Shown: in pieces, positions 1-49,590 of the stretch | Layout of the letters: every line of letters starts with the position of its first letter | Position numbering within the stretch: position 1 is the first letter of the stretch | Assembly: GCA_017555825.1 (NCBI GenBank) | Contig: JAFZFQ010000006.1 | Location: 1 to 49,590, forward strand | DNA length: 49,590 nucleotides | Source of the DNA: Bacteroidaceae bacterium | GTDB taxonomy: Bacteria; Bacteroidota; Bacteroidia; Bacteroidales; Barnesiellaceae_A | Reading direction: 5' to 3' | Notes under the pieces: model-generated | Told to the model about the DNA's origin: nothing | Databases searched by the model: none | Seen by the model: only the letters and a program-made list of their open reading frames with translations | Made by a program: the position numbers and the translations under genes

Positions 1-120
1 AGCCCTCGATGCGTTGTAACATTTTTGAAACAAAAATTACACAATTTTACAACATTGTCGTAATGAAAATGTAACGGCACATAACTTACTTTGCAACCGT
101 AAAAATGTTATTAAATTAGG

Positions 121-2364
121 ATGGAAAGTATTTATCTTCTATGCGTTGGCATTCTCTTTATTATTGCCACGTTCGACATTATGGTTGGCGTCAGTAACGA
201 CGCAGTCAATTTTCTTCAATCGGCCATAGGTTCACGTACAGCGCCATTTCGCACACTACTCATCATTGCAGCTATCGGTATTTTTATTGGTGCATCCATG
301 TCAAACGGCATGATGGATATAGCCCGACACGGCATATATCAGCCTCAATATTTCTACTTCAACGAAATCATGATCATACTATTGGCAGTGATGCTCACCG
401 ATGTAATTCTGCTCGATGTATTCAACTCGTTGGGATTACCCACATCTACCACAGTATCAATGGTATTTGAGTTACTTGGCGGAACATTTGCACTATCGCT
501 TATAAAAGTAATTACATCCAACGACTCATTGACCTTTGGCCAATTGATAAATACCGACAAGGCACTATCGGTTATCACAGCCATCTTTGTATCGGTGGCA
601 TTGGCTTTTGCGTGCGGTACAATTGTACAATTCCTTGCACGATTATTGTTCCGTTACAACTACGACAAGCAACTCAAGCGTTGGGGCGCATTATTCAGCG
701 GTTTTGCTCTTACGACAATCCTATACTTTATCGTCTTCAAGGGTTTGAAAGACTCGTCAATCATGACCGCCGAGAACAAACAATTTATAGAAGACAATAC
801 CATGATGTTGCTGGGTGTTTGCATGGGCGTCTTCACACTTCTCATGGCACTCCTACAATTGTGCAAGGTCAATGTGTTGAAGGTTGTTGTATTGGCAGGA
901 ACATTTGCCCTGGCACTTGCCTTTGCCGGCAACGACTTGGTAAACTTTATCGGTGTACCATTGGCCGGATACTCGGCCTACAGTGACTTTGTAACCAACG
1001 GCAATGGCTTGTCACCCGATTCTTTCCTCATGACATCGCTTAGCAAATCGGCCAATACAAGCCCCCTATTCTTGATAGGTGCCGGTATCATTATGGTTAT
1101 AGTGCTTTTCACATCCAAGAAGACCCACCACGTAGTGCAAACATCTATTGCACTGTCACGACAAAGTGCAGGTGAAGAAGGATTTGGCACATCACCCTTG
1201 GCTCGACAACTCGTGCGCACATCAATCAACATAGGCAACGCAGTATTGAAAATCACGCCCAAGTCGGTCAAGAAATTTGTCGACAATCGATTCGATATAA
1301 ACGAGGCCATACTACCCGATGGAGCAGCATACGACTTGGTGCGCGCCTCTATAAACCTGGTTGTAGCCAGCCTACTCATAGCCCTGGGTACATCACTCAA
1401 ACTGCCTCTATCAACTACCTATGTTACATTTATGGTAGCTATGGGTACATCACTTGCCGACCGTGCTTGGGGACGTGAGAGTGCCGTGTATCGCATCACG
1501 GGTGTTATATCGGTAATAGGCGGATGGTTTGTCACTGCCGGCGTGGCATCATTGGCATGCTTTATCGTAACACTCATATTGTATTACGGAGGTTTTGTAG
1601 CCACATTCATCCTCACAGCCATAGTCATTTATATTATCATTCACAGTCAGGTTTCATTCAACAAGAAACAAAAACAACAGCAAGAAAAAAAGTCGATCGA
1701 TGAACTTCTGCTCTCAAATAAAGACCCCAAGCAAGCACTTCCGCTCTTGCAACAACACACCCGTGAGGAGTATACTCAATTTATCGCATGGTGTGCCGAG
1801 GCATACGGACGCGCCACAGAAGGATTCTTTGAAGATAAAGCCAGCGCACTGCGCAAGGCTCGACACAAAGTCAAGAACCAACGTCAATCACTGCGTATAT
1901 CGCATAGAGTGAGCGCCATAGCACTCACAAAATTGGAAGAAAGCGACTGGATTGAGAGAGGACTCCACCTACAACAAAGCAACAAGATTGTTATGGACAT
2001 CTACCACTCGGTAAAACGCCTTGTAGAATCGACCTTTGAACACATCGACAACAACTTCGAGCCCGTCGACGAAGCTCAATACAACGAATGTAACACTCTT
2101 GGCAACGACATAATTGCATTCTTAAAGAAGTGTGGTGAAGCCATTGCACGAAACGAGAAACAATTTGATGAGATAAACAACGAGGGTCGCAATGTCATAA
2201 ACCGAATCAAGGAAATACGACGCAAAGAAATGGAACATATACGCCAAACATCGGCCTCAAAGAAAGTCGAATTGGTTTACTTGACATTCCTTCAAGAATC
2301 GCAAGCCATTATTGCACATGCGATTCACCTCGTACACGTTAATGCTAAATTTCAACGCAATTAA
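121..2364 (+). CDS. PiT-family inorganic phosphate transporter with PhoU-like C-terminal domain
   Basis: Inner-membrane phosphate/cation carrier of the PiT (PHO4) family. The two inverted family repeats are visible: an N-terminal half with SNDAVNFLQSAIGSR near residue 26 and a second half with AGNDLVNFIGVPLAGY near residue 267, each followed by several hydrophobic segments. The membrane part ends near residue 510. The remaining 220 or so residues are charged, helical and resemble a PhoU-like regulatory domain, which makes the protein much longer than a plain PiT carrier. This architecture is known in Bacteroidetes. It stands alone, with a strong terminator 40 bases downstream. The ATG at 121 precedes the first membrane helix directly. 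The family is confident; the transported ion pair and the role of the tail are inferred. Confidence 0.93.
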   Translation: MESIYLLCVGILFIIATFDIMVGVSNDAVNFLQSAIGSRTAPFRTLLIIAAIGIFIGASMSNGMMDIARHGIYQPQYFYFNEIMIILLAVMLTDVILLDVFNSLGLPTSTTVSMVFELLGGTFALSLIKVITSNDSLTFGQLINTDKALSVITAIFVSVALAFACGTIVQFLARLLFRYNYDKQLKRWGALFSGFALTTILYFIVFKGLKDSSIMTAENKQFIEDNTMMLLGVCMGVFTLLMALLQLCKVNVLKVVVLAGTFALALAFAGNDLVNFIGVPLAGYSAYSDFVTNGNGLSPDSFLMTSLSKSANTSPLFLIGAGIIMVIVLFTSKKTHHVVQTSIALSRQSAGEEGFGTSPLARQLVRTSINIGNAVLKITPKSVKKFVDNRFDINEAILPDGAAYDLVRASINLVVASLLIALGTSLKLPLSTTYVTFMVAMGTSLADRAWGRESAVYRITGVISVIGGWFVTAGVASLACFIVTLILYYGGFVATFILTAIVIYIIIHSQVSFNKKQKQQQEKKSIDELLLSNKDPKQALPLLQQHTREEYTQFIAWCAEAYGRATEGFFEDKASALRKARHKVKNQRQSLRISHRVSAIALTKLEESDWIERGLHLQQSNKIVMDIYHSVKRLVESTFEHIDNNFEPVDEAQYNECNTLGNDIIAFLKKCGEAIARNEKQFDEINNEGRNVINRIKEIRRKEMEHIRQTSASKKVELVYLTFLQESQAIIAHAIHLVHVNAKFQRN

Positions 2365-2405
2365 ACTATTACAATAACGGCTCATTAGAGTCTCTTTCCA
2401 CAACT

Positions 2406-2445
2406 CCCCGAGAATAGGTTTTTTCACCTATTTTCGGGGTTTTAT
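2406..2445 (+). terminator. Rho-independent terminator after the phosphate transporter
   Basis: A 14-bp stem (2406-2419 with 2426-2439, one G-T pair) with a 6-base loop is followed by TTTTATTTATT. It separates the transporter from the promoter of the next unit. Confidence 0.88.
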
Positions 2446-2448
2446 TTA

Positions 2449-2479
2449 TTGCTTATATAAGCAAAAATTTGTAAGTTTG
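2449..2479 (+). promoter_or_regulatory. Bacteroidetes-type promoter (TTG-N20-TAAGTTTG)
   Basis: TTG at 2449-2451 and TAAGTTTG at 2472-2479 are separated by 20 bases, matching the -33/-7 consensus of the Bacteroidetes primary sigma factor. It lies about 50 bases before the ATG at 2530 and no other promoter or terminator is obvious until 13.09 kb, so it probably drives the whole seven-gene unit. Confidence 0.7.
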
Positions 2480-2529
2480 TATGTTGCAAAAACAGGCAAC
2501 TACGAGCACAAAGGAAGAAACATAAAATA

Positions 2530-5268
2530 ATGAGAACCAAAATATTATATATACTCTCCTTAATCTTTACACTCATCCCGGCAATAGCTCTGAGTGCAAC
2601 CAAATCGGAAGTTGCAAGCACGACAATTGTCACCCCGCTCTCTGCCGGACACAACAGCCACAATGCGCTGAGTGGCCGACACATTGCCTTGTGGAACAGC
2701 CACGGACGATACTATAACCAAATAGAGGGAGCCTGGATATGGCAACGCTCGCGCCTCATGGGTGTGGTCGAGGATATGTACACCACCGATTATGTGCTCA
2801 CCTTTCTGCTTCCTATGCTCGAAAACGCAGGAGCTTATGTATTTTTGCCTCGCGAGCGAGACCTCAACCCCTACGAGTACATTATAGATAACGATACCCC
2901 CAACGCGACATACAGCGAACGAGGTGCATGGAATGTGGGTGCAAAAAAGGGATTTGCCCACACACAAGAGGTATATGAGGGTTTTATCAACCCCTTTGAA
3001 CAGGGCACATACCGGTGGTGCAAAAGCACTACGGGAAAGGCTACATCATCGGTAACATGGAGTATACCGGTGCAACATAGTGGCGCACATGCCCTGTATA
3101 TAGCCTATAGCAACGTGAAAAACGGTGCTACCGACGCTCGCTACAAGGTATATCATGCGGGGGGCGTGAGCGAGTATTCGGTAAACCAAAGCATGGGTGG
3201 TGGCACATGGATATATCTGGGCACATTCGACTTTGAAGAGGGTAGCGACAACCGCGTGGAGCTATCCAATCATTCGAGCATAGCAGGACAATACATCACC
3301 GCCGATGCTATAAAAGTGGGTGGAGGTATGGGTAATATTGTTCGCAAGCCCTGCTTGAAACCTCGTAAAGCAACAAAAGAGGCCTTGAAAAACCAAAAGG
3401 CAGAGGCAAAGAAGAAAAAGAAAAACAAAAAGAAGAAAGAGCCCAAAGCCAACGTTGAGATAGCCACAACAAGCCACATGCCCCGCTATGCCGAGGCAGC
3501 ACGCTACTGGATGCAGTGGGCTGGTGTACCCGACACAATCTACTCAGACACCGGTGGCGATAACGACTATAGCGACGACACTCGTGGACGTGCCTATTGG
3601 GTAAATTATCTGTGTGGAGGCTCGGCAGTTCTCCCCGACGAGAAGGGTCTCAACATTCCCATCGACATGGCATTTGCCTTTCACTCAGATGCCGGTAACG
3701 TACCGGGCGACTCTATCATAGGCAGTATGGGCATTTACTATACCGGCAAGACAAAGCGTGCCCAAACCAAGCGCTTTGCCAACGGAGTGTCGCGCATACA
3801 ATCGGAGCAACTCAACGACTGCATCTATAACGAGATACAGCAAGATATAACATTATCGTTGCATGAAGATTGGACTATGCGCAAGTGTCTCGACCGTCGG
3901 TATGCCGAAGCTCGACTGCACGATGTGCCTTGCATGCTGCTCGAATCGATGTCGCATCAGAACTTTGCCGACATGCGTTGGGGACTCGACCCACGCTTTA
4001 AGTTCATCATGAGCCGTGCCATCTATAAAGGCATGTTGCGTTACATTTCCAATCGCTACAAGACACCCTATGTGGTGCAACCGCTACCTGTAGACCACAT
4101 GGCTATGCAATGGCAAGGCAACAAGCAGGTAGAGATAAGCTGGAAAGCCGTTATGGACACACTCGAATCAACTGCAACACCCACACACTACAAGGTATAT
4201 ACTCGTCGTGGCGATTATGGTTGGGACAATGGCAAGTGTATCACAACAACCCACTATACCGCTGAGATTGAGAACGACGTGGCATACTCCTTCTACGTTA
4301 CTGCCCTGAACGATGGTGGTGAAAGTTTTCCGTCGGAGATACTATCGGCCTACCGTTCAAGCACATCACGCGAGACAGTAATGATAGTCAACGCATTCGA
4401 CCGCATCAGTGCACCTATAGCATTTACCGACACGGTATCCAATGCAGCGGGTTTCCTATACGACATAGACGGCGGTGTACCCTACAAGCACACAGTGGCA
4501 TTCACGGGCTATCAATATAACTTCGACCGAGCTTCGGAGTGGAAAGACGACTTGATAGACCCCGGATTTGGCGCAAGCAACAGCAACTACGACGGCCAGC
4601 GCACGGCCGGCAATACCTTCGACTACCCTCACATACATGGCAAGGCACTTGCCTCAATGGGGTACTCATACCTCTCCACATCGGACGAGGCAGTAAACAG
4701 TGGCATAACCCACTTGAGCCATTACCGCTACGTCGATGTGATAATGGGTAAAGAGCGAGCTACAATCTTGGGCAACGACTCGTCACACTACGATTTCGAA
4801 GCTCTACCGGCCGAATTTACCAACGCCCTAACACAATATTGTCTCGGAGGAGGCAATCTGCTCATCAGCGGTGCATACATCGGTCAGGATGCTTGCGAGG
4901 GTGAACTATCGTCACAACATGCTCGCACCTTCCTCAGCGATATACTTCACTGTGAATGGATATCGAGCCGTAGCGCACAAATAAACGCTACAGTACACTG
5001 CATAGTACCCGAGTACAACATGGCACCACTTCAATGGAATAGCAAGCCCAATGCACACTGTTATGCCGTGGAGCAAACCGATATATTCTACCCCACTGAC
5101 GAGCAATCGGTTGTCTTCATGCAGTATACCAACGGAGATGGAGCCGCTATTGCCTGCATGGGCAACGACTATCGCTGTTGCACATTGGGATTTCCCATAG
5201 AAGCCATAGACAACCCCACGGAGCGAGAGAAACTCTTCCGACTTATTTTTGATTTTCTACAACCCTAA
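2530..5268 (+). CDS. Secreted Amidase_3-like protein with golvesin-like insertion (often annotated xanthan lyase)
   Basis: Likely periplasmic or secreted N-acetylmuramoyl-L-alanine amidase. A signal peptide covers residues 1-22. The zinc/catalytic set of Amidase_3 can be read in order: H58 ([10 protein letters not shown]), E81 (GVVED), H385 (FAFHSDAG) and E472 ([10 protein letters not shown]). Between E81 and H385 sits a foreign segment of about 250 residues: a golvesin C-terminal-like beta domain (about 135-270) and then a lysine run (K294-K303, one Asn). Downstream are a fibronectin-III-like domain (about 520-610) and a C-terminal region with a [12 protein letters not shown] segment resembling a glutamine-amidotransferase-like fold. 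Related proteins carry the automatic name xanthan lyase, which the residues here do not support. It is first in the putative peptidoglycan-salvage unit, 11 bases before the next gene. Substrate is inferred. Confidence 0.75.
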
Positions 5269-5279
5269 CATACACTACA

Positions 5280-7676
5280 ATGAAGCATCTTGTAACTTGC
5301 TTTATAGCATACAATGGTATAGATGAATATGCCGAACAAACAATCAACTCCTTGCGCAATGCCGGAGCTGAGCATTTTGTTTTACTCACTACAAGCTATA
5401 TAGAGAGCAAGCTCACTCAACAATACCCCACACTCACATCACTTACATTGCAAACCAACGAGTTGATGCAAAATATATGCGTTGAGTGCAACACACCCTA
5501 TATGCTTGTTTATGACAAATATACCCCTCTCGACATAAACAACCGAGCACTATCGCGCATGCTGCAAGTGGCCGAAGACACACAAGCCGGCATGGTATAT
5601 AGCGACTACTATGAGTTGCGCGATGAGAAACGACAAGCTCACCCTGTGATAGACTACCAACCGGGTAGTGTACGCAACGACTTTGATTTCGGCAGCCTGG
5701 TTCTCTACCGCACAAGCACATTTATAGATGCCACTGCCGAGGATGTGATGAGTCGCAATTTTCAGTATGCCGGTGTATACGCCATGCGATTGAGCATAAG
5801 CCGTATAGCTCACATAGCACACATTGCCGAGTATCTATATACCGAAATTGAAGAAGACAAGCGCGCAGGAGGTGTAAAACAGTTTGACTACGTAGACCCT
5901 CGCAACCGTGGTGTACAGATTGAGATGGAAGACGCCTTTACCTACCACCTCTATAAGGTAGGAGGCTTGGTACATGAGTATCAACTCAAAGATGTACACG
6001 CATGCGACGCAGATTTTCCCTGTATCGCATCGGTAATTATACCGGTATATAACCGAGTGCGTACTATAGGCGATGCCATAGAGTCGGCACTCAATCAAGA
6101 GACCGACTTTGACTACAATGTAATAGTTATAGACAACCATTCGACCGACGGCACAACAGAACTGATAGAGCGCTATGCTCACAATAAACGCCTCGTACAC
6201 CTCATACCCGAGCGCTTCGATTTGGGCATAGGTGGTTGCTGGCAACGTGCCATCGACGATAGTAGATGCGGTCGCTATGCCATACAACTCGACAGCGACG
6301 ACATATACAGTGGTGCAAAGACCCTGCAACAGATAGTAGACTGCTTCCGCAAGGAGAAGTGTGCTATGGTAATAGGTAGCTACGACCTCACCGACTTCAA
6401 CCTCAATCCCATACCTCCGGGTCTCATCGACCACAAAGAGTGGACCGACACCAATGGTCGCAACAATGCCTTGCGCATAAACGGATTGGGAGCACCTCGC
6501 GCATTTGAAACTACCGTTTTGCGCCACATAGGTATACCCAATGTGAGCTATGGCGAGGATTATGCCCTCGGATTGCGCATATCGCGCACCTACCGCATCG
6601 GTCGCATCTACACCTCGTTATACCATTGCCGACGCTGGGAAGGCAACTCCGATGCTGCACTGCCCATCGATCGCATCAACCGCAACAATTACTACAAAGA
6701 CCAACTGCGCACCATTGAGTTGCAAGCACGCATAGCCATGAACAAAAAGGTCTATGAACTGTACGAGTTGCGTCGCAAGCAATTGGCATCGTGGGAGATG
6801 GTTCGACTCAACTACGAAGCACTCGGCAAGGCCAATGTGCGCAAGTTGAGCTGCAACGGCATAGAATTTGCCATACAGCACAATCCCAAGCGCATCACCT
6901 CGGTAACTGCATCTGCTCCCACCAACTATGAGGATGGTTGCTTCTTGTGCAACGAAAATTTACCCCAAGAGCAATTGCGCATGCCCATCCTTGGCGGTAA
7001 ATATCAGATATTGGTCAATCCCTACCCTATCTTCGGCCAACACTTTACAATTCCGGCCACCACGCACACGCCTCAAAGCATTGATGGTCGCATAAACGAT
7101 ATGTTGCAAATAGCCGAGGACTATGCACCCTATACAATCTTCTACAACGGTGCACGATGTGGTGCTTCGGCACCCATGCACATGCACTTCCAGATGGTCG
7201 AGGGCGGTCTGTTGCCCATTGAGCAAGAGTGGAAGAGTGCCGAGGAGAGAGTTTTGCGACAAGAGGTAGGTGCAGGCAAACTATCGCTACTCAACAATCT
7301 GCAGCGTCCGGCATTCCTCATCACTTCGCACGACAAGTGGAGCGCCAAGATGCTATGTGAGGAGTTGTGTAACGCATTGCCCTCACAACCCGGCGAAGAA
7401 CCCATGATGAATATCATAGCACGATATGAAAATGCACAGTATGTTGTACTTGTACTGCCTCGTGCCAAGCATCGCCCCGACTGCTACTATGCCACCGACA
7501 TGAGCCAACGCCTCATAAGCCCCGCATCGGTAGAGATGGGAGGACTCTTTATCACTCCTCGCGAAGAAGATTTCGCCAACCTCACAATCGAAGAGATATG
7601 TAACATATATAACGAGGTAACACCCTCAAATGAAGAAATAGACAACATTGCCCGACAATTATGCAAGACAAAATAA
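5280..7676 (+). CDS. Tandem GT-A glycosyltransferase (family 2) fused to DUF4922 (HIT/GalT-like phosphorylase domain)
   Basis: Three modules are visible. Residues 1-240 look like a degenerate GT-A domain ([20 protein letters not shown] at the start, VYSDYYE near residue 110). Residues 248-480 are a canonical family 2 transferase, opening with [10 protein letters not shown] and holding the metal-binding LDSDD at 337-341. Residues from about 520 to 798 are DUF4922, which resembles GDP-L-galactose phosphorylase and ATP adenylyltransferases, with a HIT-type HMHFQ at 634-638. There is no signal peptide or membrane helix, so it should be cytoplasmic. It lies between an amidase-like gene and a SpoIID gene and shares TAATG with the latter. 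The reaction is unknown; one possibility is coupling of nucleotide-sugar phosphorolysis to glycosyl transfer. Domain calls are confident, the function is not. Confidence 0.8.
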
Positions 7677-8995
7677 TGAAACAGCCCCACATTCATGTAG
7701 GCATTATGGCCGATACACGCATCATCATAGTGTTTGATGGTGTGTACAACTGCAATGGTAAACAAGTGGAGGGCGAGCAACTATTTGCTCGCACAGCCAA
7801 CGGTATAGCATGGCAAGGCTCTACCTACGAGACATTGACTTTTACTCCCGAAAATGAAGAGAAAGCATCTTTCTTGCTACAAGACGTAACGATAGGTATA
7901 GGTTTTCATTGGCAACGTCACGAAAACCAGCGATTCAGAGGTGGTGTAGAGCTCATCACCGAAGAGAAGAAAATACGTGTCATCAATCATGTAATGGTCG
8001 AGGAGTACTTGCGCAGTGTTATCTCGTCGGAAATGAAAGCAACCTCGTCAATAGAACTACTCAAGGCACACGCCGTGATATCGCGTAGTTGGCTACTTGC
8101 CCAGATAGAGAAACGCAACGCCATAGAGGCAACTGCAACCCCCTATACAAGCGAGACAAATACCGACGAAGAACGCATGAAATGGTATGACCGCGAGGAG
8201 CACGACAACTACGACGTGTGTGCCGATGATCACTGCCAACGCTACCAAGGTATCACACGCGCGTCGGCCGCAGCCGTCAATGAGGCCGTAGATGCTACTT
8301 TCGGACAAGTGCTCTACTATGGCGACCGCATTGCCGATGCACGTTTTTCGAAGTGTTGCGGTGGTGCTACCGAATTGTTTGAGAACTGTTGGGAACCCTC
8401 ACCCCACCCCTACTTGGTAGCACAATTGGATAGTGCCGAGGGTACACTACCCGACTTGCGCATAGAGGAGAATGCTCGTGAGTGGATAATGTCGAAACAA
8501 GATACATTCTGTAGTACAAACGATAAAAACATTCTATCGCAAGTGCTCAACGGATATGACCAAGAGACCTCTCAATTCTATCGTTGGCGCATCGAATACG
8601 AGCAAGATGAACTGTCGGCACTTGTACGTCGTCGCTCGGGTATAGACTTTGGCACAATACAAGAGTTGCAACCCGTAGAGCGTGGTACATCGGGACGCAT
8701 CATCCGCCTACGCATCGTGGGTAGCAAGCGTACACTTATTGTAGGCAAGGAACTTGAAGTGCGTCGCTGGTTGTCGGAGAGTCACCTATACAGCTCGGCA
8801 TTTGTAGTAGAGAAGCAACCCTATTACAACCAATCGAAGTTCATCTTACACGGAGCCGGTTGGGGTCATGGTGTGGGTCTGTGCCAGATAGGTGCTGCAG
8901 TGATGGGAGCCAAAGGCTATCGTTATGAAGAGATTTTAGCACACTACTTCCGTAACACCGAGATACGCAACTTGTATAACAAAGAGGAAGCATAA
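7676..8995 (+). CDS. SpoIID/LytB domain protein, predicted peptidoglycan lytic transglycosylase
   Basis: SpoIID-family enzymes cleave peptide-free glycan strands, leaving 1,6-anhydro-MurNAc ends. The core motif VEEYLRSVISSEMK (around residue 110) contains the Glu expected to be catalytic, followed by LLKAHAVISRSW. A Cys pair (SKCCGG) and the C-terminal family signature GWGHGVGLCQIGAAVMGAKG are also present. I chose the ATG at 7676, which forms TAATG with the upstream stop; an in-frame ATG at 7661 would overlap the previous gene by 16 bases. No signal peptide is visible from either start, which is odd for a wall enzyme. It follows an amidase-like gene, the pairing expected for SpoIIP/SpoIID-type action (amidase first, then glycan cleavage). 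The family is confident, the location is not. Confidence 0.87.
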   Translation: MKQPHIHVGIMADTRIIIVFDGVYNCNGKQVEGEQLFARTANGIAWQGSTYETLTFTPENEEKASFLLQDVTIGIGFHWQRHENQRFRGGVELITEEKKIRVINHVMVEEYLRSVISSEMKATSSIELLKAHAVISRSWLLAQIEKRNAIEATATPYTSETNTDEERMKWYDREEHDNYDVCADDHCQRYQGITRASAAAVNEAVDATFGQVLYYGDRIADARFSKCCGGATELFENCWEPSPHPYLVAQLDSAEGTLPDLRIEENAREWIMSKQDTFCSTNDKNILSQVLNGYDQETSQFYRWRIEYEQDELSALVRRRSGIDFGTIQELQPVERGTSGRIIRLRIVGSKRTLIVGKELEVRRWLSESHLYSSAFVVEKQPYYNQSKFILHGAGWGHGVGLCQIGAAVMGAKGYRYEEILAHYFRNTEIRNLYNKEEA

Positions 8996-8997
8996 TC

Positions 8998-10284
8998 ATG
9001 AAACAAGCCTCAGCACGTCGATCGCCCTGGAGTTGGGTTCCGTCTCTGTACTTTGCCGAGGGATTACCCTATGTCATTGTCATGACGGTATCGGTTATCA
9101 TGTACAAAAACTTCAACCTCTCCAACAGCGAGATAGCATTCTACACAGGATGGCTCTATTTACCTTGGGTCATCAAGCCTCTATGGAGCCCGTTTGTAGA
9201 CCTTTTCAAGACCAAACGCTGGTGGATAACCACCATGCAACTACTTGTAGGAGTAGGTTTTGCAGCCATTGCATTTACCTTGAACATGCCCTATATGGTC
9301 GAACTTTCGCTCGCTTTCTTCTGGCTCATGGCATTCTCATCGGCCACTCACGATATTGCTGCCGATGGATTCTATCTGCTTGCCGTACCCGAAAAAGACG
9401 AGCAAGCCCTATTTGTGGGTATACGCAGTACATTCTACCGTATATCGACCATAGCCGGACAAGGGCTCCTTGTACTGCTGGCCGGATACCTCATCGACCG
9501 CAATGTGGGTATAGCAAATGCATGGACGATTACTTTTGCTGTTATGGCGGCTATATTCATCGCACTGTTTCTATACCATCGCTTTGTATTGCCTCGCCCC
9601 GATAGCGACCATGCTACAAGCGACGATACCTCGACAAGTGCAATATTCAAGGGCTTTATCAAGACATTTACAACCTTTTTCAAGAAAGAGTATGCACTAA
9701 GTTCCATTATCTTTATGTTGCTCTATCGCCTACCCGAAGCCCTGCTTGTAAAGATGACAAGCCCATTCTTGCTCGACTCGGTAGAAGATGGCGGTATGGG
9801 TATGACTACCCTGCAAGTGGGTATGGCTACCGGTACAGTGGGTGTAATAGGACTCACTATAGGAGGCATATTGGGAGGTGTGTGTGCATCGCACGGAGGA
9901 CTCAAACGCTGGCTATGGCCTATGGTTACGGCTATAAGTCTGCCCAATATTGTCTATGTAATCATGGCCTATACTCACCCCGAGCTTTGGATTGTCAATG
10001 CACTGATTTTCATTGAACAATTTGGATACGGATTTGGATTTACTGCCTACATGCTATTCCTCATTCACTATGCCGAAGGCGAGAGCACTACAGCACACTA
10101 TGCGTTGTGTACAGCCTTCATGGCAATGGGCATGATGATACCGGGCATGGCTGCCGGTTGGTTGCAAGAGTTGCTTGGTTATCAACACTTCTTTATCCTC
10201 ATCTGCCTGCTATGCCTTGTCACTGTAGGGGTATGTTGCTTTATAAAACTCGATAAACCTACCAATAAAACGCCTCATGAATAG
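8998..10284 (+). CDS. ampG: AmpG-like MFS permease (muropeptide import)
   Basis: A polytopic membrane protein of the major facilitator superfamily, about 12 hydrophobic segments, 428 residues. The beginning (SLYFAEGLPYVIV, then GWLYLPWVIKPLWSPFVD) is the hallmark of the AmpG/PAT branch, whose best-known member imports GlcNAc-anhydroMurNAc(-peptides) into the cytoplasm. The ATG is two bases after the stop of the SpoIID gene, and the 3-prime end overlaps the DUF1343 gene by 8 bases, so translation is probably coupled. Neighbours that release or degrade muropeptides favour a salvage role. AmpG-like proteins can also carry other substrates such as siderophores, so the substrate is inferred from context. 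Confidence 0.82.
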   Translation: MKQASARRSPWSWVPSLYFAEGLPYVIVMTVSVIMYKNFNLSNSEIAFYTGWLYLPWVIKPLWSPFVDLFKTKRWWITTMQLLVGVGFAAIAFTLNMPYMVELSLAFFWLMAFSSATHDIAADGFYLLAVPEKDEQALFVGIRSTFYRISTIAGQGLLVLLAGYLIDRNVGIANAWTITFAVMAAIFIALFLYHRFVLPRPDSDHATSDDTSTSAIFKGFIKTFTTFFKKEYALSSIIFMLLYRLPEALLVKMTSPFLLDSVEDGGMGMTTLQVGMATGTVGVIGLTIGGILGGVCASHGGLKRWLWPMVTAISLPNIVYVIMAYTHPELWIVNALIFIEQFGYGFGFTAYMLFLIHYAEGESTTAHYALCTAFMAMGMMIPGMAAGWLQELLGYQHFFILICLLCLVTVGVCCFIKLDKPTNKTPHE

Positions 10285-11518
10285 ATTGCGCCTTATAATA
10301 GTATTGCTACTGAGTTGGTGTTGCCTCACATCGGCAATGGCCGACGTTGTGGTAAAGACAGGACTGGAAGTGCTCATAGAGCAAGACTTTGCCCCTCTTG
10401 CCGGCAAACGCGTAGGACTCATAACCAACCCTACCGGCGTCGATAGCCAACTGCGCTCGACAATAGACATATTGCACGAAGCCCCCAATGTAAACCTTGT
10501 GGCACTATATGCCCCCGAGCATGGTGTGCGTGGCAATGTATATGCCGGCGACAAGGTCAATAGTTCGACCGATACCAAGACAGGTATTCCCATACACTCA
10601 CTCTACGGAAAGAGTCGCAAGCCCACGGCCGAAATGCTGCGCGGTATAGATGTGCTTGTATACGACATACAAGACATAGGCTGTCGCTCATATACATTCA
10701 TCAGCACAATGGGACTTGCTATGCAAGCCGCTGCCGAACAAAATATAGAGTTTATGGTGCTCGACCGCCCCAATCCGCTCGGTGGCTACCGCGTTGAAGG
10801 TTGCCCCGTCGAGGATGGATTTACCTCGTTTGTGAGTCAATATCCTATACCCTATATCTACGGACTCACATGTGGCGAGCTGGCACAACTACTCAATAGT
10901 GAGAAGTTGATTGGCAAGAAGAGTTGCAAGCTCACCGTAATAGCCATGAAGGGTTGGACTCGCGATATGGACTTTGAAGATACAGGTCTACCTTGGGTAC
11001 TCCCCTCTCCTCACATTCCCCAACCCATATCGGCCTATTACTATCCGCTATCGGGTATAGCCGGCGAATTGGGCACAATCTCGATAGGTGTGGGATACAC
11101 AATGCCGTTCCAACTCTTTGCAGCCGAGTGGATCGATGCCGAGAGCCTTGCACAGCGTCTCAATGCACTCAACCTGCCGGGTATCGCCTTCCGTCCTATA
11201 CATTACACCCCCTTCTATGCTATGGGCAAAGGAACCAAGTTGCAAGGTGTGCAAGTGCACATCACCAATCGCGACAAAGCTCCTCTATCAGAGATTCAGT
11301 TCTATGTGATGCAAGAGTTGGCTGCGCTCTATCCCCAACACAAAGCCTTTGAAAAGGCCGAACAATCGCGCTTGAACATGGTAGACAAAGTGTGTGGCAC
11401 ATCACAAATACGCCAACTCTTTACCAAGCGATACCGTTGGGAAGATGCTCGCGACTACTGGAACAAAGGTGTGGGTGCATTCAAGCAACTATCACGTCAA
11501 TACTATATATACCCATGA
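10277..11518 (+). CDS. namZ: DUF1343 exo-beta-N-acetylmuramidase (NamZ, GH171)
   Basis: Members of DUF1343 (NamZ) release MurNAc from the non-reducing end of peptide-free murein chains. The signatures are clear: VGLITNPTGVD near residue 49, YAPEHGVRGN near residue 77, and VYDIQDIGCRSYTFISTMG near residue 119. The N-terminus (LRLIIVLLLSWCCLTSAMA) is a signal peptide, so it acts in the periplasm. Length, 413 residues, suits the family. The start overlaps the AmpG-like gene by 8 bases and its stop overlaps the kinase start (ATGA). In Tannerella forsythia, a relative that cannot make MurNAc, the same kinds of proteins feed MurNAc salvage. Product identity is confident; use by this organism is inferred. 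Confidence 0.88.
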   Translation: MNRLRLIIVLLLSWCCLTSAMADVVVKTGLEVLIEQDFAPLAGKRVGLITNPTGVDSQLRSTIDILHEAPNVNLVALYAPEHGVRGNVYAGDKVNSSTDTKTGIPIHSLYGKSRKPTAEMLRGIDVLVYDIQDIGCRSYTFISTMGLAMQAAAEQNIEFMVLDRPNPLGGYRVEGCPVEDGFTSFVSQYPIPYIYGLTCGELAQLLNSEKLIGKKSCKLTVIAMKGWTRDMDFEDTGLPWVLPSPHIPQPISAYYYPLSGIAGELGTISIGVGYTMPFQLFAAEWIDAESLAQRLNALNLPGIAFRPIHYTPFYAMGKGTKLQGVQVHITNRDKAPLSEIQFYVMQELAALYPQHKAFEKAEQSRLNMVDKVCGTSQIRQLFTKRYRWEDARDYWNKGVGAFKQLSRQYYIYP

Positions 11519-12357
11519 TACTACTCATAGCCGATAGTGGCTCTACAACAACCGATTGGGCTGTAGTATACAACAATACTACACTGCACATCAAAACGCC
11601 GGGGATAAATCCTGTGCATCAAGACGATACGACTATAGAATGTACCTTATCGCAAGGATTGTGCCCGCAGTTGAAAGAGATTGAGCCTACACACATATAC
11701 TTTTATGGTGCAGGATGTGTGGGAGGTGAGGCCAATATGCGATTGGAGAAAATTTTTCGCGCTCACTATCCGCAAGCACACATTGCCATTGAGAGCGATT
11801 TGCTCGGTGCTGCTCGCAGCCTGTGCCAACACACCCCCGGTATAGCCGGCATATTGGGTACAGGAGCCAATTCATGCTATTACGATGGTAGTGCAATAGT
11901 AGCCAATATTCCTCCGCTCGGTTATATATTGGGCGACGAAGGCAGTGGTGCATCGCTTGGAAAGGCCTTCTTAAAGGCACTGCTACGCAATGAATTGGGT
12001 AGTGAGCTACTCAACGAGTTCTACACCGCCTACAGTACCGACTACCGCACACTTATCACTCGCATATACCGCGAGCCGGCGGCCAATCGCTACCTCGCAT
12101 CACTATCGCCATTCATCGCCTCGCAACTCGATAATGTCCAAGTGCGGCGCATTGTATACGACACATTTGCCTCATTTATCGACAACCACATAATGCGATA
12201 TGATTACAAAAACTCACCCCTTCACCTGACCGGCTCGGTGGCACACTACTACAAGGATGTAATAACCCAAGTAGCTCACGACAAAGGTGTAGAGATAGGT
12301 ACTATAACTCGCACACCCATAGATGGACTTATAACTTACCACACAAACAACATATAA
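11515..12357 (+). CDS. BadF/BadG/BcrA/BcrD-type ATPase, predicted amino-sugar (MurNAc/GlcNAc) kinase
   Basis: A 280-residue ASKHA-fold kinase. The phosphate-1 loop is ADSGSTTTDWAV at residues 6-17, the second phosphate motif is ILGTGANSCYYDG near residue 116, and GYILGDEGSGASLG is typical of N-acetylglucosamine kinases of the BadF group. The group includes MurK, which phosphorylates MurNAc and GlcNAc. I start it at 11515 because this ATG overlaps the NamZ stop (ATGA) and precedes the first beta strand; the frame stays open upstream to 11392 inside namZ, but that extension looks like a shadow. Following a NamZ gene, phosphorylation of released MurNAc is the simplest job. No murQ etherase is in the window. 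Substrate specificity is inferred. Confidence 0.8.
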   Translation: MILLIADSGSTTTDWAVVYNNTTLHIKTPGINPVHQDDTTIECTLSQGLCPQLKEIEPTHIYFYGAGCVGGEANMRLEKIFRAHYPQAHIAIESDLLGAARSLCQHTPGIAGILGTGANSCYYDGSAIVANIPPLGYILGDEGSGASLGKAFLKALLRNELGSELLNEFYTAYSTDYRTLITRIYREPAANRYLASLSPFIASQLDNVQVRRIVYDTFASFIDNHIMRYDYKNSPLHLTGSVAHYYKDVITQVAHDKGVEIGTITRTPIDGLITYHTNNI

Positions 12358-12360
12358 ACT

Positions 12361-13065
12361 ATGCAAGTTGCACTTTACCTCATACCCGTTACCTTGGGCG
12401 ACACCGAAATAGACCGTGTATTGCCCAACCACAACCGTAGCATTATTGCCGGCATAAGCCACTATGTAGTCGAAAACATCCGTTCGGCTCGACGTTTCCT
12501 TCGTCGCTCCAATCCCGATATAGTAATAGACGACCTCACCTTCTACACGCTCGACGAACATACACGTTCCGAGGAGATTTCGGCTTTCCTTACACCTCTG
12601 CGCCAGGGTAAACCCGTAGGTGTGATATCGGAGGCAGGATGCCCTGCCATTGCCGACCCGGGCGCCGACTTGGTAGCTATAGCACAACGCGAAGAGCTTC
12701 CCGTTGTGCCATTGGTAGGCCCATCATCTATTCTCATGTCACTCATGGCAAGCGGATTTAACGGACAGAGCTTTGCCTTCAACGGATACCTGCCTGTTGA
12801 GCCGGCCGAGCGCACACGCAAGATAAAACAACTCGAACAACGAGCTTATAGCGAAGATCAGACACAAATATTTATTGAGACCCCCTATCGCAACCACAAG
12901 ATGATAGAAGAACTTGTAAAGACCTGCCGCCCAACAACACGCCTTTGTGTAGCTTGCGACATAAGTTGCGAAAACGAAGAGATACACACTCGTACCATGG
13001 CACAGTGGAAAAAGGCTAAGTACGACATACAAAAACGTCCTGCCATCTTCTTAATTTACAAATAA
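12361..13065 (+). CDS. RsmI-type SAM-dependent methyltransferase (tetrapyrrole methylase fold)
   Basis: Resembles RsmI, the 16S rRNA (cytidine-1402 2-prime-O) methyltransferase. The motif GVISEAGCPAIADPGADLV near residue 80 matches the RsmI signature, followed by VPLVGPSSILMSLMASG and, further on, IFIETPYRNHKM. At 234 residues it is shorter than E. coli RsmI (286) and its N-terminus (LYLIPVTLGDTEIDRVLP) departs from the usual one, so it may be the short Bacteroidetes variant rather than RsmI itself. It begins 3 bases after the kinase stop and ends before a strong hairpin, so it closes the transcription unit. A link to peptidoglycan salvage is not evident; it is probably a passenger. Confidence 0.8.
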   Translation: MQVALYLIPVTLGDTEIDRVLPNHNRSIIAGISHYVVENIRSARRFLRRSNPDIVIDDLTFYTLDEHTRSEEISAFLTPLRQGKPVGVISEAGCPAIADPGADLVAIAQREELPVVPLVGPSSILMSLMASGFNGQSFAFNGYLPVEPAERTRKIKQLEQRAYSEDQTQIFIETPYRNHKMIEELVKTCRPTTRLCVACDISCENEEIHTRTMAQWKKAKYDIQKRPAIFLIYK

Positions 13066-13085
13066 AACTGCAAGAGATAAAAAAA

Positions 13086-13130
13086 TAATGGGAGACCGCT
13101 CACAATTGAAGTCGGTCTCCCATTACTATT
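13086..13130. terminator. Bidirectional terminator between convergent genes
   Basis: A perfect 13-bp stem (13086-13098 with 13113-13125) with a 14-base loop. It is A-rich on one side and T-containing on the other and sits between the plus-strand unit ending at 13065 and the minus-strand gene ending at 13149. Confidence 0.85.
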
Positions 13131-13148
13131 ATATATCTATTGAGCCTA

Positions 13149-14615
13149 TTACTTGCTCAACTGCTCGTGCATAGCAGCAGCGGCACGGCGACCGTCGCCC
13201 ATAGCAAGAATTACAGTTGCACCACCGCGAACGATGTCACCACCGGCATAGAGGTCGGGCAAGCAAGATTGCATAGTCTCTTCGTTTACTACGATAGTAC
13301 CGCGACGGCTTATCTCAAGCTCCTTGATAGCATTGGGGATAAGGGGGTTGGGCGATACACCTACGGCTACGATAACAGTATCTACGGGAATATCTTCGAT
13401 AGCACCCTCAACAGCTACGGGCGAACGACGGCCACTCTCATCGGGCTCGCCGAGTTCCATACGTTGCAAGCGCATTGTTGTTACCTTACCGGTCTCATCA
13501 CCAAGATACTCTACAGGGTTGTGAAGAGTCAAGAACTCAACGCCCTCGGCCTTGGCATGCTCTACCTCCTCGATACGAGCGGGCATTTCGTCCTCGCTAC
13601 GACGATATACAATCATCGCACGCTCGGCACCCAAACGACGAGCTGTACGCACCGAGTCCATAGCAGTGTTACCACCACCTATCACAGCAACGTTCTTGCC
13701 ACTCAACACGGGAGTATCCCAATCGGCACGGGCAGCACCCATCAAGTTGACACGTGTGAGGTACTCGTTGCACGACATAATACCAATGAGGTTCTCACCG
13801 GGAATATTCATAAAGCGAGGCAAACCGGCACCGCTTGCTACGAATACGCCTTTGAAGCCCATTTCGTGAAGGTCGTCGTACGATACTGTCTTACCTACGA
13901 TGCAGTCGGTAACAAACGATACACCCATTTTGCGCAAAGTCTCAATCTCTACATCAACAAACTTGTTGGGGAGACGGAACTCGGGAATACCATATTTCAA
14001 CACACCACCAATCTCGTGGAGAGCCTCAAATACAGTCACATCGTAACCATACTTAACCATATCGCCGGCAAATGAAAGACCACAAGGGCCAGAACCTACA
14101 ACGGCAATCTTAATACCGTTGGCAGGAGCACATGCGGGAACTTCGCCTGTACCATGCTCACGAGAGTAGTCGGCTGCAAAACGCTCCAAGTAACCAATTG
14201 CAACGGGTTTTTTCTTGAGTTTCTTCAAGTAGAAACATTGCGACTCGCATTGCTTCTCTTGAGGACACACACGTCCACACACAGCGGGCAGTGCGCTGGT
14301 CTCTTTGAGAGTAGAGGCAGCTTGCAAGAACTCGCCCTTCTCAATGTGCTTGATAAATGTGGGGATGTTGATACCCACGGGGCAACCCGTCATACACAAA
14401 GGCTCGGGACAGTCCAAGCAACGCTTGGCCTCCATCAAGGCTTGTTCTTGGGTAAGACCTTGGTTTACCTCCTCATTGCAAGTAATGCGATAAGCGGCAT
14501 CCAACTCGGGCATTACCACACGTTCTATGTTGGTACGATCTTTGGCTGTCATGCTTTTGCGCAACTCTTCGCGCCACGGCTCGTTACGACGAGCTGTTAT
14601 ATCTTCCATATTCAT
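13149..14615 (-). CDS. GltD-like flavoprotein, predicted NfnB large subunit of NADH-dependent ferredoxin:NADP+ oxidoreductase
   Basis: An Fe-S flavoprotein of the glutamate synthase small-subunit type (488 residues). Cluster-binding cysteines are in CLDCPEPLCMTGCPVG (near residue 68) and VCGRVCPQEKQCESQC (near residue 112). The FAD-binding motif is AVVGSGPCGLSFAGD and the NADPH-binding motif is VAVIGGGNTAMD. It lies 16 bases after a NfnA-like FAD/2Fe-2S subunit, and together they match the electron-bifurcating NfnAB transhydrogenase. No large glutamate synthase subunit is nearby, which argues against true GltD. An unusually good Shine-Dalgarno sequence (GGAGG) precedes the ATG at 14615. The pair is also annotated as sulfide dehydrogenase (SudAB). 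Partner assignment is confident, physiology inferred. Confidence 0.85.
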   Translation of the reverse strand: MNMEDITARRNEPWREELRKSMTAKDRTNIERVVMPELDAAYRITCNEEVNQGLTQEQALMEAKRCLDCPEPLCMTGCPVGINIPTFIKHIEKGEFLQAASTLKETSALPAVCGRVCPQEKQCESQCFYLKKLKKKPVAIGYLERFAADYSREHGTGEVPACAPANGIKIAVVGSGPCGLSFAGDMVKYGYDVTVFEALHEIGGVLKYGIPEFRLPNKFVDVEIETLRKMGVSFVTDCIVGKTVSYDDLHEMGFKGVFVASGAGLPRFMNIPGENLIGIMSCNEYLTRVNLMGAARADWDTPVLSGKNVAVIGGGNTAMDSVRTARRLGAERAMIVYRRSEDEMPARIEEVEHAKAEGVEFLTLHNPVEYLGDETGKVTTMRLQRMELGEPDESGRRSPVAVEGAIEDIPVDTVIVAVGVSPNPLIPNAIKELEISRRGTIVVNEETMQSCLPDLYAGGDIVRGGATVILAMGDGRRAAAAMHEQLSK

Positions 14616-14631
14616 TATAGAGCCTCCTTCC

Positions 14632-15423
14632 TTATTCTACTTCTTTATATGAGCGCAAGCGCATCATCAACTCGTCAAAATCTACTTGGTGAGCGTCGAA
14701 CTCGGGGCCATCGATGCACACAAAGCGCAACTTGCCACCCACGGTAACGCGACATGCACCGCACATACCTGTACCATCGACCATGATAGCGTTCAATGAT
14801 ACAACTGTAGGAATATTGTATTGCTCGGTAAGTTTCGACACAAACTTCATCATCACAGCCGGACCAATAGCAACGCATTGATCTACTTGCTCACGTTTGA
14901 TAATTTGCTCAACACCCTCTGTAACAAGACCCTTAGTGCCGTATGAGCCGTCGTCGGTCATGATTACAACCTCGTCGCTACTTGCACGTATCTCGTCTTC
15001 AAGAATTATCAAGTCTTTGCTACGGGCAGCCAATACGCTGATAACACGGTTGCCGGCAGCTTTCATAGCTTGCACGATGGGCAAGAGAGGTGCAACACCT
15101 ACACCACCACCACAGCACACTACAGTGCCTACCTTCTCGATGTGAGTAGCCTGACCGAGAGGACCTACTACGTCGGCAATATAATCGCCCTCGTTCAACT
15201 CGCACAATTTCACTGTAGACTTACCTACAGTTTGCACTACGAGAGTAATAGTACCTTTTTCGATATCGGCACCTGCAATAGTAAGAGGGACACGCTCGCC
15301 CTTCTCATCTACGCGCACAATCACAAAGTGACCTGCTTTACGAGCCTTCGCAATGAGCGGAGCCTCTATTACAAGCTTCACTACTTTGTCGGAGAAATAC
15401 TCCTTGCTTACAATTTTATTCAT
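14632..15423 (-). CDS. NfnA/SudB-like FAD/NAD-binding reductase subunit with [2Fe-2S] site
   Basis: A ferredoxin-NADP reductase-type domain: HFVIVRVDEKGERVPLTIAG binds FAD, CGGGVGVAPLLPI binds the nicotinamide nucleotide, and C-terminal cysteines in GMCGACRV and RFVCIDGPEF bind a 2Fe-2S cluster, as in NfnA and dihydroorotate dehydrogenase electron-transfer subunits. The frame is open to 15492, but I start at 15423 (MNKIVSKEYF): the TATCTTTG promoter at 15509-15516 would give the longer start an 8-base leader, and family members begin near this Met. It is the first gene of a two-gene unit with the GltD-like subunit. In this complex NfnA accepts NADH. The DHOD-subunit alternative is less likely because no pyrD is adjacent. 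Confidence 0.85.
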   Translation of the reverse strand: MNKIVSKEYFSDKVVKLVIEAPLIAKARKAGHFVIVRVDEKGERVPLTIAGADIEKGTITLVVQTVGKSTVKLCELNEGDYIADVVGPLGQATHIEKVGTVVCCGGGVGVAPLLPIVQAMKAAGNRVISVLAARSKDLIILEDEIRASSDEVVIMTDDGSYGTKGLVTEGVEQIIKREQVDQCVAIGPAVMMKFVSKLTEQYNIPTVVSLNAIMVDGTGMCGACRVTVGGKLRFVCIDGPEFDAHQVDFDELMMRLRSYKEVE

Positions 15424-15508
15424 ATTAACGTTATATGATGTGTTAAGATTTTTTCTAAGTCTCTCTTTAAGGTTAGTCTGTGCGTTTTTCACTGCATAGA
15501 ATTACGTG

Positions 15509-15537
15509 CAAAGATAGGACTTTTTTACTACTCACAA
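15509..15537 (-). promoter_or_regulatory. Promoter for the NfnA/NfnB-like unit
   Basis: On the minus strand TATCTTTG (15509-15516) is preceded by TTG (15535-15537) with an 18-base spacer, close to the Bacteroidetes consensus. It leaves about 75 bases of leader before the start at 15423. Confidence 0.6.
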
Positions 15538-15559
15538 TACATTTTAAGGCAAAACATTA

Positions 15560-15599
15560 CAAAAGAGGTCATACCATTCTAAAAAAAAGGTATGACCTC
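15560..15599 (-). terminator. Rho-independent terminator of pfkA
   Basis: An 11-bp perfect stem (15565-15575 with 15589-15599) with a 13-base A-rich loop is followed on the minus strand by TTTTG, 26 bases after the pfkA stop. Confidence 0.8.
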
Positions 15600-15625
15600 G
15601 ATATTGAGTATATGCTATTGTATAA

Positions 15626-16606
15626 TTATATCGACAATCGGCGCAAGGTATCGAGCAGTTCACGATTGATGGGTTTGTCATGCTTAACAGCCTTGCTGAA
15701 AGGCACATATACAATCTCATCATTGCGTATACCCACCATTACGTTGCGTTGACCTTCGAGCAAAGCATCGATGGCCGCTGCACCAAGTCGGCTGGCTAAG
15801 ATGCGGTCGGTTGCCGAGGGCGATCCACCACGCTGTATATGACCCAAAATTGTCACACGCACATCGTATTGCGGATACTCGTTCTTTACACGCTCGGCAA
15901 GTTGCATAGCACCACCCGTGGTAGGGCTCTCGGCAACAAGCACAATACTGCTGTTTTTCGACTTGCGGAAACCATTCTCTACGAGCTCCTTGAGTTGGTC
16001 TATTTCGGTAGAAATCTCGGGTATAATAGCCGCCTCGCAACCTGTGGCAATGGCACCATTGAGTGCCAAGAAACCGGCATCGCGACCCATTACCTCGATA
16101 AAGAACAATCGCTCGTGCGACGAGGCTGTATCGCGTATCTTGTCTACTGCGTCCATAATGGTGTTCAACGCAGTATCATACCCAATAGTAAGGTCGGTAC
16201 CATACAAGTCGTTGTCGATAGTACCCGGCAAACCAATAATCGGATAATCGAACTCTTGAGCAAATATGCGCGCACCGGTAAGCGAACCATCGCCACCTAT
16301 CACTACAAGTGCATCTATACCCTCGTGGCGCAAGGTATCGTAGGCAAGTTGGCGACCCTCGGGTGTCTGAAACTCCTTGCATCGCGCAGTCTTGAGTATC
16401 GTGCCACCTTGCTGTATGATATTGCTCACATTCTCGGTCTTGAAGGGCTTTATCTCGCCCGAAATCAAGCCTCTGTAGCCATGGTATATACCTTTTACCT
16501 CTATATTGTTGAATATAGCCGAGCGAGTCACCGCACGGATAGCAGCATTCATTCCCGGTGCATCACCGCCCGATGTAAGAATACCTATACATTTTATTGT
16601 TCCCAT
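15626..16606 (-). CDS. pfkA: ATP-dependent 6-phosphofructokinase
   Basis: Phosphorylates fructose 6-phosphate to the 1,6-bisphosphate, the committed step of glycolysis, in the cytosol. The N-terminal nucleotide site [18 protein letters not shown] (residues 8-25), the GGDGSLTGA loop near residue 104, the catalytic PGTIDNDL segment near residue 127 and the [14 protein letters not shown] motif near residue 250 are all intact. Gly after GGDG favours ATP rather than pyrophosphate as phosphoryl donor. Length (326) is that of bacterial group I enzymes. It is monocistronic, with its own terminator and a possible TATTTTTG box at 16630-16637. The assignment is secure. Confidence 0.97.
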
Positions 16607-16781
16607 AATTTCATTCTTTAAGTGTATCGCAAAAATAAAACAAATAAGCGAATTTTATAAATCTCTCAATAAGATATTTCACAACAAACTTATTAAATCT
16701 GTACAGTTTCACTACAAAGAGAATCTATTTTAAAAGAATTTATTCGTATTGTAAACTATATTTTGTATCTTCGCATTTGGT

Positions 16782-17195
16782 ATGAGTTTCGAACAGGTAC
16801 AACTTATAGAACTACCTACGATACACGACTATCGAGGTAATTTGTCTATCATAGAGAGTGGCCAAGCTATTCCCTTTGATGTGGCACGCACCTATTGGAT
16901 ATATGATGTTCCGGGAGGTGCGCATCGCACGGGGCACGCTTTCCGCACCCAACACGAGTTTATTGTGGCATTGTCGGGTAGCTTCGATGTTGTGCTCGAC
17001 GATGGAGTGGAGCGCAAGCGTTTTCATCTATGCCGCTCACACCACGGCTTGTATGTGCCCAATATGATGTGGCGCGAGTTGGACAATTTCTCTACCAACT
17101 CGGTTGCCATGGTACTGAGTTCGACACTCTACGATGCCAACGATTATATCGAAGATTACTCAACCTATTGCCAAGCACTGAAAGATGACCGATAA
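16782..17195 (+). CDS. FdtA/QdtA-like cupin (nucleotide-sugar 3,4-ketoisomerase paralog 1, active-site His missing)
   Basis: A 137-residue cupin of the FdtA/QdtA group, which isomerises dTDP-4-keto-6-deoxyglucose to the 3-keto sugar before amination. The family core is recognisable (RTYWIYDVPGGAHRTGHAF, then ALSGSFDVVLDDG and MMWRELDNFSTNSV). In active members the substrate site holds a GHAHK motif in which both His residues matter. Here it reads GHAFR: H52 is kept but the second His is F54. The neighbour gene, overlapping by 11 bases, keeps both. This copy may therefore be a non-catalytic partner or have changed specificity. A TATCTTCG box at 16766-16773 lies only 8 bases from the ATG, so the mRNA may be nearly leaderless. 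Confidence 0.85.
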   Translation: MSFEQVQLIELPTIHDYRGNLSIIESGQAIPFDVARTYWIYDVPGGAHRTGHAFRTQHEFIVALSGSFDVVLDDGVERKRFHLCRSHHGLYVPNMMWRELDNFSTNSVAMVLSSTLYDANDYIEDYSTYCQALKDDR

Positions 17196-17622
17196 GCCCA
17201 CACGATATACCGTAGAAGAGTGTAAGGTGATAAACCTTACCAAGTATACGCGCCCCAATGGCAACCTTACGGTTGTAGAGAACAATCGCTTGGCACCATT
17301 CGAGATAAAACGTGTATACTACCTATACGATGTACCTGCCGGCGAAGAACGTGGTGGACATGCACACAAACAATTGCAACAGTTTGTCATTGCCGTGAGT
17401 GGTAGCTTCGACGTGGTGATAGACGATGGTAATGAGCGTCGAAAAGTGTCGCTCAACAGGCCTTTCAAGGGGTTGCACATACGTCAAGGTATATGGCGTG
17501 AGCTCGAGAACTTCTCATCGGGTGCAGTATGTCTGGTATTGGCCTCGGAACACTATGATGAAGCCGATTATATACGTGAATATAGCCAATTCTTAGAGTA
17601 TATCAAGGAGGTGGAGCAATGA
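17185..17622 (+). CDS. FdtA/QdtA-like nucleotide-sugar 3,4-ketoisomerase (paralog 2, active-site pair intact)
   Basis: A 145-residue cupin with all the family landmarks: RVYYLYDVPAGEERGGHAHK with H59 and H61 both present, AVSGSFDVVIDDG, then GIWRELENFSSGAVCLVLAS and YDEADYIREY. It probably converts a dTDP-4-keto-6-deoxy-hexose into its 3-keto isomer, the substrate for the DegT aminotransferase encoded next, whose start overlaps this stop (ATGA). FdtA (3-amino-fucose route) and QdtA (3-amino-quinovose route) differ only in product stereochemistry and cannot be told apart here. It starts within the end of the first paralog, so the two are almost certainly co-translated and probably arose by tandem duplication. 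Confidence 0.9.
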   Translation: MTDKPTRYTVEECKVINLTKYTRPNGNLTVVENNRLAPFEIKRVYYLYDVPAGEERGGHAHKQLQQFVIAVSGSFDVVIDDGNERRKVSLNRPFKGLHIRQGIWRELENFSSGAVCLVLASEHYDEADYIREYSQFLEYIKEVEQ

Positions 17623-18743
17623 AAAACTACACGCTATTGTCTTTGCAAGAGCTCAATGCACCATACGCCCAGCAACTAAAAGAGGCTGCTTGTCGTGTTA
17701 TCGACTCGGGGTGGTTCCTGCGCGGTGCCGAAACCGAAGCCTTCGAACGCGAAATGGCAGACTTCCTTGACATTGAACATGTAGTGGGTGTAGCCAATGG
17801 TTTGGATGCCTTGCGCCTCATCTTTAAGGCCTACATAGAGATGGGCAAGTTGCAACCCGGCGACGAGGTGATAGTACCCGCCAATACGTTTATTGCATCG
17901 GTATTGGCTATTACCGATTGTGGCCTCACACCGCATTTTGTAGAGCCCTCGGAGCTAACTCACAACATAGACACATCTATTATCGAACAAGCCATCACTT
18001 CGCGCACCCGTGCCATCATGGTGGTGCACCTATACGGCCGTGCATGCTGGGACGACAACCTCACCACCGTTGCACGCCGACACAACCTGCTCATTATCGA
18101 GGACAATGCCCAAGCCTTGGGCGCACGCACCCATAACGGACAACGCACAGGCACACTGGGCGATGCTGCGGGTACGAGCTTCTACCCGGGCAAGAATCTG
18201 GGAGCGCTGGGCGATGCCGGAATGGTGACTACACACGATGCCGAGTTGGCACAAATGGTAGAAACCCTTGCCAACTATGGCGGTAGTACCCGATATGTGT
18301 ATGAGCATAAAGGCTTGAACAGTCGCATCGACGAGATACAAGCAGCCATGTTGCGAGTAAAACTGCAGTATATCGACACCGAAAACATACGTCGCAGCGA
18401 GATAGCCCACCTATTCGACAGGCTTATAGACAATCCACATATCACAGTGCCGCAACATCCTGCACAAGCACACTCGCACGTGTGGCACCAATATATTGTG
18501 CGCACACACTATCGCGATGCGTTCATGCAATACATGCACGACAACGGCATAGCAACGGGTATACACTACCCCATCCCACCACACAAGCAGCAGGCCTACA
18601 AGGAGTATAACGACTTGTCGTTGCCCATCGCCGAGCAGTTGGCCGGAGAAGTAGTGAGCCTACCTATTGCCCCATACCTCACCAACGACGATATACAATA
18701 TATAGCCGAGGTAATAAACAAGTTTGACCCTTTGAAACAATAA
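17619..18743 (+). CDS. DegT/DnrJ/EryC1/StrS-family sugar aminotransferase (FdtB/QdtB-like)
   Basis: A PLP-dependent aminotransferase acting on keto sugars bound to a nucleotide. The PLP lysine is K192 within SFYPGKNLGALGDAGM; other family marks are VGVANGLDALRL (near 47), VIVPANTFIASV (near 86), VVHLYGRACWDD (near 134) and IIEDNAQALGA (near 153). Length is normal (374). The start overlaps the upstream ketoisomerase (ATGA). With that gene it supplies two consecutive steps to a 3-amino-3,6-dideoxyhexose (Fuc3N or Qui3N type), destined for a surface glycan. No acetyltransferase, dTDP-glucose synthase or dehydratase is in the window. Family assignment is secure, the sugar is inferred. Confidence 0.92.
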   Translation: MKNYTLLSLQELNAPYAQQLKEAACRVIDSGWFLRGAETEAFEREMADFLDIEHVVGVANGLDALRLIFKAYIEMGKLQPGDEVIVPANTFIASVLAITDCGLTPHFVEPSELTHNIDTSIIEQAITSRTRAIMVVHLYGRACWDDNLTTVARRHNLLIIEDNAQALGARTHNGQRTGTLGDAAGTSFYPGKNLGALGDAGMVTTHDAELAQMVETLANYGGSTRYVYEHKGLNSRIDEIQAAMLRVKLQYIDTENIRRSEIAHLFDRLIDNPHITVPQHPAQAHSHVWHQYIVRTHYRDAFMQYMHDNGIATGIHYPIPPHKQQAYKEYNDLSLPIAEQLAGEVVSLPIAPYLTNDDIQYIAEVINKFDPLKQ

Positions 18744-18763
18744 TAATAACAACACATATATAA

Positions 18764-19618
18764 ATGAATATGAAAACACCTCAAGAACTGATTGACGAAC
18801 TCATCACGCTTGCCTTTAACGAAGATATAGGCGATGGCGACCACACCACATTGTGCTGCATACCCGCAACCGAGATGGGTAAGCAAAAGTTGCTCATCAA
18901 AGAGGCCGGTGTATTGGCCGGTGTAGAGATGGCACGCCGTGTTATCAACTATTTCGACCCCGAATTGAAGATAACAAGCTACATCGAAGATGGCGCTGAG
19001 GTTCAACCCGGAGACGTAGCTTTTGTAGTAGAAGGTCGTGTACAATCGCTGTTGCAAGTAGAGCGCACCATGCTCAACATCATGCAACGTATGAGTGGTA
19101 TCGCTACCACAACACGCAAATATGTGCGCTTGCTCGAAGGTACAGGTACTCGCGTGCTCGATACACGCAAGACTACTCCCGGATTGCGTATGATAGAGAA
19201 AGAAGCCGTAAAAATTGGTGGTGGTGTAAATCACCGCATCGGACTCTTTGACATGATCTTGCTCAAAGACAACCACGTAGACTTTGCCGGAGGTATTGAA
19301 AACGCCATTGTGCGCGCCAAGGAGTACTTGAAAGCCAATGGCAAAGACCTCAAAATAGAAATCGAGGTGCGTAGCATGGACGAGCTCAACGAAGTATTGC
19401 GCGTGGGTGGTGTAGACCGCATCATGCTCGACAACTTCACCCCCGAGCTCACTCGCGAGGCCGTACAACTCATCGACCACCGCTTCGAGACCGAGTCATC
19501 GGGTGGTATTACCTTCGACACGATTCGTTCTTATGCCGAGTGTGGCGTCGACTACGTTTCGGTAGGCGCACTCACCCACTCTGTGAAAGGACTCGACATG
19601 AGTTTCAAAGCCTGCTAA
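18764..19618 (+). CDS. nadC: Nicotinate-nucleotide pyrophosphorylase (carboxylating)
   Basis: Quinolinate phosphoribosyltransferase, which makes nicotinate mononucleotide from quinolinate and PRPP in de novo NAD synthesis. Landmarks are FNEDIGDGDHTT (near residue 18), QVERTMLNIMQRMSGIAT (near 95), the basic phosphate-binding TRKTTPGLR (near 128), HRIGLFDMILLKDNH (near 152) and a C-terminal GGITFDTIRSYAECGVDYVS. The length of 284 is typical. It lies 20 bases after the sugar aminotransferase on the same strand, so it may share that transcript although the pathways are unrelated. nadA and nadB are not in the window. A second ATG at 18770 is equally possible as the start. Confidence 0.96.
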   Translation: MNMKTPQELIDELITLAFNEDIGDGDHTTLCCIPATEMGKQKLLIKEAGVLAGVEMARRVINYFDPELKITSYIEDGAEVQPGDVAFVVEGRVQSLLQVERTMLNIMQRMSGIATTTRKYVRLLEGTGTRVLDTRKTTPGLRMIEKEAVKIGGGVNHRIGLFDMILLKDNHVDFAGGIENAIVRAKEYLKANGKDLKIEIEVRSMDELNEVLRVGGVDRIMLDNFTPELTREAVQLIDHRFETESSGGITFDTIRSYAECGVDYVSVGALTHSVKGLDMSFKAC

Positions 19619-19718
19619 TGATAGTTGAGTGTTGAGAGACAAGCGCTTGTTTCTGTCTCAACCTTATATTCTCATTATCGCACATTAACCGATTAAAAAG
19701 ATATAAAATTAGACTGCT

Positions 19719-20066
19719 ATGAAATTTATGAAGCGTGATTTTTGTGCAATTCTAAAGGCAGGAAATGTCTTTATTGCACAAAGCGATAATCCAAGCGAGG
19801 CTGCAGCCAAGAAGCTCATATACGGATTGGCTCAATTTGTCCCCGAAGATGAAATTCAGAGTGTATTTCTCATATCGAAACACCTCGACTTCGATACAGC
19901 GGTCGCTGCCATATCGCAACTCGGCGAAGAGGAGTATAAATGGGCAGGTCAACTGCTATTTGATGTATGCACAGTCGATGGCGAAATGAACGATGCTCAG
20001 AAAAAACTCTGGGATCGCTTCTTCGATATTTATTGGGAATATAACGATTACAACAAGGCTAAGTAA
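19719..20066 (+). CDS. Small uncharacterised protein, possibly TerB-like
   Basis: A 115-residue soluble, mostly helical protein that I do not recognise firmly. The segment AGQLLFDVCTVDGEMNDAQK (about residues 82-101) recalls the TerB/DjlA-type helical fold, in which an acidic DG-x-E turn can bind metal. No signal peptide or membrane segment is present. It follows nadC by 100 bases and is closed by a strong terminator. The coding pattern (codon bias, consistent with neighbours) supports a real gene. Confidence 0.72.
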   Translation: MKFMKRDFCAILKAGNVFIAQSDNPSEAAAKKLIYGLAQFVPEDEIQSVFLISKHLDFDTAVAAISQLGEEEYKWAGQLLFDVCTVDGEMNDAQKKLWDRFFDIYWEYNDYNKAK

Positions 20067-20111
20067 CTAAGAACGCCACTATTAAGAGAGCCTACTCAAA
20101 GTTACAACATA

Positions 20112-20162
20112 AACAAGAGGCTGACCACCAAGTCTAAAGACTTTAGAGGTCAGCCTCTTGTT
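20112..20162. terminator. Strong hairpin terminator
   Basis: A perfect 15-bp stem (20112-20126 with 20148-20162) with a 21-base loop. It ends the plus-strand unit and may also stop minus-strand transcription from the DUF1016 region. The remaining bases to 20257 show only an 8-bp AT-rich inverted repeat near 20205-20222 and no gene. Confidence 0.78.
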
Positions 20163-20257
20163 GTACCCAACAACCCAAGCATCCTTGATTGCTAAAAAAT
20201 AAGCTATCTATTTAATAAATAGAGAGATAATCATTTCTTTTTATCGGACAGCAATAG

Positions 20258-21284
20258 TTATTTTTGATCGTGTTGCTCTAAGAAGAAGCGTTTTTGTTGT
20301 TCTATTTCTTTACGCAATTCTTCTTCAGTAGGCATATACGCCATATATTTTGTTGCAAATAGTTGTTCGTTATCGTGCAGAACAGAATACTTAGCAATCG
20401 TTTTGTCTGTATCAGTACAAAGAAGCACACCTATAGTTGGATTGTCATCTTCTCCTTTTACCAAATCGTCGTACATTCGCACATACATATCAAGTTGTCC
20501 CACATCAGCATGAGTTAATGCGTGTGTTTTCAATTCAAAGATTACAAATCTTTTCATTCGGTAGTTGTAAAAGACAAGGTCGGCATAAAAATCACCTAAA
20601 TCTGTACGTATGTGTTTCTGACGTTCAACGAATGCAAAACCACGTCCAAGCTCCATAATAAATTGTTGTAAGTTGTCTATGAGAGCTTGTTCAAGTTCAG
20701 TTTCAGAATAATTGCTATATCTATTAAAGCCAAGGAATTCAGCAACTAATGGATTCTTGATATATTTTTCTGGAGAGAATTCTTCAACAATTGTTGGCAC
20801 TGGAAGTGGCAAATGTTTTCTTTGAGACGCCAATCTGCGGCCATAATATTGGGTTGTTATATTTCTTTCTAAAGTTCTAACACTCCACATTTCTCTCGAA
20901 GATTCTTTCATATACCATAATCTCGCGTCTTCATCTTCTACATGGATAAGTAAACGAATATGTGACCAAGATAGATTTTGCACAAGTGTGTGCAAAATCT
21001 CATTATTAGGAAACGCCAAATAGAATTTACGATAATAGGCAAGATTTCGTTGCCCATATCCTCCTCCATAGCTAAGCTTTAACTCTTCTGCCAAAGCAGG
21101 TATAATTCTTTTCCCATATTGAGCACGAGATGCTCCTGCTTGTTCTTCTTCTACGATACGTTTACCAATATGTAAAAATAGCAGAATGTACTACAGCAGA
21201 AGATGCAGTAGCTATTCCATTATCAATTATCTCTCGTATGTCATTGACAAACTGTCGGGTTATTACAATATCGTTGCTCTTCAT
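20258..21284 (-). pseudogene. Frameshifted DUF1016/YhcG-type PD-(D/E)XK nuclease
   Basis: The 3-prime part encodes the family C-terminus, with an apparently intact nuclease core: DFYADLVFYNYRMKRFVIFELKT carries the Asp and the E-x-K pair. The N-terminus starts at an ATG at 21284 (MKSNDIVITRQF), runs 40 codons through AIFTYW and hits TAA at 21162-21164. One frame over, IGKRIVEEEQAGASRAQYGKR continues exactly as the family does, so a single frameshift near 21165-21175 splits the gene. The site reads ACATATTGGTAAACG; relatives have a residue between YW and IGKR, so loss of 8 bases between two ATATTGG copies would explain it. The gene is AT-richer than its neighbours and stands alone beside a tRNA, which suggests acquisition. 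DUF1016 proteins often accompany restriction systems; none is here. A sequencing error cannot be excluded. Confidence 0.8.
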
Positions 21285-21302
21285 ATTATATGAATTAGAT
21301 TG

Positions 21303-21310
21303 CAAAGATA
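21303..21310 (-). promoter_or_regulatory. -7 box upstream of the DUF1016 gene
   Basis: TATCTTTG on the minus strand, 18 bases before the ATG at 21284. No TTG at the usual distance is seen, so the promoter may be weak. Confidence 0.45.
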
Positions 21311-21426
21311 CAATAATTTAGCCAATATAACCTTTCCAAGTTGAGATTACTTATTTTCCACACTTTTGATTGGCTTCCCTAAATTTCTACTGAGCCTGCA
21401 AGAGTCTTCCGGTCGGGTATAGAGAT

Positions 21427-21456
21427 AAAAAAAGGACAAACCTTTCGATTTGTCCT
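21427..21456 (-). terminator. Rho-independent terminator of tRNA-Ala
   Basis: On the minus strand AGGACAAA (21449-21456) pairs with TTTGTCCT (21433-21440) around an 8-base loop and is followed by a run of T, 5 bases after the tRNA 3-prime end. Confidence 0.85.
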
Positions 21457-21461
21457 CTTCG

Positions 21462-21535
21462 TGGAGTATAGCGGACTCGAACCGCTCACCTCAACACTGC
21501 CAGTGTTGCGCTCTAGCCAGATGAGCTAATACCCC
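21462..21535 (-). tRNA. tRNA-Ala (GGC)
   Basis: A 74-base cloverleaf on the minus strand. The 7-bp acceptor stem has the G3-U70 pair that identifies alanine tRNAs. The D arm, the anticodon stem CAACA/TGTTG with loop CTGGCAG (anticodon GGC), and the T arm with TTCGAGT are all present. The discriminator is A and CCA is not encoded. It has its own promoter and terminator. Confidence 0.96.
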
Positions 21536-21551
21536 TTGCTGTTTTGCGATG

Positions 21552-21582
21552 CAAAGATACAACCTTTTTTGTTTTCTTGCAA
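21552..21582 (-). promoter_or_regulatory. Promoter of tRNA-Ala
   Basis: Minus-strand TATCTTTG (21552-21559) with TTG (21580-21582) and a 20-base spacer, a full match to the Bacteroidetes consensus, ending 16 bases before the tRNA. Confidence 0.72.
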
Positions 21583-21610
21583 TAGATGTGCAAACTTTTT
21601 TTTATTTTTG
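21577..21610 (+). promoter_or_regulatory. Possible divergent promoter for the DUF4286-ruvC unit
   Basis: TATTTTTG at 21603-21610 with TTG at 21577-21579. The 23-base spacer is longer than usual. The TTG forms the palindrome TTGCAA with the -33 element of the tRNA promoter on the other strand. Confidence 0.4.
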
Positions 21611-21638
21611 TGTCGTAATTTTTCAAATACATCATTTC

Positions 21639-21947
21639 ATGCTCATATACAACACTACATTTCACTGCGAGAAATCGTGCTACGACGAGTTTGTAGCATG
21701 GATGCGCACCGAGTATATACCCGTAGCCATCAAACACGATGGTGTGACCGAGCCTCGCATGGCACGCATCATGGCACAAGAGGAGAACGAAGGCATAAGT
21801 GTATCGGTACAATTCAACACAGCGTCGCTCGACACCCTGTCGGCATGGTATGAGGCTTGTGGTGCCGAACTTGTGAAAAAACTTGAGGGCAAATTCCAAC
21901 AACGTGTGGTAGGCTTTACTACCATCATGCAGCAAATAGAGTTGTAA
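21639..21947 (+). CDS. DUF4286 family protein
   Basis: A 102-residue protein of the ferredoxin-like DUF4286 family, common in Bacteroidetes and of unknown function. Characteristic parts are the start MLIYNTTFHCEKSCYDEFVAWMR, EPRMARIMAQEENEGISVSVQF, and a C-terminal region predicted to form strand-helix-strand. The frame is open to 21549, but the 30 extra residues are hydrophobic and AT-rich and overlap the promoter region, so ATG at 21639 is preferred. It is first in a unit with ruvC (3-base gap). Conservation of this pairing could hint at a nucleic-acid context, but I infer nothing firm. Confidence 0.85.
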   Translation: MLIYNTTFHCEKSCYDEFVAWMRTEYIPVAIKHDGVTEPRMARIMAQEENEGISVSVQFNTASLDTLSAWYEACGAELVKKLEGKFQQRVVGFTTIMQQIEL

Positions 21948-21950
21948 TAG

Positions 21951-22583
21951 ATGACCGAACAGGTAACTATCAATCGTCCTACCAAGGCCGAACGTATAAT
22001 TATAGGTATTGACCCGGGTACACACATCATGGGCTATGGTGTGTTGCGCGTTGTGGGCAACAAGCCCCAATTGGTAACGATGGGTGTGATAGAGCTGAGC
22101 CGATTTGAGAGCCACTATTTGCGCTTGCGTCGCATATTTGAGCGCGTACAAGGACTCATTACGCAATATCTACCTGATGAGATGGCTATTGAAGCCCCAT
22201 TCTTCGGAAAGAATGTGCAGTCGATGCTGAAACTTGGTCGGGCACAAGGTGTGGCCATGGCTGCTGCATTGTCGCGCGACGTACCTATATGCGAGTATGC
22301 TCCGCTGAAGATAAAAATGGCTATTACCGGCAACGGACAGGCCTCGAAGGAACAAGTGGCCGAAATGTTGCGTCGCACGCTGAACATTCCGCAGGAGAGC
22401 ATGCTACCACAGCTCGATGCTACCGACGGTCTTGCGGCCGCTCTGTGCCACTACTACGAAACATCACGCCCCATAAGCGTGAACAGTGGCGCCAAAAGTT
22501 GGAAAGATTTTATTGCCAAAAATCCCGATAAAATAGCACAACGTCGCACTACACGAGGCAATAAAGATATGAACGATGAATAG
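21951..22583 (+). CDS. ruvC: Holliday junction endodeoxyribonuclease RuvC
   Basis: Dimeric nuclease that resolves Holliday junctions with RuvAB. The acidic catalytic residues are in [12 protein letters not shown] (Asp near residue 20), [13 protein letters not shown] (Glu near 80) and [12 protein letters not shown] (Asp residues near 156-159); K and Q in the ASKEQV segment are also typical. Length is 210 residues against about 173 in E. coli; the extra part is a 15-residue N-terminal tail and a basic C-terminal tail. The stop is overlapped by the next gene (8 bases). Identity is secure. Confidence 0.96.
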
Positions 22584-23559
22584 CATCGGCAACATTCTCA
22601 ACGAGCGTATAATGTTGCTCGACGGAGCTATGGGCACTATGATACAGCGCCTGGCACTCGACGAGGCAACCTTTCGTGGCAATATCTTTACACAACACGA
22701 CTGTCTAATACAAGGTTGCTACGATGTGCTGAACCTTACTGCTCCACACATCGTCGAGAAGATACACAGCCAATACCTCGATGCCGGCGCCGATATTATC
22801 AAGACCAATACATTCAATGCAAACGCTGTTTCGCTTGGCGAATACCACCTACATGAGTATGTCACCGAGATAAACCATGCAGCAGTGTCTATAGCTCGAC
22901 GTGTGGCCTATCAATACACAACACTCACACCCAACAAGCCACGACTTGTAGCCGGCACAGTGGGCCCCACGTGCAAGAGTTGCTCTGTAGCCTCTTCTTA
23001 TAATATAGAGCTATACAACCTCCTGGTAGAATCTTATACCGAACAGATAACAGCCCTTGTCGCCGCAGGTGTAGATATACTCCTTATAGAGACAATATGC
23101 GACTTGCACAACGCCTTGGCTGCATTGCAAGCAGCCGAGCAGGCAATGGCACACACCGGTTGCAACCTACCCATTATGCTATCGATAACTACAACCGAGG
23201 GCGGTACACTGCTGTCGGGGCACTCGCTCGACGAGTTTATTGCAGCATTAAGTAATGCGCCTATTTTATCGGTGGGTATAAACTGCTCATACGGAGCCAA
23301 GGCCATACTACCACCCTTGCGCACATTGTCTCGCACTGCCCCCTACTACATCAGTGCGCACCCCAATGCAGGGCTACCCGACGAAATAGGCAAATACAAG
23401 CAACAGGCAACCGATATGGTAAAAATTATGAAGACTTATATAGAGGAAGGGCTGGTCAACATCGTAGGCGGTTGCTGCGGCACTACCCCCGAACTCACAG
23501 CACTGCTGTGCCGTGCCATAGAGGAAGCCTCACCCCGTATTATACCCAACAAGCAATAA
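22576..23559 (+). CDS. Stand-alone MetH-type homocysteine S-methyltransferase domain
   Basis: Resembles the N-terminal homocysteine-binding domain of cobalamin-dependent methionine synthase. [19 protein letters not shown] (near residue 13), FRGNIF, and the [19 protein letters not shown] segment are closer to MetH than to MmuM. The zinc ligands are Cys in [10 protein letters not shown] and the Cys pair in GGCCGTTPE near the C-terminus. At 327 residues it lacks the folate, cobalamin and activation domains, and nothing downstream supplies them. It could use S-methylmethionine or another donor, or work with separately encoded subunits. The start lies inside ruvC. A complete methyl-accepting site is visible; the methyl donor is unknown. 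Confidence 0.87.
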
Positions 23560-23569
23560 GAGTGATACA

Positions 23570-24640
23570 ATGAATAACGACACACCAACCATGCATACAA
23601 CACGCGACACAAACCTCGATCTATATCGGGGCGCTACGATGATGTATATTGTAGGATTTATACACGTTATAGGCTATTGGATAAATCCTTACAAAAGCAA
23701 TCTCTTATCACTCTCGCTCTTTGTTATGCCCATGATATTCTACATATCGGGAGCATCATACGCTTTGTCTCGACCCAAGCCCTACGGGCAATATATAATA
23801 GGACGCATCAAGCGCATCGTTATTCCGCTCTTGGTATACATAGGAATACACACGCTCTACAACACTATCAAAGGCGAGATAGCCCCTCAAGAAATGATAC
23901 AAGTGGCGAGCCGATTTATCTACGAAATCTTTACCGACCAATGCCCTGAAAATGGCCACTTATGGTACATTACCCCCTACTTTATCATTGCTATGCTACT
24001 GCCTTTGATGCATCATCTGAGCCTTCGCATCAATCAATACGGCGCATACGCCCTACTATTGGCCACTATGGTAGGGTTATACTTCTACCCCAACTATGTG
24101 CTATGCTATGGTGTATCGACCTTTGCCGGATTGTATTATATGCGTAATAAGCCCTACAAGTCGATAGTGACACTACTGCTATTTGTAGCCGGCATGGCTC
24201 TGTGGATAGCACAGGGACGTGTGTGGAATATACAAATCAATAAATTCCCCACAACGTTGATGTATCTATCCTACACATCGTGTATGCTCATCATCTTCAG
24301 CCAACCTCTCAAATGGCTGTGTCGACAAGTTGCACGCATAGGTTTTATAAAGTATATGCTTGAGCAGTATGCACGCCACGGATATGTTATCTACCTTTTC
24401 AACATAAATGTAATAACAATCATGCACTATACCTACTATGTGTTGTGCGAGAAGCTTGCGCCCGACAATACCTATATCTTGCAACCGATGTGTTCGCTCA
24501 CAGTTATTACCATCGCCACACTATTTCTCATGGTAGTTGTAGGTAAAATAATAGAACCCATCAACAACTTGACAACACGCATTTGTTCACTCATCTATCA
24601 CAAAACACTCTCTTTATTCACGCCATCGCACAAGTGCTGA
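23570..24640 (+). CDS. Membrane-bound acyltransferase (acyltransferase family 3)
   Basis: An integral membrane protein with about ten hydrophobic segments. The start DTNLDLYRGATMMYIVGFIH (near residue 14) is the family-3 signature (Asp-x-x-Arg in the first helix), as in OafA-like enzymes that put acetyl or other acyl groups on surface sugars or lipids. The segment GHLWYITPYFIIAMLLP matches the H-x-W-Y/F region of the family. It starts 10 bases after the methyltransferase stop and is followed by a very strong terminator, so it ends the DUF4286-ruvC unit. An alternative start is the internal ATG at 23591. The acceptor substrate is not deducible. Confidence 0.83.
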   Translation: MNNDTPTMHTTRDTNLDLYRGATMMYIVGFIHVIGYWINPYKSNLLSLSLFVMPMIFYISGASYALSRPKPYGQYIIGRIKRIVIPLLVYIGIHTLYNTIKGEIAPQEMIQVASRFIYEIFTDQCPENGHLWYITPYFIIAMLLPLMHHLSLRINQYGAYALLLATMVGLYFYPNYVLCYGVSTFAGLYYMRNKPYKSIVTLLLFVAGMALWIAQGRVWNIQINKFPTTLMYLSYTSCMLIIFSQPLKWLCRQVARIGFIKYMLEQYARHGYVIYLFNINVITIMHYTYYVLCEKLAPDNTYILQPMCSLTVITIATLFLMVVVGKIIEPINNLTTRICSLIYHKTLSLFTPSHKC

Positions 24641-24650
24641 TACCATAAAG

Positions 24651-24695
24651 CAAGTCCCCCCGATAAGCCGGCTGCTTATCGGGGGGACTTGTGTA
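24651..24695. terminator. Bidirectional terminator, 18-bp stem
   Basis: A perfect 18-bp stem (24651-24668 with 24674-24691) with a 5-base loop and a G/C-rich core, between convergent genes ending at 24640 and 24718. Confidence 0.88.
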
Positions 24696-24717
24696 TAAGA
24701 GTAATCTATGCGCTCGA

Positions 24718-27700
24718 CTATTTTACAATCAACTTGGCATTGTGCACTGTAGTGGGCGTAGCCACAATTACTATATAGTGACCTTGTGCATAACCTGCCA
24801 CATCTATAGTCATACGGTTGCTTGCGACACCCCCATATTGCGCTATACAGTTGCCCACTATGTCATATACCGACACATGCTCTATCTCGTTGGCAACTTC
24901 TACAATAGCCACATCGGCAGTAGGATTGGGATAAAGTTTTACTTGAGCAGTGGTCGCTTGTGTATCTTCAATATTACTAAATATTGAATCAAAGCCAAAG
25001 GGTTGTGTGCATGTTTCGCCATACTCGTTTACAATCAAAGCTCGTACATATCGACCTTGAAAGCCGGTAAAGTCAAACTCTTTACCTACAGCCACTACAG
25101 TACTCTTGCGAGTAGAAGGCGCACCATTGATGTCGGTGGCCGATATCCAATACACCTCGGTAGCATCGGTAGTAATTTTAATAACATTACCCTCCTCATC
25201 TATGCGGTCGATACGAGGTGCTTTCGCCTCGCCCGAGCCTGTATATTCGTACGAGAAGTAGTGTGCACCAGAGTACATGGCTTTTTTGAGTTCTTCAATA
25301 GTAAGTGCAGGCATCAACATGTGGTTGTAGTTGCGGAACAACTGCTCGTCGTTGTGCACATCGTCGCACGAATAACCCCACACCGGATAGGGCATTGTTA
25401 TTTCGAGTATTTGATCCCACAGCACACGGTCGTTGGCTCGGCGATTGCCTTGGTTGTAGACCTCAAGACCTATCAAGCTTCTGTACGTCATAAAGTTCTC
25501 GGCATGCCACTCGGGAGAGTTCTTCTCGCCAGGTGTATAGCTCTTGTCCAAGCTCCAATATTGACCCGGGTGATTGATGAGTTGCATACCTCCCAATTTC
25601 TCGGTATAGGCATACGACTCACGCAATGTACCGAACTCCATACCCTGACGACCTGTAAAGAAGTCGTTGTGGTGGTTAAACTCGCTACCACCCACCTCAT
25701 TCCAGCTATTGGTATAGCTCTTACTCAACTCATTGCCCGGGATGGCAAGCATATCCAACTCTTGCGGATAACAGCTCGTTGCTGCGGGATTATAAAGGTT
25801 GAACATCTCCCACGGATAGGGATTGGCGTCGTGGTCGGTAAGAGCCAAAATCTTATAGCCGGCATTGTAATACTTCTCGACCGACACATCTACACGGTGA
25901 TTGGCATCGAACGAAGTGGTAGTGTGGGTGTGGAAGTTGGCTTTATAGTGATTTATGGCATCCCAATCGACATCATCATAAGCATTTAGAGCGATAAATT
26001 TATTCTCGTCGGAACCAGTAAGCACCTTCACGGCAATTGTTTTATAATCCTTAACTTCGTTATCACCACGCTTCAAGTTGAGCGAGAGGTGGTAAATACC
26101 GGCCTTGACATTGGGCAACTGCATTTGCCATTTACCTTGACCTACGGTGACAAGCGACATTGCGCTCTTTGAGCCATAGTTATGGTTTACATCGACCGAT
26201 ATTTCACAACCTTGCAAGTCGTTTATTTCCAAATACACCGCAACATCGGTACCTACATTACATACCGCAGGCACTGCTATAAACTTATCGACAACAACCT
26301 CGCCTACCACATCGCCCCATTGTGTCTCAGTAACGGTTACACGATTGGTCAAGTAATCATACAACACATCGGCAGCGATACAGTTGTCCGACACACTATA
26401 GGTAGCAGTAATCGCACCCATATCCGAGCCACTATTTACACTACCGTAGTGAATAGAGAAGCTCTTGTCGACACCTGTAAACTCGGCCGAAGCCTTGACC
26501 GTATAGTTGCTCACGATACTCATTGTGCTGGTTTCGCTTGCAGTTACCAAGCGGAAGGCTGCAGAGTTGGCGGCGACATCAACAACACTCTCGTCTGAGA
26601 AGATTGCAATACGATGCCATGAAGTCGAACTCTTCTTTGAACTGAAACCAATATTGCCATTCTCGGCCTTGAGTGGTGTTCCGGTACCATCGGCACTACG
26701 CGTTACGTTCCAATAATATTGAGTCTTTACATCGGCAGGTATCTCGGTAACAGCAACTTGTGCCCTCACCTCGTTACCCGAAGATATGTAGTTGGTGACA
26801 TAGGTAAAATGTGTATTGGCATCATACTTCAAGTCTTGGCTATCTATTGCCGAAACGACAGAGTATTGTGAGGTTGATATATCTATTACATCATCATTGC
26901 CACCATTATCGCCACCGCCGTTATTCTCTACAATAGTCACCCGATTGGTACGAAAATTATAGACAATATCGGCACTTGTACAGTCGCTCGACACACTGTA
27001 GCTACCTGTGATAGCACCCATGTCCGAGCCACTATTTACACTACCGTAGTGTATCTTGAAACTCTTGTCGTCGGCAAAGGTCATTGTAGCCGACACGCAG
27101 TAGTCGGCGCCGGGCGTCATCTTCACCTCAGCAGTAGAGGTTTTAACGCGAAAGGCAGCCGAATTGGCAGCGACATCTTTTACAGTCTCGTCGGCAAAAA
27201 CAGCCACACGATGCCACGATACTGTAGACTTCTTAGAGCTGAAACCGATATTGCCATTCTCCGATTTAAGAAGCGCACCGGTACCATCGGCACTGCGACT
27301 CACATTCCAATAATATTTGGTTTTTACATCGACAGGTATCTCGGTCACTGTCACTTGAGCCTCTACACTACCACCATCGGCTACAAAATCGGCTACATAT
27401 ACAAATGGCGATTGTGCATCGAAAGTAAGGCTCTGACTATCAATAGCCGAAACGATAGAGTATTGAGCATTGGCAAGTTCGCTTGTAGCCTTAGCAGCTA
27501 ACACAGGAGCATCGGCACTCAACAAATAGGGATATACAACCTTCAACGCACTACCCCATGCCTCATCGCTATGGCGTGCACCGGCAAGGGTTGAGAAGCG
27601 TACATCTGCATTGCTACGTGAGGCTACGGCTTCACTAAGCAACTCAACATCGGCTTGCATGGCTTCGGGTTCGGCACTACCTACCGTGAAATAGAAACGT

Positions 27701-28599
27701 TGCGACGCAGCCTCAGCGGCAGTTGTAGCATACGACAATATTTCGTTCTTGTTATACCACACTGTAGGCGAAATAGAGGCACATTGACCAAACAAATCGG
27801 GGCGTTTCAGAGCAGCATATACACAGAACAAGCCACCTTTATCGGCACCTACAATGGAGGTATTGCTTGCGCCTGTAAGCGTGCGATAGGTCGAATTAAT
27901 GTAGGGCATCAATTCCTTTTCTATACCATTTATAAAGGCATCAGAGGCTCCGGTTCCGGCAAAATCGGCATAAGGATAAGGAATATTCTCGGCCACAAAA
28001 CCATACATCGACACAAAGATACAAGGCACACCACCTTCTACCTCACGCACCATACCGGGCACATTCCAAGAGACATCGCCCATGTGGTCGTCGCCACGGT
28101 CGGTATCGGAACCCGCATTATCGTAACGAGCTTGTACACCGGTGAGGTAAACAACAGGATATGAAAGGCCCGACGTAGCATAGTCGGTGGGCAACAAAAC
28201 CTTCACAACACGCTTATATCCGTTTACCATTAAGGTAGTTTCCTGGATGTCGGGGTTATACAACTTAGCCCAACTTGCCACTTCGTCGAGCGAAGTAGCC
28301 ACGGTGCGGTCGCTCAACTCCTCGCCCGAAGCACCCTTCTCGACGTACGCCCAATCGCGACCACATAGGTACTTGAAGCCATTGGCAACATCGGCTGTAG
28401 TAATATTGTCGACAGTAAGGGTAAATGTATTATTGCCCGAAGGCTCCATTTCGAGAGCATTGGTAGCATCCCAATTATTGAACGATGCCGCAATATAACA
28501 TGCACGAGTACCATCGGGAACCTTCACATTGAAGGTAACTGCCGCCATAGCCAATACTCCTATCAGAGACAAAAGCATTGATAACAAAAGTTTTTTCAT
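24718..28599 (-). CDS. Exported esterase-like/PHP-domain fusion with T9SS C-terminal sorting domain
   Basis: A 1293-residue multidomain protein. In order: signal peptide (1-19); small carbohydrate-binding-like beta domain (20-85, CYIAASFNNWDATN); a Fes/esterase-D-type alpha/beta hydrolase (about 105-370); two similar repeats of about 185 residues (about 372-555 and 571-760); an Ig-like domain (about 765-870); a PHP phosphoesterase domain (about 880-1190) with H890-T-H892, LTDHDAN, an IPGNE segment, INHPGQ and CDDVHN, i.e. a full set of metal ligands; and a type A T9SS sorting domain (about 1215-1293, LYPNPTADVAIVEV). In the esterase part the GxSxGG nucleophile motif reads GADKGG, with D253 where Ser is expected, while the His (H343, ARHSDEAW) is kept. 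So the hydrolase module is probably inactive and the PHP module active. Substrate unknown; surface delivery by T9SS is likely. Confidence 0.87.
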   Translation of the reverse strand: MKKLLLSMLLSLIGVLAMAAVTFNVKVPDGTRACYIAASFNNWDATNALEMEPSGNNTFTLTVDNITTADVANGFKYLCGRDWAYVEKGASGEELSDRTVATSLDEVASWAKLYNPDIQETTLMVNGYKRVVKVLLPTDYATSGLSYPVVYLTGVQARYDNAGSDTDRGDDHMGDVSWNVPGMVREVEGGVPCIFVSMYGFVAENIPYPYADFAGTGASDAFINGIEKELMPYINSTYRTLTGASNTSIVGADKGGLFCVYAALKRPDLFGQCASISPTVWYNKNEILSYATTAAEAASQRFYFTVGSAEPEAMQADVELLSEAVASRSNADVRFSTLAGARHSDEAWGSALKVVYPYLLSADAPVLAAKATSELANAQYSIVSAIDSQSLTFDAQSPFVYVADFVADGGSVEAQVTVTEIPVDVKTKYYWNVSRSADGTGALLKSENGNIGFSSKKSTVSWHRVAVFADETVKDVAANSAAFRVKTSTAEVKMTPGADYCVSATMTFADDKSFKIHYGSVNSGSDMGAITGSYSVSSDCTSADIVYNFRTNRVTIVENNGGGDNGGNDDVIDISTSQYSVVSAIDSQDLKYDANTHFTYVTNYISSGNEVRAQVAVTEIPADVKTQYYWNVTRSADGTGTPLKAENGNIGFSSKKSSTSWHRIAIFSDESVVDVAANSAAFRLVTASETSTMSIVSNYTVKASAEFTGVDKSFSIHYGSVNSGSDMGAITATYSVSDNCIAADVLYDYLTNRVTVTETQWGDVVGEVVVDKFIAVPAVCNVGTDVAVYLEINDLQGCEISVDVNHNYGSKSAMSLVTVGQGKWQMQLPNVKAGIYHLSLNLKRGDNEVKDYKTIAVKVLTGSDENKFIALNAYDDVDWDAINHYKANFHTHTTTSFDANHRVDVSVEKYYNAGYKILALTDHDANPYPWEMFNLYNPAATSCYPQELDMLAIPGNELSKSYTNSWNEVGGSEFNHHNDFFTGRQGMEFGTLRESYAYTEKLGGMQLINHPGQYWSLDKSYTPGEKNSPEWHAENFMTYRSLIGLEVYNQGNRRANDRVLWDQILEITMPYPVWGYSCDDVHNDEQLFRNYNHMLMPALTIEELKKAMYSGAHYFSYEYTGSGEAKAPRIDRIDEEGNVIKITTDATEVYWISATDINGAPSTRKSTVVAVGKEFDFTGFQGRYVRALIVNEYGETCTQPFGFDSIFSNIEDTQATTAQVKLYPNPTADVAIVEVANEIEHVSVYDIVGNCIAQYGGVASNRMTIDVAGYAQGHYIVIVATPTTVHNAKLIVK
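26320..26885 (-). repeat. Intragenic repeat copy B
   Basis: Second copy of a protein module of about 185 residues (from ISTSQYSVVSAIDSQDL to NRVTVTE). It shares long identical DNA stretches with copy A about 600 bases away, for example around 26420-26450. It encodes sandwich-type beta strands between the esterase-like and Ig-like domains. Confidence 0.85.
26935..27485 (-). repeat. Intragenic repeat copy A
   Basis: First copy of the module (from AQYSIVSAIDSQSL to NRVTIVE), matching copy B across its length. Shared peptide blocks are NGNIGFSSKKS and FKIHYGSVNSGSDMGAIT (one difference in the latter). Confidence 0.85.
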
Positions 28600-28774
28600 A
28601 AGCTATAATTGTTTAATAATAAAAATCTTATCAATCATGAGTATGACCTCGCACTGCAACCTACACAGCACGAGTATATGCCCAAAGCGATACGTATTGA
28701 AAACAGTATGCAAGTTTACAAAAAAATCACAAAAACAGCGCTCAATTATGACAAAAACATAACCCATTAAAGGT

Positions 28775-28805
28775 TTGTTCGCAACACAAATAATTACTAT
28801 TTTTG
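28775..28805 (+). promoter_or_regulatory. Promoter of tRNA-Ser (and possibly dnaG)
   Basis: TTG at 28775-28777, 20-base spacer, TATTTTTG at 28798-28805: a full consensus match, 15 bases before the tRNA. The stretch 28600-28774 holds no gene that I can see. Confidence 0.7.
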
Positions 28806-28820
28806 CAACATTAAAATTAA

Positions 28821-28908
28821 GGAGTGATGCTCGAGTGGTTGAAGAGGCACGCCTGGAAAGCGTGTAGTCGTCACAAGCGGCTCGGGGGTTCGAATCCCCC
28901 TCACTCCG
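28821..28908 (+). tRNA. tRNA-Ser (GGA)
   Basis: An 88-base type II tRNA with a 7-bp acceptor stem (28821-28827 with 28901-28907), anticodon loop CTGGAAA (anticodon GGA), a long variable arm as expected for serine, and a T arm with GGGGG/CCCCC around TTCGAAT. Discriminator G, CCA not fully encoded. The short T-rich tract after it is a weak terminator, so read-through into dnaG is possible. Confidence 0.96.
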
Positions 28909-28963
28909 CACTTTTATTTCTATTGCCCTACGTGTGAGCAATAGCGAGTAAAACACAACAAAG

Positions 28964-31321
28964 ATGATAGACCAACATACCATAGACCGCATTCTCGATG
29001 CCGCCAATATTGTGGAGGTGGTGTCGGACTTTGTTACGTTGCGCCGACGTGGTGCCAACTACACCGGTCTGTGTCCGTTTCACGACGAGAAAACTCCATC
29101 GTTCTCGGTGTCGCCGGCGCGTGGTATATGCAAGTGTTTCAGTTGTGGTAAGGGTGGTAACTCGGTACACTTCATCATGGAGCATGAGCAGGTGTCGTAC
29201 TACGAGGCACTGAAGTATTTGGCTCGCAAATACAACATCGAGATACAAGAGCGACAACTCAGCGAGGAGGAGAAGCAACGCAAAACCGACCGCGAGAGTA
29301 TGCTCATCGTCAATGACTTTGCACAAAAGTTCTTTGCTACCAACTTGTTGGAGAATGCCGAGGGGCGCGCTATAGGATTGAGCTACTTCCGTGAGCGCGG
29401 ATTTGGAGAAGATATTATCAAGAAATTTGGTCTCGGATATTCGCCCGACAAGCGCGACGCATTGGCACAAGAGGCCATGCGCAAGGCATATAAGAAAGAG
29501 TACCTCGTCAAGACGGGTTTGTGCATAGAGTCGCAACAAGGCTCGCTCTTCGACCGCTATAAGGGCCGCGTTATCTTCCCCATACACAGCCTTTCGGGCA
29601 AGGTAATTGCCTTTGGTGGCCGTATCTTAAAGAAGGACGAGAAGGCAGCCAAGTATGTCAATTCGCCCGAGTCGGAGGTATATCACAAGAGCGATGTACT
29701 CTATGGCATATACCATGCCAAGCAAGCTATTGTCAAGAACGATTTTTGCTATCTCGTAGAGGGCTATACCGACGTACTGTCGATGCACCAAGCCGGTATT
29801 GAGAATGTTGTTGCCTCGTCGGGTACGGCTCTCACCCCGGGACAAATACGCCTCATACACCGCTTTACCAACAACATCACAGTGCTATATGATGGCGATG
29901 CTGCCGGTATCAAGGCTTCATTGCGCGGTATCGACCTCATCCTACAAGAGGGTCTCAATATCAAGGTTGTACTGCTACCCGATGGCGACGATCCCGACTC
30001 GTTCTCCAAGAAACAGAGTGCGGCCGATTTCACCGCATACATAAAGGCGCACGAGACCGACTTTATACGCTTCAAGACCAACTTGCTGCTCGAAGGAGCG
30101 GGCAACGACCCCATCAAGCGTGCTACGCTCATAGGCGACATTGTGCGCACTATAGCCATCGTGCCCGACAACATATTGCGCTCGATATACGTTCAAGACT
30201 GCGCCCGACTACTGTCGGTAGATGAGAAGATACTCATGCGCGAGGTGAACAACATACGTCGCGACAAGCGAGAGCAAGAAATTGCCAATACGGCCAATAA
30301 ATATCAGCAACAACAACGCGAAAAGCAGACCTATCCCAAGCCTTCTTATCCCGAGCGTCCATCAACACCTGTTACCAAGAGTGCACCTACACACGTCGAT
30401 GTACCTCCCCCACCCGAGCAATTGCCCGAGCCACCGCTTGAGGAGTACAGCAACCCGAGTGTGCCCACCGACAACGAGCCGCTACCACCTCTCGACCTCT
30501 ATACCGAGCCTCAACCACCGGCCCAGGATATACCCGTCGTGCAAGAGCCCGTGCGTGTAGAGTTGCCCACTGCCAAGAAAGAGGATAAGATAATAGAGGA
30601 GTGCGAGCGTACATTGGCACGCTACATATTGCGATATGGGTATGCCCGCATGATACAATACGACGAAAATGGCGAGGCCTCCGAATGCGAAGTACTCGAC
30701 TACATCACACAGGAGTTGGCAGCCGACGAAGTAACAATATCACACCCCATATATGCCCGTATCTTGCAAGATGCGCAAGCCATAGACCGCGACATGGCGC
30801 GCCGATATGGCGACATGAAGCAAGAACAGAACTTGCCTCGTCTGCGCGAAGCACTGCAAGTACAGCTCGACGAGATACACAGCAAAGAGGACGCCGACGA
30901 GAAATTGCTAAAAATGGCCGAAGAACGCTTCTTGAACGCCTGTGAGGCTATAAGATATGAAGCCGAAATTGCCTACATCGGCCACACCTTTATCAATAGC
31001 CCCGACATGGAGTTGAGCGGTATCGCCATAGACCTTATGAGCGACCGCCACCAATTGAGCAAAATACACACCAAGTACCAAGTAATAGAGCGCGATATAG
31101 ACCGCCTCAACGAACTCATACCGCGTGCTGTGTTTGAACTCAAAGATGCTATACTCCTGCGTCGCATAGGCGACCTGCGCAATGCCCTACGCCACCTACA
31201 ATCGGCCGGCGCCAATGACGAGGTGATACGCATCATGGAGCAGATTGCACAATACATGGAGGTGCGCAAGAGCCTTGCCATATACCTGGGCGAACGCATC
31301 GTACCAGCCAAGACAAAATAG
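28964..31321 (+). CDS. dnaG: DNA primase
   Basis: Makes RNA primers at the replication fork. The CHC2 zinc finger ligands are C37, H40, C58 and C61 (GLCPFHDEKTPSF to CKCFSCGKGG). The core starts with the family segment RGFGEDIIKKFGLGYSP, and the Toprim metal residues are in LVEGYTDVLSMHQAG (near 265) and LYDGDAAG (near 307). Residues of about 430-555 are a low-complexity Pro/Glu-rich linker (PPPPEQLPEPPLEE is one stretch) before a helical C-terminal domain that should bind the replicative helicase. That makes 785 residues, well above the roughly 600 of E. coli. It starts 56 bases after tRNA-Ser and is followed by an ABC transporter pair 26 bases away. Confidence 0.96.
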   Translation: MIDQHTIDRILDAANIVEVVSDFVTLRRRGANYTGLCPFHDEKTPSFSVSPARGICKCFSCGKGGNSVHFIMEHEQVSYYEALKYLARKYNIEIQERQLSEEEKQRKTDRESMLIVNDFAQKFFATNLLENAEGRAIGLSYFRERGFGEDIIKKFGLGYSPDKRDALAQEAMRKAYKKEYLVKTGLCIESQQGSLFDRYKGRVIFPIHSLSGKVIAFGGRILKKDEKAAKYVNSPESEVYHKSDVLYGIYHAKQAIVKNDFCYLVEGYTDVLSMHQAGIENVVASSGTALTPGQIRLIHRFTNNITVLYDGDAAGIKASLRGIDLILQEGLNIKVVLLPDGDDPDSFSKKQSAADFTAYIKAHETDFIRFKTNLLLEGAGNDPIKRATLIGDIVRTIAIVPDNILRSIYVQDCARLLSVDEKILMREVNNIRRDKREQEIANTANKYQQQQREKQTYPKPSYPERPSTPVTKSAPTHVDVPPPPEQLPEPPLEEYSNPSVPTDNEPLPPLDLYTEPQPPAQDIPVVQEPVRVELPTAKKEDKIIEECERTLARYILRYGYARMIQYDENGEASECEVLDYITQELAADEVTISHPIYARILQDAQAIDRDMARRYGDMKQEQNLPRLREALQVQLDEIHSKEDADEKLLKMAEERFLNACEAIRYEAEIAYIGHTFINSPDMELSGIAIDLMSDRHQLSKIHTKYQVIERDIDRLNELIPRAVFELKDAILLRRIGDLRNALRHLQSAGANDEVIRIMEQIAQYMEVRKSLAIYLGERIVPAKTK

Positions 31322-31347
31322 ATACACAATACCCCAAAACATATAAT

Positions 31348-32283
31348 ATGTACTACCTCGAAGCTCGAAATATTGTCAAGCAGTATGCCTCACACAAGGC
31401 TCTCGACAATGTTACCGTACAAGTACCCCACAACCACATATACGGTCTGTTGGGGCCCAATGGAGCCGGTAAAACCACGCTCATACGCATCATCAACCAC
31501 ATTACAGGACCCGATAGTGGCGAGGTGTATATCGACGGACGCCTCTCTATACCCTCGGATGTTGAGAAGATTGGCTATCTGCCCGAAGAGCGTGGCCTAT
31601 ACAAAAAGATGAAAGTGGGCGAACAACTCATGTACCTTGCCCGTCTCAAAGGCCTCACACGCAACGATGCAAAGGAGCAAATAAAGTTCTGGCTCAACAA
31701 GTTTGACATAGCCAATTGGGATAAAAAGAAGGTAGAAGAGTTATCGAAGGGTATGCAACAAAAAATACAGTTTATCGCAACGGTTATACACCGCCCTCAA
31801 CTACTCATCTTTGACGAGCCATTCAGTGGTTTTGACCCCGTAAATGCCAATCTGCTCAAAAACGAGATACTTGAGCTACGTCGTCAAGGAGCTACCATCA
31901 TCTTCTCTACACACAACATGGCTTCGGTCGAGGAGATATGCGACGAGATAACACTCATAAACCGCTCTCGCGCAGTGCTACAAGGCGAGATAAACGAGAT
32001 ACGCCAAGCTCACAAGAAACACCTCTTCAAGGTAGCCTATACGAGCAACGCATCGACCACTGAGTGCACCCTGCATAGCAACGACATCTATCACGTAATG
32101 GAGCAGAGACAAGCCGGATGCTACAACACCGCCATCGTGCGCAAGAGTAATGCCACAACAAGCAACAACGAGCTTATACAAGCACTGATGCGAGAGTGTC
32201 AACTTGCTACATTCGAGGAGATACTGCCCTCGATGAACGAAATATTTATCGACACCGTGGGCGCCCCCGTAGAGACCGAATAA
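31348..32283 (+). CDS. ABC transporter ATP-binding protein (NatA-like)
   Basis: The nucleotide-binding subunit of an ABC-2 exporter. Walker A is GPNGAGKTTLIR (near residue 35), the signature motif is LSKGMQQKIQF, slightly off the LSGGQ form as is common in NatA/DrrA-type proteins, Walker B is LLIFDEPFSGFDP, and the switch His is in FSTHNM. The C-terminal 85 residues form the DUF4162-like tail of this group. It is followed 25 bases later by the matching permease. Na+ export (NatAB) or drug/lipid export are the usual roles; the substrate cannot be read from sequence. Confidence 0.92.
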   Translation: MYYLEARNIVKQYASHKALDNVTVQVPHNHIYGLLGPNGAGKTTLIRIINHITGPDSGEVYIDGRLSIPSDVEKIGYLPEERGLYKKMKVGEQLMYLARLKGLTRNDAKEQIKFWLNKFDIANWDKKKVEELSKGMQQKIQFIATVIHRPQLLIFDEPFSGFDPVNANLLKNEILELRRQGATIIFSTHNMASVEEICDEITLINRSRAVLQGEINEIRQAHKKHLFKVAYTSNASTTECTLHSNDIYHVMEQRQAGCYNTAIVRKSNATTSNNELIQALMRECQLATFEEILPSMNEIFIDTVGAPVETE

Positions 32284-32308
32284 TCAATCCTGAAAAACGA
32301 GCAATATT

Positions 32309-33637
32309 ATGAGTAAAATATCATTGATTATCGAAAACGAATACATGACAAGAGTACGCAAAAAATCGTTCCTTGTTATGACACTACTCACCCCCGTGCT
32401 TATGGCACTCTTGTGCTGCATACCGCTATTCATCGAACTCTTCTCGGGTAGCGATATGCGCAATGTAACCATTGCCGACCAAACAGGCCTCTACCGCGAA
32501 GTTTTTGTAGACAACGACGAGTATACATACACCTACCTCGATACCGAGACCTCATCGGAACAGATGCGTAGCGACGAGTCGCCATACGCCTACATCGTCA
32601 TCACCGACAACCTGCTCAACAACCCCAACGCCATGACCATATACTCGCACAAACAAACCACTGCGGGTTTTGAAAGCGAAGTAGAGAGGAGTATGGAGAA
32701 TTTTCTACACGAAGCCAAGCTTGCTTCCTACGATATTCCCGGCCTGCAGCAGATTATCGACGAGTGTAATGTTGAGATAAATGTAAGTTCTATACGCTTT
32801 GACGAGGAGGGCGACACACAAACATCGGCCGGACTCGCCACAGCAATAGGTATGATATCGACATTTATTATATACATATTCCTATTCTCCTATGGCGGTA
32901 TGGTAATGAATAGCGTAATGCAAGAAAAGACCAACCGCATTGTCGAGGTAATGGTATCGTCGGTAAAGCCCTTTGACCTGATGATGGGCAAGATTATCAG
33001 TGTGGGACTTGTAGGCCTCACCCAGATAGGTATATGGATCATACTGCTCGTGGGCCTCGCATTGGGCGCATCGGTAGCACTGGGCATACCCCTCTTTATA
33101 AACAACCAAGCCGAAATATTGACACAAGTACAGAGCATGAGTAACACAGCCATGGCAGGTAGTGCAGCCATTGACCCCGATATGCTCGACATAGCGCAAA
33201 CACTATCGGGTATCAACTTTACACAGATTGTGGTGTGCCTCATACTCTATTTCATAGGAGGATATGTTATTTACGCATCAATATTTGCAGCCGTAGGCTC
33301 GGCGGTCGACAACGAGACCGACAGCAGCCAATTTATGTTGCCCATTACACTCATCATACTTTTTGCCTTCTATGTAGGCATCTTCAGCGCCGAAGATCCC
33401 GAAGGTAGCATGGCATGGTGGTGCTCGATGATACCCTTCACATCGCCCATAGTAATGATGGTGCGCATACCCTTTGGCGTAGCGACTTGGGAGCTCGCTC
33501 TGTCGCTTGTCATACTCTACGCATCGGCTATAGGCATGACATGGATAGCCTCGCGCATATATCGTGTGGGTATATTGCTCTACGGCAAAAAGCCCTCATA
33601 CAAGGAGTTATTTAAATGGATAAAATACAAAGCTTAA
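32309..33637 (+). CDS. ABC-2 type transporter permease (NatB-like)
   Basis: A membrane subunit of 442 residues. The first helix (FLVMTLLTPVLMALLCC, near 25-45) is followed by an extracytoplasmic domain of about 130 residues with Asp/Glu-rich stretches, then five or so further helices. The segment MVMNSVMQEKTNRIVEVMVSSVKP is typical of the NatB/YhaP permease family. Together with the upstream ATPase it forms a complete half-size exporter. The stop is only 4 bases before the next start (a small lipoprotein), which may therefore belong to the same transcript. Confidence 0.9.
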   Translation: MSKISLIIENEYMTRVRKKSFLVMTLLTPVLMALLCCIPLFIELFSGSDMRNVTIADQTGLYREVFVDNDEYTYTYLDTETSSEQMRSDESPYAYIVITDNLLNNPNAMTIYSHKQTTAGFESEVERSMENFLHEAKLASYDIPGLQQIIDECNVEINVSSIRFDEEGDTQTSAGLATAIGMISTFIIYIFLFSYGGMVMNSVMQEKTNRIVEVMVSSVKPFDLMMGKIISVGLVGLTQIGIWIILLVGLALGASVALGIPLFINNQAEILTQVQSMSNTAMAGSAAIDPDMLDIAQTLSGINFTQIVVCLILYFIGGYVIYASIFAAVGSAVDNETDSSQFMLPITLIILFAFYVGIFSAEDPEGSMAWWCSMIPFTSPIVMMVRIPFGVATWELALSLVILYASAIGMTWIASRIYRVGILLYGKKPSYKELFKWIKYKA

Positions 33638-33641
33638 TATC

Positions 33642-34037
33642 ATGAAACGCATCATTACACTACTATCGGCAGCCATGCTATGCCTTGTGCTGATGACTGC
33701 TTGCAAAAGCACACAACAAGCCACAACGTCAGTTACATACCCCGAATGGTTGCAACTGCAAATGAAAGTTCTCAACGACCGTCACAGCGAGATTACGCTC
33801 TTTGAACTCGACGGCGCTCCCTACTATGCAGTCTTTGTAAAAGGTCCCGACAAATCGTTCGACATGAACCGTACGACCATATACGACACCAACGGCAACG
33901 TATACCTAACGCTCGGTGGCCCTCGACGACCCAACGAGAAAGAGCTCAACTTCTTCCAAAATGCCGATAACAAAGGCGTGATATGGATGTCGGACATCGC
34001 CCGCGAAAAGTCAAACAGCCTCCACGTCATGCCATAA
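33642..34037 (+). CDS. Small uncharacterised lipoprotein
   Basis: A 131-residue protein with a type II signal peptide: KRIITLLSAAMLCLVLMTACKS, with Cys20-21 region as the lipobox (LMTAC). The mature part is short, beta-rich and polar (ITLFELDGAPYYAVFVKGPDK, then VYLTLGGPRRPNE). I do not recognise a domain. It probably sits in the envelope facing the periplasm or surface. It follows the ABC permease by 4 bases and precedes a terminator, so it is the last gene of the dnaG-natAB-like run; a functional link to the exporter is possible but not shown. Confidence 0.8.
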   Translation: MKRIITLLSAAMLCLVLMTACKSTQQATTSVTYPEWLQLQMKVLNDRHSEITLFELDGAPYYAVFVKGPDKSFDMNRTTIYDTNGNVYLTLGGPRRPNEKELNFFQNADNKGVIWMSDIAREKSNSLHVMP

Positions 34038-34060
34038 CAGCTACTCTATGCATATAACTC

Positions 34061-34093
34061 AAAGAGGGTGTCCCGCGAGACACCCTCTTTTCA
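34061..34093 (+). terminator. Rho-independent terminator
   Basis: A perfect 12-bp stem (34061-34072 with 34079-34090), 6-base loop and a T tail. Confidence 0.88.
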
Positions 34094-34139
34094 CATAAAG
34101 CTTTCGGCTGAAACAAAAATATAATTATTGCTATATCTC

Positions 34140-34826
34140 TTAGAATGTTACACCAAGGCTCAGGCTCCATGCCAAGCCAAAGTCAAATCCATGGTACAAT
34201 TGTACGTCTTGTCCATAATTGTACCATTCACCCTCTATGAGCAAATCGCGAGCCATAAGACCGGTAGAGACGTAGAAATCGTAGTTGCTATTGGTGCGGA
34301 AGTTCAAGCCAAACACAGGATTGAGAAAGAAGCACGACGGGTTGTACGACACATCGGGAGCATTATCAACCTCCTTCGACCCTGTCAAGTGTCCACCTAT
34401 CGAGAAGGCAAAGAAGGGTTGGCACTTCGTGTCGGTAAAGTACAATCGTGCGTGCAGATAGAGTGGTATAGAAATCAAATTGTGGCTAACGCCAAATGAT
34501 CCACTACTATAATCGTCATAAGCATTGGGGTAACCATAGGATGTTTCATCATAAAAGTAGTTGAAGTTGATACCAATACCGGCACCCAAGAAGAAAAGTT
34601 TACTGAATCGATAACCACCAATATAGTTGATACCAATATAGTTGGTTTCATCGTCTACATCGTCAAAGATGGTTGCCATGGGCAACTCAATCGATTGTTC
34701 GTAATGACCCTCAACTACACGTTTTTCTTTCACGGTTATGGTCTGCGCACTTGTAATGAGCTGTGCCGAGGCCATGGCGGGTAGCATGAGAGCTACGATC
34801 AATGCGATATAAATAGATTTTTTCAT
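34140..34826 (-). CDS. Outer-membrane beta-barrel protein, paralog 1 of three
   Basis: A 228-residue protein with a signal peptide (residues 1-21) and alternating hydrophobic strands ending in a C-terminal aromatic residue (SLSLGVTF), as in small OmpA/OmpW-size barrels. Right after the signal peptide comes AQLITSAQTITVKEKRVVE, shared almost exactly with both paralogs upstream. Other shared blocks are GGYRFSKLFFLGAGIGINF and LHARLYFTDTKCQPFFAFSI. It is last in the four-gene minus-strand unit, 12 bases after paralog 2. The function is unknown; comparable proteins are annotated as porin family proteins without known cargo. Confidence 0.85.
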   Translation of the reverse strand: MKKSIYIALIVALMLPAMASAQLITSAQTITVKEKRVVEGHYEQSIELPMATIFDDVDDETNYIGINYIGGYRFSKLFFLGAGIGINFNYFYDETSYGYPNAYDDYSSGSFGVSHNLISIPLYLHARLYFTDTKCQPFFAFSIGGHLTGSKEVDNAPDVSYNPSCFFLNPVFGLNFRTNSNYDFYVSTGLMARDLLIEGEWYNYGQDVQLYHGFDFGLAWSLSLGVTF

Positions 34827-34838
34827 AGGTTTATAATT

Positions 34839-35507
34839 TTAGAATGTTATACCCAAGTTGAAGCTCATAGAACAATACCATCCTCTCTCCAAGTCCATTT
34901 CACGACCATAATTCCAGAACTCTATCCAATCAACTTTGTTATGGGGTAGAAGTCCGGCAGTAACATAGAAATCACAAGCCTCACCACGAAAGTTCAAACC
35001 CACAGCCGGATTGATAAAGAAAACCGATGGATTGTAACTAACATCATGTAAATTCTCTATTTCCCTGTTACCCGACAAAAGTCCACCTATCGAGAGTGAA
35101 AAGAAGGGTTGACATTTGGCACCGCGAAGATACAAGCGCGCATGAGCATAGAGGGGTACCGATACTAAATTATCAAAGGTCCAAGCATGACCCGAGCCGT
35201 CGCTGTATACCGAACTGCCATCATACTCCTGATAATACAAATTGAAATTGATACCAACACCTGCACCAAGGAAAAACATATCGTTAAATCTGTAACCACC
35301 TATATAGTTAACACCCACATAATTGGTACCGTCATCATCAAAATTGGTAACAATGGGCACATCTATCGATTGTTGATATCCCTTATATCCGTCTTCGACT
35401 ACACGTTTTTCTTTTACAGTGATGGTTTGAGCTGTTGTAATAAGTTGTGCCGATACAATCATAGGCAACAGAGCTACAAAGCCACTCAATAACAATTTCT
35501 TATACAT
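34839..35507 (-). CDS. Outer-membrane beta-barrel protein, paralog 2 of three
   Basis: A 222-residue homolog of its two neighbours. Signal peptide 1-21 is followed by AQLITTAQTITVKEKRVVED. Blocks GGYRFNDMFFLGAGVGINF, HARLYLRGAKCQPFFSLSIGG and the C-terminal SFNLGITF repeat the barrel pattern. It sits 30 bases after paralog 3. The loops between strands differ strongly between the three, while the strands and the N-terminal motif are kept, which is the pattern expected of surface proteins under diversifying pressure. The function is not known. Confidence 0.85.
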   Translation of the reverse strand: MYKKLLLSGFVALLPMIVSAQLITTAQTITVKEKRVVEDGYKGYQQSIDVPIVTNFDDDGTNYVGVNYIGGYRFNDMFFLGAGVGINFNLYYQEYDGSSVYSDGSGHAWTFDNLVSVPLYAHARLYLRGAKCQPFFSLSIGGLLSGNREIENLHDVSYNPSVFFINPAVGLNFRGEACDFYVTAGLLPHNKVDWIEFWNYGREMDLERGWYCSMSFNLGITF

Positions 35508-35537
35508 AGTTATTACTTGTTTTTAATTTAATATATT

Positions 35538-36215
35538 TCAGAATGTTACACCTATGCTCATTTTCATAGCTATACCACCTTCACCCATATTATGATATAC
35601 ATACGTTTCATTATCGTAGGTATTATAATATACAGTATGAACAATATCACGAATCATGCAACCCGCGGTGAAGTACATGCTTAATTTATCGTTCAGCTGA
35701 TAGTTTATACCAACTTGCGGATTTATCATAAAACACGATGGGTTATAATAGGCCTTATGAAACTTGGCATCTTTACGTCCGGTTATTTGTCCACCTATCG
35801 AGAGTGCAAAAAATGGCTGACAACGGGTGTCGGTAAAATACAATCGAGTGTGCAAGTATAGTGGCACCGATACCAAGTTCTCGGGGCAATCGACACAATA
35901 AAGACCAACAGCATCACTATAACTCAAATCAAAATCGTCACTAAATGAGTGAAAGTTAATACCAATACCGGCACCGAGAAAGAAAAGGTTACTGAAGCGA
36001 ACGCCCCCGATATACTCCAATCCGAATACACTTCTATCATCTCCCTTATCTTGAAAGTCCGATGCGGTTGTATATTCTATCGATTGTTCGTAATGTAGCG
36101 GTTTGCTTTGCTTTTTCTCTTTTACAGTAATAGTTTGGGCACTTGTGATAAGTTGAGCTGAGGCCAATAGAGGTAGTAATACTCCTATCGCCAATAAAAT
36201 AATTTTTCGTTTCAT
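35538..36215 (-). CDS. Outer-membrane beta-barrel protein, paralog 3 of three
   Basis: A 225-residue protein of the same family. Signal peptide 1-20 is followed by AQLITSAQTITVKEKKQSKP. It keeps GGVRFSNLFFLGAGIGINF, LHTRLYFTDTRCQPFFALSIGG and the C-terminal MSIGVTF. It is second in the unit, 3 bases after the stop of a small secreted protein, so translation is likely coupled. Two Cys residues (CVDC) lie in a loop that the paralogs lack. Confidence 0.85.
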   Translation of the reverse strand: MKRKIILLAIGVLLPLLASAQLITSAQTITVKEKKQSKPLHYEQSIEYTTASDFQDKGDDRSVFGLEYIGGVRFSNLFFLGAGIGINFHSFSDDFDLSYSDAVGLYCVDCPENLVSVPLYLHTRLYFTDTRCQPFFALSIGGQITGRKDAKFHKAYYNPSCFMINPQVGINYQLNDKLSMYFTAGCMIRDIVHTVYYNTYDNETYVYHNMGEGGIAMKMSIGVTF

Positions 36216-36218
36216 AGC

Positions 36219-36734
36219 TTATTTCTCCTTTACTTGCACATCGGTACTCTTTTGTCGGCGCAATATCTCGGTATTGTCTTGGCCGTAAGTTGCAATGCGT
36301 GCTTCTTGGACATTCTCTATATCTTGACGAGTTGCATTGCGGAAGTTGGTATATTTGGCCGGATAGCCACTCACGGTTATCTCCAAGAAGCCTTGGTCGT
36401 TGGTTATCACATCGATGATAGTACCCACCAGCAAGTCGGCATCATAGGTCTTGGCAGCACGGCTCAGGGCTATTTTCTTGAGGTCGGGCATCATGGACTT
36501 GATTTGCTCGGCATTGGCCGCCGTAACAGGGAGTATTTTATAGGCCTCTTTCTCGGTATAGGAAATCTTTTGTTGCGACACCACCACATCGGCAATAAGA
36601 GGGGCTGTCATCATGTAATGGTCGGGCTCAAGGTTGCGTGTCGATGATTCTTGATAGACTACACGAGTGTCGCGTTGTGCTACAGCTACAACGGCACAGC
36701 TTGCAAGGGCAAGCATAAAAAGTAAGCGTTTCAT
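36219..36734 (-). CDS. Uncharacterised secreted protein preceding the barrel triplet
   Basis: A 171-residue protein starting at the ATG at 36734; the frame is open to 36767 but the signal peptide (KRLLFMLALASCAVVAVAQ) begins here. The mature part has KISYTEKEAYKILPVTAANA near residue 56, then a helix with basic residues and a strand-rich section (ADLLVGTIIDVITNDQGFLE), ending in a polar tail. I recognise no family. Its fold pattern (helix, then VG-x-I strands) suggests a small periplasmic alpha/beta domain. It leads the barrel operon and may be a periplasmic partner. It starts just 49 bases after the end of the structured RNA. Confidence 0.75.
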   Translation of the reverse strand: MKRLLFMLALASCAVVAVAQRDTRVVYQESSTRNLEPDHYMMTAPLIADVVVSQQKISYTEKEAYKILPVTAANAEQIKSMMPDLKKIALSRAAKTYDADLLVGTIIDVITNDQGFLEITVSGYPAKYTNFRNATRQDIENVQEARIATYGQDNTEILRRQKSTDVQVKEK

Positions 36735-36782
36735 GGCATATTGATATTTCCGCCTCTCACGTCCCATTGAGGCCTACAAACA

Positions 36783-36985
36783 AAAAAGCGTGGACGATGT
36801 TCGGTTTATCTTATTCGAGGCATCGCCAAACGCCTTACACGAAATAAACAGCCCATCCCACGCGTTGCCGGTATAAAAACCCACGCGGGGATGGTTATAG
36901 GCAAGCATAGGCGTTTGTGACTGCATTACCCTTCGTGTATGAAATTGGCGATTTCCGAATAAAGGATAAAGCAAAAACGCTTTAT
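36783..36985 (-). ncRNA. Structured RNA, candidate 6S RNA (Bacteroidales-1-like)
   Basis: The region between two genes folds on the minus strand into one long interrupted hairpin. Stems, given in plus coordinates, are 36805-36810 with 36965-36970, 36811-36817 with 36956-36962, 36822-36829 with 36945-36952, and a central hairpin 36853-36865 with 36883-36894 (one bulge). Between the third stem and the central hairpin is a large open region, as in the central bubble of 6S RNA. It ends in TTTTTTG at about 36782-36787. The 66-codon open frame inside lacks a plausible start context and I take it as spurious. 6S RNA binds RNA polymerase holoenzyme. Being an RNA is well supported; the 6S identity rests on shape and length. 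Confidence 0.6.
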
Positions 36986-37001
36986 AAATAATATGTAAAA
37001 A

Positions 37002-37033
37002 CAGAAGGCTTGCGCCTTCGTTTTACAAATATA
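37002..37033 (-). promoter_or_regulatory. -7 box and hairpin upstream of the structured RNA
   Basis: Minus-strand TATATTTG (37026-37033) is followed by the hairpin GAAGGC-GCAA-GCCTTC (37004-37019) and T5. It is either the start of the RNA with a 5-prime hairpin or a second terminator after the MFS gene. Confidence 0.45.
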
Positions 37034-37076
37034 GTGATATTATTTGAGATACACACATTGTAGTACAATTTCTATA

Positions 37077-37115
37077 AAAAAAATATGGGCACAGCGCAAA
37101 TGCTGTGCCCATATT
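37077..37115 (-). terminator. Terminator of the MFS gene
   Basis: A perfect 14-bp stem (37082-37095 with 37102-37115), 6-base loop, followed on the minus strand by a T-rich tract. Confidence 0.87.
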
Positions 37116-37146
37116 ATATATAATGTACTATATAGGGTCTACCCTA

Positions 37147-38514
37147 TTATTTCTTAACATTGGGAAGTTCGAGACCATAACCTTTACGTTTGTCCTCGAT
37201 CTTGAGGTATACACCTATAAAGAATGCCAACACACCAAATGATGAGAAGATAATCATGGGCACGGTGTAGCCACCTGTAGAGTTGAGTGTAGCACCAATC
37301 ATGATGGGTGTGAGGAAAAGACCGATGTTTTGAATCCAGAAGATAAGGCAATAGGCCGAACCAAGGATTTTGGCATCGATAATCTTAGGTACTGAGGGCC
37401 ACAATGCAGCGGGTACCAATGAGAATGATACACCCAAGACAAGGATGAGCAGCATGGCAAATGTCTTAGAGGGGAACATGGGCAAGAGGAATGCAAAGCT
37501 GAGGTGGCAGCATATCATGATGATAGCACCGAGCATGAGCATCGAAGCACCTTTACCCTTATAGTCGATAAATGCGCCCAAGAAGGGTGTGAGCACCATA
37601 GCCAAGATGGGGAAGAAGCTGAAGAGTTGCGAAGCCTCGTCGGCACCGATACCCAATGTTGTCTCCAAGAAGTTGGGAGCAAAACGTTGGAAGGGGAAAA
37701 TAGCCGAATAGTACAACACGCACAAGAGAGCTACCAACCAGAACATCTTGCTTGAGAAGATCTTACCCAAGTCGCTGATGCGGAACTCCTCTTCGCTGGC
37801 CTCCTCGTTCATCTCACCTGCGGCGATGAGTTGCTTGTCGAACTTGCTATCCATTATAGCAAATACCGAGTAGCAAATGAGACCGATGAGCAACAATGCG
37901 GTGCAGAAACCTACGGGAGCTACTACCGAAGCATCAAATTTGTTTGAAACGATGGGGGCAATCCACATAACGGCAAACACACCAAGACGTGCAATCGCCA
38001 TCTCGATACCCATAGCCAAGGCCATCTCTTTGCCTTTGAACCACTTAGCGATAGACTTTGATACTGTTGTACCGGCCATCTCGCAACCGCAACCAAAGAT
38101 CATGAAGCCCAAGCAAGCCATCTTGGCATTACCGGGAAGCTCGGGCCACCAGCTATTGAGCCATTGGCACAATTCGGTAGCGGCAAACCACTCGGTGATG
38201 GCCATGAACTTTACAGCAGCACCAAGTACCATCAACGATGCCGACAAAATACCGGTAAAGCGAATACCCATCTTGTCGAGAATGATACCGGCAAAGATGA
38301 GGAAGAAGCAGAACACATTGAGGAAGTACTCTGATGCCGCATAGGTACCAAATACAGTACTATTCCAGCCCAAATTGCTCTCAACAAGCGATTTGAGAGG
38401 CGACATAACGTCTACAAACATGTAGGCAAAAAACATCATGAGCGCAACAAGAATGAGCGCCGCCCAACGAGCTATTACCGAGTCGTTGAGTTTTTTCTGA
38501 ATTACTTGTGTCAT
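37147..38514 (-). CDS. MFS transporter
   Basis: A 455-residue permease with about 12 membrane segments. The cytoplasmic loop between helices 2 and 3 has ILDKMGIRFTG, the MFS-1 loop pattern (D-x-x-G-x-R), and the two halves are joined by a charged loop around residue 230 (EMNEEASEEEF). The overall look recalls the MFSD1-like branch, in which dipeptide transport is known, but the match by eye is not strong enough to name a substrate. It follows rlmD on the same strand with a 41-base gap. Ends at its own terminator. Confidence 0.87.
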   Translation of the reverse strand: MTQVIQKKLNDSVIARWAALILVALMMFFAYMFVDVMSPLKSLVESNLGWNSTVFGTYAASEYFLNVFCFFLIFAGIILDKMGIRFTGILSASLMVLGAAVKFMAITEWFAATELCQWLNSWWPELPGNAKMACLGFMIFGCGCEMAGTTVSKSIAKWFKGKEMALAMGIEMAIARLGVFAVMWIAPIVSNKFDASVVAPVGFCTALLLIGLICYSVFAIMDSKFDKQLIAAGEMNEEASEEEFRISDLGKIFSSKMFWLVALLCVLYYSAIFPFQRFAPNFLETTLGIGADEASQLFSFFPILAMVLTPFLGAFIDYKGKGASMLMLGAIIMICCHLSFAFLLPMFPSKTFAMLLILVLGVSFSLVPAALWPSVPKIIDAKILGSAYCLIFWIQNIGLFLTPIMIGATLNSTGGYTVPMIIFSSFGVLAFFIGVYLKIEDKRKGYGLELPNVKK

Positions 38515-38555
38515 AGTTTTAGTTTGTTATTTGTTTGATTGTTAGATTGTTTACT

Positions 38556-39965
38556 TTATCTCTTCTCAAGCAACACTACATTCTCCACATGGTGTGTATG
38601 GGGGAACATATCGACCGGTTGTACTCGAGCTACACGATACATATCGTCGAGCATAGCAAGGTCGCGTGCTTGAGTAGCAGGGTTGCAACTTACATACACA
38701 ATGCGCTCGGGAGCAGCAAAGCGTATTACCCCTATTACATCGTCGTGCATACCGGCACGTGGGGGGTCGGTAATGATAACATCGGGGCGTCCGTGTTGCT
38801 CGATAAACTCGGTAGTGAGTATATCCTTCATATCACCTGCATAGAAGATGGTGTTGTCTATACCGTTAAACTCGGCATTGATCTTGGCATCTTCAATAGC
38901 CTCGGGCACATACTCGATACCCACTACTTGACGTGCTTGGCGAGACACAAAGTTGGCAATAGTACCGGTACCTGTATAAAGGTCGTATACCAACTCATTG
39001 CCTGTGAGACCGGCAAACTCGCGTGCCACCTTGTACAATTCATAGGCTTGCTCCGAGTTGGTTTGATAGAACGACTTGGGTCCCACCTTGAATTGCAATC
39101 CCTCCATCTGCTCCAAGATGTAGTCGCGACCACGATAACATATCACCTCTTGGTCGGTAATAGTGTCGTTGGCCTTTTGGTTGATAATATAGAGCAACGA
39201 AGTAATCTCGGGGAAGCGGTCGGCAATGTGTTGCATCATATCGGCAATCAACTCGGGCTCGTTGTCGTGGAAAACAACAATGAGCATAATCTCGCCGGTA
39301 GAGGCAGTGCGCACAATCATATTGCGCAACAAGCCCACTTGCGCACGCAAGTCGAAGAATGTCATACCGCGCTCTATGGCATAGGCGCGCACATCGAGTC
39401 GTATGCGGTTGGTAATATCGTCTTGCAAGCAACATTGCTTGATGTCGAGTACCTTGTCAAACATGCCGGGGATATGAAATCCCAACGCATTGCGATCGGT
39501 AAATACCTCCTCTTGTTGCATCTGCTCGGGAGTGAGCCACGAGCGGTTGGAGAAGGTATACTCCAACTTGTTGCGATACTCGCGAGTCTTGACCGAGCCC
39601 TTGATGGGGGTAATCTCGGGCAACTCAATCTTGCCTATGCGAGTGAGGTTGTCAACAACTTGTTGTTGCTTGAATTGCAACTGATATTCGTAGGGAACAT
39701 GTTGCCACTTGCAACCGCCACACACACCAAAGTGCGGACAGAAAGGCTCTACACGTATATCAGAGGGCTTGTGCATCTTGACAATACGCGCCTCGGCATA
39801 GCTGTGTTTCTTGCGAGTGATTTGCAAGTCGACAACATCGCCAGGAGCGGCAAATGGTACAAAAATTACTTTATCATTGTGTCGGCAGAGAGCCTTACCC
39901 TCTGCAGCTACACCGGTGATTTCAATCTCTTCCACCAGCGGTAGCGGTTGTTTTTTACGTGCCAA
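38556..39965 (-). CDS. rlmD: 23S rRNA (uracil-1939-C5)-methyltransferase RlmD (TTG start)
   Basis: A TRAM domain (residues about 1-65) leads into the [4Fe-4S] cysteines in FCPHFGVCGGCKW (near 76-87). The Rossmann methyltransferase domain has VYDLYTGTGTIANFVSRQ as SAM-binding motif, ITDPPRAGMHDDVI as the substrate-pocket motif, and the catalytic Cys in VYVSCNPATQARDLAML. The protein begins MARKKQPLPLVEE, as relatives do, but its codon is TTG at 39963-39965; no ATG is available nearby. A -7 box lies about 33 bases upstream. Length and motifs are normal. The same coordinates hold a 469-codon open frame on the other strand, which is a shadow. Confidence 0.93.
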   Translation of the reverse strand: MARKKQPLPLVEEIEITGVAAEGKALCRHNDKVIFVPFAAPGDVVDLQITRKKHSYAEARIVKMHKPSDIRVEPFCPHFGVCGGCKWQHVPYEYQLQFKQQQVVDNLTRIGKIELPEITPIKGSVKTREYRNKLEYTFSNRSWLTPEQMQQEEVFTDRNALGFHIPGMFDKVLDIKQCCLQDDITNRIRLDVRAYAIERGMTFFDLRAQVGLLRNMIVRTASTGEIMLIVVFHDNEPELIADMMQHIADRFPEITSLLYIINQKANDTITDQEVICYRGRDYILEQMEGLQFKVGPKSFYQTNSEQAYELYKVAREFAGLTGNELVYDLYTGTGTIANFVSRQARQVVGIEYVPEAIEDAKINAEFNGIDNTIFYAGDMKDILTTEFIEQHGRPDVIITDPPRAGMHDDVIGVIRFAAPERIVYVSCNPATQARDLAMLDDMYRVARVQPVDMFPHTHHVENVVLLEKR

Positions 39966-39997
39966 AGGTATATATATTTAATAAATAAAAAATCGCT

Positions 39998-40005
39998 CAA
40001 AGGTA
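39998..40005 (-). promoter_or_regulatory. -7 box of rlmD
   Basis: Minus-strand TACCTTTG 33 bases before the TTG start. A second identical box (39963-39970) overlaps the start codon itself. No clear TTG at -33. Confidence 0.45.
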
Positions 40006-40142
40006 GCTATAATTTCTGAGATAAGCGTCATGAGCCGATAAAAATCCCCCATATAGAGTTATATCAAAAAATATAGTCAACAAAAAAGCCAATACATACG
40101 ATTTTTATGGCGTCATTATATAAAAAAACCGATTTTATTTGC

Positions 40143-40150
40143 TATCTTTG
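40143..40150 (+). promoter_or_regulatory. -7 box of ppdK
   Basis: TATCTTTG in an AT-rich region, 44 bases before the ATG. No TTG at the usual -33 distance; an AT-rich leader follows. The interval 39966-40142 otherwise holds no visible gene. Confidence 0.55.
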
Positions 40151-40193
40151 CCAATCATTTGTAAAAAAGTAACAACCAATAATATTTTTTAGA

Positions 40194-42908
40194 ATGAAAA
40201 GAGTGTATACATTCGGTAACGGACAAGCAGAAGGTCGTGCCGACATGAAAAATCTATTGGGTGGTAAAGGTGCCAACTTGGCCGAGATGAACCTTATCGG
40301 TGTTCCCGTACCTCCGGGCTTCACCATCACCACTGAAGTATGTACTGAGTACAATCAACAAGGTAAAGAAACAGTTGTAAAACTTCTCGAAGCCGAAGTA
40401 CGTGGTGCTATTGAATACGTAGAGTCACTCACCGGTACAGTATTCGGTGATGAAACCAACCCTCTCTTGGTATCTGTTCGTTCGGGTGCACGTGTATCTA
40501 TGCCCGGTATGATGGATACAGTATTGAACTTGGGTATGAACGACACTGCTGTTGAAGCCCTTGCACGCAAATCGGGCAATGCTCGTTTCGCTTGGGACTC
40601 TTACCGTCGTTTTGTTCAAATGTATGGTGACGTTGTATTGGGCATGAAACCCCAAAGCAAAGACGATATCGACCCCTTCGAAGAGGTAATGGAGAAAGTA
40701 AAAGAGGAAAAAGGTGTGAAACTCGACACTGAGCTCGATGTAGAAGACCTCAAGACTCTTGTTAAGCTCTTCAAAGCCGCTGTTTTGGAGCGTACAGGCA
40801 AGAACTTCCCCGACTGTCCTTGGGAACAACTTTGGGGTGCAGTTTGCGCCGTATTCGATAGCTGGATGAACGAGCGCGCCATCCTCTACCGTCGCATGAA
40901 CCAAATTCCCGAAGAATGGGGTACTGCAGTAAACGTACAAGCAATGGTATTCGGTAACATGGGTGACACATCTGCTACAGGTGTTGCATTTACTCGTGAC
41001 GCCGCTACAGGTGAAGACATCTTCAACGGTGAGTATTTGATCAATGCTCAAGGTGAGGACGTAGTTGCCGGTATCCGTACACCTCAACAAATCACTACCG
41101 AGGGTTCTCGTCGTTGGGCTGCATTGCAAGGCATCAGCGAGGAAGAGCGTGCTGCTAAATATCCCTCACTCGAAGAGGCTATGCCCGTATGTGCTCAAGC
41201 CCTCATCGAGACACAACAAAAACTCGAAGACTACTTCAAAGATATGCAAGACCTTGAGTTTACTATCCAAGATGGTAAATTGTGGTTGTTGCAAACTCGT
41301 AACGGTAAGCGCACAGGTGCCGCTATGGTGAAGATCGCTATGGATATGCACCGCGAAGGCATTATCGACGAGAAGACAGTATTGCGCCGTATGGAGGCCG
41401 ACAAACTCGACGAGTTGTTGCACCCCGTATTCGACACTGCTGCTATGAAGGCTGCCAAGGTTATCACTAAGGGTCTTCCCGCTTCTCCCGGTGCTGCTGT
41501 AGGTCAAATCGTATTCCACGCCGACGACGCAGAGGCATGGCACGAAAACCGCAAGAAAGTCATCATGGTACGTATCGAGACTTCACCCGAAGACCTCCGT
41601 GGTATGAGCGTAGCAGAGGGTATCCTCACAGCTCGTGGTGGTATGACTTCACACGCTGCCGTTGTGGCTCGTGGTATGGGTAAGTGCTGCGTATCGGGTG
41701 CAGGTGAAATCAAGGTAGACTACAAAAACCGCACTGTAGAGATTGGTGGTACTACATATAAAGAAGGTGACTGGATTTCGCTCAACGGTTCTACCGGTGA
41801 CGTATACGACGGTCAAATCCCCACTCGTATGCCCGACCTCAGCGGTGACTTCGGTGCTATCATGGATCTTTGCGAGAAATATACCAAAGCCGATGTTCGC
41901 ACCAACGCCGACTCACCCCGCGATGCTAAGGTAGCTCGTGACTTCGGTGCTAAGGGTATCGGTCTCTGCCGTACAGAGCACATGTTCTTCGAAGGCGACC
42001 GTATCAAAGCTATGCGCGAAATGATTCTCTCTAAAGATGAGGAAGGTCGTCGTCGTGCTCTTGCCAAATTGCTCCCCATGCAACGTGGCGACTTCGAAGG
42101 TATCTTCGAGGCTATGGACGGCTACGGTGTTACTATCCGCTTGCTCGATCCCCCCTTGCACGAGTTCGTACCCCACCAAACTGCAACAATGAAAGAACTC
42201 GCCGACGAAATGGGCATCACTCTCGAAGAGGTAAAACTCGCTTGCGACGCTCTCGAAGAGTTCAACCCCATGCTCGGTCACCGTGGTTGCCGTCTTGGTA
42301 ATACATACCCCGAAATCACCGAGATGCAAGCTCGCGCTATCATCGAGGCTGCCCTCAACGTGAAGGCTAAGGGTATTGATGTACACCCCGAAATCATGGT
42401 TCCCCTCGTAGGTATGGTTACTGAGTTGCGCATGCAAGCCGACATCATCAACCGCGTAGCTAAAGAGGTATTCGCTGAGCGTGGCGAGACTGTAGACTAC
42501 AAGGTAGGTACAATGATCGAGGTTCCCCGTGCTGCTGTTACAGCCGACCAAATTGCCGAGGTTGCCGACTTCTTCTCATTCGGTACCAACGACTTGACTC
42601 AAATGACATTCGGTTACTCTCGTGACGACGCCGGTAAGTTCTTGAAAGTTTACAAAGAACTCGGTATCATCAAGACCGATCCCTTCGCAGTTCTCGACCA
42701 ACAAGGTGTTGGCCAACTCGTGAAGATGGGTGTTGAGAAAGGTCGCGCTACTAAACCCGAATTGAAGGTTGGTATCTGTGGTGAGCACGGTGGTGAGCCC
42801 TCATCAGTTAAGTTCTGCGCTAACTTGGGCATGAACTACGTATCTTGCTCTCCCTTCCGTGTGCCCATCGCACGCGTAGCTGCTGCTCAAGCTGCTCTCG
42901 AGGCTTAA
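40194..42908 (+). CDS. ppdK: Pyruvate, phosphate dikinase
   Basis: Interconverts pyruvate, ATP and phosphate with PEP, AMP and PPi, a central reversible step in anaerobic Bacteroidales carbon flux. The N-terminal ATP-grasp domain is seen in GGKGANLAEMN (near residue 21) and SVRSGARVSMPGMMDTVLNLG (split by the family loop, near 97). The phosphohistidine is H487 in ARGGMTSHAAVVARG, with the Thr and Gly residues of the family. The C-terminal PEP/pyruvate barrel ends in the segment VGICGEHGGEPSSVKF with the catalytic Cys. Length is 904. Codon use (GGT, CGT, ATC, TTC) is visibly more biased than in neighbours, indicating high expression. A terminator follows at once, so it is monocistronic. Confidence 0.97.
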   Translation: MKRVYTFGNGQAEGRADMKNLLGGKGANLAEMNLIGVPVPPGFTITTEVCTEYNQQGKETVVKLLEAEVRGAIEYVESLTGTVFGDETNPLLVSVRSGARVSMPGMMDTVLNLGMNDTAVEALARKSGNARFAWDSYRRFVQMYGDVVLGMKPQSKDDIDPFEEVMEKVKEEKGVKLDTELDVEDLKTLVKLFKAAVLERTGKNFPDCPWEQLWGAVCAVFDSWMNERAILYRRMNQIPEEWGTAVNVQAMVFGNMGDTSATGVAFTRDAATGEDIFNGEYLINAQGEDVVAGIRTPQQITTEGSRRWAALQGISEEERAAKYPSLEEAMPVCAQALIETQQKLEDYFKDMQDLEFTIQDGKLWLLQTRNGKRTGAAMVKIAMDMHREGIIDEKTVLRRMEADKLDELLHPVFDTAAMKAAKVITKGLPASPGAAVGQIVFHADDAEAWHENRKKVIMVRIETSPEDLRGMSVAEGILTARGGMTSHAAVVARGMGKCCVSGAGEIKVDYKNRTVEIGGTTYKEGDWISLNGSTGDVYDGQIPTRMPDLSGDFGAIMDLCEKYTKADVRTNADSPRDAKVARDFGAKGIGLCRTEHMFFEGDRIKAMREMILSKDEEGRRRALAKLLPMQRGDFEGIFEAMDGYGVTIRLLDPPLHEFVPHQTATMKELADEMGITLEEVKLACDALEEFNPMLGHRGCRLGNTYPEITEMQARAIIEAALNVKAKGIDVHPEIMVPLVGMVTELRMQADIINRVAKEVFAERGETVDYKVGTMIEVPRAAVTADQIAEVADFFSFGTNDLTQMTFGYSRDDAGKFLKVYKELGIIKTDPFAVLDQQGVGQLVKMGVEKGRATKPELKVGICGEHGGEPSSVKFCANLGMNYVSCSPFRVPIARVAAAQAALEA

Positions 42909-42935
42909 TAGATAATAATCTACAAGCTATATGGC

Positions 42936-42972
42936 AAGTGAGCTCCTCCGAAAAGAGGGGCTCACTTTTTTA
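42936..42972 (+). terminator. Terminator of ppdK
   Basis: A 13-bp stem with one G-T pair (42936-42948 with 42955-42967), followed by T6. Confidence 0.88.
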
Positions 42973-43004
42973 TGACAATACCTTTCTATATGCACACAAA
43001 AACA

Positions 43005-43012
43005 TATCTTTG
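43005..43012 (+). promoter_or_regulatory. -7 box of the ICMT-like gene
   Basis: TATCTTTG 28 bases before the ATG at 43040, in the gap after the ppdK terminator. No -33 TTG at the standard distance. Confidence 0.5.
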
Positions 43013-43039
43013 CAACATAACTACACAAAAACACATATT

Positions 43040-43711
43040 ATGAATATACGATTACTGCTGTTGGCACTGAGCAAAGCTATTGCAGGATGCGTTATGATGG
43101 CCTTGCTACTCTTTCTACCGGCCGGTACACTTGCCTACAACAAAGCCTGGTTGCTGATGGGCTTGCTGTTTATACCCATGCTATTGATGGGTATTGTAAT
43201 GTATATCAAATCGCCCGAGCTACTGCGTCGTCGCTTGGAGTCGAAAGAAAAACGCAACGTGCAACAAGGCGTCATCAAGTATGCCGGTATGCTATTTATA
43301 GCAGGTTTTATCGTTGCAGGACTCGACTATAGATATGGATGGTCAGTCGTACCCGAATGGGTAACATGCGCGAGTGCCCTACTCTTCCTGGGTGGATATG
43401 GCATGTATGCCGAGGTAATGCGCGAAAACGTGTGGCTATCGCGTACGGTACATGTAGAGAGTGAGCAAGAGGTGGTAACAACAGGTCTGTATGGCATCGT
43501 TCGCCACCCTATGTACACAGCCACATTGCTCATGTTTATCAGCATGCCTTTAGTGCTCGGCTCGTGGTGGGCTACATTGATACTGTTTCTCTACATACCC
43601 ATCATCGTGAGCCGTATACTCGACGAGGAGAAACTCCTCCGCGCCGAACTAAAAGGTTATAACGAATACTGCAACCACCTACGCTGGCGACTCATTCCCG
43701 GTATGTGGTAA
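43040..43711 (+). CDS. Isoprenylcysteine carboxyl methyltransferase-like membrane protein
   Basis: A 223-residue integral membrane protein with about six hydrophobic segments. The C-terminal part carries the ICMT/PEMT signature: GLYGIVRHPMYTATLLMF (R-H-P near residue 154) and EEKLLRAELKGYNEYC, where SAM binds. The start is the ATG at 43040; the frame is open back to 42845, inside ppdK, but the -7 box and terminator lie between. Bacterial members have unknown acceptors; they are not protein prenyl-cysteine enzymes in most species. It stands alone with a bidirectional terminator behind it. Confidence 0.86.
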   Translation: MNIRLLLLALSKAIAGCVMMALLLFLPAGTLAYNKAWLLMGLLFIPMLLMGIVMYIKSPELLRRRLESKEKRNVQQGVIKYAGMLFIAGFIVAGLDYRYGWSVVPEWVTCASALLFLGGYGMYAEVMRENVWLSRTVHVESEQEVVTTGLYGIVRHPMYTATLLMFISMPLVLGSWWATLILFLYIPIIVSRILDEEKLLRAELKGYNEYCNHLRWRLIPGMW

Positions 43712-43729
43712 CAATCCAAAAGCACACAA

Positions 43730-43772
43730 CAGCAACGAGGCTGCCGTGGAGACGGCAGCCTCGTTGCTGTAT
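43730..43772. terminator. Bidirectional terminator, 18-bp stem
   Basis: A perfect 18-bp stem (43730-43747 with 43752-43769) with a GGAG loop, between convergent genes. Confidence 0.88.
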
Positions 43773-43787
43773 TGAGTATAATGCTAC

Positions 43788-45812
43788 TTACTTCACAATC
43801 GCACTCACGGCATTGAGTATGGGCTCGGTACTTACGTTGCATCCCACAGCTTGTTGCATCCAATGGTTGGGCGTGAGACGACCCAACTGATACATGCGCA
43901 TGATTTCGGTTGCAAAATCGCGAGTGTTGGTAAATTGAGCGAAGTGCTCTTCAAGTTGGAACTCTACGATGTGACCCAAAGGATAGTTGGGCAAGTACAA
44001 CGGCGAGTTGACCATGTGCGAATAGATGGCCAAGATGGGAGAATCTTTCTCACCCAACACGGGCGCGTAGTAGCTATTCCACACATCGCGAGCTATGGCA
44101 AGCGTAGCCTCGCGTAACTCGGCAGTAGTAGCTTGGGGATGCTCATAGAGCCATTGCCACAGGTGCATATCGACGAGCGACACACCCATGATTTCGTACA
44201 ACCCCCAGAAGATGTCGAGTGTAGTATTCTCGTCCATTTGTTGCTTGTAACCGAGCAATTGCAAGTCGCGCTTTTGGAAAATAAAGGCCAATGCCTCGGT
44301 AAAACCGGTATTGGGCACACCGCGCAACATGTAGTGGTCGATGTCATAGAGGTCGATTGTTTGCTCTACGTTGTGACCAAACTCATGCACGGCTATATTG
44401 TAGCCTTTGTAGTCCATACCCTCGCCACCTATACGGGTGCGCAACAAAGAGTTTTCCCAGCGACCCACAGCGCCCCAGGCATGACCCGAGCCACGTGCTC
44501 CTTGCACAGTGATTTTGTCGGCCAAATAGTTGGCCTCGGCGGGTGTAAAGCCCAAAGCCAAGAGCATACGAGGCATATCGGCCTCGAAAGCCTCGGGAGT
44601 GGGATATTTGCTACGAGTGAGGGCTGTGAGTTGGTCTTCAGATATGGCACTACGGCTCTTAAAGCCATCGTACCATATATCATAAGGACGCAAGTCGCGA
44701 CCCAAGCGTTGCTTGATTATCTCAGCTACAGCCTTCACTTGAGGCGATGATACAAGATTTACAAAGAGCTCTTCTACTTCTTGCGTAGTCATCTCCATCG
44801 CAACCTCAATGTTGCGAAGAATAGCTGTGGGAGCTTGCAACTCGTACTTATCGGCAGCTTTCATGGCTGCATAGTGCGACATAATAACATCATAACGACC
44901 ATTCTCCTCCGGCGCAAGAGTAACCTCCTCATCGCCTTTCCAAGTGCGATTGCTATAGGGAGCCCAATCGTATTCACCGTTATTTACAACAGCTTGGGGT
45001 ATAGTGCCATCGACGATGCGCTGCATCACTTGGTATATTATCTCTTGCTTCTCATGCGCATTGGGCACATTGGCATAGTTCGACTTTATCTCGTCGCGCA
45101 GGTTCCAGTGTGAGAGCAACACCATATCTTCGGGAAAGAGTCGTACTCCCTCTTCGTTGAGCAAGTGGCCCATCATGATGTTGTAGCCGGCAATGTAGTT
45201 TTCGCCATCGGCATTGACTTGACCTATTTGCTTGTTTACCTCGGCAGGAACTCTCGATGTAAACATATCGCCCAATCGAGCATAAGCCCACTCAAGACGA
45301 CTCCATTCACCACCCAAAGCATTTTTCTCTTCGAGCGAATAGTTGGGGAAATTAAGGATGGTAATAAATGCCACTTTATTCTCGTACAAGTCGGTTGTGA
45401 GGTGCGAGAAGGGGTTGAAAGCACTCATAATATAGTCGAGCTCGATGGGTTCGGGGCCCGAGAGCATAGTGGGCAAGTTGAGCTCAACAGCCACTTGGTT
45501 GGTAGCACCCAACAATACCTCATACACCTTCGAGAGCTTGTCGAATAGCACCTTGCGAGCCTCGGCATCGGCTACATAGTTGTCTTTGACAAACTGAGCA
45601 AACTCCTCGTCAGTGCCATCTTGCTCTTGCCACAAAGCAGCCACTTGCTCCACGCCGCGCTTCATCACATCATGGTTGGCCTCGGGATAGAGGCTTTGCA
45701 TTTCGATTACAAGAGCTTCGGTATTTTTGTCGTTGCTGTCACACTTGTTACAACAACTCACACACATTGCCATCATGGTAATAAGGATTAAATAACTGAG
45801 AAATCGTTTCAT
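43788..45812 (-). CDS. Lipoprotein zinc metallopeptidase (gluzincin, HEFGH...E)
   Basis: A 674-residue envelope protein. The N-terminus is hydrophobic and ends in a Cys-rich lipobox-like sequence (MCVSCCNKCDSND). I start at 45812; the frame reaches 45839 through the unlikely MYNHKTR. The zinc site is H476-E477-F-G-H480, and a Glu at 506 (NTGFTEALAFIF) lies in the right place for a gluzincin third ligand, as in M3-type peptidases. The rest is helical. The substrate is unknown; comparable proteins of Bacteroidetes are called M3 or hypothetical. It is last in the proC-patatin-Dabb unit, 31 bases after Dabb. The metallopeptidase class is confident, the family number is not. Confidence 0.8.
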   Translation of the reverse strand: MKRFLSYLILITMMAMCVSCCNKCDSNDKNTEALVIEMQSLYPEANHDVMKRGVEQVAALWQEQDGTDEEFAQFVKDNYVADAEARKVLFDKLSKVYEVLLGATNQVAVELNLPTMLSGPEPIELDYIMSAFNPFSHLTTDLYENKVAFITILNFPNYSLEEKNALGGEWSRLEWAYARLGDMFTSRVPAEVNKQIGQVNADGENYIAGYNIMMGHLLNEEGVRLFPEDMVLLSHWNLRDEIKSNYANVPNAHEKQEIIYQVMQRIVDGTIPQAVVNNGEYDWAPYSNRTWKGDEEVTLAPEENGRYDVIMSHYAAMKAADKYELQAPTAILRNIEVAMEMTTQEVEELFVNLVSSPQVKAVAEIIKQRLGRDLRPYDIWYDGFKSRSAISEDQLTALTRSKYPTPEAFEADMPRMLLALGFTPAEANYLADKITVQGARGSGHAWGAVGRWENSLLRTRIGGEGMDYKGYNIAVHEFGHNVEQTIDLYDIDHYMLRGVPNTGFTEALAFIFQKRDLQLLGYKQQMDENTTLDIFWGLYEIMGVSLVDMHLWQWLYEHPQATTAELREATLAIARDVWNSYYAPVLGEKDSPILAIYSHMVNSPLYLPNYPLGHIVEFQLEEHFAQFTNTRDFATEIMRMYQLGRLTPNHWMQQAVGCNVSTEPILNAVSAIVK

Positions 45813-45843
45813 ACTCATTCTTGTTTTATGATTGTACATTTTG

Positions 45844-46143
45844 TTATTCTATCACAAAGTCGCAAGCCACACGACTCTCGCGCACCTTCTTGCAGTAGGT
45901 CGATATAGCTACGTGTGCAGGATGCTTTTTGTAGGCCTCAAGATCTTCTATCGAAGCAAAGGTCGACACCAGACAGGCATCGTAATTACCCTCTACAACA
46001 TTGATGCCCACCTCGCACGATAGCAATTGGGGCACTACACCCATAAGCGATTCGAGGTGTTCTTTCATCCATTGAGCGTTTTCGCAAGCTGTGTGGCCTT
46101 CAGCCTCGGGCTTCAGTTTCCACATTACAATGTGTTTTATCAT
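45844..46143 (-). CDS. Dabb (stress-responsive alpha/beta barrel) domain protein
   Basis: A 99-residue dimeric ferredoxin-like barrel domain. Characteristic are the start MIKHIVMWKLKPEA, a helix ending in GVVPQLLSCEVGINVVEG, and the YDACLVSTFASIEDLEAYKK pattern, with P-A-H close to the C-terminus as in relatives. These domains are found in many unrelated proteins and may bind small ligands or help stress tolerance; no function is proven for this type. It lies 7 bases after the patatin stop and before the metallopeptidase. Confidence 0.9.
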   Translation of the reverse strand: MIKHIVMWKLKPEAEGHTACENAQWMKEHLESLMGVVPQLLSCEVGINVVEGNYDACLVSTFASIEDLEAYKKHPAHVAISTYCKKVRESRVACDFVIE

Positions 46144-46150
46144 ATACTAT

Positions 46151-47014
46151 TTACTGTTTTATAAATTCTATTGACGATGCTATTTCATAACCTTGGTTGT
46201 AGAGATCGAGCAACTTACTTGTGTCGCGCTCTATGCGATCTACAACAATGGGTTTCTGCGGACGAATAACGGTTATTTCGCCTCTCTCCTCCATTTGCTC
46301 TATCATTTCTATCTGACTATTGTACAACGCATTGCGACCTGCAATAGCACGACGCAAATAGGGATATTGGCGATAGAAGAAAAACGGAACAGTAGTGGGC
46401 TTCGACGGCTTGCGATAGCCTTTGTTGCGAGTGAGCACTACCACATTGTTGTTGTAGCCCAATTCACGTGCACGCAACAATGGCAACGAGTCGGCAATAC
46501 CGCCATCGAGCATGGGATGGCCATCGACATACGATATGGGGCACACAAATGGCAAACTGCTCGATGCCTTGACAATCTCTATGATGCGTCGCGGGTCATG
46601 CTTTTCGTTGTAATAGCAAGCGTGCCCCGTGAGGCAATCGGTCGTTACCATTTCATACACCTCGCTACAACGGGCATACTTGTCATAGTCATAAGGTATG
46701 ATCTGCTCGGGAAAGGTATGAAACAACAAGTCGAAGTCCATGATATTTCCCTTGAGAATGAGTTGTTTGATACCCAGGTATCGATACTTCTCCAAGAGGT
46801 CAATATTGCTATACTTGGCCCTACCCTTTTGCCCCGACATGTACGACAAGCCGTTGCAAGCACCGGCACTCACACCTATGGTATAGGGGAAACGTATACC
46901 CCGCTCCATAAAGTTGTCGAGCACACCGCAAGTAAACACTCCTCGCATGCCACCACCTTCGAGTATCAAGCCCGAAGCACTATTGAGCTGTACAGTCTTC
47001 TGTGTCATAGTCAT
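46151..47014 (-). CDS. Patatin-like phospholipase
   Basis: A serine lipid hydrolase of the RssA/YjjU-like group. The oxyanion loop is LEGGGMRGVFTCGVLD (near residue 16), the nucleophile is in the G-x-S-x-G segment GVSAGACNGLSY, and the catalytic Asp is in MLDGGIADSLP: a complete Ser-Asp dyad. I start at the ATG at 47014, which forms TAATG with the proC stop; a TTG at 47023 gives three more residues. No signal peptide, so it is likely cytoplasmic. It is tightly linked to proC and Dabb genes. The lipid substrate is unknown. Confidence 0.9.
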   Translation of the reverse strand: MTMTQKTVQLNSASGLILEGGGMRGVFTCGVLDNFMERGIRFPYTIGVSAGACNGLSYMSGQKGRAKYSNIDLLEKYRYLGIKQLILKGNIMDFDLLFHTFPEQIIPYDYDKYARCSEVYEMVTTDCLTGHACYYNEKHDPRRIIEIVKASSSLPFVCPISYVDGHPMLDGGIADSLPLLRARELGYNNNVVVLTRNKGYRKPSKPTTVPFFFYRQYPYLRRAIAGRNALYNSQIEMIEQMEERGEITVIRPQKPIVVDRIERDTSKLLDLYNQGYEIASSIEFIKQ

Positions 47015-47790
47015 TATGAGCAAGATGATTTTATAGCCTCAATCACCGCGGCAGTAAAGCCATTGGCCTCAAGGCTATTGATACCTTTTATTGTATAACC
47101 GCCTGGGGTACACACCTTGTCTATCTCTACAGCCGGATGGGTATCGTTCTGCAAGATAAGTTCGGCAGCACCTTTCATCGACTGCGCTACCATCTTCATG
47201 GCGTCATGCGGATAGATGCCCAACTCCACACCAGCCTGCATGGCAGCTTGTATATATTTGAGAGCGTAGGCAATACCGCTCGATGTCATAGAGGTAGCAG
47301 CCGACATTTGGCTCTCGGGAATGAGCATGGCAACACCCATCTCGTTGAAGATGTCAAGCATCAATTGCTCCTGCTCGGGTGTGGCATTGCGCGACGATAT
47401 GAGCGTAAGACTCTCTTGTAACGAAATAGCCGTATTGGGTATGAGGCGGAATATGGTATTGCCACATTGGGGCAACATGGCTTCGAGACTATCAAAGTCG
47501 ATACCTGCAGCAACCGACACCACAACTTGCTCTGGCGTAGGCTTTATCTCGTCGATAACCGTCTTTATGAGCCAAGGTTTCACAGCAAGTATTATCATAT
47601 CGGCATGGCATGTTGCTTGGCGATTGTCGCATGTAGTGACGATTGTGGCATATTGGGCCTTTATGGCATCGAGTTTTGCTACCGAGCGATTGCTCAACAC
47701 TATATCTTCGGGGGCTATGATACTACCATTGCACAATCCTCGTGCAATGGCTCCTCCCATATTTCCGGCTCCTATTATCGCTACTTTCAT
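47014..47790 (-). CDS. proC: Pyrroline-5-carboxylate reductase
   Basis: Last step of proline synthesis, reduction of pyrroline-5-carboxylate with NAD(P)H. The dinucleotide motif KVAIIGAGNMGGAIARGL begins at residue 2. Also present are ILAVKPW, VSVAAGIDFDSLE, FRLIPNTAISLQESL, the substrate-binding TSSGIAYALKYIQAAM segment and the C-terminal VCTPGGYTIKGI. I start at 47790 (MKVAIIG); the 17 codons further upstream in this frame are not conserved-looking. 258 residues is a normal length. The stop overlaps the patatin start. Confidence 0.96.
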   Translation of the reverse strand: MKVAIIGAGNMGGAIARGLCNGSIIAPEDIVLSNRSVAKLDAIKAQYATIVTTCDNRQATCHADMIILAVKPWLIKTVIDEIKPTPEQVVVSVAAGIDFDSLEAMLPQCGNTIFRLIPNTAISLQESLTLISSRNATPEQEQLMLDIFNEMGVAMLIPESQMSAATSMTSSGIAYALKYIQAAMQAGVELGIYPHDAMKMVAQSMKGAAELILQNDTHPAVEIDKVCTPGGYTIKGINSLEANGFTAAVIEAIKSSCS

Positions 47791-47820
47791 TGGTTGTAAA
47801 GTGTTGTGAAATGATACCAA

Positions 47821-47867
47821 AGGAACTTTAATCATCGACACCTATCGTGCCGAAAACTAAAGTTCCT
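47821..47867. terminator. Possible hairpin between DUF4301 and proC
   Basis: A 10-bp inverted repeat (47821-47830 with 47858-47867) with a 27-base loop. There is no long T run, so it may be an attenuator or a weak terminator. On the minus strand its far arm runs into TTCCTTTG, a near match to a -7 box for proC. Confidence 0.45.
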
Positions 47868-47888
47868 CTTATTATAGCATTGTGTCTA

Positions 47889-49409
47889 TTATTGGTGTTG
47901 TTCGCGCAACAGGTCGTTCACTGTCTTAACAGGATTGAATGTAGCAATGGGAACCTCTACAAAGAGGGTATTCCAGTCGCTCATCGCACCATTCCACAAG
48001 CCTGGCAATTCGAGAGCTTTCAACTCCTTGCCACTCTTAGACTTATATGAGATAAAGCCTGTATTTTTATCGACATACTCGGGCAGATTGTACTTCTCGC
48101 CCTTGTCGTTGCGCACAGCACATACCAAGTCTACAGGATTGAAGTGTGTACCTTTCTCAAAGAATGCCTTTGCCTCGGCATTGTTCATGTCGATTTGCGA
48201 ACTTTCGAGGATTTGCAACGACACAGTACCGTCTTGATTGTATGCCAAGAAGGGGCCTCCACCGGGCTCACCCACATTCTTCACCATACCGCACACACGC
48301 ACAGGGCGGTCGAACTTCTTGAGCAGATATGCCACCAATTGAGCCTCATCGAGCGTAACAACAGCGTCATTGCGGTTGTAAAGCGATTTTTCGAGGAAAG
48401 CCACCATCGATTGCAAGTCGGCAGCAGTATAATTGCCACTCTTGAGTTGTGCCATGTAGGCATCTATCTGCTTCTTGAGCGATATGAGCACACCGCCTAT
48501 AATCTTCTTGTAGCGCACGGTCTCGTCTTTGAGACGATCGGGTACAACGTTGTCGATGTTCTTCACAAAAATTACATCGGCATCAATATCATTGAGGTTT
48601 TCAATAAGCGCACCGTGACCACCCGGACGGAACAAGAGCGAGCCATCGCTATCGCGGAAGGGCTTGTTGTCCATGTCGGCAGCAATAGTGTCGGTAGAGG
48701 GCTTTTGCTCAGAGAATGATATATGATAACGCACATTGTACTCACGCTCATACTCCTCACGCACTTGCTCTACGAGATCTTGGAAGAGAGCCAAATGATC
48801 GTGCGAAACAGTAAAATGCACATTTACATCGCGAGCAGCATTGCCGGCATAGAGCGCACCCTCGGCAAGGTGCTCTTCCATAGCTGTGCGCACTTGGTCT
48901 TCGTAGGTATGAAATTGCAACAAACCTTTGGGCAGATTACCATAGTTAAGACCATCTTCACCCAAGAGAGCTGCAACAACCTCTTTATAATTGCCTTCGT
49001 CCATGAGGTCGTCGATTGTGTTGCCATAGAGTACTACACATGCATCGTTCAACGCATCATAGAAAGCAAAGCGAGTTATGTTGTCGAAGAATTTCTTCTC
49101 AAAATCGGTAGTAGGCTCGTCATACTCAGCATCGAGAAACTCAAACAAATTCTTGAACATGCGACTTGCTGCACCCGAGGCAGGTACAAACTTCACAATG
49201 CGATGATTGTCGGCAAGATAGCCATCCCATTCAGTCAGATATTTATCTACCTGCGTATCGTCTACGGCCAATATACCATTGTCTATTGAGGCCGAGGCCG
49301 ATAACTTGAGAAATGGGAAACCGCTGGCAAAACTATTAAGTTGCTCATTGATTTTCTCTTCCGATATGCCTCTTGAGGCAAATACTTTGAGATCTTCCGA
49401 GGTATACAT
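47889..49409 (-). CDS. DUF4301 family protein, possible UDPGP-like nucleotidyltransferase
   Basis: A 506-residue cytoplasmic protein of a family found mostly in Bacteroidetes. Two segments recall UDP-sugar pyrophosphorylases: KFVPASGAASRMF at residues 73-85, in the place of the nucleotide loop, and RPGGHGALIENL followed by IFVKNIDNV around residues 260-285, similar to the PPGHGD and the NSDN motifs of that fold. Further on, RVCGMVKNVGEPGGGPF may correspond to the C-terminal catalytic part. So a GT-A-like nucleotidyltransferase is my inference, not a family fact. The gene precedes proC by 98 bases on the same strand; cotranscription is uncertain because a hairpin lies between. Confidence 0.85.
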   Translation of the reverse strand: MYTSEDLKVFASRGISEEKINEQLNSFASGFPFLKLSASASIDNGILAVDDTQVDKYLTEWDGYLADNHRIVKFVPASGAASRMFKNLFEFLDAEYDEPTTDFEKKFFDNITRFAFYDALNDACVVLYGNTIDDLMDEGNYKEVVAALLGEDGLNYGNLPKGLLQFHTYEDQVRTAMEEHLAEGALYAGNAARDVNVHFTVSHDHLALFQDLVEQVREEYEREYNVRYHISFSEQKPSTDTIAADMDNKPFRDSDGSLLFRPGGHGALIENLNDIDADVIFVKNIDNVVPDRLKDETVRYKKIIGGVLISLKKQIDAYMAQLKSGNYTAADLQSMVAFLEKSLYNRNDAVVTLDEAQLVAYLLKKFDRPVRVCGMVKNVGEPGGGPFLAYNQDGTVSLQILESSQIDMNNAEAKAFFEKGTHFNPVDLVCAVRNDKGEKYNLPEYVDKNTGFISYKSKSGKELKALELPGLWNGAMSDWNTLFVEVPIATFNPVKTVNDLLREQHQ

Positions 49410-49446
49410 ATTGATATATTTGAATTGGTTATTGGTAAATTATCTT

Positions 49447-49454
49447 CAAATTTA
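49447..49454 (-). promoter_or_regulatory. Possible -7 box of DUF4301
   Basis: Minus-strand TAAATTTG 37 bases before the ATG. The nearest TTG (49470-49472) gives a 15-base spacer, shorter than consensus. Confidence 0.4.
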
Positions 49455-49548
49455 CAAAAAAGTATAATGCAACGATGTGTTTCTATAAAAAAATCACACA
49501 TTTAATATATAATACGCCCCATCACACACGTCACAAGAGAGATACCTC

Positions 49549-49590
49549 ATGACCAACTTTCGAGAACAACGCAATAAATTTTCTCAACAA
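49549..49590 (+). CDS. Probable start of a new gene, cut by the window edge
   Basis: ATG at 49549 opens 14 codons (MTNFREQRNKFSQQ) with no stop to the last base. The polar N-terminus is plausible for a soluble protein, but this is too short to identify, and no clear promoter box is seen in front of it. Confidence 0.3.
   Translation, partial: MTNFREQRNKFSQQ

Follow-up and report, generated by a model that had tools for sequence, protein, structure and literature searches.

In the window, that is, the whole 49,590-nucleotide stretch analyzed, a cluster of forward-strand genes includes an open reading frame (ORF) at 5280..7676 (+) that runs uninterrupted for 798 codons. The cluster begins with an exported Golvesin_C or 'xanthan lyase'-like protein (2530..5268, +), in the same place as Tanf_08345 of Tannerella forsythia (PMC5388701). 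Relatives of this protein are labelled xanthan lyase, and its central part carries His/Glu motifs recalling zinc amidases, for which Pfam and PDB searches gave no confirmation. Among the genes of the cluster, none was identified as a SpoIIP-type amidase. A PiT-type phosphate transporter that is extended at its C terminus (121–2364) adjoins the cluster in this genus.

The ORF is followed by a gene for a SpoIID/LytB homologue of the long-insert type (7676..8995, +), which has no signal peptide and keeps the catalytic Glu. Its start ATG overlaps the stop codon of the ORF, and an alternative ATG lies at 7661. The product of the next gene (8998..10284, +) is assigned by family resemblance as an AmpG-type muropeptide MFS transporter, with an MFS_1 match and a TIGR00901 score of 178 bits, under the curated cut-off of 350. 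Then come a predicted NamZ exo-β-N-acetylmuramidase with an N-terminal hydrophobic, signal-like segment (10277..11518, +; PF07075, E 1.2e-86, and PF20732) and a sugar kinase of the MurK/K1058 family (11515..12357, +), which phmmer matches to T. forsythia MurNAc kinase structures with E-values of 1.6e-69 and 2.4e-69. An earlier note on this DNA, made from the sequence, had placed the ORF product in the cytoplasm within a muropeptide-salvage unit. The NamZ, AmpG-type and MurNAc-kinase relatives in the cluster agree with this setting, and a search for an N-terminal export signal in the ORF product found none.

Domain architecture of the fusion protein

The ORF encodes a 798-residue fusion of GT-A, GT2 and DUF4922 domains. 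Pfam places Glycos_transf_2 (PF00535) at residues 251–383 (E 2.6e-23) and DUF4922 (PF16269) at residues 499–640 (E 3.9e-51; 173.3 bits versus a cut-off of 23.6), and gives no match for residues 1–240. An AlphaFold2 model of the whole protein, built on an alignment of 52 relatives, has a pLDDT of 92.4 and a pTM of 0.87. In the model, residues 1–227 reproduce the order of strands and helices seen in residues 250–489. When profiles of the two halves are aligned, LVYDKYT of the first falls on QLDSDD of the second and YAGVYA on YGEDYA; the counterparts of DxD and GED in the N-terminal copy are non-acidic or variable, with neither acidic motif conserved. Because the fold is repeated in the model but the acidic motifs are not conserved, residues 1–240 (5280..5999, +) are a degenerate GT-A copy, stripped of its catalytic motifs. 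The second copy, residues 248–489 (6021..6746, +), is an intact GT2 domain by Pfam, motifs and fold, and its LDSDD (residues 337–341; 6288–6302, +) and GED (residues 425–427; 6552–6560, +) are invariant in 25 sequences. Over residues 1–489, starting from residue 1, the model matches the K4 chondroitin polymerase of E. coli (K4CP) with a Z score of 25.5 across 400 residues and an rmsd of 21 Å, and the two domains are therefore arranged differently. The double GT forms a separate family, with 45–86% identity over ~490 residues in the aligned set.

The remainder of the protein, residues 491–798 (6750..7673, +), is a DUF4922 domain with a predicted Ap4A-phosphorylase/GalT-clan fold. It contains CFLC (6939–6950, +) and HMHFQ (residues 634–638; 7179–7193, +), and both CFLC and HxHxQ are conserved, along with further His residues, in 26 relatives; the CxxC and His set is a possible counterpart of the zinc site of GalT. 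Residues 487–788 match yeast Ap4A phosphorylase Apa2 with a Z score of 22.8 over 266 residues at 3.4 Å. Modelled by itself (pLDDT 93.7), the domain is again closest to Apa2 (Z 22.5), followed by a DUF4931 protein (11.5), plant ADP-glucose phosphorylase (10.7) and GalT (8–10), and a profile of 26 DUF4922 sequences has Apa2 as its sole significant match in the PDB (E 2e-6).

The tripartite reading of the earlier note thus holds: structure prediction recovers a GT-A fold in residues 1–240 and a HIT/GalT-clan fold in DUF4922, Pfam and the invariant motifs identify the family 2 transferase, and the His motif is kept across relatives. The comparison it had suggested with GDP-L-galactose phosphorylase is refined, in that Apa2 is the nearest solved fold, with GalT and ADP-glucose phosphorylase more distant and no GDP-L-galactose phosphorylase structure among the fold-search matches. 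In the literature searched, DUF4922 was mentioned only in papers on plant GDP-L-galactose phosphorylase and no function was given, in accord with the note's statement that the fusion had no assigned activity.

A three-part module with a predicted cytoplasmic SpoIID

The fusion is genuine and not an assembly artefact, because it is present in four species of the genus and recurs in other families. Four other species of the genus encode the GT-GT and DUF4922 parts as separate adjoining genes. We collected 145 double-GT loci and found DUF4922 within five genes at 131, SpoIID at 107 and AmpG at 103; these numbers, like those below, were obtained with a simple ORF caller on loci partly fetched by similarity to the window protein, and they show how the genes are arranged rather than how often the arrangements occur in nature. 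Usually a double GT is followed by a separate DUF4922 gene, in the order GT-GT, DUF4922, SpoIID, AmpG. Fusions join GT-GT to DUF4922 at 16/145 loci and DUF4922 to SpoIID at 13/145, and at 32/145 loci, largely in Prevotella, all of GT-GT-DUF4922-SpoIID forms a single ORF of 1005–1297 amino acids. Judging from these arrangements, the fusion in the window is two thirds of a three-part module consisting of GT-GT, DUF4922 and a long-type SpoIID. A distant double-GT relative (G306:C86:338-1729, E 1e-62) comes from a 61%-complete genome in which no DUF4922 was found, and contig C140 of genome G047 carries a second, apparently broken DUF4922 copy adjoining a second double-GT copy.

The SpoIID neighbour scores 86 bits against PF08486 (cut-off 23). 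The catalytic Glu is present in all 31 SpoIID sequences compared, and a Cys-rich insert is also conserved. An N-terminal hydrophobic segment occurs in only 1/49 stand-alone SpoIID copies, versus 40/44 NamZ proteins from the same loci; for Golvesin_C proteins from these loci, the figure is 21/25. At 45 loci, SpoIID is fused to cytoplasmic enzymes. Because the hydrophobic segment is rare and the fusion partners need cytoplasmic nucleotide sugars, we predict that the long-type SpoIID is cytoplasmic. Measured from match coordinates, the match to PF08486 covers 330 bases or more in module SpoIID and at most ~303 in the SpoIID of module-free genomes. Two SpoIID subfamilies, separated by an insert within the PF08486 region, are seen in Bacteroidota, and some genomes have both. 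The earlier note had proposed donor recycling inside one protein; the nucleotidyl-transfer domain beside GT2 fits that idea, but the functional unit appears to include the cytoplasmic SpoIID as well.

Phylogenetic distribution of the module and AnmK

Peptidoglycan sugar recycling is usually described as going through the anhydroMurNAc kinase, AnmK. We compared 40 DUF4922-positive with 40 DUF4922-negative genomes of the window's order, mostly one per family, and 38 positive with 36 negative genomes from other classes of the same phylum. A long SpoIID was found in 40/40 versus 0/40 genomes of the order and in 37/38 versus 0/36 genomes of the other classes (77/78 versus 0/76 in total), and the double GT in 37/38 versus 0/36 genomes of the other-class sample. 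The three parts of the module therefore have a near-identical phylogenetic profile.

AnmK shows the opposite trend. In the order sample, it is present in 6/40 genomes with the module versus 34/40 without (Fisher P = 2.8e-10), and in the other classes, in 16/38 versus 34/36 (Fisher P = 1e-6). Collapsing the order to families gives 6/30 versus 34/40 (P = 4e-8). Since related genomes are not independent, we placed 79 of the sampled genomes on an rpoB tree, a quick one-gene tree, and fitted a two-trait likelihood model that lets AnmK loss depend on the module. The dependent model is favored (LR 16.2, 1 df, P = 6e-5), with an AnmK loss rate about tenfold higher with the module (4.39) than without (0.43). 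One caveat here is that the fit is of the Pagel type and shares the known weaknesses of such models. On the same tree, a more conservative independent-pairs test was not significant, yielding 8 pairs and a median P of 1, with too few informative pairs. The raw AnmK contrast owes part of its size to shared ancestry. These data indicate phylogenetic complementarity of the module with AnmK and a strong association between the two, and they give moderate support to a causal reading. The module and AnmK are not mutually exclusive, with AnmK retained in 22/78 module genomes; it is likewise missing from four genomes in the tree that have no module. The sole other-class module genome without a long SpoIID (G223) keeps AnmK.

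Within the window's order, 24/40 module genomes have MurQ versus 3/40 module-free genomes, and a MurNAc-kinase relative often lies near the module. Both are what one would expect of a module that supplies unphosphorylated MurNAc, to be used by a MurK-type kinase and then MurQ. A clear MurQ is absent from the window's own genome and 15 other module genomes of the 40. Given the MurK/K1058-type kinase in the window, the lack of a clear MurQ there suggests that MurNAc 6-phosphate would need another fate or the kinase another substrate. The AnmK-bearing, module-free Bacteroidales genomes almost never have MurQ, which suggests that they probably feed the MupP-AmgK-MurU route. We rejected the idea of a NagZ replacement, as a cytosolic NagZ at equivalog level is found in no genome of either group, and a GH3 protein of ~1000 amino acids is present in both.

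Work on T. forsythia bears on these patterns. The operon Tanf_08345–Tanf_08385, with the gene order xanthan lyase, gtf, gtf, lytB, ampG, ybbC (NamZ) and then murTKQ, is a single transcript under GppX control, and its counterpart of the AmpG-type transporter is functional (PMC5388701). T. forsythia AmpG imports GlcNAc-MurNAc and GlcNAc-anhMurNAc and is needed for growth on them, and the medium of an ampG mutant contains the two disaccharides (PMC7670621). The genome has no predicted AnmK, and the authors leave the anhydroMurNAc route open; free anhMurNAc supports poor growth, and AmgK and MurU are present (PMC7670621).

A candidate AnmK-independent route

Sequence and comparison establish the module's architecture and fusion history, its lack of export signals, the near-perfect co-occurrence of its parts and the depletion of AnmK. 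In our best reading, held at about even odds, the module is a cytoplasmic, AnmK-independent route for (anhydro)disaccharides imported by AmpG, above all GlcNAc-1,6-anhydroMurNAc. In the scheme we propose, SpoIID would use lytic-transglycosylase chemistry to open the ring: addition of water or of a sugar hydroxyl to the 1,6-anhydro bond would convert anhydroMurNAc to MurNAc without phosphorylation. The inverting GT2 domain would pass GlcNAc from the disaccharide to a nucleotide carrier or back, and DUF4922 would interconvert NDP-sugar plus phosphate and NDP plus sugar 1-phosphate through a nucleotidyl-histidine intermediate. The net yield would be GlcNAc 1-phosphate and free MurNAc, the latter for MurK/MurQ or AmgK/MurU, while the degenerate GT-A copy may have a structural role or bind the acceptor.

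GT2 enzymes invert UDP-α-sugars to β-glycosides. Running in reverse on GlcNAc-β-1,4-MurNAc, such an enzyme would give UDP-α-GlcNAc, from which a clan member acting as a phosphorylase could release GlcNAc 1-phosphate. The stereochemistry is consistent with this scheme, in which the direction, nucleotide and sugar are all proposals. A GT run backwards is thermodynamically uphill unless pulled, and we know of no precedent for a lytic transglycosylase as a ring-opener; literature searches on SpoIID with AmpG in Bacteroides and on reversed lytic transglycosylation found nothing on function. Equally possible is a forward alternative, in which the GT would make a GlcNAc acceptor and SpoIID would transfer the anhydro unit onto it. 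The exact set of reactions, with its inferred chemistry, is unlikely to be right in full. It is also unlikely that SpoIID is a lytic-transglycosylase homologue that moved into the cytoplasm to serve as ring-opener, and that the GT and the nucleotidyl-His phosphorylase pair up as a split, nucleotide-catalysed disaccharide phosphorylase, so that GlcNAc-anhydroMurNAc is recycled without ATP, AnmK or NagZ. In Prevotella, this whole set would be one four-domain polypeptide.

The module could instead serve the envelope: like K4CP or heparosan synthase, the double GT would use wall-derived precursors to make a glycan or a lipid-linked sugar, with DUF4922 trimming or supplying its donor, and only shared regulation would tie the module to muropeptide genes. 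Residues 1–489 do match a chondroitin polymerase over their whole length, and the T. forsythia operon was termed glycosylation-related by its authors (PMC5388701). However, the N-terminal GT copy lacks the catalytic motifs, unlike K4CP, and such a transferase would lead one to expect neither fusion to a cytoplasmic SpoIID, nor strict three-part co-occurrence, nor the pattern of AnmK loss; we consider this explanation unlikely. The GalT-clan fold, HxHxQ and the CxxC/His set bring up an anabolic shortcut leading straight to an activated wall sugar, with DUF4922 as a GalT-type transferase converting UDP-GlcNAc and MurNAc 1-phosphate to UDP-MurNAc and GlcNAc 1-phosphate, and GT and SpoIID supplying MurNAc from anhydro-disaccharides. 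Such a shortcut would give a use for MurNAc in the 16/40 module genomes, including the window's, that have no clear MurQ and must use it otherwise. The structural match to GalT (Z 8–9) is, however, weaker than that to Apa2 (Z 22), and T. forsythia has AmgK and MurU in any case (PMC7670621), making the shortcut rather improbable. Finally, since Apa2 is the best solved match by both fold and profile, DUF4922 might be an Ap4A-type phosphorylase in nucleotide housekeeping or signalling that tunes wall recycling through the level of its substrate or product, the GT being catalytically unrelated. This we regard as very unlikely: identity to Apa2 is ~15%, Pfam Ap4A_phos_N scores 16.2 bits on the fusion, under its cut-off of 23.1, and both the fusion to GT and SpoIID and the AnmK pattern would be left unexplained.

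Under the AnmK-independent reading, the conserved three-enzyme cytoplasmic module is a good candidate for a missing step in Bacteroidota. AnmK is absent from most sampled Bacteroidales genomes with the module, T. forsythia uses anhydro-disaccharides without it, and three candidate genes can now be named for this step. If correct, this would give DUF4922 a function, and likewise a cytoplasmic branch of the SpoIID family. The module occurs widely among Bacteroides and Prevotella of the gut and mouth, so that the answer would be relevant to their handling of immunologically active wall fragments.

Several known systems resemble parts of the proposed route. K4CP likewise has tandem GT-A domains, which correspond to the whole of residues 1–489 of the fusion; unlike in K4CP, the N-terminal copy of the fusion has lost DxD and GED. 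DUF4922 has the fold and the HxHxQ nucleotidyl-His motif in common with the clan of Apa2, GalT and GDP-L-galactose phosphorylase; it differs from Apa2 in having a CxxC as in GalT and in its fusion to GT2 and SpoIID. Sporulation SpoIID shares with module SpoIID the PF08486 core with its catalytic Glu and the C-terminal GHGVG motif, whereas module SpoIID is predicted to be cytoplasmic and has a longer insert in the PF08486 region. The AmpG/MurTKQ operon of T. forsythia has the same gene order as the window cluster, but its two 'gtf' genes and lytB are not fused according to the published gene list. From gene order only, the module probably corresponds to Tanf_08350–08360, with the second 'gtf' as the DUF4922 gene. 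Recycling through AnmK/MurQ or AnmK/MupP-AmgK-MurU would share with the proposed route its substrates, imported anhydroMurNAc units, and its compartment. Unlike these routes, the module has no kinase and would rely instead on a nucleotidyl-transfer enzyme together with a homologue of lytic transglycosylases.

Follow-up and report, generated by a model that had tools for sequence, protein, structure and literature searches.

A PHP and CE1-type fusion protein of Bacteroidales, predicted to be exported, with aspartate at the esterase nucleophile position

Introduction

What becomes of a serine esterase when its nucleophile turns into an aspartate and the whole fold is joined to a PHP domain and sent out of the cell? 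The question is raised by one gene in a stretch of 49,590 nucleotides (the window) from a Bacteroidaceae bacterium. An earlier note had proposed that the PHP domain would be the active part and that the hydrolase fold may be a binding scaffold. The protein is a fusion, predicted to be exported by T9SS, of a PHP domain with a CE1-type module, and its parts belong to known kinds. The case amounts to a natural experiment: the nucleophile of a serine hydrolase became Asp with the base and the acid kept, and PHP-free relatives that retain the serine offer many controls. The testable question is whether the change from Ser to Asp brought new chemistry or a binding site.

The gene and its surroundings

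The features of the locus are as follows.

24718..28599, minus strand: whole gene, 1293 amino acids in one open frame with an ATG start (sequence)
28540..28599, minus strand: signal peptide, residues 1-20 (sequence, by eye)
28258..28539, minus strand: CBM48-like / E-set domain, residues 21-114 (Foldseek match of the predicted model; without a Pfam match)
27502..28257, minus strand: CE1-type alpha/beta-hydrolase module, residues 115-366 (PF00756, predicted model)
27841..27843, minus strand: Asp253 codon (GAT), nucleophile position (alignment, codon comparison)
27670..27672, minus strand: Glu310, acid position (alignment)
27571..27573, minus strand: His343, base position (alignment)
26935..27468, minus strand: repeat R1, residues 378-555 (likeness to R2; without a Pfam match)
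26329..26886, minus strand: repeat R2, residues 572-757 (likeness to R1; without a Pfam match)
26014..26307, minus strand: linker domain, residues 765-862, Ig-like only by eye (without an accepted Pfam match)
25255..26013, minus strand: PHP domain, residues 863-1115, with nine metal-ligand positions (profile match, predicted fold, alignment)
25000..25254, minus strand: beta-rich domain C-terminal to PHP, residues 1116-1200 (secondary structure of the predicted model)
24724..24936, minus strand: T9SS type A sorting domain, residues 1222-1292 (PF18962, TIGR04183)
24651..24691, minus strand: strong, terminator-like hairpin with an 18-pair stem, shortly after the stop and between two converging genes

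Orthologues over the full length occur in three genomes of the same genus (65-67% identity) and in another family (41%). Foldseek, given the predicted model of residues 21-366, returned the CBM48-CE1 structures 7b6b, 7b5v and 6rzn as best matches. R1 and R2 are 64% identical over 179 columns, are the only two copies of the repeat in their own genome, and gave no match in a Pfam scan of the protein.

The gene adjoins an acyltransferase gene on the opposite strand on one side and a divergent dnaG on the other, and no convincing operon partner was found within the window. Because the region holds four terminator-like sites against a shuffle mean of 3.5, it is the length of the stem after the stop, not the count, that speaks for a terminator. 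When eight window neighbours were searched in 22 fused loci, just one recurred, in one locus (a nuclease homologue, 28% identity, in L053); the neighbourhood thus offers no conserved partner from which the substrate could be read. A DUF6377-related, co-directed upstream gene accompanies the fusion in seven of the 22 other fused loci (L044, L045, L046, L047, L049, L054 and L060; two assigned by Pfam scan and five by BLAST), and a groEL-type gene takes the same upstream place in four (L055, L057, L059 and L099; two scanned by Pfam, with BLAST also used). Around the non-fused PHP genes, 10 genes from six loci were scanned out of 121 listed, and the mixed picture gives hints only. The named gut Bacteroidales with the fusion come mostly from herbivores.

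Export

The proposal of an N-terminal signal peptide together with a T9SS sorting domain stands, the signal peptide being recognized by eye. Por_Secre_tail (PF18962) matches residues 1222-1292 with 39.6 bits (cut-off 27) and TIGR04183 matches the protein with 33.9 bits (cut-off 23). The same genome encodes the T9SS machinery (SprA, 2775 bits; GldM, 502 bits) and has 42 Por_Secre_tail matches, 28 of them over cut-off. The protein would sit on the cell surface or leave the cell. The accompanying premise of PHP domains as usually cytoplasmic was put too strongly, in that the nearest PHP relatives found are mostly exported too; among related PHPs are lipoproteins, SLH proteins and dockerin carriers, and PHP export is not unique to the window protein. 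The locus draws attention to exported PHP enzymes (T9SS, lipoprotein, SLH and dockerin-bearing) of gut and sediment bacteria.

The PHP module

Because PF02811 matches only in part and below its cut-off (residues 889-925, 37 residues, 19.4 against 26.4 bits), the PHP assignment is carried by a profile match to the solved PHP structure 3e38 (E 3e-14) and by the predicted fold, which scores Z 20.5 to 3e38 and 19.5 to TM0559. The residues that we take to be metal ligands, from PHP structures combined with the alignment, are H890, H892, D898, H923, E957, H976, H1010, D1080 and H1082. None of the 23 fused proteins has lost any of the nine, and among 34 non-fused PHPs each single position is retained in 31 to 34. 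The full ligand set claimed earlier holds at these nine positions; it does not extend to D922, the first D of the "DHD" motif, which is Glu in three of the 23 fused proteins and is not an invariant ligand.

PHP also leads the modules in conservation. A comparison of 20 fused proteins in 190 pairs (L045, L052 and L060 dropped) gives a mean pairwise identity of 0.71 for PHP, 0.60 for the domain that follows it, 0.57 for the CBM48-like domain, 0.44 for R2, 0.41 for the esterase, 0.35 for the linker and 0.28 for the T9SS tail. Since it is the most conserved, PHP is probably the main enzyme of the protein; this conservation and the full metal site argue for the earlier view that an extracellular PHP domain is the likely main active part.

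The esterase module

The Pfam family Esterase (PF00756) matches residues 129-341 with 60.3 bits (cut-off 22), and the model of the CBM48-CE1 module is predicted with a pLDDT of 91.7. By structure comparison of the predicted model, the hydrolase module scores Z 22-26 to Fes, BES, EstB and CBM48-CE1 structures, and Z is at least 20 to all 50 alpha/beta-hydrolase-fold chains among the best 50 matches. The nucleophilic Ser of GxSxGG is absent: residues 251-256 read GADKGG, with Asp253 at the place of the serine.

The alignment of this motif in homologues, which the earlier note had called for, found Asp at 253 in all 22 PHP-fused proteins readable there (the window protein included), each of which also keeps His343, much as the note had read GADKGG and the retained histidine from one protein. 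Position 310 is Glu (13) or Asp (8) in the 21 fused rows aligned over the module. Serine, the result that would have spoken for a recent local change, was seen only in relatives without PHP, in 51 of 51 examined (32 from the relatives and order searches, with three near-duplicate loci dropped, and 19 from a phylum search). D253, E310 and H343 align with Ser542, Glu606 and His638 of DmCE1B_ct, which form the crystallographic Ser-Glu-His triad of DmCE1B (PMC8040265). As far as positions in the sequence go, rather than geometry, the signature of an Asp-nucleophile hydrolase (Asp at the elbow, His base, acid) is present.

Asp253 and His343 are both among just 17 invariant positions of the 252 in the esterase module (21 proteins). 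The serine-type motif YMHDGQNLFD and Glu177 were lost in the Asp clade while Arg158 (20/21) and Ser177 (21/21) were gained; the pocket has therefore been remodelled. Pocket residues W178, E204 and G217 are common to both clades. For five close pairs where it was computable, dN/dS of the module is 0.09-0.11, a rough value given a dS of 1.1-2.5; the module has been kept under purifying selection since the change from Ser to Asp.

Origin of the fusion

The Asp esterases form one clade (SH-aLRT 99), as do the fused PHPs (SH-aLRT 100), a pattern that fits one fusion and one Ser-to-Asp change. The PHP module was searched in 395 genomes of the class, with no match besides the window. All 22 readable members encode residue 253 by GAT or GAC; since any Ser codon needs at least two base changes to become GAY, and the assemblies are independent, sequencing error is in practice ruled out. 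A recent local mutation is ruled out by the Asp in all readable fused proteins, again from independent assemblies.

What do the two modules do?

The explanation that we favour is an exported PHP phosphoesterase whose CBM48-CE1 unit serves mainly in substrate recognition or positioning: a single-gene, T9SS-exported multidomain hydrolase in which the serine of the CBM48-CE1 module gave way to Asp in a single event, on the branch that carries the PHP fusion. Taken jointly, it seems to us evenly balanced between right and wrong. In the PHP part, the metal site, which in relatives such as HisK contains three metals, would activate water and cleave a phosphate ester carried by an extracellular polymer or headgroup. 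Having ceased to act as a serine esterase, the CBM48-CE1 unit would mainly recognize or position the substrate, and its Asp253, Glu/Asp310 and His343 would make the former pocket a polar site for a ligand. Against this explanation, an invariant Asp253 and His343 with an acid at 310 are also what a working triad looks like, the PF02811 match is below cut-off, and CehA/McbA-type PHP relatives act on carbamates rather than phosphates.

The step to a mere binding scaffold goes further than the evidence: the His and the acid are kept in a module under purifying selection, which an Asp-nucleophile enzyme would fit as well. Perhaps Asp253 attacks, and His343, backed by Glu/Asp310, activates the water that releases a covalent intermediate, a mechanism like that of haloalkane dehalogenases and epoxide hydrolases that would have arisen independently inside CE1/PF00756. 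The alignment with the DmCE1B triad, the constancy of the three positions, the small residue (G, A or S) that a nucleophile elbow requires at D+2, seen in each of the 21 aligned members, and the common pocket residues all suit an active hydrolase. It is harder to reconcile with the loss of HDGQN, the serine clade's oxyanion-side motif, with the 22 positions and six gap columns that are at least 95% conserved in the serine clade and fall below 70% in the Asp clade, where few new positions are fixed, and with an esterase module that evolves faster than PHP; moreover, no such CE1 enzyme was found in the literature searched. We regard this mechanism as possible but doubtful. Slightly more doubtful is its extension to a two-reaction surface enzyme, in which a CE1 fold converted once from serine esterase to Asp-nucleophile hydrolase is joined to an extracellular PHP phosphoesterase; if true, it would place dehalogenase, epoxide-hydrolase or new ester chemistry on the surface of gut Bacteroidales.

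Could PHP be the enzyme and act on another bond, a carbamate or carboxyl ester as in CehA/McbA, or be a nuclease? For seven of the eight non-fused relatives scanned, the best NCBIfam model is the CehA/McbA model NF038032 (highest score 77 bits), and the fold matches include RNase AM and endonuclease Q. None of the eight reaches the cut-off of 80 bits, however (39-77 bits), the window protein has no NF038032 match at E <= 1, and of the six non-fused loci whose neighbours were scanned, one (L078) has a purple acid phosphatase nearby and another (L087) an Exo_endo_phos gene, a weak and anecdotal hint of phosphate chemistry; we consider such an activity unlikely. That the module is a recent local mutant or a decaying, functionless pseudo-module is very improbable: nothing besides the missing serine was found in its favour, while Asp recurs in every readable fused protein down to about 33% identity, with a single old origin and a dN/dS of about 0.1.

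Comparison with known systems

The closest architecture is that of the CBM48-CE1 feruloyl/acetylxylan esterases of Bacteroidetes (DmCE1B, 7b5v/7b6b; wtsFae1A/B, 6rzo/6rzn/8bbp; BACINT_01033; BACINT_01039), which share with the window protein a CBM48-like domain followed by a CE1 fold, the His and acid positions and a signal peptide. Identity in the Foldseek alignments is only 14-18%, and the window protein differs in its Asp for Ser, its replaced oxyanion-side motif and its fused PHP and T9SS tail. The siderophore esterases of PF00756 (Fes, IroE, BES and EstB) are among the highest Z scores (Fes 25.6, BES 25.4, EstB 24.2); unlike the window protein, they have Ser at the nucleophile position and chains without PHP, and the EstB mutants named in PDB titles (S148A, E211Q, H267N) fit a Ser-Glu-His triad.

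On the PHP side, BVU_3505 (3e38) and TM0559 (2anu) have the same fold and metal-ligand pattern at 14-19% identity; both are without an esterase and without a substrate in their titles, and 3e38 carries a second domain too. The CehA/McbA metallohydrolases are likened to the non-fused relatives by NF038032, below cut-off. Neither a PHP-esterase fusion nor an Asp-nucleophile CE1 enzyme was found in the literature searched by titles and abstract openings.

Haloalkane dehalogenases and epoxide hydrolases are alpha/beta hydrolases with an Asp nucleophile. They are absent among the best 50 matches of each structure list and may stand lower; their family names appear in PMC7034887. MPT51, an Ag85 relative described as having no catalytic triad, is not enlisted as a precedent, since a literature search gave no confirmation of this. 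The dehalogenases and epoxide hydrolases share with the window protein Asp at the nucleophile elbow together with His and an acid, and belong to other alpha/beta-hydrolase families than CE1/PF00756.

Gene, domain order and genome setting

The PHP-esterase gene is a single open frame at window 24718-28599 on the reverse strand, encoding 1293 amino acids in the following order.

N-terminus, (-): signal peptide, assigned by eye
Residues 21-114: CBM48-like domain
Residues 115-366: CE1-type hydrolase
After the CE1-type hydrolase: repeats R1 and R2, 64% identical to each other
Residues 765-862: linker domain, no family assigned
Residues 863-1115: PHP
Residues 1116-1200: beta-rich domain
Residues 1222-1292: T9SS sorting domain

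The gene stands alone, flanked on one side by an acyltransferase gene and on the other by a divergent dnaG. Its own genome (2.09 Mb, 70 contigs) encodes both SprA and GldM and holds 42 T9SS sorting-domain matches, 28 of them exceeding the cut-off. A very strong hairpin lies between two converging genes at window 24651-24691. At 20258-21094 on the reverse strand is a PDDEXK nuclease of the YhcG/DUF1016 type, which may be cut at its start, because the match to its N-terminal domain begins only at profile position 52. Other proteins within the genus also carry the CBM48-like domain (residues 20-115), with several copies arrayed in tandem; these lie at G000:C47:267-1782 and G000:C50:4226-5068 in the same genome and at loci L019, L020 and L024-L026.

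Aspartate and serine forms of the esterase module

A PHP-profile search of named genomes gave 62 loci, of which 22 (L040-L060, L099) were assigned, from their PHP similarity and surrounding frame, to the same fusion type, whole or truncated; four (L042, L043, L048, L050) match genomes already seen, and each was counted once. With the window protein the fused set numbers 23, and 22 are readable, since L052 is cut before the esterase; L045 is seemingly broken into two frames, yet readable at 253 and 343. The earlier note had described an Asp at the nucleophile position with His343 kept, and both residues are present in 22/22 readable fused proteins, the Asp codon being GAT or GAC in every one. 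Among the 21 proteins alignable along the whole module, position 310 is Glu in 13 and Asp in 8. Orthologues from the same genus (65-67% identical) and one from another family (41%) read GGDMGG, GADLGG, GADMGG and GADLGG. The Asp at 253 is real and old.

Alignment of the esterase motif in homologues, as the note had proposed, finds Ser only in PHP-free relatives. The relatives search and an order search (47/393 genomes matched at E <= 1e-25, some via the CBM48-like repeat only) gave, among fetched loci, 32 distinct PHP-free relatives aligning over the module, three near-duplicate loci having been dropped; Ser253 and His343 are present in all 32 and Glu310 in 31. A phylum search matched 27/395 genomes at E <= 1e-40, window included, and the 19 further loci fetched all carry Ser-Glu-His. 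Among loci fetched in the relatives, order and phylum searches we saw no Asp-type module without PHP, and among the fetched loci no Ser-type module with it. In a module tree built with column 253 omitted, the Asp proteins form one clade (SH-aLRT 99), with one change; the long branch of row L030 was flagged. The fused rows are likewise one clade in the PHP tree (support 100). The simplest history is one fusion and one nucleophile change, in either order.

For 7/22 fused genes, the upstream neighbour is a co-directed DUF6377-type gene (L044:5888-7543, L046:6179-7756 and five similar loci). It has TPR and, by eye, what look like a membrane span and an HTH, and is perhaps a dedicated membrane-bound regulator.

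Possible functions of the fused protein

The change from Ser to Asp is clean, old and linked to the fusion, with base and acid retained, and herein lies its interest. A putative Asp-nucleophile hydrolase working beside the PHP module is one reading, though we think it rather unlikely. Asp253 and His343 are among only 17/252 invariant positions in the module across 21 sequences; W178, E204, G217, H343 and W348 are kept at >=95% in both clades; and module dN/dS, computable for five close pairs, is 0.09-0.11, a rough figure because dS is 1.1-2.5 (other pairs are saturated). At the same time, S252A, E177S, F159Y and E345D are specific to the Asp clade, Arg158 is gained in 20/21 of its proteins, and among the columns that are >=95% fixed in the serine clade, 22 residue positions and a further 6 gap columns fall below 70% in the Asp clade.

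The full set of PHP ligands claimed in the note is borne out: nine metal-ligand positions are kept in 23/23 fused proteins, and each of them in 31 to 34 of the 34 proteins outside the fused set. Of all the modules, PHP is much the best conserved, with mean pairwise identity of 0.71 versus 0.41 for the esterase. We place most weight, at about even odds, on a putative extracellular metal-dependent phosphoesterase for which the CBM48-CE1 unit would be the substrate-recognition part. After the Asp-nucleophile hydrolase comes a PHP module with putative non-phosphate chemistry, an improbable reading. The observation in the earlier note (fusion, Asp, kept His) stands, and its interpretation is upheld in part.

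Comparison with known proteins

Exported PHPs form a wider group: by eye, those relatives that lack the fusion are either lipoproteins or proteins with a signal peptide, and they include an SLH protein (L072:2939-7015) and a Herbivorax protein with a type I dockerin (L095:9872-11170); these last two are possible S-layer and cellulosomal PHP enzymes, respectively. Against CehA/McbA, which has a cut-off of 80 bits, the eight non-fused relatives scanned reach 39 to 77 bits. One Membranihabitans maritimus contig carries two secreted PHP genes (L087 and L085) ~36 kb apart, one adjoining an Exo_endo_phos gene and the other a SusD gene.

The predicted models are confident (pLDDT 91.7 for the esterase, 92.9 for PHP), except for loop 159-165 adjoining the pocket (<50). 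The PHP model matches both 3e38 and TM0559. By Foldseek the best likeness of the esterase model is to CBM48-CE1 esterases, and by VIA-align it matches Fes, BES, EstB and CBM48-CE1 with Z of 22-26. According to PMC8040265, the CBM48 domains of DmCE1 failed to bind certain named polysaccharides, so sugar binding should not be ascribed to the CBM48-like part of the present protein before a test. That source gives the triad of DmCE1B_ct as Ser542, Glu606 and His638, which in a profile alignment with checked numbering correspond to D253, E310 and H343 of the window protein.
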